The position numbers and the translations under genes were made by a program. Positions 1 to 64,000 of a stretch of DNA of 64,000 nt are shown here, one piece after another; within the stretch, counting starts at the first letter, position 1; every line of letters begins with the position of its first letter. Origin of the DNA: Seongchinamella unica (GTDB lineage Bacteria > Pseudomonadota > Gammaproteobacteria > Pseudomonadales > Halieaceae); contig NZ_SMSE01000003.1 of the NCBI RefSeq assembly GCF_004354085.1, forward strand, positions 62,001-126,000, given 5' to 3'. The notes under the pieces were generated by a model, which saw only the letters and a program-made list of their open reading frames with translations, was not told the origin of the DNA and ran no database searches.

Positions 1-795
1 AAGGATGTATTTGTCGTCCAGTCCACCTGCGCTCCCACCAACGACAACCTGATGGAATTGCTGGTGATGATCGACGCACTGCGTCGCGCCTCGGCCGACA
101 GCATCACTGCGGTGGTGCCCTACTTCGGTTACGCCAGGCAGGACCGGCGAGTGCGCTCCGCCAGGGTACCCATTACCGCCAAGGTGGTAGCGGACATGAT
201 GGTCAGCGTCGGCGTCGACCGCGTACTGACCATGGATCTGCACGCAGAGCAGATCCAGGGCTTCTTCAAATGCCCGGTAGACAATGTATACGGCTCACCG
301 ATATTGAATGACGATATCGTGGCCCAGAATTATGAGAACCTGATTGTGGTATCGCCGGACATCGGCGGCGTGGTCAGGGCTCGCGCCATCGCCAAGCAGC
401 TGAACGAAGCTGACCTGGCGATTATCGACAAGCGTCGCCCCAAGGCCAACGAGGCCCAGGTCATGAACCTGATCGGTGACGTTGAAGGCCGCACCTGCGT
501 GCTGGTGGACGACATGGTCGACACCGCAGGCACCCTGTGCCAGGCGGCCAACGCGCTGAAAGAGCGCGGTGCAACAGCGGTTTACGCCTACTGTACCCAC
601 GCGGTGCTGTCGGGTAAGGCGCTGGACAATATTCGGAACTCCCAGCTCGACCAGCTGGTAGTCACCGATACGATTCCCCTCAGTGAGGAAGCGAAATCCA
701 TCAACAAGATTCGCGTACTCACTACCGCCGACCTGCTGGCCGAGTCCATGCGCAGGGTAGCAAACGGGGAATCTATCAGCGCGCTGTTCACCTAG
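1..795 (+). CDS. prs: Ribose-phosphate pyrophosphokinase (5' end outside window)
   Basis: Makes PRPP from ribose 5-phosphate and ATP for purine, pyrimidine, histidine and tryptophan synthesis. The reading frame is open from base 1, so the N-terminal part lies upstream and only about 264 residues are seen. Visible family motifs are [10 protein letters not shown], the metal/ribose motif [11 protein letters not shown] and the PRPP-binding loop [12 protein letters not shown]. It is followed by rplY and pth, the classic gammaproteobacterial order. The ATG at 52 is internal, because the conserved protein continues upstream of it in the same frame. Confidence 0.97.
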
Positions 796-866
796 TAACA
801 GCGTTTAATTGAACTCGCTGCCGCGCTGGTCGCAGGCGTTGCAGCGTCAATCAAAGGAGTCTGGCT

Positions 867-1535
867 ATGTCCGACCAATTTGAAGTACAAGCCGAACTGC
901 GCGAGGACATGGGGAAAGGTGCGAGCCGCCGCCTGCGTCGTCACGCCGATAAAATCCCCGCCATCATCTACGGTGGTGACAAGGAGGCCCAGCCTCTGAC
1001 CCTGGTGCGCAAGGACATCGAAAAGTCCCTGGAAAACGAGGCCTTTTACTCTCACGTGCTGGCGATAAACGTCGGCGGCGATGTGCAGAAAGCGATCCTC
1101 AAGGACCTGCAGCGCCACCCCGCCAAGAACACCGTCATGCACGCCGACTTCATGCGCGTCGACGATAAGGTGGCGATCAAGGTACACGTGCCGATTCACT
1201 TCCTGAACGAAGAGAGCTGTCACGGCGTCAAGATGGAAGGCGGTATGATCCAGCATCAGGAAACCGATATCGAGGTCTCCTGCCTGCCCGGTGATATTCC
1301 CGAGTATATCGAGGTCGACATGCTCAACGTGGTAACCGGACAGATCGTTCACCTGTCCGAAATCCAGCTGCCTGAGGGCGTGACCTCTGTGGCCCTGGCC
1401 CTCGGTGAGGACCACGACCTGGCTATCGCCTCCGTCATCGCACCCAAGGGTTCTGCGGATGAAGATGAGGAAGAGCTGGAAGCCGCGCCTGAGGCTGACG
1501 AAGAAGACACTGAAGAAGGTGACAGCGAGGACTAA
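867..1535 (+). CDS. rplY: 50S ribosomal protein L25/Ctc (TL5-type)
   Basis: Binds 5S rRNA in the large ribosomal subunit. At 222 residues it is the long Ctc/TL5 form: an N-terminal L25 beta-barrel (about 1-95, with [10 protein letters not shown] and PAIIYGG) plus a C-terminal TL5 domain (about 100-185), and an acidic Glu/Asp tail that is common in this family. AAAGGAG lies about 7 bases before the ATG. It sits between prs and pth, as in other gammaproteobacteria, and is probably cotranscribed with pth. Confidence 0.96.
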
Positions 1536-1558
1536 TCCCCTCGCCCGTTGGCCCCGCG

Positions 1559-2146
1559 TTGACAGCCATCAAGCTGATCGCAGGACTGGGTAACCCCGGT
1601 AGTGAATACCGGGGTACCCGTCATAACGCGGGTGCCGACTTTGTAGAGGAACTGGCGCGTCATTGCCACACCTCTCTCCAGCCGGACTCAAAGTTCTTTG
1701 GCCTGGCTGGCCGAATCAATTTTGCCGGCCACGATCTTAGGCTGCTGATCCCCACCACCTTCATGAACCGGTCAGGCAAGGCGGTCGCCGCCATGGCCAG
1801 CTTTTACAAAATTGCCCCGGAAGAAATCCTTGTTGCCCACGACGAGCTGGATATTCCCGCGGGTACTGCCCGGTTCAAGCGGGGTGGAGGTCACGGCGGC
1901 CACAACGGCCTCCGCGACATTGTGCCGGCTCTTGGCAACAACAGGAATTTTTATCGCCTGCGCATCGGCATTGACCATCCGGGTCACGCTTCCAGGGTTT
2001 CCGGATATGTCCTCAGCCAGCCCTCGCAGGTTGACCGTGCACGCATCGAGGCGTGTATCGACGAAGCCATCGCCGCCCTGCCGCTGCTGCTTGCGGGGGA
2101 TACCACCAAAGCGATGACACGACTCCACAGTTTTAGCGCGGCCTGA
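1559..2146 (+). CDS. pth: Peptidyl-tRNA hydrolase (TTG start)
   Basis: Releases peptides from prematurely dropped peptidyl-tRNA so that the tRNA can be recycled. 195 residues, normal for the family. It shows the N-terminal [17 protein letters not shown] motif with the catalytic His, FMNRSGKAV, and the glycine-rich [14 protein letters not shown] segment. The start is inferred as TTG at 1559: the protein begins [14 protein letters not shown], matching other Pth proteins, and no ATG is suitably placed. No clear Shine-Dalgarno is visible, so translation may be coupled to rplY, whose stop is 23 bases upstream. Confidence 0.95.
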
Positions 2147-2171
2147 GCTGCACAAGTAATAGGACACTCTC

Positions 2172-3266
2172 ATGGGTTTCAAATGCGGTATTGTCGGTCT
2201 ACCCAACGTCGGCAAATCCACCCTGTTTAATGCCCTTACCCGGGCAGGCATCGACGCCGAAAACTTCCCCTTTTGCACCATCGAGCCCAACGCCGGCATC
2301 GTACCCATTCCCGACCCGCGGCAGGACAGAATCGCCGCTATTGTGAAGCCACAGAAAACAGTGGCCACTACCATGGAATTCGTCGACATTGCCGGCCTGG
2401 TGGCCGGCGCCTCCAAAGGCGAGGGCCTGGGCAACCAGTTCCTGGCCAATATCCGCGAGACCGATGCCATTGCCCACGTGGTGCGCTGTTTTGAAGACGA
2501 GAATGTCATTCACGTGGCCAACAAGATCGACCCCGCCTCCGACATCGAGATCATCAACACCGAACTTGCCCTGGCCGACCTGGAAAGCTGCGAGAAACAG
2601 CTGCAGAAGGTGGTACGGATCGCCAAGAGCGGTGACAAGGAAGCGGTGGCGATGAAGGCGCTGCTGGAGAACAAACTGCTGCCCCAGCTGAACGAGGCAA
2701 AACCCGTGCGCGCCCTGGCGCTGGATGACAACGAACAGGCGCTGGTAAAAACCCTGTTCCTGCTCACCGTAAAGCCCACCATGTATATCGCCAACGTGGA
2801 CGAGGACGGCTTTGAAGACAACCCGCACCTGGACGTGGTGCGAGGCATTGCCGCCGAGGAAAGTGCCTCGGTGGTGGTCATCTGTAACAAGCTCGAATCA
2901 GAAATTATCGAGCTTGACGACGACGAGCGCGCAGAATTTCTGGCGGACCTCGGCATGGAAGAACCGGGGCTCAACCGGGTCATCCGCGCCGGCTACGATT
3001 TGCTTAACCTGCACACCTACTTCACTGCCGGCGTAAAAGAAGTTCGCGCCTGGACGGTAAAAGTCGGCTCCACTGCTCCCCAGGCAGCGGGCGTGATTCA
3101 TACCGACTTCGAGAAAGGCTTTATCCGCGCCGAGGTTATCGCCTATGACGACTTTATCGAGTACGGCGGTGAGCAAGGGGCAAAAGACGCCGGTCGCTGG
3201 CGCCTGGAAGGCAAGGATTACGTGGTCCAGGACGGCGACGTTATTCACTTCCGGTTCAATGTCTGA
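2172..3266 (+). CDS. ychF: Redox-regulated ATPase YchF (OLA1 family)
   Basis: Cytosolic ribosome-associated Obg-family P-loop NTPase, which in this family prefers ATP. 364 residues, the normal length. The Walker A motif GLPNVGKST is at residues 8-16, the G3-like segment [17 protein letters not shown] near 72-88, a central coiled insertion follows, and there is a C-terminal TGS domain ([13 protein letters not shown] ... [10 protein letters not shown]). AGGA lies before the ATG. It follows pth by 25 bases, so it is probably in the same operon. Confidence 0.97.
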
Positions 3267-3304
3267 GGCAGGGGGAACTCTCACGCCGTCACCCCGGCTA
3301 ACAA

Positions 3305-3545
3305 GGTGAATTGCGCCGCAGGCGCAAGAGAGGGTGCCCTGGGGTACAAGGTGAATTGCGCCGCAGGCGCAAGAGAGGGTGCCCTGGGGTACAAGGTGAA
3401 TTGCGCCACAGGCGCAAGAGAGGGTGCCCTGGGGTACAAGGTGAATTGCGCCGCAGGCGCAAGAGAGGGTGCCCTGGGGTACAAGGTGAATTGCGCCGCA
3501 GGCGCAAGAGAGGGTGCCCTGGGGTACAAGGTGAATTGCGCCGCA
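3305..3545. repeat. 45-bp tandem repeat array, five full copies plus a partial
   Basis: Five consecutive 45-bp units start at 3305, 3350, 3395, 3440 and 3485, then a 16-base partial copy at 3530. The units are identical by eye except that the third has GCCACAGG where the others have GCCGCAGG. Each contains the small hairpin GCGCC-GCA-GGCGC. Because 45 is a multiple of 3, several frames stay open across the array, giving spurious 15-residue repeat peptides. It lies between ychF and a convergent gene. No spacers separate the units, so it is not a CRISPR array. Confidence 0.95.
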
Positions 3546-3560
3546 ATGACGTGACCGGAC

Positions 3561-4463
3561 CTAGAAAACGCGCGAATAGCTCAGCAAGAACGTGTCGAAA
3601 TTTTCTTTCGAATCGTTCACCGAGCCCTTCGCATAGCTGAACCTCAGTGCGTGCTTGCGCGCGAAGGGGTAAGTCAGGGTGAAACCCATCTTGGAATCAC
3701 GCTGCAGGTCGTCCAGCCGTCGGCCATCTACCTCGCTTTGTCCCCCGCGGTAGCCATTCACATCCAGTGAGCCCCAGAAGCCCGGGGAGAACCGCCTGAC
3801 CAGGTGAAACTCCAGGGACTTGATCGAACCCTGCTTGCGGGTCATCCCCAGAAAGTCGTCATTGTTGTCAAACACCCACACCCCGAGCTCGAACTCCAAT
3901 AACCACTGTGGGTGCAGTACCGTCATATACCCCAACTCGGCCTTGGCCGCCCAGCGGTTGCTACCCACATTCAGCAGCTTGTCCTCGTCATAGCGACCGG
4001 TGGGCGCAACCAGTTTGAGGCTGGCCCCCAGGATTGGCCTGGGATTACGACGCAAGTCCGCGAACTGCTGCGGGTTCATCGCCGGCGCGCCCATCAGGTT
4101 GACCGACAGGGTCGCGGCCACATCACCTGCGCCCCGGTAATCCCGTTCGACGGTGCCACCGCCCGGGAAGCTGACCGTAGTTTCACCAAAGGAATAGGCC
4201 TGCTCAATAATCAGGTTACTGGTGCGCCCGAAAAGGTCCAGCGTCTGCAGGTAGGCCACCAGTCCGGTAGCAATCTTCGAATCGAAGCCGGTTACCGGCA
4301 GCGAAGGGTCCGGCACCGTGTCACCATCGGTATAGACAGCACCCAGGGTCAATACCCGGGTGCCCTGCGGCGCAGGCCAGTAGGCTCTCGGGGTCAACTC
4401 CTGTGCCAGTCCGGTAGTCGCCCACAAGCAGATAACCAGCAGTGACAACGTCAGTTTCATCAA
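3561..4463 (-). CDS. Outer-membrane beta-barrel protein, phenol_MetA_deg/transporter-like
   Basis: 300 residues with a clear N-terminal signal peptide (MMKLTLSLLVICLWATTGLAQ) and a C-terminal aromatic residue (LLSYSRVF), the usual end of an outer-membrane barrel. Alternating beta-strand patterns and phrases such as GASLKLVAPTGRYDEDKLLNVGSNRW resemble the family annotated as putative MetA-pathway phenol degradation/transporter proteins (PF13557). The substrate cannot be told from sequence. It is convergent with ychF and transcribed in the same direction as the channel gene upstream, 44 bases away. Confidence 0.75.
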   Translation of the reverse strand: MMKLTLSLLVICLWATTGLAQELTPRAYWPAPQGTRVLTLGAVYTDGDTVPDPSLPVTGFDSKIATGLVAYLQTLDLFGRTSNLIIEQAYSFGETTVSFPGGGTVERDYRGAGDVAATLSVNLMGAPAMNPQQFADLRRNPRPILGASLKLVAPTGRYDEDKLLNVGSNRWAAKAELGYMTVLHPQWLLEFELGVWVFDNNDDFLGMTRKQGSIKSLEFHLVRRFSPGFWGSLDVNGYRGGQSEVDGRRLDDLQRDSKMGFTLTYPFARKHALRFSYAKGSVNDSKENFDTFLLSYSRVF

Positions 4464-4507
4464 CTGATTATGACGGAGGCTGTTCCGTTGAGCCAGTATC
4501 AGGCCAC

Positions 4508-5323
4508 TTACCGCTCCCGGTTGCCGACTTCAAGCAACTGGCGCAGGCCAGCGATCTCGTCGCGCAGTTCAGACAGGGTGGGCTCTCCGGCGGCGATGGC
4601 ATCCGCCTTCGCCTGCCGCTGGTGCTCCTCTTCCAGCACGTTGACCACAATGCCAATGATCATATTGAGAAAGGCAAAGGCCGAGAGGAAAATAAAGCTC
4701 AGGTAGAAGACCCAGCTCAATGGATAGACGGTCATGGTTTCATACATGACATCAGTCCAGTCCTCGAAGGTCATTACCCGGAACAGGGTGAGCATTGAAA
4801 TCGCAATATCGCCCCACAGATCGGGGTTGATCGTGGCGAAGAAGGTGGTGCCCACCGCGGCGTAGATGTAGAAAATAATAAACATCATCAGCATCACGTA
4901 GCCCAGTTGGGGCATCGCAGCCAGCAGCGAATTCAGCAGCGTGCGCAGTTCGGGAATGATGGACACCATCCTCAGCACCCGGAATATGCGCACCAGACGC
5001 CCGATCAGGGCCAGCTCTGAATCCTCGATTGGAATGAGGCTGACCACCACGATCAAGGTGTCGAACACATTCCAGCCGCTGCGGAAAAAACGCTTCCTGT
5101 CGCTCTCGCCGAGGAAACGCACGGTGATCTCGGCGAGGAAAAACAGGGTGATGCCCCAGTCGAGGATAACGATCAGCTGGTTCGCCAGCGGCGGCAGCGG
5201 GTAGGTTTTGACCCCGATGACCAGGGCCGACATGAGGATGATGGATATAACCAGCAACTCGAACAACTTGTTACTGCGCAGGCGTTCGAACCTCGCCTGC
5301 CAGGCGTCTGTTTGGGTGGACAT
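4508..5323 (-). CDS. Single-domain voltage-gated cation channel (BacNav/Cav type)
   Basis: 271 residues with the six-segment plan of bacterial voltage-gated channels. S4 carries four arginines at three-residue spacing (R109, R112, R115, R118 in GRLVRIFRVLRM). The pore helix and filter read TLFRVMTFEDWTD (residues 179-191), aligning with NavAb TLFQVMTLESWSM. S6 (FLNMIIGIVVNVLEEEH) is followed by a C-terminal coiled-coil tail. The filter differs from sodium channels by Asp at 188 and 191, the positions that give engineered CavAb its calcium selectivity, so calcium permeation is a reasonable inference. Function as a tetramer in the inner membrane is expected from the family. Confidence 0.92.
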   Translation of the reverse strand: MSTQTDAWQARFERLRSNKLFELLVISIILMSALVIGVKTYPLPPLANQLIVILDWGITLFFLAEITVRFLGESDRKRFFRSGWNVFDTLIVVVSLIPIEDSELALIGRLVRIFRVLRMVSIIPELRTLLNSLLAAMPQLGYVMLMMFIIFYIYAAVGTTFFATINPDLWGDIAISMLTLFRVMTFEDWTDVMYETMTVYPLSWVFYLSFIFLSAFAFLNMIIGIVVNVLEEEHQRQAKADAIAAGEPTLSELRDEIAGLRQLLEVGNRER

Positions 5324-5383
5324 ACCGGGGAACTTTCTCTAAATCTGGAAGCCCCGGGCGGGCTCGCCCGGGAGGTCGCCATT

Positions 5384-5566
5384 CTAGTTCATTGCCACGC
5401 CGCTGCCCAGTATCCTGCGGCCCTGCCCGGTCAACTGGCGGGCCAGTTCCAGTCCGATTCCCCTGTTAGCGCCGGTGACCAGTACCGTCATTGACGTCTC
5501 CTCTGCTCGTACTGGCAGCACCAGCACGGTTAACACAAACAGCGCGATATAAATAACTCTGAACAT
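5384..5566 (-). pseudogene. Remnant of an exported short-chain dehydrogenase/reductase
   Basis: A 60-codon frame joins a signal-peptide-like segment (MFRVIYIALFVLTVLVLPVRA) to the SDR cofactor motif VLVTGANRGIGLELARQL, then stops after a short tail (GQGRRILGSGVAMN). A working SDR needs about 250 residues including the YxxxK motif, which is absent. The tail could be the old C-terminus, which would mean an internal deletion. I read it as a decayed gene; a functional micro-protein is unlikely. Confidence 0.6.
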
Positions 5567-5692
5567 AGCTGAACCCCACTACTTTGCAATCAAGGGGTTT
5601 TGTGGCCGATCCTCAACCAGGGTGGCCGCGGGGGTCATTGGAGACTCCCTGGCCGTATTCTACACTGAACCAAAAGCACGGAGCTTATCTGC

Positions 5693-6496
5693 ATGTCCTA
5701 CGTCCTCGTCGAGTACCCCAGGGAAGGTATCTGCCTGATCACCCTCAACCGGCCAGAGCGAATGAATGCCATGGCCTTTGATGTCATGGTGCCACTGAAG
5801 GAAGCCCTGGAGGAGGTAGGCTATAACAACGATATACGGGCAGTCATTGTTACCGGCGCCGGCGAGGGTTTCTGTGCCGGGGCGGATCTGGAAGATCCGG
5901 GCTGGCTGGATATCTTCAATGGCCTGACAGTGCCAGGCATTGCCCGCCGGGCGATGCGAGTGCTGGAAGACGTGGTACGCACCATTAACAACCTGCCGCA
6001 GCCCGTGATCGCCGCGGTCAATGGCGCCGCTATCGGTGGCGGCTTTTGCCTGGCCATGGCAGCCGATATTCGCATCGCCTCGGAAAAGGCCTATTTCCGC
6101 CCGGCCGGTATCAACAACGGCCTGACCTCTGCAGAACTGGGTTTATCCTACCTGCTGCCCCGGGCTATCGGTACCAGCCGGGCTTTCGAGATCATGCTGA
6201 CGGGCCGGGACGTCGATGCCCTGGAGGCCGCTGACATGGGTATCGTTTCCCGCTGCGTCCACCCCGACCAGCTACTCGAAGAATGCTGTGCCATGGGCGA
6301 ACGCATTGCCGGTTTCAGCCAGCTGGGTGTCGAGATGAGCAAACAGATGCTATGGGCCGGCGTGGACGCCGGCAGCCTGCACACTCACATGAATCACGAG
6401 GGCCATGCCCAGCTGTATGTGCGCATGACTACCCGCAACTTCGAAGAGGCGATCCGGGCCCGCAAGGAAGGACGCCGGCCCGAATACAAGGATTAG
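5693..6496 (+). CDS. Enoyl-CoA hydratase/isomerase (crotonase family)
   Basis: 267 residues of crotonase fold. Visible are NRPERMNAM, the first oxyanion-hole segment [12 protein letters not shown], the second ([24 protein letters not shown]), and the C-terminal region [21 protein letters not shown]. The crotonase family includes hydratases, isomerases and CoA lyases, and the exact substrate cannot be assigned. It is convergent with liuE: its TAG stop shares bases with the opposite-strand TAA (positions 6493-6496). It is not part of the liu operon by strand, but fits the acyl-CoA theme. Confidence 0.88.
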
Positions 6497-7401
6497 CCCT
6501 TGTTGGCGAGGGCTATCGCCACTTTGGAACCGTTGTCCCGGCCCAGCGAGTCACAGATAAACTGTCCTGCGGCAGCCAGTTTATCCAGGTCGACACCGTG
6601 ATGGATACCCAGCCCATTGAGCATGTAGACCACGTCCTCGGTCGCCACGTTACCCGAGGCTCCTTTGGCATAGGGGCATCCGCCGAGACCAGCGACCGAA
6701 CTGTCGATGACCGCAACCCCCACCTGCAGGGCCGCGTAAATATTGGCCAGGGCCTGGCCATAGGTGTCGTGCAGGTGAACGGCGATATTTTCCAGCGGAA
6801 TATGCGCCAGTACCGCATCCAGCATGGCGGTCACACTGGCGGGCGTGCCCACACCGATGGTATCCCCCAGGGAAATCTCGTAGCAGCCCAGGGCCAGCAA
6901 CTGTTGCGCCACCTCAGCCACCTGTTCCGGCCTGATCTCCCCCTCGTAGGGACAACCCACCACACAGGAGATATAACCGCGCACCGGCAAACCCTGTTCA
7001 GCGGCCGCTGCCATCAGCACCTTTGCCCTGTCCAGGCTTTCGGCAATCGAGCAGTTGGTGTTCTTGCGGGCAAAGCTCTCAGATGTCGCGGTAAACACCG
7101 CCACTTCGCTGGCACCGGCGGCATGGGCTCGCTCAAAGCCCTTGAGGTTGGGCGTCAGCGCCGAATAAGTCACGCCGGGACGGCGCTGCAGGCTGGCAAA
7201 CACCGCTTCACTGCCTGCCATCTGCGGCACCCACTTGGGGTTAACAAATGAGCCCGTCTCGATGGAGGTCAGCCCTGCATCCGCCAGCATCTCCACCAGT
7301 TTTACCTTGACCGCCACATCGATCGGCTGTTTCTCGTTCTGCAAGCCGTCGCGCGGTCCTACCTCAACGATACGGACCTTGTCGGGGAACTCCCTGCTCA
7401 T
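6493..7401 (-). CDS. liuE: Hydroxymethylglutaryl-CoA lyase
   Basis: Cleaves HMG-CoA to acetoacetate and acetyl-CoA, the last step of leucine/isovalerate breakdown. 302 residues of DRE-TIM metallolyase fold: [11 protein letters not shown] near residue 12 (metal and substrate site), [10 protein letters not shown], the [12 protein letters not shown] metal-binding His motif, and the signature loop [24 protein letters not shown] with the catalytic Cys. It is the last gene of the liu operon and overlaps the liuD stop by 4 bases (ATGA-type), so translation is coupled. Confidence 0.96.
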
Positions 7402-9422
7402 TGTTCGCTCACCTCGAATTCAACCAGTTCCGCCCCGCCATCGACCAGGTCTCCGGGCTGGTAGTAAAAGGCTATCACCTTCCCAGCTTTTGGCGCCCGG
7501 ATCGTATGCTCCATTTTCATCGCTTCCATCACCAGCAGGGCGTCATTTGCTTTCACTTCGGTACCCGGTTCAACCAGCAGGGTGACCATGGTGCCGTTCA
7601 TGGGGGCTGTCAAACCGCCTCCGGCTGCGGCATCGTCAGCGTCACCGATATCCGGGGCAACCAGGCTGAAAGCGAGGGCACTGTCCTGGGTGTACAGGCT
7701 GAAACTACCGTCGTGTTCAGCCACCGAAGCCCGCACCAGGTACCCATCGAGATTGGCACTGAGTTCGCTGTCATTCAGGTTGCCCTGGGCCTGTATGGTC
7801 TTGCCGCCAAAGCTGATGCGATAGCGGGTCCCGTCGGCCGAACCTGTTTGCTCGACACTGACCGGGTAGTGATTGTCATGGATGGCCAGTTCAAAGCTGT
7901 GGACGCTGGGCTCATTCAGGCGCCATGCGCCGGCATCAAACCAGGGCGAGTTGGCATCACCGGAAGCCGCCCTTGCCCGCTGGGCCGCCCGTTCCTGCTC
8001 CAGCACCAGGTACAGGGCAGCGAGGGGAATCTCCTGTTCCAGTTCCGCCTCGCTGTCATGAAAAATCTCGCTGTGGTGTTTTTCTATAAAGCCCGTATCC
8101 AGCTCTGCCGCCCGGAAGGGCGCGCTATTGGCCAGGTTGTAGAGGAAATCCAGGTTGGTAGTCATGCCGCTGATGCGGTATTCACGCAGGGCCCGGGTCA
8201 GCCGCTGCAGGGCCTTGTCACGGTTTTCATCCCAGACAATCAGCTTGGCAATCATCGGGTCGTAGTAGACGCTGACCTCATCGCCCTGCAACACGCCGGT
8301 GTCCACGCGCACATGCCTGGAGGTTTCCGGAGGCTGCAGGAAAGACAGGGTGCCGGTCACCGGCAGAAAATCGTTGTCGGGGTCCTCGGCGTAAATACGC
8401 GCCTCGAAGGCGTGACCGCTGAGCGTAAGCTCATCCTGGGTCGCCGGCAGGGGTTCGCCCGCGGCCACCCGCAGCTGCCACTCCACCAGGTCCTGGCCGG
8501 TGATCATCTCGGTCACCGGGTGCTCCACCTGCAGGCGGGTATTCATTTCCATGAAGTAAAACGCCCCGTCACTGTCGAGCAGGAACTCGACCGTACCGGC
8601 ACCCTGGTAGTCGATAGCCCGGGCCGCGCGCAATGCCGCCTCACCCATCGCCGCTCGCAACTCGTCCGTCATGCCCGGAGCGGGCGCTTCTTCAATCACT
8701 TTCTGGTGTCGTCGCTGCACCGAGCAATCCCTTTCAAACAGGTAAACCCCGTTGTCGTGGCTGTCGCAGAATACCTGGATCTCCACGTGGCGCGGCTGGG
8801 TCAGGTACTTCTCCACCAGCATGTCGTCATTGCCAAAGCCGTTCATGGCCTCACGGCGGGCGGCATCCAGCGCCTCGTCGAATTCGGCGGCGGACCATAC
8901 CTGGCGCATTCCCTTACCACCGCCACCGGCCACCGCCTTGAGCAGCACCGGGTAACCCATGTCGTCGGCGGCCGCCTTGAGAATCGCCCGGTCCTGGTCA
9001 TCGCCGTGATAGCCGGGAACCAGCGGCACGCCCGCCGCCTCCATGATCTGCTTGGCGGCGGATTTCGAACCCATGGCCTCGATGGCAGCCACCGGCGGCC
9101 CGATGAAAACGATGTCGTTGTCGCCACAGGCCTGGCAGAAGCCCGCGTTTTCCGACAGGAAACCATAACCGGGGTGAATGGCCTGGGCCCCTGTCTTTAG
9201 CGCCGCATCGATGACCCGTTCATAGACCAGATAGGAATCCCGTGAGGGTGCGGGACCGATGTGCACGGCCTCATCGGCCATGCTCACATGCAATGCACCC
9301 CTGTCGGCATCGCTGTAGACCGCCACGGTACGGATACCCATCTGGCGGGCGGTGCGGATCACCCGGCAGGCGATTTCACCGCGGTTGGCGATCAGGATTT
9401 TTTCAAAAAGTTGTTCAGACAT
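7398..9422 (-). CDS. liuD: Methylcrotonyl-CoA carboxylase biotin-containing alpha subunit
   Basis: Carries the biotin carboxylase and biotin carrier domains of 3-methylcrotonyl-CoA carboxylase. 674 residues. The biotin carboxylase domain (about 1-450) shows [17 protein letters not shown], the ATP-binding loop [11 protein letters not shown], and [15 protein letters not shown] middle linker domain follows, then the biotinyl domain with [10 protein letters not shown], in which K636 is the biotinylated lysine. It partners with the beta subunit encoded by liuB in the same operon. Spacing to liuC is 12 bases. Confidence 0.97.
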
Positions 9423-9434
9423 GCGGCTACCCGT

Positions 9435-10223
9435 TTACTGGATCCAGCTTGGCTTACGTTTTTCAAGAAAGGCGCTGAGCCCCTCCTGACCCTCGGTCGA
9501 GGCGCGAATGTCGGCGATTCGCTGGCAGGTCATTTCGACAAGTTCCGTATCAAGCGGCCGATCTGCCACATCGAAAATCAGCTGCTTGGAAGCAGCAACT
9601 GCGGCAGGGCTGTTGACCAGGATGGCATCCACCAGCGCGGCGACCGCCGCGTCGAGTTCACCGTCGTCCACCACCTCGGAGACCAGGCCCATTGTCTGCG
9701 CCTGTTGCGCACTGAACCGCTCGGCGGTGGTGAAGTAGCGACGTGCAGCACGGGCGCCGATGGCCGCCACGACGTAAGGGCTGATGGTCGCCGGCATCAA
9801 GCCAATTTTCACCTCGCTGAGGCAGAACATGGCCTTGCTGCTGGCCACCGCCATATCACAACAGCTCACCAGGCCGACAGCGCCGCCGAAGGCCACCCCC
9901 TGAATCCGGGCGATAGTCGGCCTGGTCATAAAATTCAGTGTCCGGAGCATGTCCGCCAGGGCACGCGAATCCTGCAGGTTCTCCTCGTGGCTGTACGCGG
10001 CCATGCGCTTCATCCAGTTGAGGTCGCCGCCGGCGGAAAAGTTGCGGCCATTGGAGGCCAACACCATGACTCGCGCATCCACATTGGCCTCTACCTCGGC
10101 AAATGCCGCGGTCAGCTGGGCGATAATGATATCGTCGAATGCGTTGTGCTTTTCCGGGTTATCGAGGGTGACCGTGGCAACGCCGCGTTCATCGATCACC
10201 GTGCTTACAAACTCTGTGCTCAT
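9435..10223 (-). CDS. liuC: Methylglutaconyl-CoA hydratase
   Basis: Hydrates 3-methylglutaconyl-CoA to HMG-CoA. 262 residues of crotonase fold with TLDNPEKHNAFDD, the oxyanion-hole segment GRNFSAGGDLNWMKRMA, and IQGVAFGGAVGLVSCCDMAVA. The sequence around GGDLNWMKRM and the position between the two carboxylase subunit genes distinguish it from general enoyl-CoA hydratases. A close relative at 33773-34594 in this window sits in the atu-like cluster and shares GGAVGLVSCCD. Confidence 0.93.
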   Translation of the reverse strand: MSTEFVSTVIDERGVATVTLDNPEKHNAFDDIIIAQLTAAFAEVEANVDARVMVLASNGRNFSAGGDLNWMKRMAAYSHEENLQDSRALADMLRTLNFMTRPTIARIQGVAFGGAVGLVSCCDMAVASSKAMFCLSEVKIGLMPATISPYVVAAIGARAARRYFTTAERFSAQQAQTMGLVSEVVDDGELDAAVAALVDAILVNSPAAVAASKQLIFDVADRPLDTELVEMTCQRIADIRASTEGQEGLSAFLEKRKPSWIQ

Positions 10224-10248
10224 CCGCTAATTCCCCTTGCGACTTCGC

Positions 10249-11859
10249 TTACATCCGGAACACGCCGAACTTGGTCTCTCCGATCGCCTGGTTGAGGCTG
10301 GCTGATATCGCCAGGCCCAGTACCGTGCGGGTTTCCGCGGGATCGATAACACCGTCGTCCCACAATCGCGCCGAGGCGTAATAGGGATGCCCCTGGTGCT
10401 CATAACTGTCGATGATGGGCTGCTTGAACGCCGCTTCCTCTGCCGCAGACCAGCTGTCACCCTTGCGCTCGATCTGTTCGCGCTTGATTTGCGAGAGGAC
10501 GCCCGCCGCCTGCTCGCCACCCATGACCGATATCCGGGCGTTGGGCCACATAAACAGGAAGCGCGGGTCATAGGCCCGCCCGCACATGCCGTAGTTGCCG
10601 GCGCCGAAGGAGCCACCGATCAACACGGTGAACTTGGGCACCGCTGCGGTGGCAACGGCAGTCACCATCTTGGCCCCGTGCTTGGCAATACCACCATGCT
10701 CATACTGCTTGCCGACCATAAAGCCGGTGATATTCTGCAGGAACACCAGCGGAATCTTGCGCTGGGCACACAATTCCACAAAGTGGGCGCCTTTCTCCGC
10801 CGACTCGCCAAAGAGAATGCCGTTGTTGGCGACAATACCCACCGGGTAGCCGTGGATACGGGCAAAACCGCAGACCAGGGTGGTGCCGTACAGGGCCTTG
10901 AATTCGTCCAGCTCCGAGCCGTCGACAACGCGGGCGATCACCTCGCGAACATCGTAGGGCTGGCGGGTGTCTTTGGGTATGACACCGTAGATTTCACTCT
11001 CGTCGTAGAGGGGCGGCACCGATGCGGTCACATCCAGGGCCACCTTCTTGACCCGGTTCAGCCTGCCTACCGACTGACGCGCCAACTGCAGGGCGTGGTG
11101 ATCATTCCGGGCCAGGTGGTCTGCCACCCCCGAGATCCGGGTGTGGACATCACCACCGCCGAGTTCCTCCGCCGTGACATCCTCCCCCGTGGCCGCCTTT
11201 ACCAGCGGCGGGCCGCCGAGGAAAACGGTGCCCTGTTCCTTGACGATGATGGATTCGTCCGCCATGGCGGGGATATAGGCACCCCCGGCGGTACAGGAGC
11301 CCATCACCACGGCGATCTGCGGAATACCCTTGGACGACATCACCGCCTGGTTGTAAAAGATATGGCCGAAGTGATCGCGGTCGGGAAAAATGTCGTCCTG
11401 GTGGGGCAGGTTGGCGCCGCCCGAATCCACCAGGTAGATACAGGGCAGGTTGTTTTCCTCGGCAATGGTCTGCGCCCGCAGGTGTTTCTTGACGGTAATC
11501 GGGTAGTAGGTGCCGCCCTTGATGGTGGCATCGTTGGCGACAATGACACACTCCTGCCCCTGTACCCGGCCGATGCCGGCTATCACCCCACCGGCATTGA
11601 CCACATCGTCGCCGTACATTTCGTAGCCGGCCAGCTGCGACAGCTCGAGGAACGGCGAACCCGGGTCCAGCAACCCGGCCACCCGATCCCGGGGCAACAA
11701 CTTGCCACGGCTAACGTGACGGGCGCAGGATTTTTCGCCGCCACCCTGTTTCACCGCTTCCAGCTTCGCCCGCAGGTCGTCAACCTGCGCCTGCATGTGC
11801 GCCGCATTTTCAGCGAATTCCGGCGCCCGCACATTCACTTTTGACTTGATGACAGACAT
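10249..11859 (-). CDS. liuB: Methylcrotonyl-CoA carboxylase beta (carboxyltransferase) subunit
   Basis: Transfers CO2 from carboxybiotin to 3-methylcrotonyl-CoA. 536 residues, the normal length. N-terminal half: [34 protein letters not shown] and [17 protein letters not shown]-terminal half: [27 protein letters not shown] and the CoA-binding [20 protein letters not shown]. It lies between liuA (13 bases upstream) and liuC (25 bases downstream) and forms a complex with the liuD product. Confidence 0.97.
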
Positions 11860-11872
11860 GGTCGCTTGCTCC

Positions 11873-13042
11873 CTACTTGGTGTCGTTGAACAGCTCGCGG
11901 CCGATCAGCATGCGCCGGACTTCCGACGTACCGGCGCCGATCTCGTACAGCTTGGCATCGCGCAGCAGGCGACCGGCGGGGAACTCGTTGATATAGCCGT
12001 TACCCCCCAGCAGTTGAATCGCATCCAGGGCCATCTGCGTCGCCTTCTCGGCGGTAAACAGGATCACCGCCGCGGCATCCTTGCGGCTTTCCTCACCACG
12101 GTCACAGGCCCGGGCCACCGCGTACAGCAGCGCGCGGGACGCGCTGAGGTGGGTATACATGTCCGCCACCTTGCCCTGGATCAGCTGGAATTCGCCGATG
12201 GACTGGCCGAACTGCTTGCGGTCGTGGATGTAGGGAATCACCTGGTCCAGGCAGGCCATCATGATGCCCACCGGACCGCCGGAGAGCACCGTGCGCTCGT
12301 AGTCCAGTCCGGACATCAGCACGGCCACGCCCCTGCCCTCCTCACCGAGCACGTTTTCCGCCGGTACCACGCAGTCTTCGAACACCAGTTCACAGGTGTT
12401 GGATCCGCGCATACCCAGCTTGTCCAGCTTCTGGTGGCGGGAGAAACCCGGGAAATCGCGTTCGACGATGAAGGCGGTAATTCCACGAGAGCCGCCCTCG
12501 GGATCGGTCTTGGCGTAAATGACGTAGGTGTGGGCATCCGGGCCATTGGTAATCCACATCTTGTTGCCGTTGAGAACGTAGCTGTCACCGCGCTTCTCGG
12601 CCTTGAGCTTCATGCTCACCACGTCGGAACCGGCATTGGGTTCGGACATGGCCAGGGCGCCGATGTGTTCGCCGCTGCAGAGTTTGGGCAGGTACTTCTG
12701 CTTCTGGGCCTCGCTGCCATTCTTGTGGATCTGGTTGACGCACAGATTGGAGTGCGCACCGTAGGAAAGACCCACTGAGGCCGAGGCCCGGGAGATCTCT
12801 TCCATCGCTACCACATGACCCAGATAGCCGATGTCCGAGCCGCCGTATTCTTCTTTCACGGTAATACCCAGCAGGCCCATGTCGCCAAACTTGCGCCACA
12901 TGTCCATGGGGAATTCGTTGGATTCATCGATTTGCGCGGCCCTGGGCGCCAGTTCGGCGTCACAAAACGCGCGTACCGAGTCTCGCAACATGTCGAGTTC
13001 TTCGCCGAGGCCAAAGTTCAGGGTGGGGTAGCTGACAGACAT
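11873..13042 (-). CDS. liuA: Isovaleryl-CoA dehydrogenase
   Basis: FAD-dependent oxidation of isovaleryl-CoA to 3-methylcrotonyl-CoA, passing electrons to ETF. 389 residues with the acyl-CoA dehydrogenase layout: an N-terminal helical domain, a middle domain with [13 protein letters not shown] and [14 protein letters not shown], and a C-terminal FAD domain with [42 protein letters not shown]. First structural gene of the operon, 12 bases after liuR, with AGGA just before the ATG. Confidence 0.96.
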
Positions 13043-13054
13043 GTAGTCCTCCGT

Positions 13055-13459
13055 TTACTGTTTGGCTGCCCGGGGTCGGGCGATGTCGTTGAGGGCCCGG
13101 GTGCAGCGTTCGCGCACCTCCTGCAGGCCCTTGATGAGTAGTTTGATATCTTCCAGCTGGGACTCCAGCTGAGCTTGACGCTCGTCGACCTTGGTGAGCA
13201 GGAACTGGTACTGCTTGTAGTTGTCGCCCTCAGGGTCGTACATGTCGATGATTTCCCGGCTTTCTTCCAGGGAGAGACCGGCGCGCTTGCCGCGCAGGAT
13301 CAGTTCCAGTCGTGCGTGGTCCTGCTTGCCGAATATGCGGTGCTGGCCATTGCGGGAGGGACTTAACAGCCCCTTCTCCTCATAGAACCGGATAGTACGG
13401 GTGGTGACCGCGAACTCCCGGGCGAGATCGGAAATGGTATAGGTCTTGTCTTCGCCCAT
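13055..13459 (-). CDS. liuR: MerR-family regulator of leucine/isovalerate catabolism
   Basis: 134 residues from the ATG at 13459. An upstream in-frame start at 13498 exists, but it falls inside the operator palindrome, whereas the ATG at 13459 has GGAG seven bases upstream. The N-terminal winged helix reads TYTISDLAREFAVTTRTIRFYEEKGLLSPSRNGQHRIFGKQDHARLELI, typical of MerR, followed by the dimerisation coiled coil (DERQAQLESQLEDIKLLIKGL). It is first in the operon it is expected to control. LiuR proteins are known to regulate liu operons in many proteobacteria. Confidence 0.92.
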   Translation of the reverse strand: MGEDKTYTISDLAREFAVTTRTIRFYEEKGLLSPSRNGQHRIFGKQDHARLELILRGKRAGLSLEESREIIDMYDPEGDNYKQYQFLLTKVDERQAQLESQLEDIKLLIKGLQEVRERCTRALNDIARPRAAKQ

Positions 13460-13497
13460 GGGCTGGCTCCGGATTGAGGTAGCGGAAATATAGGGCA

Positions 13498-13517
13498 AGT
13501 TTACGTTAACGTCAACT
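13498..13517. promoter_or_regulatory. Candidate LiuR operator palindrome
   Basis: AGTTTACGTTAACGTCAACT is a 20-bp inverted repeat with a perfect 10-bp core (ACGTTAACGT) and a single mismatched pair. It lies 38 bases upstream of the preferred liuR ATG. MerR proteins bind such palindromes inside their promoters, so autoregulation of the liu operon is inferred. Confidence 0.75.
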
Positions 13518-13554
13518 GGTCACTCTGCCTCCGCCCCAGCGGGTTCATTCACCG

Positions 13555-14439
13555 CTAGCCGGCGTTAACCGCCTCGATAGCCCGGGCGATGGCCAGCAGT
13601 TGCTGCGCCTGCTCGAGGTGCAGCAGCTCCACCATTTTGCCGTTGACCTGGATGACCCCCTTGCCCTGGTTCTCCTCCAGGGCAAACGCCTCAACAATGA
13701 TCTGCGCCTGGGCGACGGCCCCGGGTTCCGGCGCAAACACCCGATTGGCGGTTTCGAGCTGGGCCGGATGGATAAGGCTTTTACCATCAAAACCGAGCAA
13801 CCTGCCCTGCTCGCACGCGGCCGCAAGCCCTTCGGGGTCGCGAAAGTCGTTGAATACCCCGTCGATGGCTACCAGCCCGAAAGCCCTGGCCGCAGCCAGG
13901 GTCAGCGCCAGGTGCACCTGGAAAGCGGACCGCGATGGGTCCGTCACTGCCTGGAGCTCCTTGGCCAGGTCATTGGTGCCTACCACCAGGCCCAGCAAAC
14001 GGGTCTCCTGCGCCGTGGCGGCGATTTCCCGGATATTGAGGATGGCCAGCGGGGTCTCGATCATGGCCCACAGGCCAGCCTGGGAATCCGCTGCCTTAAG
14101 CAGTTGATCGGCGGCCCTGACCTGGGCCGCAGTGGACACCTTGGGCAACAGGATGCCATCGGGGGCCGCCTGCAGGGCAGCGTCCATGTCTGCCCGGCCC
14201 CATGGGCTTTCCAGCGCATTGATACGCACCAGTAACTCCCGCTGGCCGTAGGCCCGCGAGCGGACAGCCTCGGCAACTGTCTCCCTGGCCTCGACCTTGG
14301 CATCCGGCGCCACCGCGTCTTCCAGGTCGAACACCAGCATATCTGCCGGCAGGGACTGGGCCTTTTCCAGGGCCCGGGCATTGGCTCCGGGCATATACAG
14401 GCAGGACCGTCGTGGCCGCAGCTTATCTGTCGTTGGCAT
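13555..14439 (-). CDS. HpcH/HpaI aldolase family CoA-ester lyase (CitE-like)
   Basis: 294 residues from the ATG at 14439, which has GAGG seven bases upstream and begins MPTTDKLRPRRSCLYMPG. The frame continues upstream to 14619, but that extension is low-complexity and unconserved in character. Family motifs are RSCLYMPGANARALEKA, LVFDLEDAVAPDAK and the acid-rich C-terminal barrel half (VVGTNDLAKEL, IDGVFNDFRDPEGL, GFDGKSLIHP). Relatives cleave malyl-CoA, citramalyl-CoA or citryl groups. Proximity to liu and crotonase genes supports a CoA-ester substrate, which I cannot specify. Confidence 0.88.
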   Translation of the reverse strand: MPTTDKLRPRRSCLYMPGANARALEKAQSLPADMLVFDLEDAVAPDAKVEARETVAEAVRSRAYGQRELLVRINALESPWGRADMDAALQAAPDGILLPKVSTAAQVRAADQLLKAADSQAGLWAMIETPLAILNIREIAATAQETRLLGLVVGTNDLAKELQAVTDPSRSAFQVHLALTLAAARAFGLVAIDGVFNDFRDPEGLAAACEQGRLLGFDGKSLIHPAQLETANRVFAPEPGAVAQAQIIVEAFALEENQGKGVIQVNGKMVELLHLEQAQQLLAIARAIEAVNAG

Positions 14440-14510
14440 TGCTGTTCCTCTGGCCGGAGCCGACCATGCTGTCACTGGCGCCCGGTAGCGCCGGCAGCCC
14501 GCGGGGCTTG

Positions 14511-14864
14511 TTAAAACGGGATGTCCTGGTCCTCGAAACTGTCGCCACCGCCGGCAAACGGGGCTGCAGCAGGCGAATTGGGGTCCGAACTGGCCCCCTC
14601 TGCCGCCACCACCTTCCAAGCCTGCAGGTTATTGAAGTACCGGCCGTTGTATTCGCGGCCGCGAATGTCGAAAGACACGGTCACCTCCTGCCCGGCCTGG
14701 AGGTTGTCCAGCAGGCCCACTTTGTCCTGCACGAACTCCAGATTGATATCCTGGGGATAGCGACCGTCCTCCACCGTCACCACCATCTCCCGCTTGGTAA
14801 AGCCACTATCAAAGGTCTTGGGTTCCTGGATAAGCTTGATTTTGCCGCTGAGTTCGTATGTCAC
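14511..14864 (-). CDS. DUF3127 protein with SSB-like acidic tail
   Basis: About 117 residues from a GTG start at 14864 (VTYELSGKIKLIQEPKTF). A TTG at 14909 would add 15 residues, but the family normally begins close to the SGKI strand. The body matches the DUF3127 family, which is predicted to have an OB-fold (KREMVVTVEDGRYPQDINLEF, DKVGLLDNL, VTVSFDIRGREYNGRYFNNLQAWKV). A disordered Ala/Pro/Gly linker ends in FEDQDIPF, very like the DDDIPF tip of single-stranded DNA-binding protein. A role with nucleic acids or SSB partner proteins is inference. Confidence 0.82.
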   Translation of the reverse strand: MTYELSGKIKLIQEPKTFDSGFTKREMVVTVEDGRYPQDINLEFVQDKVGLLDNLQAGQEVTVSFDIRGREYNGRYFNNLQAWKVVAAEGASSDPNSPAAAPFAGGGDSFEDQDIPF

Positions 14865-15066
14865 GCTAATTGGTCCGCCATGAGTGTTTGCTGTATCGAG
14901 AGACGCCAACTATACCGCCACCAGAAGCAACGACAACAGCAATCGGGAAAAATCGCCGGCTATCGACAGGGACCGCCGTCCGCTAGCGGTCTTCCATCGG
15001 GAAACTGGCCAGCGCTAACCGTCATGAACTAGGATGTCAGCAGGACTCACACAGCGGGGAATTTCC

Positions 15067-15828
15067 ATGTACTCAACTCTGGACGTCACGGCGGAGGGCG
15101 CGATAGGCAGGATCTGGCTTAATCGCCCGGAGCGCCTGAATGCACTGTCGATCGAAATGCTCAATGAACTGGCCGACGCCGCTCGCTATTTTGACGGCCA
15201 GGCAGAGGTAAGGGTGGTCGTCATTGCCGGACGCGGGAGGGCCTTCAGCGCCGGCGCCGACCTGCAGGGGTTTCCACAACTGGACGAGGCCGGATTGCGG
15301 GCAGCCGCGGACGCCGGGAGAGTCATGGCCGACGCGGTGGAAAACATGCGGGCGCTGACCGTCGCGCAGATCCACGGCTGGTGCGTGGGAGGCGCTCTGG
15401 TGCTGGCAGCGGCCTGCGACCTGCGCCTGGCGGCTGACGACGCACAATTTTCCATTCCCGAAATCGACCTCGGCATTCCCCTGGCCTGGGGCGGTATCCC
15501 CCGCCTGGTGCGCGAGATCGGCCCCGCCATGACCAAGGAACTGGTTATCACCTGCAGAACGTTTGATGCCAGCGAAGCGCTCACGGCCGGTTTTCTCAAT
15601 CGTCGGCTCAGCGCCGACAGGCTGGCAGATGCCGCACAGGAACTGGCGGAACAGGTAGCCGCAAAACCGGCATTTCCGGTGCTGGCGACCAAACGCCATA
15701 CCAACGCAGTGACGGCCAACATGGTGGGCATCAGCCGCTCCTGGTCAGATGCCGACAGCCTCATCGCCGGGCTGGTAGACCCGGAATGCGCGCAGGCACG
15801 TGAGGCCTACATAAAGAGCAGGCTGTAA
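15067..15828 (+). CDS. Enoyl-CoA hydratase/isomerase (crotonase family)
   Basis: 253 residues from the ATG at 15067, preceded by GGGGA. An upstream in-frame ATG at 15034 lacks a ribosome site and conserved residues. Crotonase motifs: RIWLNRPERLNALSIEML, GRGRAFSAGADLQGF, and QIHGWCVGGALVLAAACDLRLA. It diverges from the DUF3127 gene and is followed, about 100 bases later, by an APC permease. The substrate is unknown. Its sequence differs clearly from the liuC-type and 5693-6496 paralogues. Confidence 0.87.
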   Translation: MYSTLDVTAEGAIGRIWLNRPERLNALSIEMLNELADAARYFDGQAEVRVVVIAGRGRAFSAGADLQGFPQLDEAGLRAAADAGRVMADAVENMRALTVAQIHGWCVGGALVLAAACDLRLAADDAQFSIPEIDLGIPLAWGGIPRLVREIGPAMTKELVITCRTFDASEALTAGFLNRRLSADRLADAAQELAEQVAAKPAFPVLATKRHTNAVTANMVGISRSWSDADSLIAGLVDPECAQAREAYIKSRL

Positions 15829-15925
15829 AAACAGCCTAACACCTTAAGGTGATGGCTCCCCCTGACGGCGGGGGCCATAATCCCCACACTGGGGATCAGT
15901 ATTCATTACTGCGAGGAACGACAAC

Positions 15926-17320
15926 TTGAACAGCCACAGCGGATCGCATCACATAAGAACCATGGGCGTCAGGGATATGACGCTGTTCACCGTTTCGGCG
16001 ATCCTGTTACTGGACACCCTCGCCGCCTCCGCCTCCATCGGCGTGTCGAGCATTAGCTGGTGGCTGATCATGGGGGTGATATTTTTCATTCCCTACGGAC
16101 TCATCAGCGCGGAACTGGGCACCACCTACCCGGAGCAGGGTGGCATCTACAGCTGGATCAGGCACGCTTTCGGCAGCCGCTGGGGAACCCGCGCCACCTG
16201 GTGCTACTGGCTGAATACCGCCATGTGGAACGCATCGATTTTTATCCTGTTCTCGGGCGTGTTCGCCCAGATGTTTTTCCCCGATTTGTCCTTCACCACC
16301 CAGATCGCCATGGCGATTGGCATTACCTGGCTGGTGGTGGTCATCACCTGCCTGTCACTGAAAATCGGCAAATGGGTCCCGAACACCGGCGCCACCCTGA
16401 AAACCATCACCTTCGCCGCCATTGTCGTGGGGGGAGTGGTGTACGCCCTGCAACCCGGTGTCCAGCTCGCCAATGATTTCAGCCTGCAGGCCTTCGTTCC
16501 CGAGTGGGGCAGCAGCACCCAATATGTGTCCACCATTATTTACGGGATGCTCGGCTTCGAGCTGATGTCCTCCGCCAGTGAAGAAATGAAAAACCCCCAG
16601 CGCGACATTCCGCGTTCTATCCTCAGTTCCGGGTTGATTATCTTCCTCAGTTATATCCTCGGCACCTTCGCCATTCTCGCGGTCATTCCCGCTGGTGATA
16701 TCAACCTGGTGGAAGGTCTGGTGGACACCCTGCGCCTGCTGTTCGGGGAATCGCAACTGGGCCAGTTGGCGGCCACCACGCTGGGCATATTTGCCCTGTT
16801 CACCTTCTTCTCCAACGGCACGACCTGGGCCATCGGTGCCAACCGCGCCGCCGCAGAATCTGCGGCGGATGGTGAACTGCCAAAGCTGTTTGCTGTGGAG
16901 AGCGCCAAAAATGGCTCGCCGGTAGGCGCCACTGTGCTGATGGGGATCGTCTGCACCGGGGTATTGCTCGCGTACGGTGCGGTTGCCGGCACCAATGAAG
17001 ACCTGTTCTGGTCCCTGTTCGCTGCCAGCGCGGTGCTGTTCATCCTGCCCTATATCGCCGTGGTAGCGGCGTTCTACCGCGCGCGCCAGATCGACGGTGA
17101 ACGCAGCCGGCCTTTCCGGGTTCCCGGAGGGAACACGGCCGCCCTGGGCATGAGCAGCCTGTGCGTCTTCCTGCTCGCCCTCACCGCCCTGCTTTTCATG
17201 TACGTCCCGGGTAGCGGCTTTGACTGGCCGGTGGTGATTGGCTCTGTTGGCTGCATCCTGTTAGGCGAGGTGGCAATGCGAATCGCTGAATACGAGAACC
17301 GCCGGGACGCTGAGAAATAG
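15926..17320 (+). CDS. APC-superfamily amino-acid permease
   Basis: 464 residues with about twelve hydrophobic segments. Family features are the N-terminal MGVRDMTLFTVSAILLLDTLA, the TM1-2 region SSISWWLIMGVIFFIPYGLISAELGTTYPEQGGIYSW, and a TM6-7 loop GFELMSSASEEMKNPQRDIPRS. It probably exchanges or imports an amino acid or amine across the inner membrane; the glutamate:GABA-antiporter branch of APC is the closest by feel. The substrate is not predictable. Confidence 0.9.
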   Translation: MNSHSGSHHIRTMGVRDMTLFTVSAILLLDTLAASASIGVSSISWWLIMGVIFFIPYGLISAELGTTYPEQGGIYSWIRHAFGSRWGTRATWCYWLNTAMWNASIFILFSGVFAQMFFPDLSFTTQIAMAIGITWLVVVITCLSLKIGKWVPNTGATLKTITFAAIVVGGVVYALQPGVQLANDFSLQAFVPEWGSSTQYVSTIIYGMLGFELMSSASEEMKNPQRDIPRSILSSGLIIFLSYILGTFAILAVIPAGDINLVEGLVDTLRLLFGESQLGQLAATTLGIFALFTFFSNGTTWAIGANRAAAESAADGELPKLFAVESAKNGSPVGATVLMGIVCTGVLLAYGAVAGTNEDLFWSLFAASAVLFILPYIAVVAAFYRARQIDGERSRPFRVPGGNTAALGMSSLCVFLLALTALLFMYVPGSGFDWPVVIGSVGCILLGEVAMRIAEYENRRDAEK

Positions 17321-17427
17321 CCCTGTTTCTCGGTCCTGAAGCGGATATCTACAGGGGACCGAAAGACCTCAACTGTTTCCTCAAACCAAAAAAATAACAA
17401 CGGTTAGTTACGCCGAAACGTGTAGCA

Positions 17428-18339
17428 ATGATTGGTGAGTGCATACTGGAACTCACCCCACAGTCCCAGGTACGAACCCTGCCGAACCTTAGCCATGAAT
17501 CTGTCCTATGGAGGAGAGACGCTTAATTCGGCGGTGCACCTTGCCCGCCAGGGTATTGGGGTCAATTACGTGGCAGCACTGGGTGACGATCCCATGAGTG
17601 CCTGGATGGTGGAGCACTGGCGTGGTGAGGGGCTGGGGTGCGATCTTGTCGATTTCCACGCTGGTGAAGTACCAGGCATCTATCTCATCGAGACTGATGA
17701 TCAGGGCGAACGCTCATTTTACTACTGGCGTGAAAGTGCGCCTGCCCGTCGTCTGCTAGACGAGCCGGACAGTGCTGTAAGTTGTTTTCCCGCTTGCGGG
17801 ACTTCCCCTGGTTGTGCCTCTCAGGGATCACGCTGGGCATTTACAGCGAGTCATCCAGGCAGCGCCTGTACAAGTTTTTGGCCACGTACAGGCAGGATGG
17901 CGGCAAAGTCGCTTTCGACAGTAACTGCCACCCCCAACTTTGGTCGTGCCAGGAGAGTGTCCGGAAGGCCTACGAGTCAATATATCGCCTGACGGATGTA
18001 GCTTTAGCGACGATTGAAGATGAGTAGACAGTGTTTGCCGACGCCGACACGAGCGGGGTTATCCGGCGCTTGCGGTACTCGGGTGTCGGCGAGATCGCAT
18101 TGAAAATGGGTGCCCGGGGTTGGCTGATGGTGGACGATCATGAGCAAGAGCTGGTCGCTGCCAATAAGGTATCGGTTGTCGACACAACATCTGCGGGAGA
18201 CTCCTTCAACGCCGGTTACCTTGCGGCGCGCCTCAAAGGCTGCCCTGCCTCGGAGGCAGCGAACCGGGGCCACCGCCTGGCGGCGGTGGTTATTCAGCAC
18301 ACCGGCGCCATCATCCCCCTGAGCGCCATGCCCGATTAA
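17428..18339 (+). pseudogene. kdgK: Broken 2-keto-3-deoxygluconate kinase (PfkB family)
   Basis: Homology to PfkB sugar kinases runs through three frames. The first block starts MIGECILELTPQSQ at 17428. A frame change near 17490 leads to NLSYGGETLNSAVHLARQG and VNYVAALGDDPMSAWMVE. A second change near 17780 leads to LCLSGITLGIYSESSRQRL and VAFDSNCHPQLW. An in-frame TAG at 18025-18027 precedes a final block with the catalytic PfkB signature DTTSAGDSFNAGYLAA. Two frameshifts and one nonsense codon mean no full-length kinase can be made, so the Entner-Doudoroff-type use of KDG through this gene is lost. Confidence 0.9.
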
Positions 18340-18342
18340 AGC

Positions 18343-19449
18343 CTACCAGGTCCAGGCGCCACCGCCCCAGGAACCCCAGCCGCTGGTGGGATTGGTTTCC
18401 GTCGCCTGCAACTGGAAGTTCCAGTTGTGGCGCATCATAGGTGGTTTCCATGTGGGCCAGTCGGGCTCACCCGGCCGGTATGAAACCGTTTCCCAGCAGT
18501 AGGGCTGACCTAACAAACCGGGGTCGGCATCGAGATCATCACACTCAGTACCCGGGCAGCTCCAGTTGCCGGAAACCTTGCAGTCAAGGCCTAAAGCGGG
18601 ATTGTGTGGACAGGCAGGGTCACCTCCCAGTATCCCTCCCTCACAGGGCTCGCAGCGATCGATACAGGCGTTCAGTTTCCTATTCTCTCCTGATGCCTCA
18701 TCAATGATACAGGTCCCCACCTTGGAGGGGTTAACCGTGCTAAACAGCAGCGCACTATAGCCGAGGCCATGTAACCCCGCCTTCAAACTAGCTATCGCAG
18801 CTGCTTTTTCTGGTGGAAGTTGGTCTGGTGGAGTTTGCGGGTCGGTCGGGTCGGTTAATTTACACAGATTTTCCACGTCCTCCTCGTCCTTGGGAATCAC
18901 CCCCGCCAGGTTTTCCCCACCGGAACAGAAGCTGGCCCCTCTCAGCCCGGATATCGTGCCTCCCTTCTTCTGGAAGTAGATACCTTCTCCCTTGGCCGTG
19001 CCCGCCGGCCAACTGTAATTACAGTAGTTGGAGCCGGTGGTACCCTCGGAAAACATATTGTTGATCTGGGGGATAAGCTCGCCGCCAGCCTTAGCATCGA
19101 ATCTGAGAATACCGGCTGCATCGAGCGTTGCTGTTACAGTGATAGTGTTATCGTCGTCCGTGAAGCTGCAAACACCGGTACTGGTGATGCCGTCAGGGTT
19201 AGGAATAAAGTCCCCGGCGTCGAGATTACAACCCACGTATGGTGTGCCATCCTGCGGGTCGATAATACTGTCACAGAAAAGGCGCGATCCAATCTGTGTG
19301 GCCGAAGATGGGTAGGGGGTGAGGGGGTCCGACAAGCCCCCGGCCTTGCACTCCGCCTCCTGAGCGACCACCCCCGGGACAGCGCCCAACAGGAGAATTA
19401 ATCCCATCCCCGCCGCAAGGATCAGGGACGTTCCAGTTTTACTGTTCAT
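18343..19449 (-). CDS. Cys-rich exported protein of unknown function
   Basis: 368 residues, not recognised. The N-terminus is a signal peptide (hydrophobic LILAAGMGLILLLGAVPGVVAQ). The mature part has about sixteen cysteines, clustered near the C-terminus (NACIDRCEPCEGG, then three more Cys in 15 residues around DCKVSGNWSCPGTEC), consistent with disulfide bonds outside the cytoplasm. It ends in a Gly/Trp-rich tail (GWGSWGGGAWTW). It lies downstream of the FecR-TPR-barrel gene on the same strand, 111 bases apart. No function is proposed. Confidence 0.75.
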   Translation of the reverse strand: MNSKTGTSLILAAGMGLILLLGAVPGVVAQEAECKAGGLSDPLTPYPSSATQIGSRLFCDSIIDPQDGTPYVGCNLDAGDFIPNPDGITSTGVCSFTDDDNTITVTATLDAAGILRFDAKAGGELIPQINNMFSEGTTGSNYCNYSWPAGTAKGEGIYFQKKGGTISGLRGASFCSGGENLAGVIPKDEEDVENLCKLTDPTDPQTPPDQLPPEKAAAIASLKAGLHGLGYSALLFSTVNPSKVGTCIIDEASGENRKLNACIDRCEPCEGGILGGDPACPHNPALGLDCKVSGNWSCPGTECDDLDADPGLLGQPYCWETVSYRPGEPDWPTWKPPMMRHNWNFQLQATETNPTSGWGSWGGGAWTW

Positions 19450-19560
19450 GACTCGTTTACTCCTTCAGAATAATTTACCAACCGATTACGTCTGCCCCGC
19501 GGAATTCATCTCCCGATTTTTCCCCTGATCAGCGTACAGAGCGCCGACTCGAATTCGTTG

Positions 19561-22500
19561 TTAGAAACTGAAGGTCGCCTTCCCCACCACACTCACTTCC
19601 GGCAAATAGGGTGACAGCGAAGGCTGCTCGCTGAATGCCATGAAGGTGTCGTCCTGGTAATCAAATGTTTCATCAGTGGCATTCTTCACCGTGAGACTGA
19701 GAATGCCCCGGCGGGCGCGCATGCGGTAGCCGGCAGTGAAGTCCAGTACGGTGAAGTCGCTACTACCCTGTTTGAGGAAGGACCCCGTGGGTCGCTCTAC
19801 GTCCTGATCCACATAGGTCACCCGGGCGCCGCCGAAAAGCCCGCTGGCATGGAAGTAACCCAGTGATAGTGGCAAGTGCAGGGTTTCCACATCCATGGGC
19901 TGGTCGAAGCGCTGGTCCTGGTTGCCCTCGTACTGGTCGTAAATCGCTTCCACGCCGAGTGAAATCCGGTCGCTGGGTGTCCAGTAGAAATAACCGCCGT
20001 AAGAGGATTCCTCCCGGTCCCGATACTCCCCGTCACCCGTGCGCAGGTTAGCCACCAGTATTTCAAAATCCCGTTCCCAGGCCTCCAACCCCAGCTTGAT
20101 CGAAGTCGATACATTCCAGTCCATACCCAGGCCGTAGCCCTCTGTTTTGGTGCCATTGGCATCGTCGAAGAACTGGTTGAAACCGGCGATCTGGGTGGGT
20201 TCGATGGTGCGATTGCCCGCCAGTGGCGCTTTGATGGTCTCATAGTAAGCTCCCCGTAACTGCAGCCGGTCAGTGAGGTCCCAGCGCAGGCCCAGCTTGG
20301 GGTTCCACTGGTCTTCGGACACTTTCCCCTGCTCATACTCCTGGTAACTCACGCCAATGGTCCAGTTGAGATTTGCGGGCAGCTCGATGTTCGAGTAGGC
20401 GTAGCCCACCACGTTCTCCAGGTCCTGCTGAAAGCTGAGCTCATCGCCAAATTCCAGATTTACCGGCGGACCAACCTGCTGCAGCACCCGTGCGGCCAAA
20501 TCCCAGTCGTTATCCGAATACGAAATACCGGTGACCAGGTTGAACCACTCATCCATGAGCTGGTACTGGATTTCGCCGAGGACTGTTTCCTGCTCCAGAT
20601 GACCGCTCTCTTCAATGCTGATCAGCACGGGCAGGCCGGGAATGGTGATATCGTCTGTAAACTCCTGCTTGGACGTGGTGTCTTCTTCAGTCTCGCTGTA
20701 AATCAGTGACAGCAACAGCGATGATTCCGGTGACAAATTCAACCGGCTACCCAGACGCAGGCTGTCGTCCTCGAATTCCCGCCGGCGGCTGGCGTCGAAG
20801 TCATCAGGGTCAAAGTTCATACTGATATCGCCGTGTTCGGTTTCCCGATGACGCAGTTCCATCTGCAGGTTTACGCGGCTGTTCACGGCATACTGCAGGA
20901 AGCCGTTGTACACTTCGTTATCCAGATCGTTGTTGCCGCGAAAGCCATCGGTATCGTAGACATAGGCGCCAGCGCTGTAGGACAGGCGGTCGTATACCCC
21001 GGACACCACCGCCTCCCCGCTATAGGTATCGTTATTGCCAGCCAGGGCGGAAACATTGAAAACGGTCTCATTTCGCTGGAACAGTGGCGTGAACTCATTG
21101 AACCCGGCAGCCGCCGGACCTCCCAGGGTGACAACATTCAGGTGGGTCTCTGCGATGCTCGGTTGCACGGGGTTGATATTCACTTCCTGGGTCAGCTGTG
21201 ATTGCAGCAGTTCACTGACCCGGGAAATTTCGCGGCGGTGCAGGCCCTGATAGGTATCTGAAAGAAAACGATGTCCCGACGCATTTCCCGGGTCAACGGT
21301 CAGGAATCGAGTGGCTTCCTGCAAAGCCACTCGCTGGAATCCCAGGTCGCTGTAGACCCTGGCCAGGCTGGTACCCCTTGCTGCCCGGTCCTTGTCGAGC
21401 AGGAGACGACTTCGATACACCGCCCGATTGTCGTTGCGAATGATGGATTCCTCAATCTCCTGCAATGCCGGAATGGGCTGGTTGCGAGTCTGCCTGGCGA
21501 TACCGGCATAGAGGAAAGGAGTGGGATCCATGTTGTCCAGTTCCTTGGCAATGTCCCATTGCTGGATGTCCAGAGGAGGCCGCTTCTCCTCAAAATAGGC
21601 CTTGCCCAGATAGGATCGCAGCAGCGCGCGATTGGCATCCAACGCCACCGCCGCCTCCAGATCGGCCCGACCTGCGCGCAGATCGCCACTGCTGATTTTC
21701 GCCAGGCCCAGGCCCATATGCGCCAAGGGGTCGGCCGAGGATAACTTCAGAGCTGTCTCGAAGGCTGCTATTGCTTCGTCGTTACGGAATTCCGCAAGTG
21801 CGGTGAAGCCTCTGACCAGCTGTGTTCGGGACTGCTCCGGATCGATGGCAATCGCCCGGTCGGCAGTGGTCATGGCTGCCGAGCGGTCACCCTGCATGAG
21901 TTGCAATTCGGCCAGTCTCGCCAGCGCGAGCGCATTGTCCGGATCGGCATTGACCGCCGCCTGCGCGGCGTTGAGCGCAGCCTGAATGTCGAACATTGCC
22001 TGCAGGGCATACGAATGTGCGATATGTGCCGAGGCGCTATCGGGGCTGAGATCTACTGCGCGCTGGGCGTCGGCAAGTCCCTGGGCCGTGTCATTATTGA
22101 CCACCGCCATCACTGACCGCAGGGCATAGGCGTCACCGCGGGATGCATCGGCACCCAGTGCGTTGTCGGTTGCTTCCGAGGCTTCCCCGATCCTACCAAC
22201 AGACAGCAGCGCCGCGGCCGAGAGTAAGTGATAATCGGCCCCACGCTCTGCAACGGGTATGTTAGCCAGAGCGTCAAAGGTACAGGCAGTATCGCCTGCG
22301 TCGACACAGGCGCGCACATTCCCCATACCGGGAGCAGCATCGTCCCCCAAAACCAACACAGGCGGATAATACAGGGACCATTGCACGGCATCGCGAGGAT
22401 TCACCAGGGTTCGCGGTTGCGGTGGGCTACCCTGCGAGGCGGCTGCCGTTTCGCCGCCAGCAAGGGTCAACTGGCCGTGGTTGTTGGCAGCCACCACCGT

Positions 22501-23016
22501 TCCCTCCAGAACAGTGATCGAGCCTTCGCCTTCGCCCGCCCGGATAACAAACTCGGTGCCCTCGATCGACCCGTTGATATAAGGTGTATTGACAACCAGC
22601 TTGCGAGGCTGGCGGCTGAACGACTGTATGGCTCCAGCGACCATGTCGAGAATGGACGGTTCCTCCGCTTCAGGAACAATATTGACCAGGCGCAAGGTAG
22701 TGTTTGCGTCGATGCGCAGGACCGCATCGGTGATCAGGGCAACCGCGGCGCGGCTACGGCTGCCGACCCGAATCGTGTCGCCTTCACACAGGCCTTCCCT
22801 GAGCGCGGCCTCCGACCAAACGGTTGAGTCGCTGGGTTGAATGGACACCGCTCCCTCGAGGGAAACCACCTCCCCCACTTGATTTTCGCAGGCAGACAGA
22901 GAGGCGGAAGACCAGCTCACGCCGAGTACTGCAAGCACTGGCAGCAGCAGCCACAGGACACGGTGAGCGGATCGCTGACTCTGCACCACACAGTAATCTC
23001 GATTAAAATCAGTCAT
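19561..23016 (-). CDS. FecR-TPR-outer-membrane beta-barrel fusion protein
   Basis: 1151 residues combining three modules. An N-terminal hydrophobic signal/anchor (about 20-45) precedes a FecR domain (about 45-200, with VGSRSRAAVALITDAVLRID and NTPYINGSIEGTEFVIRAG). A long TPR series (about 230-600) has repeated A-x-ALNLDP-like helices such as ALAADPDNA-type units. A C-terminal region of about 500 residues reads like a TonB-receptor-type beta-barrel and ends in Phe (VGKATFSF). FecR domains normally sense or relay signals in the periplasm. No plug domain or TonB box is evident, so transport by the barrel is uncertain. It diverges from the HD and cyclase genes. Confidence 0.85.
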   Translation of the reverse strand: MTDFNRDYCVVQSQRSAHRVLWLLLPVLAVLGVSWSSASLSACENQVGEVVSLEGAVSIQPSDSTVWSEAALREGLCEGDTIRVGSRSRAAVALITDAVLRIDANTTLRLVNIVPEAEEPSILDMVAGAIQSFSRQPRKLVVNTPYINGSIEGTEFVIRAGEGEGSITVLEGTVVAANNHGQLTLAGGETAAASQGSPPQPRTLVNPRDAVQWSLYYPPVLVLGDDAAPGMGNVRACVDAGDTACTFDALANIPVAERGADYHLLSAAALLSVGRIGEASEATDNALGADASRGDAYALRSVMAVVNNDTAQGLADAQRAVDLSPDSASAHIAHSYALQAMFDIQAALNAAQAAVNADPDNALALARLAELQLMQGDRSAAMTTADRAIAIDPEQSRTQLVRGFTALAEFRNDEAIAAFETALKLSSADPLAHMGLGLAKISSGDLRAGRADLEAAVALDANRALLRSYLGKAYFEEKRPPLDIQQWDIAKELDNMDPTPFLYAGIARQTRNQPIPALQEIEESIIRNDNRAVYRSRLLLDKDRAARGTSLARVYSDLGFQRVALQEATRFLTVDPGNASGHRFLSDTYQGLHRREISRVSELLQSQLTQEVNINPVQPSIAETHLNVVTLGGPAAAGFNEFTPLFQRNETVFNVSALAGNNDTYSGEAVVSGVYDRLSYSAGAYVYDTDGFRGNNDLDNEVYNGFLQYAVNSRVNLQMELRHRETEHGDISMNFDPDDFDASRRREFEDDSLRLGSRLNLSPESSLLLSLIYSETEEDTTSKQEFTDDITIPGLPVLISIEESGHLEQETVLGEIQYQLMDEWFNLVTGISYSDNDWDLAARVLQQVGPPVNLEFGDELSFQQDLENVVGYAYSNIELPANLNWTIGVSYQEYEQGKVSEDQWNPKLGLRWDLTDRLQLRGAYYETIKAPLAGNRTIEPTQIAGFNQFFDDANGTKTEGYGLGMDWNVSTSIKLGLEAWERDFEILVANLRTGDGEYRDREESSYGGYFYWTPSDRISLGVEAIYDQYEGNQDQRFDQPMDVETLHLPLSLGYFHASGLFGGARVTYVDQDVERPTGSFLKQGSSDFTVLDFTAGYRMRARRGILSLTVKNATDETFDYQDDTFMAFSEQPSLSPYLPEVSVVGKATFSF

Positions 23017-23519
23017 GGTCTATCTCGCCAATTCCCTTTGAAGAAGCATTTTTTGAAGGCGCAAATAACCACCCCGGGGCGAACACCCATCCCTATAACG
23101 ATTAGTAAAGTTAGAACAGACTGTCAATGAAACAGTCTTGTTGCGCCTGTTGCTATTGATTACTGGTGACCATGGCATGTGCAGATGGGCGTTACTTTGC
23201 CTCAGGAATTGACGCTGGCTTGAAAATTCCTTGCACAAAAAACAGGCTGATTATTAATAGGTTAAACCGGACAGCTTGAGCTGTTTCCAGCATTAAACTT
23301 GCTGAACTATTTGAAAACCCATGTCAGTTCTGTACATTTTTCAATCAGCTTTATAATTAAATATTCTAAGGGATCATGGCTTTCATCCTCCCGCTTTGAG
23401 GCTGATGAACCTGGCGAACCATCGTTCTTTTTGCGACAACCACGCATGCTGCAGCTCCTCGCGTGTCCTATACTCAAGCAAATCCACAAGGTTCACCTGA
23501 CTGACGGGGTTTCCGCTCT
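23017..23519. promoter_or_regulatory. Divergent intergenic region, AT-richer than surroundings
   Basis: 503 bases between the FecR fusion gene and the HD gene. No convincing gene is seen. It contains the 14-bp palindrome ACAGCTTGAGCTGT (23271-23284) and several AT-rich stretches suitable for divergent promoters. Confidence 0.4.
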
Positions 23520-24173
23520 ATGGAATTGAATCTCGCGGTACGGTTTGCTGCACTCTGGAAGCGCTGCACCGACACAGACAGTGACAGGGCAACGGTGTGG
23601 GAAGCCCTCTACCAACGCTATACCGAGGATCACCGGTGCTACCATACGCTTGAACATGTTGCCCATTGCCTGCTGGAGTTCGACAGAGCCGCTGGCAGAA
23701 TCGGGGAAAACGATGCAGTGGAATTGGCTATCTGGTTCCACGACATCATTTACGAACCGGACTGCAAGGACAACGAGGCGGCCAGTGCAGATTTTTTCCG
23801 CACCGTTGCCCGGCCCGTGATGGACGCAAATCTTGTCGAGCTGGTATGTCAGTTGATTCTCGCCACTGTCCACGCCGACGAACCCCTGTGTGGAGCACCG
23901 GCCTACATGGTGGATATCGATCTGTCTTCATTCGGACTGCCCTGGGATGACTTTCTCAGAGACAGCAACAATCTGCGCCGTGAGGGTAGCGCAATCCCGG
24001 ACGCTGAGTTCTATCGTAACAAGGCGGGATTTCTGAACGCATTGCTGCAACGCCGATACATTTTCAATACCGAGTTCTTCCGCGAGGCCCACGAACGGAA
24101 AGCAAGGCAGAATATCGAGCGCTATCTGGCGATGATCCATGATTGGGGTTTTGACATCAAATCACAGGCTTAA
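23520..24173 (+). CDS. HD-superfamily predicted metal-dependent phosphohydrolase
   Basis: 217 residues like the COG4339 family. The metal-binding pattern is visible: YHTLEH near residue 42, WFHDIIY near 75 (the HD pair) and MVDIDLSSFG near 130 (final Asp). Such proteins hydrolyse phosphate esters or nucleotides in the cytoplasm, but the substrate of this branch is not known. It lies 48 bases upstream of the CHASE2 cyclase on the same strand. A role in cyclic-nucleotide or nucleotide turnover is only a guess from that position. Confidence 0.85.
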   Translation: MELNLAVRFAALWKRCTDTDSDRATVWEALYQRYTEDHRCYHTLEHVAHCLLEFDRAAGRIGENDAVELAIWFHDIIYEPDCKDNEAASADFFRTVARPVMDANLVELVCQLILATVHADEPLCGAPAYMVDIDLSSFGLPWDDFLRDSNNLRREGSAIPDAEFYRNKAGFLNALLQRRYIFNTEFFREAHERKARQNIERYLAMIHDWGFDIKSQA

Positions 24174-24221
24174 GTCCAACAATGAGAGATACGACCAATT
24201 ACGGAACGGAAGCGGCTAGCC

Positions 24222-26399
24222 ATGACACGGTTGCTTAAAGCCATTGTGCTGGGTCTGGCCACGGCCTTGCTGGGCGTACTCCTCTCGTTTTCCCCTTATG
24301 GGACAGGGATAGAACGCGGTTTGGGGCTTCCCTGGCTATTCGGCATACGCGGACCGGTACCCAGCCCTGCTCACGTGGCTGTCATCGGCATTAACAGCGA
24401 GACCGGCGCAGAGCTCAACCTGCCATCGCTTCCCAGAGACTGGCCACGGGGTATTCACGCGACGCTTATCGAGCGACTGGTGGCATTGAATGCCGCGGTC
24501 ATTGTCTTTGATATTTTCTTTTCCCAGGAAAAGGAAACGGAAGAAGACGCGAAACTGGTCGCCGCGGTTAGCGCTGCAAAACGGGTAATCCTGTTTGAGC
24601 GCCTGACCGGAAAAACTGCACCGGTGGTGGATGTGGACGGAAACCAGGTAGGTGAAATTTGGTCCGAAACGCTCGTCCCACCCTTCGACGCCCTGGCTTC
24701 TGCCGCCACTGCCCTGGGCGTTTTTCCCCTCCCCAAGATTGACGCCGCAGTACACGAGTTCTGGACGTTCAAGGATTCAGTCAGCTATGAACCGAGTATG
24801 CCTGCCGCGGCAATGCAATTGTTTGTTCAGCGACTGCAACCAGACTGGTCCGAAGCCATGCGCCTGCGTTTACGCAAGGACACGGGTAACCCTGATACGC
24901 TCGGCGCCCAGATGCGGGCCCTGCGTAACCTGTACCTGCAGTCGCCCAAGGCTGCGCACCACGACGGCGGCGGAAGCGCCTTTATCGCTGCGCTGGAGGC
25001 GCTGTACAGCGGTGATGAGCACCGCTATCTCAATTTCTATGGCCCCCCGGGCACTATTCGCAACCTGAGCTACCAGGAGGTAGTAAACTCACCGGAAAGT
25101 ATCGGCCGGACACTGCAAGATACCGTTGTCTTTGTTGGCTACTCTGATCTCTACGACCCCGGTCAACCCGATCGATTCTACACAGTTTACACACGTGATG
25201 ATGGTGTAGACCTGGCCGGTGTAGAGATCGCAGCGACTGCCTTTGCCAACCTGCTGCACGACGAGGCGCTAAAGCCACTGTCCACCGCCTTCACCCTTGT
25301 AGTGCTCACCACGGTTAGTCTGCTATTTGCCATAGCGGCCTACATGCTACCGGCTGCATTGGGTGTTGTCGTGAGCCTGGTGCTGTGGATCGGATATGCC
25401 GCATTAGCACAATGGCAGTTTGGACAAAGCCACTGGCTACCCTTAGCTGTGCCTTTGCTGGTACAGGCACCACTTGCCGTTTTCCTTGGCGTATTCGGTC
25501 AGTATCGTTTTGAAAGACAACGCGGGCAGCGCATATCGGAAGCTATTAATTATTACCTGCCCGAACATATAGCGAAGGAGTTTGCTGCCGGTCGCATTGA
25601 TCCCGATTCTGCCAACGATGTCAGTTATGGTACTTGTCTCGCTACCGATATGGCGGGTTTTTCGACAATTGCGCAGGACATGAACCCGCGTGAACTCGCT
25701 GTTCTTCTTAATGAATACTTCGAGGTATTGGCCAACGCGCTCAACGCGCATAAGGTTGACGTCACAGAGTTTCGCGCCGATGCCATCATGTGTGCGTGGC
25801 TGGGGGATGAATCCGGGGAAACGCCTCGCAGGAGGGCAATACAGGCTGCCCTGGAAGCACGTCGTGTTATTGCCGGTTTCGGAAAACAGTATGGTGCTTC
25901 CATTGCAGGCCTGCGCGTCGGGCTCGAATCTGGCTGGTTCTATGTGGGGCATGCTGGCGGAGGTGGCCATTTCGTCTACAGTATTGTAGGGGACTGTGCG
26001 AACACAGCTTCGCGTCTCGAGGGACTGAATAAATATCTCGGAACGCAGATTATCGCTTCTGCCGAGGTCGTCAACGACCTCGACGGGTTCTTGTGCAGAC
26101 CCCTGGGATTGTTCCAGTTAAAAGGCAAGGACAAGGCCACAGACGTGTATGAAATCCTCGGGGAGCTCGGCGAGGATGCCGGTGAAACTGACTGGCTGCC
26201 CACGTTCGGAGCAGCACTCACCGCGTTCCAGGAGAATCGCCTGGAGACCGCGCGGGACGCTTTCAAGGCAGTTTTGTCAGTGCGCCCAGACGATGGGCCG
26301 TCACGATTTTTTCTCGACCAGTGCGGGCAGCTGTTGCAGGAAGACGCGCCGGTCGAAAGCATGAGCGTGCCAAGAATCATAAGCATGGACAGCAAGTGA
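24222..26399 (+). CDS. CHASE2-domain class III nucleotide cyclase, guanylate-cyclase-like
   Basis: 725 residues. TM1 (about 5-24) is followed by a periplasmic CHASE2 sensor domain (HVAVIGINSETGAEL, VIVFDIFFSQ), then three membrane segments (about 352-425) and a cytoplasmic class III cyclase domain (about 465-650). Metal-binding Asp residues are D476 (ATDMAGFS) and D520 (FRADAIM), and the transition-state residues are N594 and R598 (NTASRL). The purine-selecting positions are E516 (in place of the Lys of adenylate cyclases) and S587 (in place of Asp/Thr). This is the guanylate-cyclase-like combination. The stop overlaps the GTG start of the SulP gene, so output and target are co-translated. 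Confidence 0.9.
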   Translation: MTRLLKAIVLGLATALLGVLLSFSPYGTGIERGLGLPWLFGIRGPVPSPAHVAVIGINSETGAELNLPSLPRDWPRGIHATLIERLVALNAAVIVFDIFFSQEKETEEDAKLVAAVSAAKRVILFERLTGKTAPVVDVDGNQVGEIWSETLVPPFDALASAATALGVFPLPKIDAAVHEFWTFKDSVSYEPSMPAAAMQLFVQRLQPDWSEAMRLRLRKDTGNPDTLGAQMRALRNLYLQSPKAAHHDGGGSAFIAALEALYSGDEHRYLNFYGPPGTIRNLSYQEVVNSPESIGRTLQDTVVFVGYSDLYDPGQPDRFYTVYTRDDGVDLAGVEIAATAFANLLHDEALKPLSTAFTLVVLTTVSLLFAIAAYMLPAALGVVVSLVLWIGYAALAQWQFGQSHWLPLAVPLLVQAPLAVFLGVFGQYRFERQRGQRISEAINYYLPEHIAKEFAAGRIDPDSANDVSYGTCLATDMAGFSTIAQDMNPRELAVLLNEYFEVLANALNAHKVDVTEFRADAIMCAWLGDESGETPRRRAIQAALEARRVIAGFGKQYGASIAGLRVGLESGWFYVGHAGGGGHFVYSIVGDCANTASRLEGLNKYLGTQIIASAEVVNDLDGFLCRPLGLFQLKGKDKATDVYEILGELGEDAGETDWLPTFGAALTAFQENRLETARDAFKAVLSVRPDDGPSRFFLDQCGQLLQEDAPVESMSVPRIISMDSK

Positions 26400-28609
26400 G
26401 CATCTTCACCAAATTCAGCCCGGAGTTCTTATTATCCAGTTTGCTGGCCGGCATCATTGCAGGACTGGTGGCGCTGGTATCCTGTGTAAGCTTCGCCGCG
26501 CTGATCTTCCATGGCCCGCTTACCCCCTACCTGTCGACGGGCATTTCGATTGCCATCAGCACGGCAGTGATCGGTGGTTCCGTACTCACGCTATTCAGCA
26601 CTTGCCGACCAGTGGTGGCCATACCGGATGACGATACTGCGCCGGTTCTGGCGCTGATGGTCACGTTACTGATAGCCCTGTTCCCCGCGGGTACTCCACT
26701 GGAAGTGCAGTTCGTCACCGCGTTTGCCGCACTTGCGCTATCAGCGCTCACCACAGGAGTCGCGTTGACTTTGTTGGGCTTTTTTCGCCTGGGTTCACTG
26801 GTCAGGTTTCTCCCTTACTCGGTGATGGGTGGCTACTTTGCCGGAGTCGGATTGCTTCTAATCCAGGGAGCCTTGCGAGTAGTAACAGATTTACCCCTGT
26901 TGACTCCTGCCAGTTTCGTGCAACTTTTTTCCCCGAACCAGTTCCCCCTTTGGCTGCCTGCCTTTGCATCTGCCATCGCCATTCGGCTCGGCATAGGGTA
27001 CCTCAACAAGTCGATCGCTATGCCCGCAATCCTCGCCATACTGATAGCCGCCTACTATGCGGGAAATGGATTGCTGGGCCATGGTCCGCATCAGCTGATG
27101 ACGAATGGCCTACTCATGGGCCCCTTCCCTGAGACGGAGACGGTCTTCGTTCGGCCAATACTTCTCCAGCGTTTGCCCGAGGTCAACTGGGGATTGGTCT
27201 TTGGAAGCGCGGATGGAATTGCCACCATCATCATGCTGAGTAGCGTCTCCCTGATGTTGACTGCCAGCGGACTCTCGCTGGTGCAGCGGGAGAATATCAA
27301 TATTAACAGGGAGCTTGAAGTGGCCGGCGTCGCCAACGCTGTGAGTGGTTTGAGCGGTGGCTTGCTGACACTCCCATCCATGACCCTGTCTACCCTGGCA
27401 CACACAGTAGGCGCGCCAAAGACTCGGCTTGTAGGTCTGGTAGTCGCCGCTTTTTGCGCCCTGATTATGATGTTTTTCATGGGAGCCATAGCCTGGTTAC
27501 CGAAAGCAGTGGTTGGCGGTTTACTGCTGTTTTTGGGTTGGTCATTTCTCGAACGATGGCTGATTGAGGCCCGACTGCAACTGCCTCTGCTGGAATACGG
27601 CGTGGTGCTGGTGATAGTTGCAGTTGTCGCGTTCGCGGGTTTCCTAGAGGGTGTTTTTTTCGGCTTGATCTGCGCGATCATGCTGTTTGTAGTCAATTAC
27701 AGCCGCATTAATGTCGTTCGCTACGCAATGACCGGCGAACAGCGTCGAAGTAATGTTGACCGTAACAGTAAACAAAGCCACTACCTCCAGGAAGCGGGGG
27801 GTCAGTCCTTTATGCTCAAATTGCAGGGATACCTGTTTTTTGGGACGGCAGCAGCCCTGGGCACGCGCATTGAGCAACGCCTTGAAGACAAGTCCCTGCC
27901 AAAATTGCGATTTGTCGCAATGGACTTTGCCCAGGTTACCGGCATGGATTCTTCCGCGGCTTTGTCGTTCATGAAACTTGCCCAGCAAGCTGCCAGATCA
28001 GATTTCTTCCTCATTCTCACTGGGTTGTCAGCGGAATTGGAGGAACGGCTGAAGAGTAGCTGGTTCGAGGGTGAAACGACCAGCTATATGCAATTATTGC
28101 CTGACCTCGATCGCGGGGTAGAGTGGATTGAAGAACGGATTCTGAAAGAAGCCGGAATGGAGGAGGAGTGCGAGAGCATTTTGACGCAACTTTCGCGTGT
28201 TCTCCCCATGGAGTCGGATCTGACGGTCTTGCTGAAATATCTTGAAGAACGCCAGGTCAATGCGGGCGACGTGCTTGCCGAACAGGGCAAATCTTCAGAC
28301 GAGCTTTTTTTGCTGGAGTCCTGTACTGCGTCGGTGTACCTTGGGACCGCTTCAGATAGGCGCCACCGGATCCGTCGAGCCGGTTCGGGCACCGTATTTG
28401 GTGAAGTGGGCTTTTATCTCGGCTCTCCCCGTACAGCGACCGTGGTTGTCGATAGCAACGGCAAACTGTTTGTTCTTAATCAGGATAAGATGGCTCTTCT
28501 GGAACAGGAACACCCGCAAATTGCAGCGGCGGTCCATAAATTCATGATTCGGGTCATTACCCAGCGCCTACAGCTGACGACTGCGACCCTGCAGGCTGTG
28601 CTGACTTGA
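26396..28609 (+). CDS. SulP anion transporter with STAS and cyclic-nucleotide-binding domains
   Basis: 737 residues from a GTG at 26396, which forms a 4-base overlap (GTGA) with the cyclase stop. The N-terminal SulP membrane domain spans about 12-415 (LLAGIIAGLVALVSCVSFAALIF ... SGLSGGLLTLPSMTLSTLAHTVGAP). A STAS domain spans about 468-570 (LRFVAMDFAQVTGMDSSAA), and a cNMP-binding domain about 605-730 with the cassette FGEVGFYLGSPRTATV (R679, T680). SulP proteins move sulfate, bicarbonate or carboxylates; the substrate here is unknown. Thr after the cassette Arg resembles cGMP-preferring sites of protein kinase G. The gene pair implies direct control of transport by the neighbouring cyclase. 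Confidence 0.9.
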   Translation: MSIFTKFSPEFLLSSLLAGIIAGLVALVSCVSFAALIFHGPLTPYLSTGISIAISTAVIGGSVLTLFSTCRPVVAIPDDDTAPVLALMVTLLIALFPAGTPLEVQFVTAFAALALSALTTGVALTLLGFFRLGSLVRFLPYSVMGGYFAGVGLLLIQGALRVVTDLPLLTPASFVQLFSPNQFPLWLPAFASAIAIRLGIGYLNKSIAMPAILAILIAAYYAGNGLLGHGPHQLMTNGLLMGPFPETETVFVRPILLQRLPEVNWGLVFGSADGIATIIMLSSVSLMLTASGLSLVQRENININRELEVAGVANAVSGLSGGLLTLPSMTLSTLAHTVGAPKTRLVGLVVAAFCALIMMFFMGAIAWLPKAVVGGLLLFLGWSFLERWLIEARLQLPLLEYGVVLVIVAVVAFAGFLEGVFFGLICAIMLFVVNYSRINVVRYAMTGEQRRSNVDRNSKQSHYLQEAGGQSFMLKLQGYLFFGTAAALGTRIEQRLEDKSLPKLRFVAMDFAQVTGMDSSAALSFMKLAQQAARSDFFLILTGLSAELEERLKSSWFEGETTSYMQLLPDLDRGVEWIEERILKEAGMEEECESILTQLSRVLPMESDLTVLLKYLEERQVNAGDVLAEQGKSSDELFLLESCTASVYLGTASDRRHRIRRAGSGTVFGEVGFYLGSPRTATVVVDSNGKLFVLNQDKMALLEQEHPQIAAAVHKFMIRVITQRLQLTTATLQAVLT

Positions 28610-28634
28610 AAAATTGTGTTGACGGAGGTGAAGG

Positions 28635-29015
28635 ATGACCTGCCCTAAGTGCAACGACACCCTGTCGGTGGTTTACTTTGGAACGGATATCGAAGTGAAG
28701 CGATGCAATAACTGCGCGGGTATTTTCGCCCGGCGAGAGATGTTGCAGAGGATACGGGACGAATGGCTGGTTGAGTCGATCATTGACGTGGGCGCGAATT
28801 CTCGCCATAGCGTTTCGGTTGAACCCGGCACCGACGTTATCTGTCCAGCCTGCGGTGCTGTAATGGATCCGGTGCGGGATGACCAGCAAAAGCATATCGT
28901 CATTGATGTCTGTTCATCCTGTGATTCCGTGTTTCTCGACCCCGGTGAACTGACCGACATGAAAACTGTGACACTCATTGACCATATTCGAAAATTATTA
29001 GGCAAATTTTCCTGA
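28635..29015 (+). CDS. Double zinc-ribbon protein (zf-TFIIB type)
   Basis: 126 residues with two zf-TFIIB-like zinc ribbons: CPKCNDTL...CNNCAGIF (residues 3-29) and CPACGAVM...CSSCDSVFLDPGEL (about 75-110). GGAGG precedes the ATG, and the gene starts 25 bases after the SulP stop, so it is probably the last gene of the cyclase operon. The family is widespread and uncharacterised; it may bind protein or nucleic acid. Its place next to the cyclase/transporter pair is the only functional clue. Confidence 0.85.
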   Translation: MTCPKCNDTLSVVYFGTDIEVKRCNNCAGIFARREMLQRIRDEWLVESIIDVGANSRHSVSVEPGTDVICPACGAVMDPVRDDQQKHIVIDVCSSCDSVFLDPGELTDMKTVTLIDHIRKLLGKFS

Positions 29016-29493
29016 ATAATTCGAGACACCAGCCGTTCAGGCCTGATAGAACTGCCAGCTGCCATGAAGCCTCTCAACTTGACGCTGGCACCTGAGCTGT
29101 CGCTGTTCACGGGCGCCTATCTCATGATTACAGCTATGGCCGACATCCTTGATTGATACCATGCGTTTATCTCCTTATACCGGTGCCTGACTAGTCCAGC
29201 ATGGCCACAACGCGGGCCGGGGCAAGTGTCATTGCCCCTTGGCGTGCACGGGTAGGCAGATACGGGGACAGTTCACTGAACTTCCCCGCTCACCACCGGG
29301 ATAAGTAGACTGTTCCCGAAGTTCATCCGAAATTCAGTGAACTCCAGAGACATTTGACAGCCAGCACGGTTGCTGCTTCCCTGATAGGAGCACCTATGGC
29401 GCTCACGGGGAGAGCCATGGGCACTGTTTCCCCCACTCGGCTTGCCAATACGCGCTGCTTTAGCGGTACTGCGGCCACAACGGAGATCATCGC
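29016..29493. other. 478-base gap with no supported gene
   Basis: Short frames exist on the minus strand, but none looks like a protein I recognise. The region carries several GC-rich imperfect hairpins (around 29215-29240) and leads into the amidohydrolase. A promoter for the latter is expected near its right end. Confidence 0.4.
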
Positions 29494-31050
29494 ATGAGAT
29501 CCAACCTTCAGTTTTTTTTCGCTCTCGCTACAGTTCTTTTTGCCGCAGTAGCCAGCGGCCAGGATCACGACCTCGTGATCAAGAACGGTCGCGTCATGGA
29601 CCCTGAGACCGGATTCGACCAGGTCGCGAACGTCGGCATAGACAAAGGCGTGATTACGAAGATCACGGAGGAACCGATATCCGGAAAAGAAACCATCGAT
29701 GCCACGGGACATGTGGTGGCGCCGGGGTTTATTGATTTCCACAACCATATCGCAAATACCCCATTCGGTCAGAGGCTGGCCTTACGCGATGGCGTTACGA
29801 CCCCTTTGGAGATGGAAGCAGGCGGTTACCCGATTGACATGTGGTACAAGCAATTGGAAGGACGTTCGCAAACCAATTATGGAGCCACAGTTTCAACAGC
29901 CGGAATTCGGGAAAAGATTGCACATCCGGATTACAATACCAATTCAGGTTCATTCATTATGGATATCACAAATCCGGATACAGAAAGTAACCCTGATCTT
30001 CAGTTTGCAACCCTTTTGGCAACGCCTGAACAGCTAGAAGAAATGCGGCAGATGTTTATTGAAGGTGTTGAACAGGGTGGTCTTGGTATCGGAGGCCTGC
30101 CCGGTTATATGACAGATGGAACGAAAAGTGAAGAAACCATTATGTGGCAACAGGTGGCCGGGAAATATGGTCTGGCGGTTTATATTCACGGACGTTTCTC
30201 CAGCCAGATGCCGCCAACCTCCGGCATCCTGGGGACTCAGGAGTTCCTTGCCAGTGTCGGTATCTATGGTGGTGGCTTATATGTCCACCATGTCCATCAG
30301 CAAACCCTGGATCTCACACCCGCTGTATTGGATTTGATCGAAGATGCCCAAAATAAAGGAATGAAGGTTCTTGCCGAGATCTACCCTTATTACCAGGGAC
30401 AGACCATCGTATCAGCTGATTATTTAAAGCCGGAAACGTATGAGCGCAACATGGGTCGTGACTACGGTGATCTATTGGAAATCTCGAACATGCAGCCATT
30501 GACGAAGGAACGTTATGAGGAAATGGTAAAAACAACTCCACAAACACAGGTTATTTTTGGTGGAATCTCGGAAGAAGGCATGCTCAGTGCCCTGGCTGAC
30601 CCAAGAACGGTAGTAGGAAGTGATGCACCGCCCATGGTAATTCCGGCAACCGGTAAGTCAGCCATGGATTTTGATGTACCCTTCGAGTCTGTATCGGGGC
30701 ACCCCCGGGCTGCCGGCACCCATGCCAAAGTGTTAAAACTTGTACGCGAACAGGACCTGATGCCACTAATGTTGGCCATTAAAAAAATGACCATCATGCA
30801 TGCTAAATGGCTGGAAGAAAATGGCGCCAAGATGATGTCACAGAAAGGTCGTCTGCAGGTTGGAAAAGATGCTGATATCACGATCTTCAATCCGGAAACC
30901 GTGACAGATAATTCCACGTTTGAGCAGGGTGCATTACCTTCGACCGGTATTCCCTACGTCGTGGTCAACGGGACAATAGTGGTCAAAGACTCAAAAGTCC
31001 TGAAGGGTGTCTATCCCGGGCGGCCCATAAAGAACGACGTCGTCCAATAA
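29494..31050 (+). CDS. Exported amidohydrolase, N-acyl-D-amino-acid deacylase-like
   Basis: 518 residues with a signal peptide (MRSNLQFFFALATVLFAAVASG). The mature protein follows the amidohydrolase plan: beta-sandwich start DLVIKNGRVMDPETGFD, the metal motif GFIDFHNH, a C-terminal VVGSDAPPMV with a metal-binding-type Asp, and the final sandwich KGRLQVGKDADITIFNPETV. This resembles D-aminoacylase/N-acyl-D-glutamate deacylase proteins. The interior has visibly lower GC and different codon choice (many AAA, GAA, AAT) than flanking genes, suggesting acquisition by transfer. The substrate is not known. Confidence 0.88.
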   Translation: MRSNLQFFFALATVLFAAVASGQDHDLVIKNGRVMDPETGFDQVANVGIDKGVITKITEEPISGKETIDATGHVVAPGFIDFHNHIANTPFGQRLALRDGVTTPLEMEAGGYPIDMWYKQLEGRSQTNYGATVSTAGIREKIAHPDYNTNSGSFIMDITNPDTESNPDLQFATLLATPEQLEEMRQMFIEGVEQGGLGIGGLPGYMTDGTKSEETIMWQQVAGKYGLAVYIHGRFSSQMPPTSGILGTQEFLASVGIYGGGLYVHHVHQQTLDLTPAVLDLIEDAQNKGMKVLAEIYPYYQGQTIVSADYLKPETYERNMGRDYGDLLEISNMQPLTKERYEEMVKTTPQTQVIFGGISEEGMLSALADPRTVVGSDAPPMVIPATGKSAMDFDVPFESVSGHPRAAGTHAKVLKLVREQDLMPLMLAIKKMTIMHAKWLEENGAKMMSQKGRLQVGKDADITIFNPETVTDNSTFEQGALPSTGIPYVVVNGTIVVKDSKVLKGVYPGRPIKNDVVQ

Positions 31051-31272
31051 TCACCTGGAATTCGGGAGACCATCCCCCGGCCCGGGCGCGGAAGAGAGGA
31101 ATCGTCGCGTAGTGCGCGTACAGGAGTTCGCACGATGATGAGGTCCCCGCCCGGGAGTCACTCGACAGTGTTCTTTCAGCTATTGATTTTTAAATTGACC
31201 GGGCTCCGCTTCGAGGAGGCCTTCACCGAGTAAAAATCATAGTGATGATGAAACGATCGCCTTACCTGAATC

Positions 31273-31956
31273 CTAGCCGCCCGCCAGCAGCCGGTTCAGT
31301 TGCCTGATCAGGGAGGCAATGTCGCGCTGGTCCGGTTGATCGGAGCTGGCGATGCCCTGGTAGACCAGGCCGGTCAGAGACCGGGCCTCGGCCTCCACGT
31401 CGACCTCCAGCCGGTCATTTATCACCGCCCACAGCGTGTGTTCGATACTGCCGTACACAGTATTTCTCACCAGTGGTATCGACGTGTCCGGGGCGATCTC
31501 ACCGGTTTCGATCCCCTCTTTGATGACCTCGGAGAGGCACCGGGTGTATCCCTGGTTCAGCTGGCTCACCGCGTGAGCCAGTTCTCCATCCAGGCCCCGG
31601 GATTCCCTGAGGATTTCACCGCACAACCGGCTGTTGCGGGTCACCACCTCGAGGTGAAAGCGGATGATGTAGGCCAGGCGATTGCGGGTACCGGCTATTC
31701 CCACCAGTCCGGCGCGAACGTCTGTGGTGACCTGCCTGTAGAAGTCCTCGATGATCCTCACCATCAACCGCTGCTTGGTGCTGAAGTAGTGAAAAACGGT
31801 TCCCTCCACCACACCGATACGCCTCGCGATGTCGGATATTTTCGCATCCTGGTACCCGACCTCTTCGAAGACCTCGGTCGCTGCCGCCAGAATAGCGCTC
31901 ACCCGGTCTTCCTTGCTCTTCCGGGGGCTGGCGCCCCGTTGTGCAACTTTTGCCAT
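31273..31956 (-). CDS. TetR-family transcriptional regulator
   Basis: 227 residues from the ATG at 31956 (MAKVAQRGASPRKSKEDRV). A TTG at 31968 is possible but has poor spacing to any ribosome site. The N-terminal HTH reads ILAAATEVFEEVGYQDAKISDIARRIGVVEGTVFHYFSTKQRLM, typical TetR. The C-terminal ligand-binding domain is of the acyl-CoA/fatty-acid regulator type by its length and context. It lies at the end of the atu-like cluster and probably represses it. Confidence 0.9.
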   Translation of the reverse strand: MAKVAQRGASPRKSKEDRVSAILAAATEVFEEVGYQDAKISDIARRIGVVEGTVFHYFSTKQRLMVRIIEDFYRQVTTDVRAGLVGIAGTRNRLAYIIRFHLEVVTRNSRLCGEILRESRGLDGELAHAVSQLNQGYTRCLSEVIKEGIETGEIAPDTSIPLVRNTVYGSIEHTLWAVINDRLEVDVEAEARSLTGLVYQGIASSDQPDQRDIASLIRQLNRLLAGG

Positions 31957-32065
31957 GATCAGTGCCAATCCCTGTGTTTTGGTGAACGCCCCGGTGCGGC
32001 GCTACTAACGGTAGCATCAACGCCCTATCCGCGCGAGATTCCGAAGCGGCAGCTGCATCCGTGGC

Positions 32066-32398
32066 TCAGGGCAGCAATTCCGCCGGCACCTCCAGTTCCA
32101 TGTGCAGCAGCGCTGCGCCGTGTACCTTGCCCTGGGGGTCGGTGATCAGGCTGCGGGTACCGCCGCCGCCCAGCGAATCGCGCAGTACGAAGTTCAGAGA
32201 GAGCAGATTGGGTAACTCGTATCGGGTCACCTCGCCCTTGCAGATCTCCCTGAACACTTCCCTGACCACCGGGCCTGTCAACTCCCGCCGCAGAAACTCG
32301 TAGATTGCCGGTGTCCTGGCAATCACCCCGATATTACTGCTGTTGCCCTTGTCGCCAGAGCGGGCCAGGGCGATTTTTCCGAGTACAACTCTGGGCAT
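32066..32398 (-). CDS. AtuA-like small C-terminal domain protein
   Basis: 110 residues from the ATG at 32398, one base after the stop of the large AtuA-like gene. It begins MPRVVLGKIALARSGDKGNSSNIGVIAR, the typical start of the AtuA C-terminal domain, which in Pseudomonas AtuA is fused to the large domain. Here it is a separate, translationally coupled polypeptide. The frame is open upstream to 32500, but that part overlaps the AtuA gene and shows no conservation. Its biochemical role is unknown. Confidence 0.85.
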   Translation of the reverse strand: MPRVVLGKIALARSGDKGNSSNIGVIARTPAIYEFLRRELTGPVVREVFREICKGEVTRYELPNLLSLNFVLRDSLGGGGTRSLITDPQGKVHGAALLHMELEVPAELLP

Positions 32399-32399
32399 T

Positions 32400-33776
32400 T
32401 CAAATTTCCTCGACCGTGACGCGCGTGGGTATTTTCTCCCTGCTGACCAAAGCTGGCCAATAGCCCACCACCTCGCTGGGGCGAGCGCGCCCACCGGCAA
32501 AGCCCGTCAACCCGGGCGGACCGGAGGTGAGCAGTGGGGCGATTTCCGTGCCCAGTAGGGACAGGGCTTTGCGATCCCTGCCGCGGGCACCGATGCGCAT
32601 CAGTATCTCGTGGGGCGCCTCGGCTGTCGGCACGATGCCCCGATAGAGCACATGGGTGCCGAACAGCTCGAGAAAGCGGCTTTCCTCGGGTATGGGTGAG
32701 CCGAGCACCGCCAGGCGCTCGAAGACCATCTCCGCCAGGGTTTGTGCCTTGTCGACTGCATCAGGCCCGGCCACACACAGTGTGGCAAGTACCCTGTAGC
32801 CGTCGGCGTAGGACATGGACACCTTGAAAGTGGGGGTGGGAGCCCGGCCTCGGATGCCGGATAGTTTCACCCGGTTCTCACCTGCCTGCTCTATCCGGAT
32901 CGAGGTGAAGTCGGCAATACAGTCCGGGCTGAGGTAGTTTTCCGGGTCCCCCAGTTCGTACAGGAGCTGTGACGTTACCGTGTGGATGTCCACCAGGCCG
33001 CCGGTGCCATCGTGCTTGGTCACCACGAAACTGCCATCGGCACTGGCTTCCACTACTGGAAAACCGATTCCTGCCATGTCCGGTACCCGGCGCCAGTCGG
33101 TAAAATTGCCGCCGGTGCACTGCGGCCCGCATTCCACCAGGTGACCCATGATGGTCCCGGCAGCGAGTTTGTCGTAGTCATCCATGGGCCAGCCGAATTC
33201 GTGGATAAGGGGCGCTAGCACCATCGAGGGGTCGGCGACCCGGCCGGTGACCACGATGTCCGCTCCCTGTTCGAGCGCTTCCACTATGGGCAGCGCACCG
33301 ATATACACGTTGGCGCTGGTGATGCGTTGGCGCACCGCATCAATGGTCTCCCCGGACTCCAGGTTGGCGAAGGCCTCGCCGGAGGCGATCAGCGCGTCGA
33401 GCTCGTCGAGGATGTCGTCACCCGAAACCACCCCTACCTTGATGCCGTTCAGGCCCAGTCGCTGCACGGTCTGCAGAATGGCGTCGCGGCAGGCTGCAGG
33501 GTTGACCCCCGCGGCGTTGGCGATGATCCTGATGCCCTTCTGCTGGCAGGTGGGAAGGATATTCTCGAGCACCTGGATGAAGTCCCTGGCGTAGCCCGCC
33601 TGCGGATCGCGCATCTTCTGTTTCTGCATGATGCTCAGCGACAGTTCGGCCAGGTAGTCGAAGGTGAGGTAATCCACCGGCCCCTCCTGCACCAGGCGCA
33701 GTGGCCCCAGCTGGCTGTCGCCCCAGAAACCCTGGGCGTTGGCGATTCTCAGTACCCTTGGTGAATTGTCGGTCAT
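32400..33776 (-). CDS. Acyclic terpene utilisation AtuA family protein (DUF1446)
   Basis: 458 residues. Family features are RIANAQGFWGDSQLGPLRLV at the N-terminus, VDYLTFDYLAELSLSIM, ANAAGVNPAACRDAI, and VVTGRVADPSMVLAPLIHEFGW. AtuA is required for growth on citronellol/geraniol in Pseudomonas, but its reaction is not established. The stop and the following start are one base apart, so it probably works with the 110-residue partner. Upstream it overlaps the crotonase gene by 4 bases. Confidence 0.9.
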   Translation of the reverse strand: MTDNSPRVLRIANAQGFWGDSQLGPLRLVQEGPVDYLTFDYLAELSLSIMQKQKMRDPQAGYARDFIQVLENILPTCQQKGIRIIANAAGVNPAACRDAILQTVQRLGLNGIKVGVVSGDDILDELDALIASGEAFANLESGETIDAVRQRITSANVYIGALPIVEALEQGADIVVTGRVADPSMVLAPLIHEFGWPMDDYDKLAAGTIMGHLVECGPQCTGGNFTDWRRVPDMAGIGFPVVEASADGSFVVTKHDGTGGLVDIHTVTSQLLYELGDPENYLSPDCIADFTSIRIEQAGENRVKLSGIRGRAPTPTFKVSMSYADGYRVLATLCVAGPDAVDKAQTLAEMVFERLAVLGSPIPEESRFLELFGTHVLYRGIVPTAEAPHEILMRIGARGRDRKALSLLGTEIAPLLTSGPPGLTGFAGGRARPSEVVGYWPALVSREKIPTRVTVEEI

Positions 33777-34594
33777 GATTCGGCCCCGGTTGAACCGACT
33801 GCCCAGGCGGGCCGGCGCTTTTCGAGGAAGGCGCTCAGGCCTTCCCGGCCCTCCTCCGAATCCCTGATGTCGGCGACAAAGCGAACGGTGTGCTCGATCA
33901 ACTCGTCATTGACCGCCGTGCCGGCGACATCAAAGACGATCTGCTTGGCCTTGCCGACGGCGCCCGGCGCGTTCCCGAGCAGCGCTGAGATAATTCCTTC
34001 GATGCAGTCGTCCAGTTGTTCCTCCGGGACCAGCTCGGATAACAGGTTCAGCGCCAGCGCCTTATCTGCCGGAATGATTTCCCCAGTGGTAAAAAATCGG
34101 CGCGCTGCCTTCTCGCCGATGGCTCGCACCACGTAGGGCGCTATTGTGGCGGGCGCCAGGCCGATCCGCACTTCCGACAGGGCGAACCTTGCGGCGGGTG
34201 TCCCGATGGCAATATCGCAACAGCTCACCAGGCCGACCGCGCCACCGAATGCGCCGCCCTGCACTCTGGCGATGGTGGGTTTGGGCAAGGAGTTCAGGGC
34301 CTTCATCAGCCTCGCCAGCTGGCCAGCGTCCGTCAGGTTTTCTTCGCGGGTGTTACTGCCCATGCGACGCATGTAATGGATGTCGCCGCCCGCGGAAAAG
34401 CTCTTGCCGCTGGCGCCGAGCACCACTACCCGTACGGCCCGATCCACTCCCGCGCGATCCAGTGCCTGGATCATACGCAGCGCCTGGCGGTCGTCAAAGG
34501 CGTTGTGCACTTCCGGCAGGTTCATGGTCAGGTAGAGCACGCCGCGCGGATCCAGTTCCACCAGCAGCGGCCCGGCAGCGGGTTTGTCAGTCAT
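33773..34594 (-). CDS. Crotonase of the atu-like cluster (isohexenylglutaconyl-CoA hydratase-like)
   Basis: 273 residues from the ATG at 34594, which has GGAG six bases upstream; a GTG at 34606 is a weaker alternative. It shares with liuC the sequence types NLPEVHNAFDDRQALRMI, GASGKSFSAGGDIHYMRRM and QGGAFGGAVGLVSCCDIAIG. It presumably hydrates the product of the neighbouring carboxylase, the role of AtuE in Pseudomonas. First gene of the minus-strand arm (crotonase, AtuA, AtuA-C), diverging from the carboxylase arm. Confidence 0.87.
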   Translation of the reverse strand: MTDKPAAGPLLVELDPRGVLYLTMNLPEVHNAFDDRQALRMIQALDRAGVDRAVRVVVLGASGKSFSAGGDIHYMRRMGSNTREENLTDAGQLARLMKALNSLPKPTIARVQGGAFGGAVGLVSCCDIAIGTPAARFALSEVRIGLAPATIAPYVVRAIGEKAARRFFTTGEIIPADKALALNLLSELVPEEQLDDCIEGIISALLGNAPGAVGKAKQIVFDVAGTAVNDELIEHTVRFVADIRDSEEGREGLSAFLEKRRPAWAVGSTGAES

Positions 34595-34606
34595 CGGGAG
34601 CTCCAC

Positions 34607-34809
34607 CTGTAATTGATTAAGTTAAACTCAAATAAATATTCCAGCAAATACTCTGCATGTCAATGCGGCGTTTAAGCTATTATATTTATATTCGATAAAA
34701 ACGGCATTTATCAACATATACTGGAGCGATTTCATGCCCGATTCTTTATTGAGTATTACTCAGTTTGGCGCTATTATCCGGTCGATTGCAGTGCCTGGAG
34801 GGGAAGACC
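34607..34809. promoter_or_regulatory. Divergent promoter region of the atu-like cluster
   Basis: 203 AT-rich bases separate the two arms of the cluster, in sharp contrast with the GC-rich genes. It contains an inverted repeat GATAAA-N7-TTTATC (34694-34712), a possible operator for the TetR protein encoded at 31273. The operator assignment is weak. Confidence 0.5.
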
Positions 34810-36429
34810 GTGCCCTGGATGTCAAAGATATCGCCCGCATCACCGGCCTTCGAGCAGAACCGGCGGGAGATGCTGGCGCTGGTCGATCGTCTCAGACGCC
34901 TCGAGGCCCGCGCCGTGACGACCTCAAACCGGCGCCGACATACCTTCGAACAACGTGGCCAGGTCTGTCCGCACGAGCGCATCTCCCTGCTGCTCGACCC
35001 AAGCATGCCCTTTCTGCGCCTGCACACACTGGCCAACTACCTGGTGTCCGATGAGGACCCGGAAACCAGCGTGCCAGGAGCCAGTGTGATCATGGGCATA
35101 GGCTTTGTCAGCGGCGTGCGTTGCATGATCTGGGCCGACGACAGCGGCATCCGCGCCGGCGCCTATACACCGACCACCATTTCCACCGCCCTCAGTATCC
35201 AGCAGATCGCCCTGCGCCAGAAACTGCCGCTGATCCACCTGGTGGAAAGCGCCGGCGCCAACCTTATGGACTTTACCGTGGAGAACTGGGCCCACGCCGG
35301 CGGCATGTTCCGCAACCTGGCCCGGTTCAGCGCCGCCGGGGTGCCCACCATGACCGTGCTGCACGGCCCCTCCACCGCAGGTGGGGCCTATATGCCGGGT
35401 ATGTCCGACTATGTCGTGGGTATTCGCAACAACGGTCTGGCAGCGCTGGCCGGGGTCGCCCTGGTCCAGGCGGCCACCGGCGAGGAGGCGGAGGAGCGCG
35501 AGTTGGGTGGCTCGGAAATGCACGCCTCGGTCTCCGGGCTGGTGGAATACCTCGCGGACGACGACGCCCAGGGACTGGCAATGGCGCGGGACATCGTGGC
35601 CCGTTGGGACTGGAACCGGCACGGGCAGCCGCCGCGCAACGAGAGCTATGCGATGCCGCGCTACGACGCTGACGAACTGGCCGGCGTGGTGCCGGTGGAC
35701 TACCGGGTGCCCTACGACGTGCGCGAGGTGCTGGTGCGGGTGGTGGATGGCTCATCCTTTGATCAGTTCAAGCCCGACTACGGGGCCGCCACCGTGTGCG
35801 TGCATGCCGCCATCATGGGCACTCCCTGCGGCATCATCGGCAACAACGGGCCGATTGATCCGGCGGGTGCCACCAAGGCGGCGCAGTTCATGCAGCTGTG
35901 CGATCAGGCGCAGTTGCCGCTGGTGTTCCTGCACAATATCACCGGCTACATGGTCGGAACCCAGGCCGAGCAGGATGGCATGATCAAGCACGGCTCGAAG
36001 ATGATCCAGGCCGTGACCAATGTGCGGGTGCCGAGGATATCGATGTACCTCAGTGGCAGTTTCGGCGCGGGTAATTACGGCATGTGTGGCTATGGCTATG
36101 AACCCGATTTCCTGTTTGCCTGGCCGAATTCGGCCACCAATACCATGGGCGGCGAACAGGCGGCGCGCACCATGACCCGGGTGGCAGAGACCGTCGCCGA
36201 ACGGCGCGGCGAGGAAATGGACAGGGCGGCACTCGCCGAACAGGAGGCCGCCATCCGCCAGCACTTCCTGCGCCAGGAAAATGCGTTCTACACCGCTGGA
36301 CGCAATCTCAGTCATGGGGTGATCGACCCGCGGGACAGTCGCAAGGTGCTCGGCTTTACCCTGGGTACCTGTGTAGAGGCGCGCTGCCGCAAAACCCAGC
36401 CCAACAGCTTCGGCGTGGCGAGGATGTGA
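34810..36429 (+). CDS. Acyl-CoA carboxylase carboxyltransferase (beta) subunit, geranyl-CoA carboxylase-like
   Basis: 539 residues from a GTG at 34810 with GGAGG eight bases upstream; an ATG at 34819 is the alternative. It has the carboxyltransferase layout: LVESAGANLMDFTVENWAHAG, GPSTAGGAYMPGMSDYV, FLHNITGYMVGTQAEQDGMIKHGSKMI, and [20 protein letters not shown]. It is a clear paralogue of liuB but diverged, e.g. in the substrate loop. Partner of the biotin subunit that starts at its stop (1-base overlap). A branched or terpenoid acyl-CoA substrate is inferred from the AtuA neighbourhood. Confidence 0.9.
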   Translation: MPWMSKISPASPAFEQNRREMLALVDRLRRLEARAVTTSNRRRHTFEQRGQVCPHERISLLLDPSMPFLRLHTLANYLVSDEDPETSVPGASVIMGIGFVSGVRCMIWADDSGIRAGAYTPTTISTALSIQQIALRQKLPLIHLVESAGANLMDFTVENWAHAGGMFRNLARFSAAGVPTMTVLHGPSTAGGAYMPGMSDYVVGIRNNGLAALAGVALVQAATGEEAEERELGGSEMHASVSGLVEYLADDDAQGLAMARDIVARWDWNRHGQPPRNESYAMPRYDADELAGVVPVDYRVPYDVREVLVRVVDGSSFDQFKPDYGAATVCVHAAIMGTPCGIIGNNGPIDPAGATKAAQFMQLCDQAQLPLVFLHNITGYMVGTQAEQDGMIKHGSKMIQAVTNVRVPRISMYLSGSFGAGNYGMCGYGYEPDFLFAWPNSATNTMGGEQAARTMTRVAETVAERRGEEMDRAALAEQEAAIRQHFLRQENAFYTAGRNLSHGVIDPRDSRKVLGFTLGTCVEARCRKTQPNSFGVARM

Positions 36430-38426
36430 TGACCTTTTCCAGTGTGCTGGTAGCCAACCGGGGAGAGATCGCGCTGCGGGTGATGCGCACCGTCCACAAA
36501 CAGGGAATGCGCTGCGTTGCCGTCTACTCCGACGCCGATGCCCTAGCGCCCCACGTGCAGTTCGCCGACGAGGCGGTGCATATCGGTGCTTCCCCTGCAG
36601 CGGACTCCTATCTGGCGGGGGACAGGATCATTCAGGCGGCACTGGCCGCCGGCGCCGAGGCGATTCATCCGGGATATGGTTTCCTTTCCGAGAATGCTGA
36701 CTTTGCCCGGGCGGTAGTCGCCGCCGGGCTGGTCTTTATCGGGCCGGGGCCCGAGGCGATCGAGGTAATGGGTGACAAGGCGGTGAGCAAGCGCGCCATG
36801 CTGGCGGCCGGGGTGCCCTGTGTGCCGGGTTACCAGGGTGAGGACCAGTCCGATGAACGGCTCAGCCAGGAGGCCGGGGCGGTCGGCTTTCCGCTCATGG
36901 TGAAGGCGGCCGCCGGCGGCGGTGGACGGGGCATGCGCCTGGTGCAGGAGGTCGCCGGGGTGGCCCATGCCATCAGGCTGGCCCGCTCGGAAGCGCAGAA
37001 CGCCTTTGGCAGCGGCGACCTGATCCTGGAGCGTGCCCTGACGCGGCCCCGCCATGTGGAGTTCCAGGTCTTTGCCGACCAGTTTGGCAACGTCATCCAC
37101 CTGGGTGAGCGCGACTGTTCCGTGCAGCGCCGGCACCAGAAAGTCATCGAGGAGTGCCCTTGTCCGGTGATGACGCCCCGGCTGCGCGAGCGCATGGGCG
37201 CGGCGGCGGTGGAGGCGGCCAGGGCGGTGAATTACCAGGGCGCGGGGACCGTGGAGTTTCTGCTGGACGAAGCGGGCGAGTTCTACTTCCTGGAGATGAA
37301 TACCCGGCTTCAGGTTGAACACCCGGTAACTGAAATGGTGACCGGGCTCGACCTCGTGCAGATGCAGCTTGAGGTGGCGCAGGGATTGCCGCTGCGCCTG
37401 GAACAGGGGCAGGTCGCACTGCAGGGACACGCCATCGAGGTGCGCCTGTACGCGGAGGACCCGGCCCGGGATTTTCTGCCCAGTGCCGGACCGGTGGTTC
37501 TGTGGAGCCCGCCGACCGGGGATGGGGTTCGCGTTGATGCCGGCATCGTCTCCGGGTCCGAGGTGTCCCCCTACTACGACTCCATGGTGGCGAAAATCAT
37601 CTGTCGGGGAGATACCCGGGGCCAGGCGCGGCAACGGTTGCTGCGCGCACTCGATGATACGGTGCTGCTGGGGCCGGCCAGTAACCGCGATTTCCTCCTG
37701 CAGGCTCTGAGCCATCCCAGCTTCGCCCGGGGTGAGGCCACAACGGCCTTCATCAGCGAACAATATGCCGGCGGGTTTGATGAGTTCCTGCCTTCGTCGG
37801 CGGACCTGGCCGCCGCCGCGGTACTGCATTACGTGCTGACTGCAAAGCGTAACAACAGCCGGAGCATTGCCGTTCCGGCGGAACTTCGCAACTGGTGCAG
37901 CACCGGAGATCTGATGAGTGTCGTGCATGTCGAGTGCGCCGGTGGCGCGCGCAGCCTACAGATTCAAACTCGGGAGGTCGGCACCTATCAGGTGAGCGAC
38001 AAGGGCGCGGTCTCCACCGTTCAGGTGCGGGAGATCGACGCAAAGCAATGCAGGTTGATTGTCGATGGCAGAAGCTGGCGCGCGCGTTATCAGGACACCG
38101 GTGACGGCAGTCTGTATCTGTCTGTTGCGGGTGCAGGCCAGTTCTGCCTGGTCGATGTCCGCAGCCGGGCATCCGGTGGCGATAGCAAAGATGCGGGCCC
38201 GTTGATACGGGCGCCAATGCATGGACTGGTGATGACGCTGGACGTGGCGAACGGTGATCCGGTCGAGCTGGGGACGGCGCTGCTGACGCTGGAGGCGATG
38301 AAGATGCAGCATGTCATCAGCGCACCCCTGTCCGGGACCGTCGCGAATGTAACGGCCGCGGTCGGTAGCCAGGTCGCCTCGGGCGAGCTGCTAATGGAAA
38401 TAGCGAGTGACGAACAAAGTACATAA
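36429..38426 (+). CDS. Acyl-CoA carboxylase biotin-containing alpha subunit, geranyl-CoA carboxylase-like
   Basis: 665 residues from the ATG at 36429, which overlaps the preceding TGA by one base. Biotin carboxylase domain (about 1-450): [48 protein letters not shown]. Biotinyl domain at the end: LEAMKMQHVI with K625 as the biotin site. It is a second complete biotin-dependent carboxylase in the window besides liuB/liuD, with the Lys motif AMKMQ rather than AMKME. Confidence 0.93.
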   Translation: MTFSSVLVANRGEIALRVMRTVHKQGMRCVAVYSDADALAPHVQFADEAVHIGASPAADSYLAGDRIIQAALAAGAEAIHPGYGFLSENADFARAVVAAGLVFIGPGPEAIEVMGDKAVSKRAMLAAGVPCVPGYQGEDQSDERLSQEAGAVGFPLMVKAAAGGGGRGMRLVQEVAGVAHAIRLARSEAQNAFGSGDLILERALTRPRHVEFQVFADQFGNVIHLGERDCSVQRRHQKVIEECPCPVMTPRLRERMGAAAVEAARAVNYQGAGTVEFLLDEAGEFYFLEMNTRLQVEHPVTEMVTGLDLVQMQLEVAQGLPLRLEQGQVALQGHAIEVRLYAEDPARDFLPSAGPVVLWSPPTGDGVRVDAGIVSGSEVSPYYDSMVAKIICRGDTRGQARQRLLRALDDTVLLGPASNRDFLLQALSHPSFARGEATTAFISEQYAGGFDEFLPSSADLAAAAVLHYVLTAKRNNSRSIAVPAELRNWCSTGDLMSVVHVECAGGARSLQIQTREVGTYQVSDKGAVSTVQVREIDAKQCRLIVDGRSWRARYQDTGDGSLYLSVAGAGQFCLVDVRSRASGGDSKDAGPLIRAPMHGLVMTLDVANGDPVELGTALLTLEAMKMQHVISAPLSGTVANVTAAVGSQVASGELLMEIASDEQST

Positions 38427-38439
38427 TGAGGAGTCTTCA

Positions 38440-39609
38440 GTGAATACACAGTTTGGCCTGAGCGTCGATCAGCGGGCCTTGATCGACCATGCCGACAAGT
38501 TTGCCCGCGAGCAGCTGTATCCACTGGCGGCAAAAATGGACGAGGAGGAATGGTGGCCCCGGGATCTGATGCCGAAGCTCGACGAGTTGGGTTTTCTGGG
38601 CGTCACCGTAGACCCCAAATACGGCGGCGCGGGGATGAGCATCATGGACGCGGGCCTGATCCTGCAGGCTTTCTCCCGGTATAACCACGCAGCGGCCTTG
38701 GCGTGGGTCGCCCACGACAACCTGTGCGCCAACAATATTTACAACAACGGCAGTGAAGCCGTGCGCGAGCGGTTTCTGCCCAAACTCTGCTCCGGCGAGT
38801 GGATCGGTTGCCTCGGCCTCACCGAGCCCGGTGCCGGTTCGGATGCTCTGGGTTCCATGCGTACCCGGGCGGTCCGCGATGGCGACGACTACGTGATCAA
38901 CGGCTCGAAGCTGTACATCACCAACGGCCCGGTGGCGGACATCTGCCTGCTGTACGCCAAGACCGAGCAGGACAGGGGGTCGAAAGGCATCACCGCGTTT
39001 GTGGTGAAGACCGACACCCCCGGTTTCAAGGTGGCGCAAAAGTTGATCAAGATGGGATTCCGCGGCAGCCAGACCGCCGAACTGGTTTTCGAGGACATGC
39101 GGGTGCCAGCGGAGAACATCGTCGGTGTGGTCCACGAGGGGCACCAGGTGGTGATGAGTGGCCTGGATTTCGAGCGGGCGTTGATTTCCCCGATCAACGT
39201 CGGCATCGCGGAGCGGACCCTGGAGCTCGCCATCGAGTTCGCCAAGACCCGGGAGCAGTTCGGCCAGCCGATTGCGAATTTCCAGATGGTGCAGTCCCGG
39301 CTGGCCGATATGTACGTGTGGAAGGAGACCATGCGGACCTACTGCTGGTCGATTCTCTCGGAAGTTTCCCAGGTGGATGAGTCCCAGGCCGGGCGCGGGG
39401 AAATTCACGCGAAAACCGCCGCGTCGGTGATGTACTGTGCCAATATGTGCAACAAGGTACTGGACAACGGTGTGCAGATATTCGGCGGCAACGGCTATAT
39501 CTGGGAGTCGGAGATCAACCGCCTGTTTCGTTCCACCAAGCTGCTGGAAATCGGTGCCGGAACCACCGAGGTCCGCAAGATGATCATCAGCGGTGAGCTA
39601 CTCAAGTAA
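38440..39609 (+). CDS. Acyl-CoA dehydrogenase, citronellyl-CoA dehydrogenase-like
   Basis: 389 residues from a GTG at 38440 with GAGGAG six bases upstream. Features: ALAWVAHDNLCANNIYNNG, GLTEPGAGSDALGSMRT, LYITNGPVADICLLY, and the C-terminal QIFGGNGYIWESEINRLFRSTKLLEIGAGTTEVRKMI. It is paralogous to liuA and presumably oxidises the branched acyl-CoA before carboxylation, the role of AtuD. It starts 14 bases after the alpha subunit stop. Confidence 0.92.
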   Translation: MNTQFGLSVDQRALIDHADKFAREQLYPLAAKMDEEEWWPRDLMPKLDELGFLGVTVDPKYGGAGMSIMDAGLILQAFSRYNHAAALAWVAHDNLCANNIYNNGSEAVRERFLPKLCSGEWIGCLGLTEPGAGSDALGSMRTRAVRDGDDYVINGSKLYITNGPVADICLLYAKTEQDRGSKGITAFVVKTDTPGFKVAQKLIKMGFRGSQTAELVFEDMRVPAENIVGVVHEGHQVVMSGLDFERALISPINVGIAERTLELAIEFAKTREQFGQPIANFQMVQSRLADMYVWKETMRTYCWSILSEVSQVDESQAGRGEIHAKTAASVMYCANMCNKVLDNGVQIFGGNGYIWESEINRLFRSTKLLEIGAGTTEVRKMIISGELLK

Positions 39610-39618
39610 GGTGCAGGC

Positions 39619-40506
39619 ATGGAAAAACGGAGCGCCGGTGATTCCGGCGATACAGAAGGCATCGAGTTCAGGTTCGGGATGAGCGATTCGGAGCTGGCCG
39701 AGGCCCGGACCATCTATGCCAGCGACCTGTTGCGCGACAAGCGCGCCCTGATCAGCGGCGGCGGCAGTGGTATTGGCTACGCGATAGCCTGGCTGTACGC
39801 CCGGTTGGGGGCGACTGTCATTCTCTGCGGGCGCAGCGAGGACAAGCTGCGACTGGCGGTGGACGCGCTGACTGCGCGGGGTCTCGCTGCCCGCTACCAG
39901 TTGCTCGATATTCGCGAGCCCGGGCAGATCGCCGGGGTGATGGACGGTATCTTCGCCGAGGGCGGGCTGGATATCCTGGTGAACAACGCCGGTGGCCAGT
40001 ATCCCCAGCTGGCGATCGACTTCAGCGAGAACGGTTGGAAATCCGTGATCAACAACAACCTCAACGGCACCTGGTTCATGATGCAGGCGGCGGCAAAGCG
40101 CTGGCGTGACAGCGGCAGCACCGGAAATATCATCAATATGGTCGTGGTGGTGAACGACAGCATGCACGGCGTAGCCCATACCTGTGCGGCGCGCTCAGCC
40201 GTGATCACCCTGTCGGAGAAAACCTCGGTGGAGTGGGCGCCCTGGCAGATCCGGGTCAATTGCATCGCCCCGGGGGTGACCGACTCCGCGGGGATGAAAG
40301 TGTATTCCGAAGAGGCGCGCAAGGCGTTTCACCTGGCCAACCCGATGCAGCGGGCCGCGAGTATCTGGGACATCGCCCAGGCCAGCGCTTACCTGGGAAG
40401 CGATGCGGCGAGTTTCATAACGGGAGAAGTGCTGCACCTGGACGGTGGCTCGCGCCATTGGGGCGAGCTCTGGACCTGTCCAAAGCCCGGGTATTTTGAC
40501 AGGTAA
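39619..40506 (+). CDS. Short-chain dehydrogenase/reductase of the atu-like cluster
   Basis: 295 residues. An N-terminal extension of about 40 residues precedes the Rossmann motif ALISGGGSGIGYAIAWLYARLGA, followed by LVNNAGGQYPQLAI. The usual YxxxK catalytic pair is replaced by HTCAARSAVITL, so the standard Tyr is not evident. That substitution is typical of the peroxisomal-type 2,4-dienoyl-CoA reductase-like branch, not of classic SDRs. It ends HLDGGSRHWGELWTCPKPGYF. A role in reducing or oxidising a terpenoid acyl-CoA or alcohol is inferred from context. Confidence 0.85.
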   Translation: MEKRSAGDSGDTEGIEFRFGMSDSELAEARTIYASDLLRDKRALISGGGSGIGYAIAWLYARLGATVILCGRSEDKLRLAVDALTARGLAARYQLLDIREPGQIAGVMDGIFAEGGLDILVNNAGGQYPQLAIDFSENGWKSVINNNLNGTWFMMQAAAKRWRDSGSTGNIINMVVVVNDSMHGVAHTCAARSAVITLSEKTSVEWAPWQIRVNCIAPGVTDSAGMKVYSEEARKAFHLANPMQRAASIWDIAQASAYLGSDAASFITGEVLHLDGGSRHWGELWTCPKPGYFDR

Positions 40507-40544
40507 CCGGGGCAGCGCACGCCTGTGGCTTTGCTGGGAGAGAG

Positions 40545-40862
40545 TTACTCTCCGCCTGGCAGGCCTGCCTGCCAGGCGGCCTCATTCACAGCCAGGGCAT
40601 CCCAGCCGATTTCCAGCTCGAAGCCGGAGGGGGTCATCATCTAGAATGACAACTCCCGGTCGTTGGGGTGTCGTCCCACGCCCCGCGTTATTTTGTAACC
40701 CGATTGCGCGCAGCGTTCGCGGGCGAATGCCAGGTCATCCACGGTAGCTGCCTCGAGATTGAAGTGATTGATTCGGTTCCTGGACATATCGATGCGCGTC
40801 CCCGGGTCATTACCCAGGTTCCTGTGGGCTACGGCCTGGAAACGACCACAAAAGACCGGCAC
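40545..40862 (-). pseudogene. C-terminal remnant of a VOC extradiol dioxygenase
   Basis: The minus strand reads MSRNRINHFNLEAATVDDLA, then GYKITRGVGRHPNDRELSF, then a TAG stop (40641-40643). In the same frame it continues MMTPSGFELEIGWDALAVNE up to a TAA at 40545. Intact relatives (2,3-dihydroxybiphenyl dioxygenase type) have Tyr at the stop position (SFYMxTPSGFE). The N-terminal two thirds are missing. Upstream bases to 41157 hold no gene and serve as the leader of the PhyH gene. Confidence 0.75.
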
Positions 40863-41157
40863 GAGGACCTATGCAAGCGCGATTTCAGCAAACCCCGCGG
40901 CTATCCAGCGATCAATTCCGGCAGGGCAGCGGGATTGTGGAAATGAATTTTTTCCTCTAAATGCCGTTTGTTTTTCTTATACTTCGCCGCCGCCGTCAAG
41001 GAGACCAGCTGATAGATCAGTTTCAGAGTTTTGAGGCTTTTGAAGCTTAACGCGCTGTAATCAAATTTTTTCATAACTCATATCAAATTTATCGACTTAA
41101 TCAATACTACTGATAGCGTTATAGTCAGGTCAGCAATCAATATAAAAGGAAGCCGAC

Positions 41158-41988
41158 ATGACCCAGAGAAATTTAACAGAAGATGAGATCCGCCAGTATC
41201 AGCAGAATGGTGTTGTCTGTGTCCGTAATGCAGTGGACCCGCAGTGGATTGAAAAGCTAACGGCCTTTGGCAGACACCAGCTGGAAAATCCCGGAGAGCT
41301 GTGCAATGACGCTAACCCGGGGGCCGACAAGGGGCGCATGTTCACCGACCGCTACCTGTGGCGCTCTAATGATCTAGTGTATCGGTACGCCAAGAACTCC
41401 GGCTGCGCCCGGCTGGTTGCTCAGGCGATGCAGAGTCAGACTGCCCGTTTCTATTTTGACCATCTGCTGATCAAAAAAGCAGAAACCACCACCCCGACAC
41501 CCTGGCACCAGGATGCACCTTACTGGCCCTTCAGGGGTAAACAGATCGCTTCGATCTGGCTGGCCCTGACGCCGGTCACGGTTGCCGGCAGTGGTTTAGA
41601 GTTTGTCAGAGGTTCCCACAGTGATGATGTTTTTTATCTGCCTGAAGCCTTTGGTGCGTCAGGCGAAAAAGCCAATAGCTGGACCGGCACCGGCGAGGGT
41701 ATTCCCTGTCCCGATATCGAAGCCGGGCGGGAAAACTTCGATATTATCGGATTCGACCTGCAGCCGGGAGACGCCTTGCTGTTCTCTGCCTGGACGCTAC
41801 ACGGCTCGCCGGGCAATCAGTCAACCACGCAGGATCGTATGGCATTCTCAACCCGCTGGCTGGGCGACGATGCCATCTGGGACCCAAGGCCCGGCACCGA
41901 CCCCAGCGTAAACCCGCAAGAGGTGCGCGTCAGCCCCGGCAGTCATCCCGCAGATAATGCAATCTTTCCGGAGTTTTATTCTGGTTAA
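41158..41988 (+). CDS. Phytanoyl-CoA dioxygenase (PhyH) family protein
   Basis: 276 residues, Fe(II)/2-oxoglutarate dioxygenase family. The iron-binding HxD is in TPWHQDAPYWPF, and the distal His is in WTLHGSPGN followed by RMAFSTRW (2OG-binding Arg). AAGGA precedes the ATG. PhyH enzymes hydroxylate acyl-CoAs or many small molecules, and this one has no assigned substrate. It stands alone between a dioxygenase remnant and amidohydrolase debris. Confidence 0.9.
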   Translation: MTQRNLTEDEIRQYQQNGVVCVRNAVDPQWIEKLTAFGRHQLENPGELCNDANPGADKGRMFTDRYLWRSNDLVYRYAKNSGCARLVAQAMQSQTARFYFDHLLIKKAETTTPTPWHQDAPYWPFRGKQIASIWLALTPVTVAGSGLEFVRGSHSDDVFYLPEAFGASGEKANSWTGTGEGIPCPDIEAGRENFDIIGFDLQPGDALLFSAWTLHGSPGNQSTTQDRMAFSTRWLGDDAIWDPRPGTDPSVNPQEVRVSPGSHPADNAIFPEFYSG

Positions 41989-42207
41989 AGCGTTGAGATC
42001 AGGCTGACGGGGACAGAGTAATGTGGTTTTTACACTGCCCCCATTGGGTTTGTGTTTTTCTGGTTGATGAAGAGATGCCTGGCTTTTTGTTCCGTCCTCG
42101 CTGTGCACTTCTTGGTAGCAGAGAGTAAGCCTTTAACGGCAAAGGCCGTAACAATCCCAACCCGTCCCCTTTATTCCCCTTTATTTGCATCGAGATGGCT
42201 CGAAGAT

Positions 42208-42781
42208 GGACCCGGTCATCACTGTGGTGCGCCCCAACAGCTATGTCGCGGCGCACACTTTTACCGACAAGGCGGTTCAGCAGGCCGTTGAGGCCGGTAT
42301 CAAGAGCATTGAGCACGGCATGCTTATCGGCCGGGATACCCTCAAGATGATGAAGAAAAACGATGTCTGGTTGAGCACCCAGGCATTGCTGGACGACGAA
42401 GACCGCATGGTATTCCCCACCGAGTCATCGACCAAGAAATGGCTGGAGGCAACCGCGGGAACCGAAAGAGTCTACAAGCTGGCCAAGGGAATCGGCGTCA
42501 AGATCGCGTTCGGAACAGACGCTATCATGGATCCGGGAATGGCCGCCAAACAGGGCAAGTATCTCAGCAAGTTGTCGCGCTGGTTTACCCCCTATGAAGT
42601 GCTGAAAATGGCGACCTCGGACAATGCCGAACTCATGGAACTGGCAGGACCGCGCAATCCCTATCAGGAAGGGCCCTTGGGCGTGATCCAGGAAGGCGCC
42701 TACGCCGACCTGATCATCGTGGACGGTAACCCGCTGGAGAACCTGGACCTGGTGGCCGATCCCGACAAGAATTCGAAGTAA
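42208..42781 (+). pseudogene. 5'-truncated amidohydrolase
   Basis: An open frame with no N-terminal half: AAHTFTDKAVQQAVEAGIKS, SIEHGMLIGRDTLKMMKKND, VKIAFGTDAIMDPG, TPYEVLKMATSDNAELMELA, YADLIIVDGNPLENLDLV. It aligns along its length with the C-terminal half of the intact amidohydrolase at 44826-46196 but lacks the HxH metal motif and signal peptide. The homology begins abruptly around 42208, just after AT-rich DNA with GGGGACAGAG/CGTCCCC-like sequences that may be a mobile-element scar. Confidence 0.8.
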
Positions 42782-42961
42782 GCCAACAACCTGGGCATAG
42801 CCTGTGCAGGAAGGGTTAATCCTTGCGTACCTGCCACATTGTCACCTAGGCTCCCTCACAAGGGCTGGATCTCAGCCTTGGCACGTCATCGAAATCGCGA
42901 GTGAAATTGCGCGCAGAGCCAGGTCACGTTTGGTGATTGATGGCGACAACAGGAGAAGACA

Positions 42962-43297
42962 ATGGGTACTGATTTTCAGCTTCATCGAGCGGCGGTTAAT
43001 GCCGCCAAGGGCATCCGCGAGTTTCAGAGAGCGGATGACGCGTTTGTGAAAGATAAGGGTGATGCCGCAGTGAGGCACCTCAACAAGGGCCTGGATAAGT
43101 TTGCAGCGGCGTTGGGCCACCTGGAGAAGTCTGCAGACGATGCCTATGCCAAAGCCGCAAAGGAGATCGATCAGGGCAACGGTCAACTGGAAAAGTGCAT
43201 CAAGGCTTGGGCCGATGGTAAGGACAGTGCCGCGGAGTCGCACTATGAAGACGCCCTGGTGAAGTACGACGAGGCGCTCGACCTGCTGGACGACTAA
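42962..43297 (+). CDS. Small helical protein of unknown function
   Basis: 111 residues with a good ribosome site (AGGAG, six bases before the ATG). It is Ala/Lys/Asp-rich and predicted all-helical: REFQRADDAFVKDKGDAAVR, LDKFAAALGHLEKSADDAYA, ALVKYDEALDLLDD, with TPR-like or four-helix-bundle periodicity. One Cys. No signal peptide. It is an intact frame inside a debris zone, which suggests it is under selection, but I do not recognise the family. Confidence 0.6.
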   Translation: MGTDFQLHRAAVNAAKGIREFQRADDAFVKDKGDAAVRHLNKGLDKFAAALGHLEKSADDAYAKAAKEIDQGNGQLEKCIKAWADGKDSAAESHYEDALVKYDEALDLLDD

Positions 43298-43454
43298 CTC
43301 CCCGGCCCCATCTGCTCATCGAATGTGCTGCCGCGACGTCGTCGTATTGCTGTCCGGCTGGTGCGAGGACACGCCTGAGCAAGGGCGTACTGAGTGGCGA
43401 TAGAGCTCCGGACGCTGCTGTCCCTGACACGAAGGTCCGCTGGGCTTGACGGTT

Positions 43455-43640
43455 AAAAGTACGTGTTGCCTGATCACTTTCAACGGTAATCCATTGGAAC
43501 AACCAGAGCCTGCAGTCTATCTTGAGCGCTATCCTTATCGACCAGAGACGTTACGCCGGTCCTCGCATCCTGCCTTCGGGCCATTACATTTCCCAGACTC
43601 CGGTCATGGCGATGTTCGCCTGTCAGGCTCTTTGCGTTGC
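43455..43640 (+). pseudogene. Scraps of a further amidohydrolase
   Basis: Two short blocks match different parts of the amidohydrolase at 44826-46196. CLITFNGNPLEQ (near 43463-43500) corresponds to its C-terminal DLILVDGNPLEN. YAGPRILPSGHYISQTP (near 43553-43603), followed in another frame by GHGDVR, corresponds to its VGPRILPSGPPLSQTSGHLD. The order is scrambled relative to the intact gene, so this is rearranged debris, not a single truncated copy. Confidence 0.6.
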
Positions 43641-43715
43641 CACTCTTTGGGCGCGCGGGCACGACGTAGTGGTTCACCCTGGGCGGCGGAGCCATAACGG
43701 CGTAGCGCCATTTTG

Positions 43716-43905
43716 CGGAACACCAACCAAACTGGATGGAGGCCGCCAGCCTTACAAACTCATCCCAGTCCCGCTCGATGGCTTTCAGGGGAACGGTGGC
43801 GCCTATGATGGACCTGAGGGGTATGGGTACATCAACACCCCGCGGAACGAATAGTTTCTGGTACTTCAATTTCCGCAAGCGCGGATAAAGATCCAGCCCG
43901 AGCAC
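43716..43905 (-). pseudogene. Fragment of a Tn3-family transposase
   Basis: The minus strand reads LGLDLYPRLRKLKYQKLFVP, then SIIGATVPLKAIERDWDEF and VRLAASIQFGWCSA. This is the characteristic segment of the Tn3 DDE transposase domain. Homology is lost at both ends, so only about 65 codons remain. It marks a past Tn3-type insertion or recombination point between amidohydrolase scraps and the M20 pseudogene. Confidence 0.75.
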
Positions 43906-43950
43906 CTTCGATAGACCTGACGCAAAATGCGTGTGGCAACGACGACAAGA

Positions 43951-44563
43951 TGACCGAACTGGAGCAGCAATTCATTGAGATGATGGAAGACCAGGAGCTC
44001 ACCCGGGCCATGCTGCACACCACCACTGCGGTGACCATCATCGAAGGCGGCGTGAAACCAACGTGATGCCCCCCATGGCGCGCGACGTGGTGAACTTCAG
44101 GCCCACCATCGGCGACAGCAAAGAGTACATCATGAACCAGGTGCGGGACGTGATCGACGATGACCGAATCACCATCACGGACGTGTCCCATTCGATTCCG
44201 GCCACCAACATCGCCGACCCCCCACAGCGAGCAGTACGCGCTGATTGAGAAAACCCAGCGCCAGATCTACGGTAACGAGATCATCGTTGCACCGTCTTCG
44301 TTGTTGGCGGGGCGGACGCGAAATATTTTGCGGCCAAATCGCTGGGGGTCAACACCTATACGGTAACCCCGCTGCAGCTGGAATCAGTTGCAGACCTGCC
44401 CCAACTGCACGGCGTCGACGAGCGCATCCAGCTCAAGGAGATCGGCCGTTCCATCGGGTTCTACTATCAGCTGATGGCCAACCTTGAGTCGCAGTCGTCA
44501 TTAGCACTTGAGCTGGCGGCGCGCTTCAGGAGCGCCGCCACAATGAACGCAACAAGCCTCTGA
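43951..44563 (+). pseudogene. Degenerate M20-family peptidase, C-terminal part
   Basis: Homology to M20 carboxypeptidase/deacetylase proteins runs through shifted frames: MTELEQQFIEMMEDQELTRA and TTTAVTIIEGGVKP (to about 44060), NVMPPMARDVVNFRPTIGDS and VRDVIDDDRITITDVSHSIP (to about 44218), EKTQRQIYGNEIIVAPSSLL (to about 44310), then DAKYFAAKSLGVNTYTVTPL and LHGVDERIQLKEIGRSIGFY to a TGA at 44561. Three frameshifts and a missing N-terminal catalytic region make it non-functional. Confidence 0.82.
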
Positions 44564-44825
44564 CCTGATATATGGGGATGCTCGAGTATTGATACGCCAT
44601 TTCGCAGCCACGGAGCATCCAGGCCACTGCTCTTTTGACTGCCGAGGTCGCGGGCGTGCCCATCCAGAGGCTGACATCATCCTGCGGCGCCCGGACAGCC
44701 GGGAGCCTGTTGCAATGCACTATCACAGCAACCTGAAACGTCGCTGTTCCGTCACATTTTACGCCAGTGAGCAAGCACACTTGATTTGCCAATTTCTGGC
44801 CGGCAGACCAAGTGTGCCGGATTTG

Positions 44826-46196
44826 TCACAGCGTGTTCTTGAAGATTTCACCGTCTTTCATAATCAGCACAAAGTTCTGATGCGGATCGGCCAGCAAATC
44901 TATGTTCTCAAGCGGGTTACCGTCAACAAGGATCAGGTCTGCGTAGGCACCCTCGACAATTTCACCCAGAGGGCCATCCTGGTATGGGTGGCGAGGCCCT
45001 GCAAGCTCCAACAACTGGGCGTTGTCGTGCGTCGCCATTTTCAGAATTTCATAAGGCGTAAACCAGGGTTTGAGTTTGGTCAGGAACTGCGTTTGCGCCT
45101 CAGCGGTCACCGGATCGAAAAGCATGTCGGTTCCGAAGGCAATCTTGACACCTATTTTTTTCGCAAGCGGATACAGATTTTCCGTTCCCTGGGTCACCTC
45201 GATAAACTTTGCGTTGCTCTTGGGGTCGTCGAACTTGAGAGCCTGGTCGTCGTTGAGGATCGGCTGGGTCGATAGCCAGACGTCGTTCTTCTTCATCATC
45301 CGCAGAGTTTCTTCGCTGAACAGCATCCCGTGCTCCAGCGACTTGACACCAGCTCTGATCGCCTGTTGCGCGGCGGCATCTGTGAATACGTGTGCGAGCA
45401 CATAGGTATTCCAGGTGTTTGCGACGTCGACAATCGCCTTCATTTCCTCGAACGTATACTCTGTTACATCAATGGGGTCGTATACCGAAGAAACCCCGCC
45501 TCCGGCGGTAAATTTGATCTGGGTTGCGCCAGCTCGAAGAATTTCGCGGGTTCGCTTAAGGAGTTCGGGAACCCCGTCTGCGACCAGCATCAGGAGGTTG
45601 GCGTTCCAGTAGTCCAGTGAGTCTCCCGGATTGGTTGGTGTGGCCTGTGCTGATCTGTAGTCGAGATGCCCCGACGTCTGGCTCAAAGGCGGCCCCGATG
45701 GCAGAATGCGCGGTCCCACGAGTTCGCCTGCATCAATCATTTTTTTGATCGAGAATGGATTTCCGCCGGTATCACGGGTAGTCGTAAAACCCCGCATCAG
45801 TGTCTTTTCGGCGCCGAGTGCGCCTCGGATAGCGATTTCGGAGATGTCGCCGGTAATGACGGTGCTCTGTGCTGCGTAGGCGTACGTCGTATGCCAATGA
45901 GCGTCGATCAGACCGGGTATCAAAGTGCGCCCGCCGCCGTCGATGGTAGTGGCGCCATTTATGTCGAGCGCATCTGTGGTGACCCGTTTGATGAGATTGC
46001 CTTCGATCAGAACGTTTGCATTCTCAATACGTTTTTCGCTGACGCCGTCAAAAACGTGAACGTTGGTGAGGACGACTCGGCTATCCTGTGCAGTGGCAAT
46101 GCCAACAAAGCACAGCAAGACAATTCCGATCAAGCCGTGACGTCGTTTGTCATGAGTATTTCGTTTCATCTGGTTCTCCGAAGTGTATTTAATCAA
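44826..46196 (-). CDS. Exported metal-dependent amidohydrolase
   Basis: 456 residues with a signal peptide (HGLIGIVLLCFVGIATAQ). Amidohydrolase features: TLIPGLIDAHWHTTY (metal HxH), KFTAGGGVSSVYDPIDVTEY (position of the bridging Lys), LAHVFTDAAAQQAI and SLEHGMLF (metal His residues), IAFGTDMLFDP (Asp), and YADLILVDGNPLENIDLL. It resembles imidazolonepropionase/Xaa-Pro dipeptidase-like periplasmic hydrolases. GC content is lower than in the core genes by eye. The 42208-42781 and 43455-43640 fragments are paralogous remains. Confidence 0.9.
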   Translation of the reverse strand: MIKYTSENQMKRNTHDKRRHGLIGIVLLCFVGIATAQDSRVVLTNVHVFDGVSEKRIENANVLIEGNLIKRVTTDALDINGATTIDGGGRTLIPGLIDAHWHTTYAYAAQSTVITGDISEIAIRGALGAEKTLMRGFTTTRDTGGNPFSIKKMIDAGELVGPRILPSGPPLSQTSGHLDYRSAQATPTNPGDSLDYWNANLLMLVADGVPELLKRTREILRAGATQIKFTAGGGVSSVYDPIDVTEYTFEEMKAIVDVANTWNTYVLAHVFTDAAAQQAIRAGVKSLEHGMLFSEETLRMMKKNDVWLSTQPILNDDQALKFDDPKSNAKFIEVTQGTENLYPLAKKIGVKIAFGTDMLFDPVTAEAQTQFLTKLKPWFTPYEILKMATHDNAQLLELAGPRHPYQDGPLGEIVEGAYADLILVDGNPLENIDLLADPHQNFVLIMKDGEIFKNTL

Positions 46197-46390
46197 GCCC
46201 TTTCAAGGTTGGCTGAATGCGGTGGTAGCTGCCAATTGCTTCGTCTGGAGGCAATGTCTTTTGCTGCTATACCAGCCGTGTTTCAAACATGTTACGGATG
46301 CGCGTCGGGAGCTGACCTGTTCGTGGCCTCAACACATCAACCTTCAGGATAACACTGAATTTCGCCAGAAAACCATTCTGGCTCTTCATC

Positions 46391-47283
46391 ATTAACGGGG
46401 GACACCGGCATTCATTAAACTGATTTTGCGAAGATCGTTTAATGGAGAGAACACCGATGTCCCACGCAGCAATGATTATAGGCATACCTGGCCTGGAAGC
46501 AATGCGGGTCAAGAGCAAATGCCGTGTTGATGTCTGGGCCGGGCCGTTTCGGCGCCAGGCCAGTTGCCAGCATTGTGGACATCAAGAACCACAAGGAGTT
46601 TGACGTGAAACTGGGGCGCTCAGAACCCAGTTTACGCCCTTCTTTGAAGGGTTTGCGGGGCAAAGACAACGTGCAGGTGGCGGTCATGGACCTGTCGGAA
46701 ACCTACCGCAGTATCGCCCGTGAGTACTTCCCTGGGGCCACCATGGTGGCTGACCGGTTCCATATGGTCACTTTGATCAACCAGCACTTCCTGAAGGTCT
46801 GGCAGCAGCACGACCCTGTGGGCCGGAAGAACCGCGGGTGACCAGCCTGATGCGACGTCACCAGTGGAACCTGAAGGACGAGCAGCACGCCAACCTGATG
46901 CGCTACCTGGCCGACTACCCGGTGCTCCAACAGCTCTATGTGGCCAAGCAGAAGCTGATGCGGCTCATGCTCCTCAAAACGCTCAAACGGCGCAGAGCAG
47001 AGCGCATGCTGCCCCGTCTAACAAGATTACTGGATCAATTCCGAGATAGCCCGCTAAGAGCCCTGGCAAGGACTCTGACCAGCTGGTTGGAACCGATTGT
47101 GGCCATGTGGCGATTCAGTAAAAGCAACGGCATCACGGAGGGCTTCCACAACAAGATGGAAATGATCTCCAGGAGGGCCTATGGTTTTAGAAACTTTGAG
47201 AACTATCGGTTGAGGGTGCTGACCCACTGTGGGTGGGATGGCATTATCAATCGGGTACAGATGAATGCCCGTCCCCCGTTAAT
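46391..47283 (+). mobile_element. Internally deleted ISL3-family insertion sequence
   Basis: The ends carry inverted repeats: left ATTAACGGGGGAC-AC-CGGCATTCAT-type (46391-46415) and right, read inward from 47283, ATTAACGGGGGAC-GGGCATTCAT-type (47261-47283), identical apart from a 2-base insertion. Its 893 bases are short for this family (usually 1.3 kb or more), matching loss of the central part of the transposase. No target duplication is seen: flanking octamers are TCTTCATC and TGGGTAGA. Confidence 0.8.
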
Positions 47284-47290
47284 TGGGTAG
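46457..47290 (+). pseudogene. ISL3-family transposase, deleted and frameshifted
   Basis: It starts MSHAAMIIGIPGLEAMRVKS with a zinc-finger-like CQHCGHQ. It then jumps frame directly to the catalytic-domain text DIKNHKEFDVKLGRSEPSLR and VADRFHMVTLINQHFL, so roughly the first half of the DDE domain is missing. A further frameshift near 46835 leads to SLMRRHQWNLKDEQHANLMR and the typical ISL3 end MWRFSKSNGITEGFHNKME, AYGFRNFENYRLRV. The stop lies just beyond the right inverted repeat. Confidence 0.85.
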
Positions 47291-47372
47291 AGCCGAGCCG
47301 TAGAGCCTAATTGGGTAGAACCGACGAGAAAGCGTAAAACTGGTTTAATAAATTTGTAAGTTACTGTTTTTT

Positions 47373-47429
47373 AAAGGAATAAGTGGTAGCTACGGGTGGA
47401 CTTGAACCACCGACCCCAGCATTATGAAT
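47373..47429 (-). repeat. Left attachment repeat of the island (tRNA-Met 3' fragment)
   Basis: 57 bases identical to 55873-55929. It contains the 3' half of the tRNA-Met gene from the anticodon loop to CCA plus 11 bases beyond. The sequence diverges from the tRNA immediately at 47430. This is the expected product of site-specific integration into a tRNA 3' end. Confidence 0.92.
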
Positions 47430-47523
47430 CGTGTTGGATATTTTTAACTTATTGAATTTATTAACTTAAAACCGAACACCCACAGCGCATTTTGTACCAC
47501 AGAGCACAATAAGTCACAGCAAG

Positions 47524-47542
47524 TCCCGCAAATCTCCCGCAA
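47524..47542. repeat. Left copy of 19-bp subterminal repeat
   Basis: TCCCGCAAATCTCCCGCAA, identical to 55799-55817 and in the same orientation. It lies about 95 bases inside the left attachment repeat. Candidate arm-type binding site for the integrase. Confidence 0.6.
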
Positions 47543-47905
47543 GTGGTGCACCGACCCCCTTTAGCTCGAGGAGCTTGCCACCGTTCAGCTGCTCTTAGCG
47601 ATCCATCTAGTCCCAGAGCTACTCCGGGCCTTCACTGTTGAATGCCGTAAAGGGCAGCAAGCTATCCGCCCGCTACTTGCCGTCGCGGTAAATCACATTG
47701 CGGTGCAATGTATAGGACATATTAACTGCCTATCGAGAGTAGACATCCTCGCTGATTGTGTCGACTGGACCTGCAGACCTGTCGAAGTTTCTATCTATTG
47801 ACCCGAAAATCCTGTTCGCGGCGTTGGGTATGCCATTCATATCCGTTCAAACCTGGACGCGAGCACGTAACAGTTCATGCCATGCGGTGTTCACTGGCGT
47901 CCTTG

Positions 47906-49426
47906 CTAGTGGGTTGCTGTTGGTCTGGAATCCTTCCCAGCGAAAAGTGACAACGTTCCAGGTGGCGCTCTGGTCGGTGGCACCAGCAATGGTCTAGTCG
48001 GTGTTTCCCGTTCTTTCTGGCGCAGGTGATCCAGTATCCGATCGATGACGTCCTGGTCCTCGATACATGCGATGACCCTGACAGATCCGCCACAAAGACT
48101 GCAGACCTCGATGTCGATGTTGAAAACACGCTTTAGCCGTTGAGCCCAGGTCATTGCGGCATGGCGCTCGGCGGGTGTGCGGACTTCTGTGTTGGAGTTG
48201 GACTTGACGCCTTTCCCGCGTCTCGCTGGCGTGACGAGCCCTCGCCAGCGATGGTTCGGTGCCAGGGCGCCATGGTAGCGGGTGAGGTTGACTCTTGGTT
48301 TGGGTACCAGGGCGGCCAACCTGGCGATGAAATCCACCGGTTCGAAGGCCACCTGGGTCGTGCCATCTCGGTACGGAGTTTTCAGCGTGTAGACCACCTT
48401 TCCTGTGGAGCTCAGTGACAGGCGGGGAACAGCCACGGCCGGACGGGATATATAGCGGCACAGCCTCTCACGTTTTTCTTTTTGATGCCCTTCGCAACTC
48501 ACACCGGCATGCAGGGAAAATCCGTTGGCCTTGGCGACCCGCTCCAAACCATGATCAGGTCGCTCCAGCGGGCGGATAGTGCGGATCATGAACGCTTTCT
48601 GGCCTTGCTGTGAGCCAACGGCTATGCGGTAGGAGATGGAGCTGCCCAGGATCTGTGGCATGGCATCGGTATCCTCGGCGGGGTCGAGGTCCAGCCAGGC
48701 ACTCTCGGTGTCCTGTTCCAGCAAGCCTTGGCGCTCGAGGCAGCGGCCGACGCGCTGGCTGATCAGTTGAACCAGTTCCTCCAACTCGCCCTTGTCCGGT
48801 GCCCGGACGCGTTGAAATCGGGGTGGCCTATTGTCGCGATACACATAGACGCCATCCAGGAACAGGATATGAAAGTGTATGTTGAGATTCAGGGCGGAAC
48901 CGAATCGCTGGATTAGCGTGACTGCCCCGGTGGCTCCATCCTTTAGCGAGAATCCGGCCTTGTGGATCAGGTGGGTGGAGATCGCCCGGTAAACGATGCC
49001 CAGCACCTTGCCCATGGCTTGGGGATGGGCAGCAAACAGGTAGCGCAGAGGGAAGGGGAAGCTGATGACCCATTGGCGCAATGGCACATCGGGGAAGACT
49101 TCATCCGCCAGCAACGCGGCGGTCTCCGCCATGCGGCGTGCTCCGCAACTGGGGCAGAATCCGCGCTTCTTGCAGGAGAACGCCACCAGCCGCTCGAAGT
49201 GGCACTTGTCGCAGCGCACCCGGAGAAAGCCGTGCTCGAGTCGGCCGCACTTCAGGTAGGCCTCGAATTCCCTGTGGACATGGTCTGGCAGGGATTTGCC
49301 CTGCTGGGCCAGTTGGTCAACCAGGGCAGGGTAGTGTGCTTCGACGAGCTGGTAGAGCAGTGTCTGCTCGGGTTGATGGCGCTCGTAGGCGGTTTTGCCA
49401 AGGCCATCCCTGCCTTGTGCCAACAT
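47906..49426 (-). CDS. IS91-family transposase
   Basis: 506 residues from the ATG at 49426 (MLAQGRDGLGKTAYERHQPE); a GTG at 49495 would add 23 residues. It has an N-terminal zinc-binding region (CDKCHFERLVAFSCKKRGFCPSCGARRM), then ALNLNIHFHILFLDGVYV, the HUH nickase motif region of Y2 rolling-circle transposases, and the C-terminal HGALAPNHRWRGLVTP. It appears intact. IS91 elements move by rolling-circle replication, can carry neighbouring DNA and leave no target duplication. The element ends are not certain here. Confidence 0.88.
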   Translation of the reverse strand: MLAQGRDGLGKTAYERHQPEQTLLYQLVEAHYPALVDQLAQQGKSLPDHVHREFEAYLKCGRLEHGFLRVRCDKCHFERLVAFSCKKRGFCPSCGARRMAETAALLADEVFPDVPLRQWVISFPFPLRYLFAAHPQAMGKVLGIVYRAISTHLIHKAGFSLKDGATGAVTLIQRFGSALNLNIHFHILFLDGVYVYRDNRPPRFQRVRAPDKGELEELVQLISQRVGRCLERQGLLEQDTESAWLDLDPAEDTDAMPQILGSSISYRIAVGSQQGQKAFMIRTIRPLERPDHGLERVAKANGFSLHAGVSCEGHQKEKRERLCRYISRPAVAVPRLSLSSTGKVVYTLKTPYRDGTTQVAFEPVDFIARLAALVPKPRVNLTRYHGALAPNHRWRGLVTPARRGKGVKSNSNTEVRTPAERHAAMTWAQRLKRVFNIDIEVCSLCGGSVRVIACIEDQDVIDRILDHLRQKERETPTRPLLVPPTRAPPGTLSLFAGKDSRPTATH

Positions 49427-49578
49427 GGTGGTTCCGCCTTGGAGACCAGGAAGACCGAACAAACCAGCCTGTATCGGGAGGCCGGATAATGCCACATCAG
49501 AAGTGGCCTCCGAGCCTGTCGCGATTCATCCAATGCGGTAGTTTACCGGGGGGAAGAAGGCGTAAGACACTCGCTGCT

Positions 49579-49613
49579 CACGTCACTACAGAGCGAATGT
49601 GGGTAGTGACGTG
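49579..49613. repeat. Inverted repeat, copy 1 of a 17-bp shared motif
   Basis: CACGTCACTAC (49579-49589) and GTAGTGACGTG (49603-49613) form a perfect 11-bp stem with a 13-base loop. The right arm with flank, GGTAGTGACGTGGGCGC (49602-49618), recurs exactly at 52862-52878. It lies upstream of the IS91 transposase start, where the terminal hairpin of such elements would be expected. Confidence 0.75.
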
Positions 49614-49822
49614 GGCGCCCGGCTTCGACCGCGGCGGTGGCGGGATTTATAACGGCGATGGCGCCACGCTGAACCTGACTACTAAGTCTCGTCACAGACG
49701 ACGGACTTCATTCGCCTTCTGCACAAGCAACTATTGGTCAGCCTTTACCCTGGTTTTGAGGCGCAATGGCATGCTTAAGACCAGGAGGGACCAGTTCCTG
49801 TCGGGGCCGAATCAAAGCCTCC

Positions 49823-50776
49823 CTAGGTGTGCAGTTCCAGCAGGTTATTCACGGACAGGCCACTCCGGCTCATCGGTGGGTGATAGTTGAGGCTAGCATG
49901 GGGGCGGTGCCAGTTGTACTGGTGAATCCAGGGCAGCAGATACTGAGCCCGCTCCTCCGAACTCGTGTAGGAGTACGCGTACGCCCATTCGCGCAGGGCT
50001 GTCTGTATGAATCGCTCTGCTTTGCCGTTGGTCCGCGGGGTATAGGGGCGAGTCCGACGATGTTTCAGTCCCAGGCGGCAACAGAGCCGCTTGAATCGTC
50101 TCGACACGTACGGCGAACCATTGTCGGTTAAGACGTGACTGAACCTGATGCCGAGGCCCCTGTAATAGCGAACGGCTCGCAGTAGCGCATCACACGCACT
50201 ACGGCCCTTTTCATCTGCGTGGATGGAACCAAAGGCAATCCGGCTGTGATCGTCGATAGCGATACGGACGTACTCCCATCCAGCACCAGCACTTTTGCAG
50301 TCCACACGGGTTCCAGTGACGCGATGCCCCGGACGGTTGAATCGCCCTAACTTCTTGATATCCAGGTGAAGAAGATCGCCCGGTGCCGCGTGCTCATAGC
50401 GGTTCTCCGGTCTGGGAGGTTCCAACTGGCATAGCCGATTCAGTCCTGCCCGAGCCAGGATACGAGCGACCGTGCTACGACTGACCCCCGTCGATTGAGC
50501 GATCTGCAGGTAGGTCTGGCGCCGACGCCTGAGATGGCTCACACGCTTGATTGTATTTTGGGGTGTGGCGTGTGGGCATTGGTGTGGACGTGACGCACGG
50601 TTCAGCAGGCCGGCCTCGCCCTCTGCTTTGTAGCGGTGAAGCCACTTGTAGGCCGTGCGTACGCTGACCCCCATGGCTTGGGCTGCTTCGATAGGTCTGA
50701 GGCCATCCTCGATAATTCTACGCACCAGCAGCAATCGACCGTGGACGGTTAATCGGGCATTCTTGTGGTTGTTCAT
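49823..50776 (-). CDS. IS481-family transposase
   Basis: 317 residues from the ATG at 50776, which has GGAG six bases upstream. An HTH region (LRPIEAAQAMGVSVRTAYKW, then QSTGVSRSTVARILARAGL) precedes the DDE catalytic core (DLLHLDIKKLGRF, AIDDHSRIAFGSIH, HVLTDNGSPY, RTRPYTPRTNGKAERFIQT). It ends SVNNLLELHT. The TAG stop at 49823-49825 is not inside the element but comes from the CCTAGG target duplication. It appears intact. Confidence 0.93.
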   Translation of the reverse strand: MNNHKNARLTVHGRLLLVRRIIEDGLRPIEAAQAMGVSVRTAYKWLHRYKAEGEAGLLNRASRPHQCPHATPQNTIKRVSHLRRRRQTYLQIAQSTGVSRSTVARILARAGLNRLCQLEPPRPENRYEHAAPGDLLHLDIKKLGRFNRPGHRVTGTRVDCKSAGAGWEYVRIAIDDHSRIAFGSIHADEKGRSACDALLRAVRYYRGLGIRFSHVLTDNGSPYVSRRFKRLCCRLGLKHRRTRPYTPRTNGKAERFIQTALREWAYAYSYTSSEERAQYLLPWIHQYNWHRPHASLNYHPPMSRSGLSVNNLLELHT

Positions 50777-50859
50777 TCGGGGCTCCTGAAGAACTGGTTT
50801 GGTTCGCACCTCCAATTCTCCGGGTATGCCCCGAGTGAACAACCTATTGAGAGATCACA
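49828..50859 (-). mobile_element. IS481-family insertion sequence with CCTAGG target duplication
   Basis: 1032 bases, near the normal size for IS481. Both ends begin TGTG read inward and share the further blocks AGGTT and TTCAC. CCTAGG flanks the element on each side (49822-49827 and 50860-50865), agreeing with the known NCTAGN 6-bp target choice of IS481. Confidence 0.88.
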
Positions 50860-51062
50860 CCTAGGCCCTGTGAATTGCGCATTTCACATGGGTCACCGCA
50901 ATACGCAACTATTGGAGCTATGGAGTGAACCCCTGGAAGTGGAATCAAGTAACTCCCTCAATTGACCGCTCCTGTCAAAGGGTCAGTGTATTTTGTGAAT
51001 GGAGGGGGCTGTGGCTTGAGAGAAAGTGAAGGATTTATAAGGTTTGCCAAAGGCACAAAATG

Positions 51063-51118
51063 TATACCAGTGGTATATCTACATTAAAATATCCAAACCA
51101 CTTGGGTTGAAATGGTTT
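51063..51118 (+). promoter_or_regulatory. Candidate operators upstream of abiE
   Basis: TATACCA-G-TGGTATA (51063-51077) is a perfect inverted repeat. A second, looser one is AAACCA-N12-TGGTTT (51095-51118). Both fall in AT-rich DNA within 80 bases of the AbiEi start. AbiEi antitoxins are known to repress their own operon by binding inverted repeats in its promoter. Confidence 0.55.
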
Positions 51119-51141
51119 ACTAATAGATATATAAATAAACT

Positions 51142-51921
51142 ATGGGTATACGAAAAGACAATAAACTGAACAAACTCATGCGAGTGATTCCGGAAGGGGT
51201 CGCCGTTCCCAGCACCTGGCTGACGGCAAATGGCTATTCGCCCCAACTGGTTCGAAAGTACCTACAGAGCGACTGGCTGATACGTCTGGGCAGTCGCGTC
51301 TACGCCCGCCCGGGTAACCCGGTTACCTGGGAAGGCGTCATCCTTGGATTGCAACGGCTTGGGGGATTTCAATTGCATCTGGGGGGAGTAAGCGCACTGA
51401 ATCGTCAGGGGTTGGCGCATTATCTCTCGCTTGGTGGCGATGCTGCTGTTCATGTATGGACGCAGGATCGCTTGCCGGGCTGGATGGAGCAGGTCCCGCT
51501 GGACGTGCGCTGGAGTTTCCATCGCAGGAAGCTATTCGAAGGCGACGCGGAGGCAGGTTGGGTGCAGTTGCCTACGCAGGTGCGTGATTGGACGATGCAG
51601 GGCTCGGCACCCGAGCGCGCGATCCTCGAAGTGTTGAGCCAGGTGGACGATACTCCTACCTCCTTTACGTTTGCCGCCGAGCTGTTCGAGGGGTTGACCT
51701 CACTGCGCCCCGCTGCGGTGAACACCCTATTGCAGTCTTGTCTCCACAATGAGGCGAAGCGCCTGTTCCTGTTCTTTGCCGCTCGCTATGACTATCCGTG
51801 GCTGAAGCGGGTTGATGTTGATGCGGTAGACCTGGGGCGGGGCAAGCGCCTGGTGACCCGTGGCGGAAAACTGGACAAGCGCTACCAGATAACGGTGCCA
51901 GAGGCTTTTCATGCTGGATAG
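51142..51921 (+). CDS. abiEi: AbiEi antitoxin/transcriptional regulator
   Basis: 259 residues. The N-terminal winged-helix region (NKLMRVIPEGVAVPSTWLTA, YSPQLVRKYLQSDWLIRLGS, VYARPGNPVTWEGVILGLQR) is typical of the AbiEi family. The C-terminal domain (RAILEVLSQVDDTPTSFTFA) is the part that counters the toxin in this family. AbiEi is the antitoxin of a type IV toxin-antitoxin system and autorepresses. The gene overlaps abiEii by 11 bases. No strong ribosome site is seen before the ATG, so initiation may be weak or leaderless. Confidence 0.9.
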   Translation: MGIRKDNKLNKLMRVIPEGVAVPSTWLTANGYSPQLVRKYLQSDWLIRLGSRVYARPGNPVTWEGVILGLQRLGGFQLHLGGVSALNRQGLAHYLSLGGDAAVHVWTQDRLPGWMEQVPLDVRWSFHRRKLFEGDAEAGWVQLPTQVRDWTMQGSAPERAILEVLSQVDDTPTSFTFAAELFEGLTSLRPAAVNTLLQSCLHNEAKRLFLFFAARYDYPWLKRVDVDAVDLGRGKRLVTRGGKLDKRYQITVPEAFHAG

Positions 51922-52828
51922 GAGCAATCCCTACTTCCGCCAGGTGGAGCTCGTGGTGCGAGTGTTACCACTGGTAGCCTCTGAGCCTTGCTTTGCACTT
52001 AAAGGTGGCACGGCAATCAACCTCTTTATCTGTGATTTCCCGCGCCTGTCCGTGGATATCGATCTCACCTATCTGCCGCTGGACGATCGCGATAATGCGT
52101 TCGGGGCAATTGAGGGTGGCCTTGGCCGGATTGCGGACAAGATCCGTCGGGTGATTCAGGGTGCAAAGGTAACGGCTGCGGCGGGCGAGGCTGGTCGAGT
52201 CCAGCGGCTGCAGATCGCGGCGGGCGGTGTCAGCATCAAGGTGGAAGTCTCGCCGGTGCTCCGCGGCAGCATAATGCCTGCAGTACAAATGGCGGTAAGC
52301 CAATCTGTGGCGGACCAGTTCGGGTATGTCGAAACACAGGTGCTCGCTGCGGATGAGGTGTACGCCGGTAAACTGGTCGCCGCGCTCGACCGGCAGCACC
52401 CTCGGGATCTGTTCGACGTGATGCAGCTTTGGTCGAATGAAGGTATTACGCCAGCGCTGATGGATTGCTTTTTGGTTTACCTGGTGAGCAGCAACCGGCC
52501 TATAGCGGAGCTGCTGGACCCCAATCCGCTTCCACTGCAGCCGGTGTTCGATCAGCAGTTTCAGGGTATGTCATTGCAGGCAGTCACGGTGGATGAACTG
52601 GATGAGGCCCGTGCAAAGATGATTCAGAAGATCAGGCGGCAGCTTACTGAAAAGCACAAGGCGTTTCTGTTGTCCTTCAAGTCGGGCGATCCAGACTGGA
52701 GTCTCCTCAAGCATACCGCTGCAAGCGAGCTGCCAGCAGTACAGTGGAAGCTTCGGAATATCAGGAAGATGACCCCTGCGCGGCGCGCACAGGCGCTGGA
52801 GAAGCTCGAAGGGACCCTGTCGTTGTGA
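51911..52828 (+). CDS. abiEii: AbiEii nucleotidyltransferase toxin
   Basis: 305 residues of the AbiEii/AbiGii toxin family (DUF1814 nucleotidyltransferase). The catalytic signature is present: KGGTAINLF (G32, G33, T34) and SVDIDLTYL (D49, D51), then AADEVYAGKLVAALDRQHPRDLFDV, matching the family's K and RD motifs. The toxin blocks growth after phage infection (abortive infection) and is neutralised by AbiEi without direct binding. It appears complete, overlapping abiEi, and is followed by the second copy of the island's inverted repeat. Confidence 0.92.
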   Translation: MLDRSNPYFRQVELVVRVLPLVASEPCFALKGGTAINLFICDFPRLSVDIDLTYLPLDDRDNAFGAIEGGLGRIADKIRRVIQGAKVTAAAGEAGRVQRLQIAAGGVSIKVEVSPVLRGSIMPAVQMAVSQSVADQFGYVETQVLAADEVYAGKLVAALDRQHPRDLFDVMQLWSNEGITPALMDCFLVYLVSSNRPIAELLDPNPLPLQPVFDQQFQGMSLQAVTVDELDEARAKMIQKIRRQLTEKHKAFLLSFKSGDPDWSLLKHTAASELPAVQWKLRNIRKMTPARRAQALEKLEGTLSL

Positions 52829-52836
52829 ATAGATTT

Positions 52837-52876
52837 GCCCACGTCACTAGCCGGCGCAGCTGGTAGTGACGTGGGC
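52837..52876. repeat. Inverted repeat, copy 2 of the shared motif
   Basis: Left arm GCCCACGTCACTA (52837-52849) and right arm TAGTGACGTGGGC (52864-52876) form a perfect 13-bp stem. It starts nine bases after the abiEii stop. It shares 17 identical bases with the copy near 49602. No T-run follows, so a simple terminator is not the best explanation. Confidence 0.75.
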
Positions 52877-52990
52877 GCAGCGCTCCGTCCCCGTACCGTA
52901 ACGCCGCATCACTCACAGCCGCTCATTCGCCAAATTTTCGTCTGGCGCGGCCTGGCTTGTCGCATTCCCCCGCAATCCGTCTCTCCCCAA

Positions 52991-53009
52991 AGTGGTTACA
53001 CTGTAACCA
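52991..53009. repeat. Perfect 19-bp palindrome
   Basis: GTGGTTACA-C-TGTAACCAC. It lies just before an intrinsic terminator inside the island. It could be an operator or recombination site; nothing in the sequence decides between these. Confidence 0.7.
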
Positions 53010-53010
53010 C

Positions 53011-53039
53011 AAACCCCGTCGCACTTTGACGGGGTTTTT
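53011..53039 (+). terminator. Intrinsic terminator
   Basis: AACCCCGTC (53011-53019) pairs with GACGGGGTT (53027-53035), followed by a T-run to 53039. It is positioned to end transcription of the abiE operon. Confidence 0.85.
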
Positions 53040-53396
53040 TACCCCGCCATCCGTTGACAGGGCGTTCTGTGACAGCCATATTACCCGTTGTGGTAGAGTC
53101 CCTTCAGCACTAGAAATTACCCGTGGCCACTACGGAAAAGTGGCAAGGGGGACCCCACCTTGCATTCGCAAACGGGGCAGTCAGATTCCAGTATTGGGAT
53201 CTGCTGAACGCGTCGCCCAGGGCCTTCCCCGACGCAACGGTCAGTAATGACGGGGCCCATCTTCGAACCACCACGGTGCCGGGTAACTAGGTCACCGACC
53301 CTTCCAATCCATCCCATTTCCAGGGAATTTTTCAACCGCCGCAGTTGCTGTCGGGGGCTCCTGCCCTCGGTCAGGCACTGTTTCTTCAACCACGCA

Positions 53397-53419
53397 AACG
53401 CGCTGACGGTCAGCGCGTT
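53397..53419. repeat. Perfect 23-base inverted repeat (11-bp arms)
   Basis: AACGCGCTGAC pairs with GTCAGCGCGTT around one central G. There is no following T-run. It lies about 215 bases before the first integrase and is a possible operator or origin-like hairpin. Confidence 0.65.
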
Positions 53420-53632
53420 CTGCCCATTCCACTCAGGAGGTAATTCCACCCAGCCCCAGGCAGGATAACCGTTGGTTTGCACGGGCCAGTTTTCTGCGAA
53501 AACACACCGTGCTGTCTATGGCCAGACACATTCAGGTCAACCGGGATTGGTGTCCCGTGATCGTTCCGCCCAGCGGGCCTGCGCAGCTTCTGTTGCCAGG
53601 TGATCAGAAACACTCACCGAAGGATCAACACT

Positions 53633-54499
53633 ATGCGCGACCTGAACTACCAACTGAAAATATTATGCAGGCACAGCCACGAGGGCAGCTTTGAAACCCG
53701 CGTGGGCCGGGAACGGCAGCTGACCGCCATCGCCAACCAGTTGCACGAGCTGGGCTTCCGGCAGCTGCAGGCCACGTCCCTAAAGCAGAAGCACATCAAG
53801 GCTCTGGTGGATTACTGGCAGAGGCAAAACCTCTCCCCCGGCACCATCAAGAACCGGATGAGCTGTTTACGGTGGTGGGCGGAGAAGGTTAATAGACGGG
53901 CCGTCGTGGCGACCGCCAATGATTTTTATGGCATACCCGACCGGCAGTTCGTGTCCGACAGCAGCAAGGCCAAGGGCCTGGCACGGGAGCAGCTCGACCG
54001 GGTCAAGGATGAACATGTGCGGATGAGCCTGCGGTTGCAGAAGGCCTTCGGGCTCCGACGGGAGGAAGCCCTAAAAATTCGGCCCCGCTGGGCGGATCGG
54101 GGCGACCACCTGCACCTGAAAGCCAGCTGGACCAAGGGTGGGCGGGAGCGCACCGTCCCCATCCGGACCAGGGAGCAGCGCGCTCTGCTGGAGCAGGCCA
54201 AGCGGTTAGCCGGACTGGGGGCCCTGATTCCCGGCGGCCGCAGCTATATCGAGCAGCTCAGGATCTACGAGCGCCACACGGCTAATGCCGGCCTATCAAA
54301 AATGCACGGCCTGCGCCACGCCTATGCCCAGCAGCGCTACCTGGAACTCACTGGCTGGCCCTCCCCCCATGGCGGCGGGCCAAGCAAAAAGGATCTGACC
54401 CCGGTCCAGCAGCAGGCAGATCAGCGGGCACGCCTGGCCATCAGTAAGGAGCTGGGTCATGTCAGAGAGCAGATCACTGCTGTCTATTTGGGGCGCTGA
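53633..54499 (+). CDS. Tyrosine recombinase (phage integrase, SAM_2/Integrase_1 type)
   Basis: 288 residues from the ATG at 53633 with AAGGA upstream. The N-terminal SAM-like DNA-binding part is KHIKALVDYWQRQNLSPGTI and NRMSCLRWWAEKVNR. The catalytic part has FGLRREEALKI (first Arg), SKMHGLRHAYAQQRY (HxxR) and the last-line Tyr in VREQITAVYLGR. It seems intact. Islands of this type often have this protein beside a second integrase and an AlpA-like gene, as seen here. Confidence 0.88.
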   Translation: MRDLNYQLKILCRHSHEGSFETRVGRERQLTAIANQLHELGFRQLQATSLKQKHIKALVDYWQRQNLSPGTIKNRMSCLRWWAEKVNRRAVVATANDFYGIPDRQFVSDSSKAKGLAREQLDRVKDEHVRMSLRLQKAFGLRREEALKIRPRWADRGDHLHLKASWTKGGRERTVPIRTREQRALLEQAKRLAGLGALIPGGRSYIEQLRIYERHTANAGLSKMHGLRHAYAQQRYLELTGWPSPHGGGPSKKDLTPVQQQADQRARLAISKELGHVREQITAVYLGR

Positions 54500-54500
54500 G

Positions 54501-54851
54501 ATGATCTCGATTCTGCCTCGATTTATACGTCTGCGCGATGCCCCGGCTTATCTGGGGATGGATAAAAACCGATTCCGCCGGGAAGTCCGAAGTTGCCTGG
54601 CGGAAATTCCCATCGGTAGGCAGGGCATTGCGTTTGACCGGCTTGAAATGGACGCCTGGGCGGAGCAGTATAAGAACCGCTGTGGGTGTTCGCCAAAGCA
54701 TAGAGGAGAACTCTTATGTCAAAGCGAATCCCGGGCCTCTACAAGAGAGGCACCCAGGGCATCTGGCACATTGATAAATGCGTCAGGGGATATGGCCGAC
54801 TTCGCGAGAGCACTGGCGCAAGCGAGCTCAAGGAGGCGGAAAGGTTCCTGA
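54501..54851 (+). CDS. AlpA/excisionase-like small DNA-binding protein
   Basis: 116 residues. The start at 54501 follows the integrase stop by one base. An HTH-like segment (FIRLRDAPAYLGMDKNRFRR, then EIPIGRQGIAFDRLEMDAWA) resembles AlpA/excisionase proteins with a MerR-type winged helix. The C-terminal tail (MADFARALAQASSRRRKGS) has the A-F-A-x-A-L pattern I associate with this family, so I think the whole frame is coding. It overlaps the next integrase by 136 bases. Probably controls excision or integrase expression. Confidence 0.75.
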   Translation: MISILPRFIRLRDAPAYLGMDKNRFRREVRSCLAEIPIGRQGIAFDRLEMDAWAEQYKNRCGCSPKHRGELLCQSESRASTREAPRASGTLINASGDMADFARALAQASSRRRKGS

Positions 54852-55849
54852 TTCGACGGTTGGAAGAGCTGCGCAAGGCGACTGTCTACGGCATTCGTAT
54901 CGAGCGTACTTTTCGGCAGGCGGCCACCCGGTTTCTGCTGGATTACCAGCATAAACGCAGTATTGGCCGCTATGCCCAGTCCCTGAAAATTCTGGACCCG
55001 CACATAGGCGATCTGCCTTTGCGGCGGGTGCACCAGGGCACGCTGGAGCCGTTTATACGGCATCGTCGGAAACAGGGTATGCGAGCCAACACCATCAACC
55101 GCGACCTGGCGGTGGTGCGGCGAATTCTGACTCTGGCCGCCCGCTTGTGGCGGGATGAGTCCGGTTTGACCTGGCTTGAAACCGCTCCCCTGCTGCAAAT
55201 GCTTGAGTGTGACGATGCCCGCAAGCCATATCCCCTGTCGTGGGACGAGCAATCGAGGTTGTTTGCGCGGTTGCCGGGTCACCTGAGGGAAATGGCGTTG
55301 TTCAAGGTCAACACCGGAACGCGGGAGCAGGAAGTGGTGGGTTTGCGGTGGGAGTGGGAGATACCAATTCCCGAGCTGAAAACCAGCGTGTTTGTGGTCC
55401 CGGGTGGGGGCGTGAAGAATGGGAAGGATCGACTGGTGGTGATGAATGCCGAAGCACGTGCGGTGATCAATCGTCAGCGCGGTAGGAACCCGGAGCATGT
55501 GTTTACCTATGCCAAGAGTCGACCGGTGGATCGCATCAACACCAAAGCCTGGCGCCGGGCGCGGGAGGAGGCTGGCTTGCCGCAGGTGCGGGTCCATGAT
55601 TTGAAGCATACCCTCGGTCGCCGGTTGCGGGCCAAGGGCGTGAGTCATGAAACCCGGCAGGTGCTCCTGGGCCACAAGAACGGCCAGATCACGACGCATT
55701 ATTCGGCCGCTGAGATCGGGGAACTGATCGAGGCGGTGGAAAAAGTGAGCTGGTCCGGTACCTCGGCACCGACCCTGACCTTGATCAACAATGAAAACTC
55801 CCGCAAATCTCCCGCAATCGGGAGGAGGGAGAATCTCAGAGCGATTTGA
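54716..55849 (+). CDS. Tyrosine recombinase adjacent to the tRNA-Met attachment site
   Basis: 377 residues. AGAGGAG precedes the ATG, inside the AlpA-like gene. An N-terminal Arm/SAM-like DNA-binding part (FLLDYQHKRSIGRYAQSLKI, GMRANTINRDLAVVRRIL) is followed by the catalytic domain with NTGTREQEVVGLRW (Arg), the Lys strand near VKNGKDRLVVMN, HDLKHTLGRRL (His box with Lys where Arg is usual) and LGHKNGQITTHYSAAE (Tyr nucleophile). Its stop is 35 bases from the tRNA, and its 3' end contains the right 19-bp subterminal repeat. It is probably the integrase for this tRNA site. Confidence 0.92.
   Translation: MSKRIPGLYKRGTQGIWHIDKCVRGYGRLRESTGASELKEAERFLIRRLEELRKATVYGIRIERTFRQAATRFLLDYQHKRSIGRYAQSLKILDPHIGDLPLRRVHQGTLEPFIRHRRKQGMRANTINRDLAVVRRILTLAARLWRDESGLTWLETAPLLQMLECDDARKPYPLSWDEQSRLFARLPGHLREMALFKVNTGTREQEVVGLRWEWEIPIPELKTSVFVVPGGGVKNGKDRLVVMNAEARAVINRQRGRNPEHVFTYAKSRPVDRINTKAWRRAREEAGLPQVRVHDLKHTLGRRLRAKGVSHETRQVLLGHKNGQITTHYSAAEIGELIEAVEKVSWSGTSAPTLTLINNENSRKSPAIGRRENLRAI
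55799..55817. repeat. Right copy of 19-bp subterminal repeat
   Basis: TCCCGCAAATCTCCCGCAA within the end of the integrase gene, identical to 47524-47542. It lies about 56 bases inside the right attachment repeat. Confidence 0.6.
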
Positions 55850-55883
55850 GATTTTGTAAGCTTTTGATTTAAAAAGGAATAAG

Positions 55884-55960
55884 TGGTAGCTACGGGTGGA
55901 CTTGAACCACCGACCCCAGCATTATGAATGCTGTGCTCTAACCAGCTGAGCTACGTAGCC
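55884..55960 (-). tRNA. tRNA-Met (CAT), elongator
   Basis: 77 bases including an encoded CCA. The acceptor stem GGCTACG pairs with CGTAGCT (one G-U pair), the D arm is GCTCAGCTGGTTAGAGC, the anticodon arm CAGCA-TTCATAA-TGCTG has anticodon CAT, and the T arm is GGTGG-TTCAAGT-CCACC. It resembles elongator tRNA-Met, not the initiator. Its 3' half is the island attachment site (55873-55929), and the gene is intact because the integrated DNA restores its end. Confidence 0.95.
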
Positions 55961-56188
55961 ACGTCATCAATGGGACAGGCTGTCCCGAAGAGGCGCGCAT
56001 TTTCCGGAATTTGGGCAGGCAAGTCAAGCCTGTGGGCCCGCCGAAAAAGTAAATTATCCCCCACCAGCAACCGATGAGAGCCGACCTGTTTGATGTCGCT
56101 GCGAGGCCGGTGATGCAGCCGTGTAAACAGGCGCCTGAGCTGCCGCTGTCATCAACTATACTGTTGCAACCCGTAACTTGAATGGGAA

Positions 56189-56464
56189 ATGCGTGTGAGC
56201 ATCAGGAACCTCGTCCTGCTGGGCGTTGTCGCGATAGCGGCTTACTGGTACTACCAGAATCAATACCAGCTTTCCCGTGGCACCCCGCTGGAGCAGCAGT
56301 GGCAGCAAAACGCCGCGGCACTGGACAAATGCGTAAAGCAGGAAACCACCATGGCCGCAGCAGCCGGCATGGCCGGAGTATCCATGAGCCTGGAGGATGC
56401 CAGAGCCTACTGCGCCGGCGAATTGGGTCTTTACCCCGAAGACGGCCACTGGAAGAAGTACTGA
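56189..56464 (+). CDS. Small membrane-anchored protein of unknown function
   Basis: 91 residues. A single N-terminal membrane segment (NLVLLGVVAIAAYWYYQNQY) is followed by a short soluble domain with two cysteines (ALDKCVKQE and ARAYCAGELG). The two Cys, about 31 residues apart, could form a disulfide if the domain is periplasmic. Convergent with the DUF2235 gene. Family not recognised. Confidence 0.7.
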   Translation: MRVSIRNLVLLGVVAIAAYWYYQNQYQLSRGTPLEQQWQQNAAALDKCVKQETTMAAAAGMAGVSMSLEDARAYCAGELGLYPEDGHWKKY

Positions 56465-56475
56465 CCGCCAGCCGG

Positions 56476-57501
56476 TCAGTGTTCCAGTTGCCCCCAGTCA
56501 CCCTGCCGGCTTTCCAGCCAGTCCCGCAACTGGGACGGCCGGTCCTCGCCGGATTCAAAACGCTTGAACACGGAACGGTGCATTGTGGCGCTGTCGGGGA
56601 TCGTCCGGCGCTCCCTGCCCAGCACCTTCCAGTAACTCTTGTAGGAGCGGTGTTTGGCCGCGGAAACAGCCAGGGCTGACTTGCGCACCAGATGCGGCTC
56701 CAGCTGCAGGCCGGCATCCGTTGCCTGCCCCGCCAACCAGGCCAGCGGGATATCGCTGAGCAGCTTGCCCCGCTTGTCCGGCCCATAGCCGCCGCCGACG
56801 TCGGCGTGGACACCACTAAACCAGACCTGGCGTATATCCACCGCTTCCTTCTCGCCCCAGAGGGTGGGCGTGAAATCGGCGCGACGCTCGTCGATAGACA
56901 CTGCGTGGCGTGCTACTTTCACGTTGCTGCCAATATCGCGGTCAAAAAACAGGTCGCGCTCATCCATGAAAGCAAGTACCCGGGTGGGAACCCCCAGGGC
57001 ACCCACCGTGTCCCAGACGCCGATAAAATCCACCGTGCCGCGGCCGGGCCCATGGCTGTACTTGCGGCGCCAGTTGCTGGCTTCGCGGCTGCCGGGCTTC
57101 GCCTTGCTGTTTTTGTAAAATTCGAAGGCCTCCGGTATCCGCTCTGCGTTGCGGCGGGTCAGCACACCGCAATTGTTGAGCATGCCGCTGAGGCAGCGCA
57201 CGGTGTAGGCACCACGGCTGAAGCCGAACAGAAAGATCTCGTCTCCCGGGTGGTAGTTCTGGACAATAAAACGATACCCGTCCTGGATGTTTTTCATGAT
57301 GCCAAGCCCGCTCGCACCACCGCGAACGGGGGCATAGTAGCTCCCCACCCCCCAATCGTAGAACACCACCTGCTTGCGACCGTCGCTGGTCACGGGGCGG
57401 ACTGCCCGGGCGACCCGCAGCACGTTGGTGGGGTGCTCATCCTCCGGATCGTTCCAGGTGCCGTCCGCACAGACGACGATACGCTTGTTTTGGGCCTTCA
57501 T
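56476..57501 (-). CDS. DUF2235 alpha/beta-hydrolase domain protein
   Basis: 341 residues from the ATG at 57501 with GGAGG six bases upstream. DUF2235 features: RIVVCADGTWNDPEDEHPTN at the N-terminus, and the nucleophile elbow FLFGFSRGAYTVRCLSG (GxSxG). Later, WFSGVHADVGGGYG supplies the typical His/Asp segment. The family includes the catalytic domain of Tle1 type VI lipase effectors. Here there is no secretion context, so a housekeeping hydrolase is more likely. Immediately follows the dehydratase gene and is probably cotranscribed with it. Confidence 0.88.
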   Translation of the reverse strand: MKAQNKRIVVCADGTWNDPEDEHPTNVLRVARAVRPVTSDGRKQVVFYDWGVGSYYAPVRGGASGLGIMKNIQDGYRFIVQNYHPGDEIFLFGFSRGAYTVRCLSGMLNNCGVLTRRNAERIPEAFEFYKNSKAKPGSREASNWRRKYSHGPGRGTVDFIGVWDTVGALGVPTRVLAFMDERDLFFDRDIGSNVKVARHAVSIDERRADFTPTLWGEKEAVDIRQVWFSGVHADVGGGYGPDKRGKLLSDIPLAWLAGQATDAGLQLEPHLVRKSALAVSAAKHRSYKSYWKVLGRERRTIPDSATMHRSVFKRFESGEDRPSQLRDWLESRQGDWGQLEH

Positions 57502-57503
57502 AA

Positions 57504-58472
57504 TCAACCTCCCTGTTGCAACAATATGCGCGAGTACAGCGATGCATCCACATTGCCGCCGCTGAGCACTACCCCCACCCTAGATCCGCGATTACGCTCC
57601 CGCTGCTGATACAACGCGGCCAGCGCCGCGGCACCGGCGCCTTCCGCCACGTTGTGGGTATCGCTGAACAGCCAGGTCATGGCCTGGCTGATTTGTGCGT
57701 CGCTGACGGCGACGATCTCATCGACATTGCCCTGCATCAGCGCCAGTGCCTGGGGGTCGGGCACACGCACCGCCAGGCCGTCCGCAAAGGTGTCCGCCGT
57801 GTCGGTACTGATGCATTTGCCCGCGGCCAGCGAGCGCTGGTAACAGGGTGCCCCGGTGGCCACAACGCCCACTATCTGTACATCCAGGCCCAGGGCGTTG
57901 CGGGCACTGATCATCCCGCAGATGCCCGAACCCAGGCCAATCGGAACATAAACCCGCTGCAGCCCCGGCTGGGCGCGGAAAAACTCCAGTGCATAACTCG
58001 CCACCCCCGCCACCAGGTCGCTGTGAAAGGACGGCATGCGATGCAGGCCGCGCGTCGCTGCCAGCGCTGCCGCATGCTCCACCGACGCATTGAAATCCCG
58101 GCCATGAACGATCAGTTCACCGCCCAGGGCTGCCATGGCGCGATTCTTGTCGCTGCTGTTCCCCTCCGGCACCACGATAATGGCCGGTAAGTCATTGAGT
58201 CCTGCGGCCAGGGCAACGCTCTGCCCGTGATTCCCCCGGGTGGCGGTCACCACCCCCGGGCAATCCGGTTCGCGCTGCAGCAGCCGCTGCATATAGACCA
58301 GGCCGCCGCGCACCTTGAAGGCACCGGTCAGATTGTGATTCTCGTGTTTTACCCAGACCTCACAGCCACAGCGCTCACTGAGCAGCGGCCAGTTGATCTG
58401 CGGTGTTGGCAGCACCTGCCGGTAGACGATCTCGGCCGCGCACTGCAAATCCTCCAGCGACAGCGACAGCAT
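57504..58472 (-). CDS. PLP-dependent threonine/serine dehydratase-like enzyme
   Basis: 322 residues from the ATG at 58472; the frame extends upstream, but that part overlaps the preceding gene. Fold-type II PLP features: NLTGAFKVRGGLVYM with the PLP-binding Lys, TRGNHGQSVALAAGL, the phosphate loop GLGSGICGMISARNAL, and VVLSGGNVD near the end. It probably deaminates threonine or serine, or acts as a related racemase. It starts one base after the preceding small gene's stop, so the two are coupled. Confidence 0.88.
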   Translation of the reverse strand: MLSLSLEDLQCAAEIVYRQVLPTPQINWPLLSERCGCEVWVKHENHNLTGAFKVRGGLVYMQRLLQREPDCPGVVTATRGNHGQSVALAAGLNDLPAIIVVPEGNSSDKNRAMAALGGELIVHGRDFNASVEHAAALAATRGLHRMPSFHSDLVAGVASYALEFFRAQPGLQRVYVPIGLGSGICGMISARNALGLDVQIVGVVATGAPCYQRSLAAGKCISTDTADTFADGLAVRVPDPQALALMQGNVDEIVAVSDAQISQAMTWLFSDTHNVAEGAGAAALAALYQQRERNRGSRVGVVLSGGNVDASLYSRILLQQGG

Positions 58473-58473
58473 G

Positions 58474-58854
58474 TCAGTCGCCAGCTGACGCCTGCTCCGC
58501 GAGCCGCTGGTAGTTTTTGCACGCTGGCGTCTGCAGTTTCTGTTCGTCCTCGAAGTCCTGGCAGCTGAGCCCGGCCATGCTGCGCATGCAATCGACCGAG
58601 GGTTGGTACAACTCGTGACCTTGAGGGACTTCACGCACCCCGGCGCGCATGGTTTCGCACATGTTTTTCAGCATGGGCTCCATCATCTGCCGCACTTCGG
58701 GCGTCAGGTCCGCCTCGGCGATATGGGCCATGGAACAGGCCTTCACTTTCTCACAGAGCTCGGTTGCCGCGTCCTCGATTTCACTGGCGGCTGCCGCCGG
58801 CACCAAAGCTCCCAGGCAGAACGGTAGAACTGGCAAAAACTTCAACATGGTCAT
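58474..58854 (-). CDS. Cys-containing exported protein of unknown function
   Basis: 126 residues from the ATG at 58854 (MTMLKFLPVLPFCLGALVPA, a signal peptide cleaved after an Ala-rich segment). The mature part is helical with cysteines in LCEKVKACSMAHI, NMCETM, DCMRSMAGLSCQDF and PACKNY, seven in all, suggesting disulfides in the periplasm. Not recognised. Its stop is adjacent to the dehydratase start. Confidence 0.72.
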   Translation of the reverse strand: MTMLKFLPVLPFCLGALVPAAAASEIEDAATELCEKVKACSMAHIAEADLTPEVRQMMEPMLKNMCETMRAGVREVPQGHELYQPSVDCMRSMAGLSCQDFEDEQKLQTPACKNYQRLAEQASAGD

Positions 58855-58903
58855 CTCCCGGTTGGTCGCCACGTTCGGCGATAAACTATGCAGTTACAGG
58901 CAG

Positions 58904-60577
58904 TCAGAACAGGCCCTCGATTTGCCCCTGTTCATTCACGTAGATGTTATTGGCAGCAGGCACTCGGGGTAAACCCGGCATTCTCATGATATCGCCACAA
59001 ATCACCACAAGAAACTCCGCTCCCGCCGCCAGCTTCAGTTCCCGCACTTTCACCGAATGGTTAACTGGCGCCCCCATCAGCTGCGGATCGGTCGAGAAAC
59101 TGTAGGGGGTCTTGGCCATGCACACGGGGAAGTGGCCATAACCCTCCGCCTCGAACTGGCGGAACTGGTCACGGATCTTCTTGTCCGCCTGCAGGTCATC
59201 GGCGCCATAGATTTCACGCGCCACAGTTCGAGCCTTGTTCCACAGGCTCATTTCATCGTCATACAGGGGATGGAACTGGGCCCTGCCGGTGTCAGCAATG
59301 GCCGCCACCGTATCCGCCAGTGCGCTTGCCCCGGCGCCGCCATCGGCCCAGCTGGTGCAGACATGGGCCTCCAGCCCCCGGGCTGCAACGTAGTCTTTGA
59401 CCAGCTGGATTTCCGCGTCCGTATCGCTGACGAAATGGTTGATGGCAACAGTTACCGGCACACCAAAGCGACCCACGTTGCGAATATGTCGCCCCAGGTT
59501 TTCCAGGCCTTTGCTCACAGCCTCACCGTTCTCCCGGGTCAACTCCTCCTTCGCCACACCGCCATGCATTTTCAGGGCTCGCACCGTTACCACGATCACT
59601 GCAGCATCCGGGCGCAGGCCCGACTTGCGACACTTGATGTTGAAAAACTTTTCTGCCCCCAGGTCTGCGCCAAAGCCGGCCTCGGTCACCACGTAATCGG
59701 ACAGCTTGAGCGCGGCGCGGGTGGCTATCAGGGAATTACAACCGTGGGCGATATTGGCAAAGGGGCCGCCGTGAATAAACGCCGGGGTATTTTCCAGGCT
59801 CTGCACCAGGTTTGGCGCCAGGGCATCCCGGAGCAGCGCGGTCATGGCCCCGGATGCACCGACCTGCTCCGCCGTCACCGGCTTTAACTCTCCGCGGGTC
59901 TGGCCGATGACAATGCGAGCCAGGCGCTGCTGCAGATCCTCCAGGTTTCTGGCCAGGCAGAATATGGCCATCACTTCTGATGCCACGGTAATGTCAAAAC
60001 TGCTCTGCATCGGGAAGCCGTTGGCGGGACCGCCACAGCCCGTGACAATTTCCCGCAGCTGGCGATCATTCATGTCGACCACCCGTGGCCAGCTGATGCG
60101 ACGCAGGTCGATGCGCAGTTCATTGCTCCAGTGAATGTAATTATCGATCATTGCCGAGAGCAGGTTGTGGGCCGCGCCTATCGCGTGCATATCACCGGTA
60201 AAATGCAGGTTGATATCTTCCATTGGCACCACCTGGGCGTAGCCTCCACCGGCGGCACCCCCTTTCATGCCGAAGCAGGGTCCCAGGCTGGGTTCACGCA
60301 AACACAGTGATGCATTCCTGCCACTGCGCCTGAGCGCATCGGCCAGGCCGATACTGGTGGTGGTCTTGCCCTCCCCTGCGGGTGTCGGGCTGGTAGCGGT
60401 GACCAGAATCAGTTTCCCGTCGGCCCTGTCCTGGAGACCCTGCAGGTAGTCCAGGCTGACCTTCGCCTTGGTGTGACCGTAGGGCACCAGATGCTCCACC
60501 GGAATGCCCAGTTCCCCGGCGATTTCGGCAATTGGCTGCATACGCGCCTCACGGGCGATTTCGATATCGGATTTCAT
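58904..60577 (-). CDS. fhs: Formate-tetrahydrofolate ligase
   Basis: ATP-dependent joining of formate to tetrahydrofolate giving 10-formyl-THF for purine and methionine-tRNA metabolism. 557 residues, the normal length. P-loop [21 protein letters not shown], then [50 protein letters not shown] and [14 protein letters not shown]. It lacks FolD on either side in the window. An FNR/ANR-like box lies upstream. Confidence 0.97.
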
Positions 60578-60644
60578 GAGATTCCCCGGTTGTTATTGTC
60601 GACTTGAGTGATTGTGAATTTTTTCACAGTTCACGCCTGGTCCA

Positions 60645-60658
60645 TTGACCGCGATCAA
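60645..60658. promoter_or_regulatory. FNR/ANR-like box upstream of fhs
   Basis: TTGAC-CGCG-ATCAA differs from the consensus TTGAT-N4-ATCAA at one position. It lies about 70 bases upstream of the fhs ATG, so oxygen-responsive control of fhs is possible. Confidence 0.4.
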
Positions 60659-60866
60659 GTACAGGCGCAGTATAGACCGGTGCCTGTGCGCACGAGCTGA
60701 ATTTTATTTTTTGGGCGAAGACAATCGCCGTTAATGCAAGAGCAAAACTGATGACCACCTTTCAACAGACATCGATCAGCAAGCGAGACGGTATGTATAC
60801 CGTGGCGCCTGTCTGTCTGTGGACAGCAGGGGTGGTTTGAGGAAGCATTTTAAGTAATCAATAGTT

Positions 60867-60909
60867 AAAAAAAGGCCTCCGAGAACCCAGATTCCGGAGG
60901 CCTTTTTTT
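60867..60909 (+). terminator. Strong intrinsic terminator without an upstream gene
   Basis: An A-run followed by GGCCTCCG (60874-60881), a 13-base loop, CGGAGGCC (60895-60902) and seven T residues. It can work in both directions. No protein-coding gene reads into it from the plus strand. Confidence 0.85.
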
Positions 60910-60957
60910 ATTTTCCATCGAAAAATCGTTTCCGGTCCGGGTTCTCACGGCGTAGGG

Positions 60958-62217
60958 GTGAGTACCGTGAAAAGGTCACTGGAAAATAACATCAAGGCAA
61001 TTTACCTGCTGGGATTCTTCACCGGCTTCATGGTGGTGGTGCCCGTTTTCGTGCCGCTGCTGCAGGGCTACGGCCTGTCCATGAGCGAGGTGATGCAGAC
61101 CCAGGCGCTATTCGCGCTGACCATCGCCCTGTGCGAGGTGCCCTCCGGCTATATCGCCGACCTGTGGGGCAGGCGCAACGCCATACTGGTGGGTTCCGGC
61201 CTGAACGCGCTGGGCTTCTTCTCACTGCTCTGGGCTGACAGCTTTGTCGATTTCCTGATTTACGAGTTTATTCTCGGGATCGGCTTCAGCCTGATTTCCG
61301 GCGCCGACCTGGCACTGCTGTACGACACCGAAGTCTACCTGCAGGAGCGGGGTCTGCGCGGGGGTGCCGGCGCCAGCAAGTCCCTCAGCCGGCTGATCGC
61401 CGTAGAAGCGGCGGCCTCGGGCGCCGCCGGTATCGCCGCCAGCCTGTTGCTCTTATGGTCGATGGACAGCGTGGTGATGCTACAGGCCTTCACCGGCTTT
61501 GCACCGCTGTTACTGGCCGTACTGCTGGTTGAAGCGCCTCGCCCACCGGGTGCCGGCGATGCAGCTGACGGCCACGGGGAAAACGCCCGCAGGATCGTCG
61601 ATTTGCTGCTGTTCGGCAAACCGGTGGTGTTCTGGACCGCATTCGCCATCGCGGTATTCGGTCTGCTGGCTGTGTACGTGTTCTGGATCTACCAGAAGTA
61701 CTGGGAGATGCAGGGTATCCCCCTGGCCTCCTTCGGCTACATCTGGGCGGCGTTTGCCCTCACTGTCAGCCTGTCGGCCCGCTACAGCGAGTCGCTGGAA
61801 CGCCTGCTGGGCTATCGCCAGGTACTGGTGCTGATCGCGGTGCTGCCCATTGCCGGACTGCTGGGCATGGCCTTCGCTGCCGGCTGGCTGGGGGTGATCT
61901 TCGGCTTTGCCATACAGGTCTCTCGCGGGCTTTCCATGAGCCTGTTTTACGAGGCCCTCAATCGGCGTGTGCCCGGTGAATTCCGCGCCACCGTCAATTC
62001 GCTGGTAAGCCTGGGTGTGCGTTCCACGTTTATTGTCACCGGCCCATTGCTGGGAATGGCGCTGGACAGCCATGGCGTGCAGCCGACCCTGCTGGGACTG
62101 GCTGCGATCTTCGCTCCGTTGATGGGCCTGGTACTGGTGCCACTGGTGCTGAAGATCCGTCGGGAGCAGGCCGAGACTTCGCCGCAAGCGTCGGCCCCGT
62201 CTGCCGCCGTCCTGTAA
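60958..62217 (+). CDS. Major facilitator superfamily transporter
   Basis: 419 residues with about twelve hydrophobic segments. The MFS loop 2-3 signature is GYIADLWGRRNAILVGSG near residue 62. TM segments include AIYLLGFFTGFMVVVPVFVP and FSLISGADLALLYDTEVYLQ. The first start is GTG at 60958; a GTG at 60967 is a close alternative. It precedes the lacI-nagA pair, which hints at sugar import, but the substrate cannot be assigned. The distinctive motif LLYDTEVYL places it among little-studied MFS proteins. Confidence 0.88.
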   Translation: MSTVKRSLENNIKAIYLLGFFTGFMVVVPVFVPLLQGYGLSMSEVMQTQALFALTIALCEVPSGYIADLWGRRNAILVGSGLNALGFFSLLWADSFVDFLIYEFILGIGFSLISGADLALLYDTEVYLQERGLRGGAGASKSLSRLIAVEAAASGAAGIAASLLLLWSMDSVVMLQAFTGFAPLLLAVLLVEAPRPPGAGDAADGHGENARRIVDLLLFGKPVVFWTAFAIAVFGLLAVYVFWIYQKYWEMQGIPLASFGYIWAAFALTVSLSARYSESLERLLGYRQVLVLIAVLPIAGLLGMAFAAGWLGVIFGFAIQVSRGLSMSLFYEALNRRVPGEFRATVNSLVSLGVRSTFIVTGPLLGMALDSHGVQPTLLGLAAIFAPLMGLVLVPLVLKIRREQAETSPQASAPSAAVL

Positions 62218-62253
62218 GGGGCGGCGGCGTCTTCAAGCTTCCGGGTCAACATC

Positions 62254-62269
62254 ATGACAACGTTGTCAT
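62254..62269. promoter_or_regulatory. Candidate operator for the LacI-type regulator
   Basis: ATGACAACGTTGTCAT is a perfect 16-bp palindrome with the central CG usual for LacI-family sites. It lies 74 bases upstream of the regulator's ATG and matches in style the sites described for NagR/NagQ-type repressors. Autoregulation and control of nagA are inferred. Confidence 0.7.
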
Positions 62270-62342
62270 CGCTTCCATAACGCGCTAGGATAGTGGCAAC
62301 AATGGCACACCCCGGCACCGCGGACAAGGACTGAACAAGCTG

Positions 62343-63377
62343 ATGAATGCGACTATCAAGGATGTGGCGAAGCTGGCCGGCGTATCCTTCAAAACCGTAT
62401 CTCGGGTGATTAACCGCGAACCCTCGGTGGGTGAGGACTTGCAGGCCAGGGTGTGGGCCGCAATCGAGGAACTGAACTACCAACCCAACCTGTCAGCCCG
62501 CCAGCTGCGCGGCGCCGCAAGTTTTATCGCGTTTATCTACGACAACCCCAACAGTCATTACGTGATCGAAATGCAGCACGGCATACTCGAGGAGTGCAAG
62601 CGCCAGGGTTTTGAGCTGCTCATCCACCCCACCGACTCCACCGATCCCCACTACGTTGACGAGCTGCGGCAACTGGTCAGTAACGGCCATGTCGCGGGGC
62701 TGGTCCTCACCCCGCCTTTCTCTGAGTCCGAGGTGCTGATCGAAGCACTCCAGTCCCGGGGCATGGGACACGTCCGGATTCTTTCCGGCGGCGGCGACAA
62801 CGAAAGCCACGGGCCCTGTGTATTGATCGACGACTATCATGCCGCCTACGACATCACTCGCTATCTGGTAGAACTTGGCCACCGGGACATTGCCTTCCTC
62901 GGGGGCCACGAGGAACATGACTCCTCCAGCGAAAAGCGCCTTGAAGGTTACCTCGCCGCGCTGGACGACGCCGGCCTGCCGCGTCGGGATGAATTGGTCC
63001 TGCCCGGCTCCTACAACTTCGACTCCGGTTCCGAGCGGACGTCCCGCCTGCTGGCTCTGGAGCCGGCCCCGACTGCAATCTTTGCCTGTAACGACGAGAT
63101 CGCCGCCGGTGCCCTGTTCGCCGCGCGCATCAAGCAGGTCGCGGTGCCGCAACAACTCTCTATCGTGGGGTTTGAGGACAGCCCTTTCTCCAGGCAAACC
63201 TGGCCCAAGCTGACCACTGCCCATCAGCCCAACAGCGACATTGCCGCGGCCGCGGCGCGTATCCTGATCGAGGGCATTCGCTCCGCCCGGCAAGGCAATG
63301 ATGAGCCGACAACCGCCAGCCTCGAGTTCAAACCAGAGTTGGTGATAAGGGACTCCACATGTCCGGCACCGCTTTGA
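62343..63377 (+). CDS. LacI-family regulator, probably of N-acetylglucosamine use
   Basis: 344 residues. The N-terminal HTH with hinge is ATIKDVAKLAGVSFKTVSRV followed by NYQPNLSARQLRG, typical LacI. The periplasmic-binding-protein-like domain carries AFIYDNPNSHYVIEMQHGIL, DDYHAAYDITRYL and TAIFACNDEIAAGALFAARI. Its stop overlaps the start of nagA by 19 bases, so it is likely the GlcNAc catabolism repressor (NagR/NagQ type). The effector is inferred from the neighbour, not seen. Confidence 0.88.
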   Translation: MNATIKDVAKLAGVSFKTVSRVINREPSVGEDLQARVWAAIEELNYQPNLSARQLRGAASFIAFIYDNPNSHYVIEMQHGILEECKRQGFELLIHPTDSTDPHYVDELRQLVSNGHVAGLVLTPPFSESEVLIEALQSRGMGHVRILSGGGDNESHGPCVLIDDYHAAYDITRYLVELGHRDIAFLGGHEEHDSSSEKRLEGYLAALDDAGLPRRDELVLPGSYNFDSGSERTSRLLALEPAPTAIFACNDEIAAGALFAARIKQVAVPQQLSIVGFEDSPFSRQTWPKLTTAHQPNSDIAAAAARILIEGIRSARQGNDEPTTASLEFKPELVIRDSTCPAPL

Positions 63378-64000
63378 TCTCCGCCGTTTACAGCCACCGC
63401 TTATTTGACGGTGACCAATGGCTCCGCGATCACGCCCTGCTTATCGACGGGGAACAGATCGTCGCCATTCTGCCGCAGGCGGAGGTTCCCGTCGACATCC
63501 ATTCGCTTGACCTTGGAGGCCTCACCCTCGCCCCCGGGCTAATCGACATTCAGGTCAATGGCGGCGGGGGCATCATGTTTAACAACGCGCCCAGCGCCAG
63601 CGGTGTCGCCACCATCGCCAGCGCACATCGTGACTACGGCACGACCGGCATCATACCCACGCTCATCAGCGACACGCCCGACGTCCAGCGCAAGGCCGCG
63701 GCAGCCATCGCCGAAATCCGGGCAGCGGGCGTGGCCGGGGTACTCGGGCTGCACCTGGAAGGACCTCATTTTGAGCCGGCGCGCCGGGGAACCCACAAGG
63801 CGGCGATGATTCGGCCGCCGGCAGACAGTGACCTTGCCTGGCTGGCCAGCCTGCGGGACTTCCCGACTATCGTCACCCTGGCGCCTGAGCACGTCGACCC
63901 GGGCATCGTGCGCCAGTTGAACGAGGCGGGCCTGCTGGTATGCGCCGGTCACACCAACGCCAGCTACCAGCAGATCTGTGCCGCCCTCGATGAAGGCCTG
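63359..64000 (+). CDS. nagA: N-acetylglucosamine-6-phosphate deacetylase (3' end outside window)
   Basis: Removes acetate from GlcNAc-6-phosphate, the first committed step of GlcNAc or chitin-sugar use. 214 residues are visible from the ATG at 63359. Family motifs: LAPGLIDIQVNGGGG, GTTGIIPTLISD, the metal Glu in LGLHLEGPHFEPARRGTHK, and VTLAPEH, VCAGHTNA (metal His region). The frame is open at base 64000. Confidence 0.95.
   Translation, partial: MSGTALISAVYSHRLFDGDQWLRDHALLIDGEQIVAILPQAEVPVDIHSLDLGGLTLAPGLIDIQVNGGGGIMFNNAPSASGVATIASAHRDYGTTGIIPTLISDTPDVQRKAAAAIAEIRAAGVAGVLGLHLEGPHFEPARRGTHKAAMIRPPADSDLAWLASLRDFPTIVTLAPEHVDPGIVRQLNEAGLLVCAGHTNASYQQICAALDEGL

What the first reader, a model, noticed from the sequence alone, without database searches (positions are those of the whole stretch)
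24222..28609. Self-contained cyclic-nucleotide module: CHASE2 cyclase translationally coupled to a cNMP-binding SulP transporter
The cyclase stop and transporter GTG start overlap (GTGA, 26396-26399). The transporter carries its own cyclic-nucleotide-binding domain after STAS. Signal production and signal target are therefore encoded as one unit, with a periplasmic CHASE2 sensor as input and an anion transporter as output. Class III cyclases can respond to bicarbonate and SulP proteins can carry it, so a feedback loop is conceivable, but that is speculation.
Basis: partly seen in the sequence, partly recalled or inferred. Interest (0 to 1): 0.8.

Follow-up and report, generated by a model that had tools for sequence, protein, structure and literature searches.

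The report
Cyclase paired with nucleotide-binding anion transporter
A bacterium encodes, in one gene cluster, an enzyme that makes a cyclic-nucleotide signal, a membrane anion transporter that carries a receiver domain for such signals, and a possible signal-destroying enzyme; relatives repeat the pairing with swapped signal makers, which suggests on-site control of the transporter, still untested in the laboratory.

Summary
In detail: a CHASE2 class III cyclase (24222-26399) overlaps by GTGA a SulP-STAS-cNBD transporter (26396-28609). The pairing is not chance in the transporter's closer kin: of 88 loci, 11 have a class III cyclase within 500 bp (84.6 kb of flank) and 6 farther out (1.23 Mb). 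Of 69 cNBD-less SulP genes none has one within 2 kb. A broader Pseudomonadota sample is weaker: 2 of 75 within 1 kb, not significant alone. In the window's family all nine close transporters found have an adjacent cyclase, but of three kinds; the tree rejects grouping the window's cyclase with the Halioglobus-type ones (AU p 8.5e-6). The transporter stays while the cyclase changes. The unit is larger than first read: an HD hydrolase (fold nearest phosphodiesterases, weakly), a Zn-ribbon protein, and a FecR-TPR-barrel protein whose relatives follow window-type cyclases elsewhere. Best reading: a local cyclic-nucleotide circuit acting on an SLC26-type carrier; ligand, substrate and gating are unshown. 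A bicarbonate loop is unsupported here. My paper searches showed no report of this pairing.

The parts
24222..26399 (+). CHASE2 sensor plus class III nucleotide cyclase, 725 aa
   Evidence: Pfam CHASE2 2e-27 and Guanylate_cyc 2.8e-10; D476, D520, N594, R598 present; E516 and S587 at the two purine-site positions (roles recalled)
26396..28609 (+). SulP-STAS-cNBD transporter, 737 aa, GTG start overlapping the cyclase stop
   Evidence: Pfam Sulfate_transp, STAS, cNMP_binding; AF2 mean pLDDT 82.1, pTM 0.67; best PDB folds are SLC26 proteins, among them prestin, SLC26A3, SLC26Dg and BicA; cassette with E670 and R679
23520..24173 (+). HD-superfamily hydrolase, 217 aa, candidate cyclic-nucleotide phosphodiesterase
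   Evidence: No Pfam or PDB sequence match; H42, H46, H74, D75, D132, D134 invariant in 9 sequences; AF2 pLDDT 93; 48 of the 50 PDB folds shown are phosphodiesterases, but Foldseek E is 0.013 at best; relatives in 7 family cassettes and in L061
28635..29015 (+). Zn-ribbon (TFIIB-type) protein, 126 aa, 25 bp downstream of the transporter
   Evidence: Pfam PF13453 3.3e-18; next to the transporter in 7 family cassettes, 48-49% identical in the five compared
19561..23016 (-). FecR-TPR-TonB-type beta-barrel protein, 1151 aa, divergent; probable upstream partner of the cyclase
   Evidence: Pfam FecR, TPR, TonB_dep_Rec_b-barrel; relatives of its FecR-TPR part directly follow 8 of 8 window-type cyclases in another family (L280-L287; FecR and TPR confirmed by Pfam in L281)
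23017..23519 (.). Divergent intergenic region, presumably holding both promoters
   Evidence: Gene orientation; one weak sigma-70-like match at 23311, no more than in shuffles

Best explanation
The cluster is a local second-messenger circuit for one membrane carrier. A signal from outside the inner membrane, probably passed by the FecR-TPR-barrel protein, reaches the CHASE2 domain and changes cyclase activity. The cyclic nucleotide made binds the C-terminal cNBD of the SulP-STAS-cNBD protein and, through the STAS domain, opens or closes an SLC26-type anion carrier. The HD protein may hydrolyse the nucleotide and reset the system. Shown: the genes, their domains, complete catalytic and nucleotide-binding letters, recurrent adjacency beyond chance in the transporter's closer kin, and a change of cyclase while the transporter cluster is kept. 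Inferred: nucleotide binding, gating, direction of regulation, the roles of HD, FecR and Zn-ribbon, and the transported anion.
For: Adjacency: in 88 SulP-cNBD loci the nearest cyclase is within 500 bp in 11 (84.6 kb of flank) and farther in 6 (1.23 Mb), binomial p 7e-10 (L060 dropped; all 17 are above the Pfam cut-off). Control: 0 of 69 cNBD-less SulP genes within 2 kb. On a 172-row transporter tree (144 rows scored) adjacency within 1 kb changes at least 8 times. Family: 9 of 9 close transporters have an adjacent cyclase. Swap: the transporter is 62-64% identical to the two Halioglobus ones compared but the cyclases only 25-27%; holding the cyclases together is rejected, p 8.5e-6; the same-genus genome G158 has yet another cyclase (DZR-cyclase-AAA-TPR) tail to tail at 5 bp. 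CHASE2 cyclases also lie near SulP-cNBD genes in L061, L039, L128 and L088. HD fold nearest phosphodiesterases.
Against: Most SulP-cNBD genes have no cyclase within 1 kb as far as the flanks reach (77 of 88 and 73 of 75), so the domain works without a neighbour. In the broader sample 2 of 75 against 0 of 69 is not significant (p 0.50). The cassette Arg is absent in 31 of 88 and 4 of 75, and adjacency is not shown to go with the Arg (p 0.20 at 1 kb, L060 still counted; too few independent pairs). Two adjacent cyclases (L088, L090) lack the usual Asn-Arg pair. The genome holds other cyclases and cNBDs. The HD Foldseek E-values are weak and the PDB is rich in phosphodiesterases. Long branches make the exact place of the window cyclase in the tree unsure.
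Confidence: 0.5

Rival explanations
1. Shared pool: the cyclase feeds the cell-wide cyclic-nucleotide pool read by CRP-like regulators, and the SulP cNBD merely reads the same pool. The pairing gives co-expression, not a private circuit.
For: Eleven cNBD matches and three class III cyclases in the genome; a perfect CRP-type palindrome at 60613-60628; another cyclase of this genome lies about 1.2 kb from a small cNBD gene that is CRP-like by size.
Against: Repeated changes of adjacency on the tree and change of the cyclase with the transporter cluster kept suggest that proximity matters.
Confidence: 0.27
2. The cNBD is a structural or vestigial domain that binds no nucleotide; the genes are together for another reason, for example a shared response to envelope stress.
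For: 31 of 88 set A members lack the cassette Arg; five more distant relatives have lost the whole cassette; adjacency not shown to track the Arg.
Against: The window, G158 and the two Halioglobus transporters read (L043, L044) have complete cassettes.
Confidence: 0.12
3. Bicarbonate feedback: the carrier moves bicarbonate, which stimulates the cyclase.
For: Six Halioglobus-type cassette cyclases carry Thr at the position recalled as predicting bicarbonate response (PMC3383692 passages mention such a threonine). Neighbour cyclases of one Polyangium (L098) and one Chloroflexi genome (L091) match human soluble adenylyl cyclase best in the PDB. BicA is among the folds.
Against: The window cyclase has Ser there. 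BicA score 70 against cut-off 880. No carbonic anhydrase was looked for.
Confidence: 0.08
4. Chance or neutral neighbourhood.
For: Set B alone is not significant.
Against: Set A proximity p 7e-10, and 5.6e-6 with rows collapsed by hand to 7 near of 13 lineages; at least 8 changes on the tree.
Confidence: 0.03

Closest known systems
Campylobacterota CHASE2 adenylate cyclase cluster with phosphodiesterase, FecR outer-membrane protein and TPR protein (mBio 2022, PMC9239204, passages read)
   Same: CHASE2 cyclase, FecR-type protein with TPR, and a (here only putative) phosphodiesterase kept together
   Different: The passages read name no transporter or cNBD effector in that cluster; here a SulP-STAS-cNBD gene overlaps the cyclase, and the hydrolase is an HD protein
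SLC9C1 / sNHE, sperm Na+/H+ exchanger with a CNBD (PMC6052114, start of abstract in a search listing; its link to soluble adenylyl cyclase is recalled)
   Same: A solute carrier with a cyclic-nucleotide-binding domain, working with a cyclase
   Different: Other carrier family, extra voltage sensor, eukaryotic; here an SLC26/SulP fold with STAS
SulP/SLC26 transporters (BicA, DauA, SLC26Dg)
   Same: SulP and STAS domains and SLC26 fold
   Different: Below the cut-offs of the sulP, BicA and DauA models; added cNBD; substrate unknown
Soluble adenylyl cyclase ADCY10
   Same: Neighbour cyclases in Polyangium (L098) and one Chloroflexi genome (L091) match it best in the PDB, in two stretches, with AAA and TPR parts
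   Different: The window cyclase is a membrane CHASE2 type

Membership tests
Class III nucleotide cyclase | PF00211 domain above cut-off | tested here: met
   40.5 bits against 21.9
Class III nucleotide cyclase | Two metal Asp and Asn/Arg transition-state pair | tested here: met
   D476, D520, N594, R598 (roles recalled)
Class III nucleotide cyclase | Makes cAMP or cGMP | not testable with these tools
   E516 resembles the guanylate-cyclase letter, but S587 fits neither usual pair (recalled rule); its eight nearest relatives have Asp and Arg at these two positions
CHASE2 receptors | PF05226 domain N-terminal to the output domain | tested here: met
   96.8 bits against 26.3
SulP/SLC26 | PF00916 plus STAS, SLC26 fold | tested here: met
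   82.3 bits against 23.2 and 41.6 against 22.6; fold matches
BicA bicarbonate transporter | Equivalog score NF050096 | tested here: not met
   70.3 bits against 880
cNMP-binding domain | PF00027 above cut-off and complete phosphate-binding cassette | tested here: met
   50.4 against 27.5 bits; E670 and R679
cNMP-binding domain | Binds cAMP or cGMP | not testable with these tools
   Needs a binding assay
Class I cyclic-nucleotide phosphodiesterase (HD protein) | Fold and H/H/HD/D metal site | tested here: inconclusive
   48 of 50 folds shown are phosphodiesterases but E 0.013 at best, rmsd mostly 5-8; H42, H46, H74, D75, D132, D134 invariant in 9; no sequence match in the PDB
Campylobacterota CHASE2-PDE-FecR-TPR cluster | CHASE2 cyclase with FecR, TPR and PDE neighbours | tested here: inconclusive
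   FecR-TPR and CHASE2 cyclase met; the PDE is only inferred

The most novel reading that the evidence does not exclude
A new type of regulated anion carrier: a bacterial SLC26/SulP transporter directly gated by a cyclic nucleotide through its own cNBD, wired to a private, exchangeable cyclase and a private HD phosphodiesterase, so that envelope signals reach ion transport without transcription. Different lineages plug in CHASE2 cyclases, kinase-CHASE2 cyclases or soluble-adenylyl-cyclase-like enzymes. In the window the messenger might even be cGMP (Glu516 in the cyclase, RTA in the cNBD; both rules recalled), though Halioglobus-type cassettes with the same RTA have a cAMP-type Lys cyclase, which speaks against it.
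Probability: 0.4. Interest if true: 0.78.

Novelty: new variant of a known kind. Interest (0 to 1): 0.6.

Why it matters
Apart from transcription factors, known targets of cAMP or cGMP in bacteria are few (recalled). A recurrent cyclase plus SulP-STAS-cNBD pairing would give a genetically defined circuit in which a cyclic nucleotide acts on a carrier directly, and a simple bacterial model for how nucleotides tune SLC26 transporters, which matter in human hearing, gut and sperm (recalled). The change of cyclase shows how evolution can rewire input while keeping output.

Tried and rejected
Cassette Arg as a marker of cyclase pairing: a hint in the first 13 sequences, not upheld in the larger set. 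cGMP specificity: Glu516 and RTA pointed to it, but Halioglobus-type cyclases have Lys with the same RTA. Viral carriers: one pattern scan of viral contigs with the transporter confirmed no relative. A CRP-type site near the cluster: only matches with 2 mismatches, fewer in the window than in shuffles. Promoter and terminator scans gave nothing above shuffles. L060 was first counted as a cyclase neighbour and dropped after Pfam found only a cNBD in it. Eight order-level regions seen early (L029-L036) are in no count: L029-L031, L033 and L034 have a C-terminus without the cassette, L032 yielded no transporter frame by my closed-ORF rule, and L035-L036 have short SulP genes; BLAST with the window cyclase showed no cyclase in any of the eight.

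Rows dropped or doubled, and limits: L196 had no full-length frame. Plasmid hit H7 was not fetched. Set A is the best 80 of at least 549 relatives plus the window, G158 and 6 of 7 plasmid records, so it leans towards the window's kind. The 69 control genes were picked by hand from the rows (the listing there is cut), nearly all with frames under 660 aa, from the 65 genomes searched (the set B hosts and G158); one, G398:C122, has a 709-aa frame; none of the 69 reached the cNBD part of my transporter model, but Pfam was not run on them. Cyclases were sought with a model built from the same loci, at E 1e-5, in sets and controls alike; strongly diverged ones could be missed. Some flanks are cut by contig ends. 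The 7-of-13 lineage collapse was done by hand.

Full report
Check. The cyclase (24222-26399, 725 aa) has CHASE2 and a class III catalytic domain; the transporter (GTG 26396-28609, 737 aa) has SulP, STAS and cNBD domains, all above Pfam cut-offs. The stop of the first lies inside the GTGA that starts the second. The letters needed for catalysis and for holding the phosphate of a cyclic nucleotide are present (roles recalled).

How common is the pairing? In the window's order sample 8 of 293 genomes (own included) have a relative of the transporter at E 1e-20; in a phylum sample 65 of 398 match the family profile at E 1e-60. I read the flanks of 88 loci closest to the window's kind (set A: window, G158, 6 of 7 plasmid records, the best 80 of at least 549 in genome contigs) and of 75 loci from the phylum sample (set B, 76 fetched, L196 dropped). 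In set A the nearest class III cyclase lies within 500 bp in 11 loci (84.6 kb of flank), and farther in 6 (1.23 Mb) after dropping L060; binomial p 7e-10, and 5.6e-6 with related rows collapsed by hand to 7 near of 13. All these 17, and the 4 of set B, are above the Pfam cut-off. In set B 2 of 75 have one within 1 kb (529 and 658 bp), one at 1.2 kb and one at 4.8 kb. Of 69 SulP genes without cNBD, taken from the set B genomes and G158, none has one within 2 kb and one has one at 2.8 kb. Set A against control at 1 kb: 11 of 88 against 0 of 69, p 0.0025; sets A and B together 13 of 163, p 0.012; set B alone 2 of 75, p 0.50. Set A and the control are not matched by phylum, so the distance gradient inside set A is the better evidence.

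Lineages. On a quick tree of 172 transporters, 144 scored, adjacency within 1 kb changes at least 8 times; the count cannot tell gain from loss. The neighbours differ in build: CHASE2 cyclases (window; Halioglobus L043, L044; L128 at 529 bp), kinase-CHASE2-cyclase (L088), kinase-cyclase-AAA-TPR (L090), SAM-cyclase-AAA-TPR (L042), zinc-ribbon-cyclase-AAA-TPR (G158), a protein with a cyclase as its only Pfam domain (L151), and cyclases with AAA and TPR parts and two cyclase stretches by my model in Polyangium (L096, L098, L099) and a Chloroflexi genome (L091); L098 and L091 match human soluble adenylyl cyclase best among solved structures. CHASE2 cyclases also lie a little farther off in L061 (1.8 kb, with the HD gene between) and L039 (2.1 kb). 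Two neighbours, L088 and L090, lack the usual Asn-Arg pair and may be inactive.

The family. Of 140 genomes 13 (own included) carry a SulP-cNBD at E 1e-60. Four are distant, with no cyclase in the flanks read. The other nine, including the window and G158, all have an adjacent cyclase. In seven the order is cyclase, transporter, Zn-ribbon, then the HD gene on the opposite strand; CHASE2 is seen in six of these, the seventh cyclase (L200) being cut by the contig end. In the window the HD gene stands first and on the same strand. G158 has neither HD nor Zn-ribbon relative in the 18 kb read.

Change of cyclase. The window transporter is 62-64% identical to the two Halioglobus ones compared, the Zn-ribbon 48-49%, the HD protein 44-48%, but the cyclase only 25-27%. 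In a tree of 31 cyclases the window's groups with eight from another family of the order (100/100); holding it with six cassette cyclases is rejected, AU p 8.5e-6 (long branches are present, so the exact place is less sure than the exclusion). Those eight genomes bear handles given and are not among its eight with a transporter match. All eight of those cyclases are directly followed by a gene related to the FecR-TPR part of window 19561-23016 (28-37% identity; Pfam confirms FecR and TPR in L281). So the window cyclase probably came with, or kept, its FecR partner. A FecR gene also lies two genes upstream of the cyclase in L044. G158, of the same genus, has a third kind of cyclase.

Mechanism. 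I infer signal, CHASE2, cyclic nucleotide, cNBD, STAS, carrier. The AlphaFold model (mean pLDDT 82.1, pTM 0.67) is consistent with carrier, STAS and cNBD parts, with SLC26 structures as best folds. The HD protein (pLDDT 93.0) finds phosphodiesterases in 48 of the 50 PDB folds shown, with weak E-values (0.013 at best) and high rmsd; its H, H, HD and D letters are invariant in 9 sequences. A role as the off-switch fits a published cluster of CHASE2 cyclase, phosphodiesterase, FecR and TPR genes in Campylobacterota (PMC9239204, passages), which names no transporter in the passages I read.

What is not shown. No binding, transport or enzyme activity is known to me. The cassette Arg is missing in 31 of 88 set A and 4 of 75 set B transporters, and cyclase adjacency is not shown to follow it. 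The messenger is open: the window cyclase has Glu516 and Ser587, the six Halioglobus-type ones Lys and Thr. A Thr is said to predict bicarbonate response in such cyclases (PMC3383692, passages; the position is recalled), so bicarbonate is conceivable for the relatives but not supported here. The substrate is open too, since the sulP, BicA and DauA models all score below cut-off.

Literature. Nine searches of open PubMed Central papers gave listings, two of them cut, in which I saw no report of a cyclase paired with a SulP-cNBD transporter; I read passages of two papers. Most subscription papers and all bioRxiv preprints are missing from the library, so absence is not proven.

Noticed in passing
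window 60613-60628: A perfect CRP-type palindrome TGTGAATTTTTTCACA upstream of a gene starting at 60958 that reads like a membrane transporter (by eye); the only match without mismatch in the window.
   Followed up: no
L061:12575-14407: A glutaminase-STAS-cNBD protein directly downstream of a SulP-STAS-cNBD gene: the STAS-cNBD tail appears on an enzyme too.
   Followed up: partly
L060:7772-9049: A 425-aa protein near a SulP-cNBD gene with a cyclase-like N-terminus (own model only) and a Pfam cNBD.
   Followed up: partly
L096, L098, L099 upstream of the SulP-cNBD gene; L091:5223-9275: Cyclases with AAA and TPR parts upstream of SulP-cNBD in Polyangium and one Chloroflexi genome; L098 and L091 match human soluble adenylyl cyclase best in the PDB.
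   Followed up: partly
L039, L040: Rhizobial plasmid SulP-cNBD genes lie near FecR genes and near C39 peptidase/ABC or NHLP bacteriocin export genes.
   Followed up: no
L029-L031, L033, L034: SulP relatives whose C-terminal domain has lost the nucleotide-binding cassette.
   Followed up: partly
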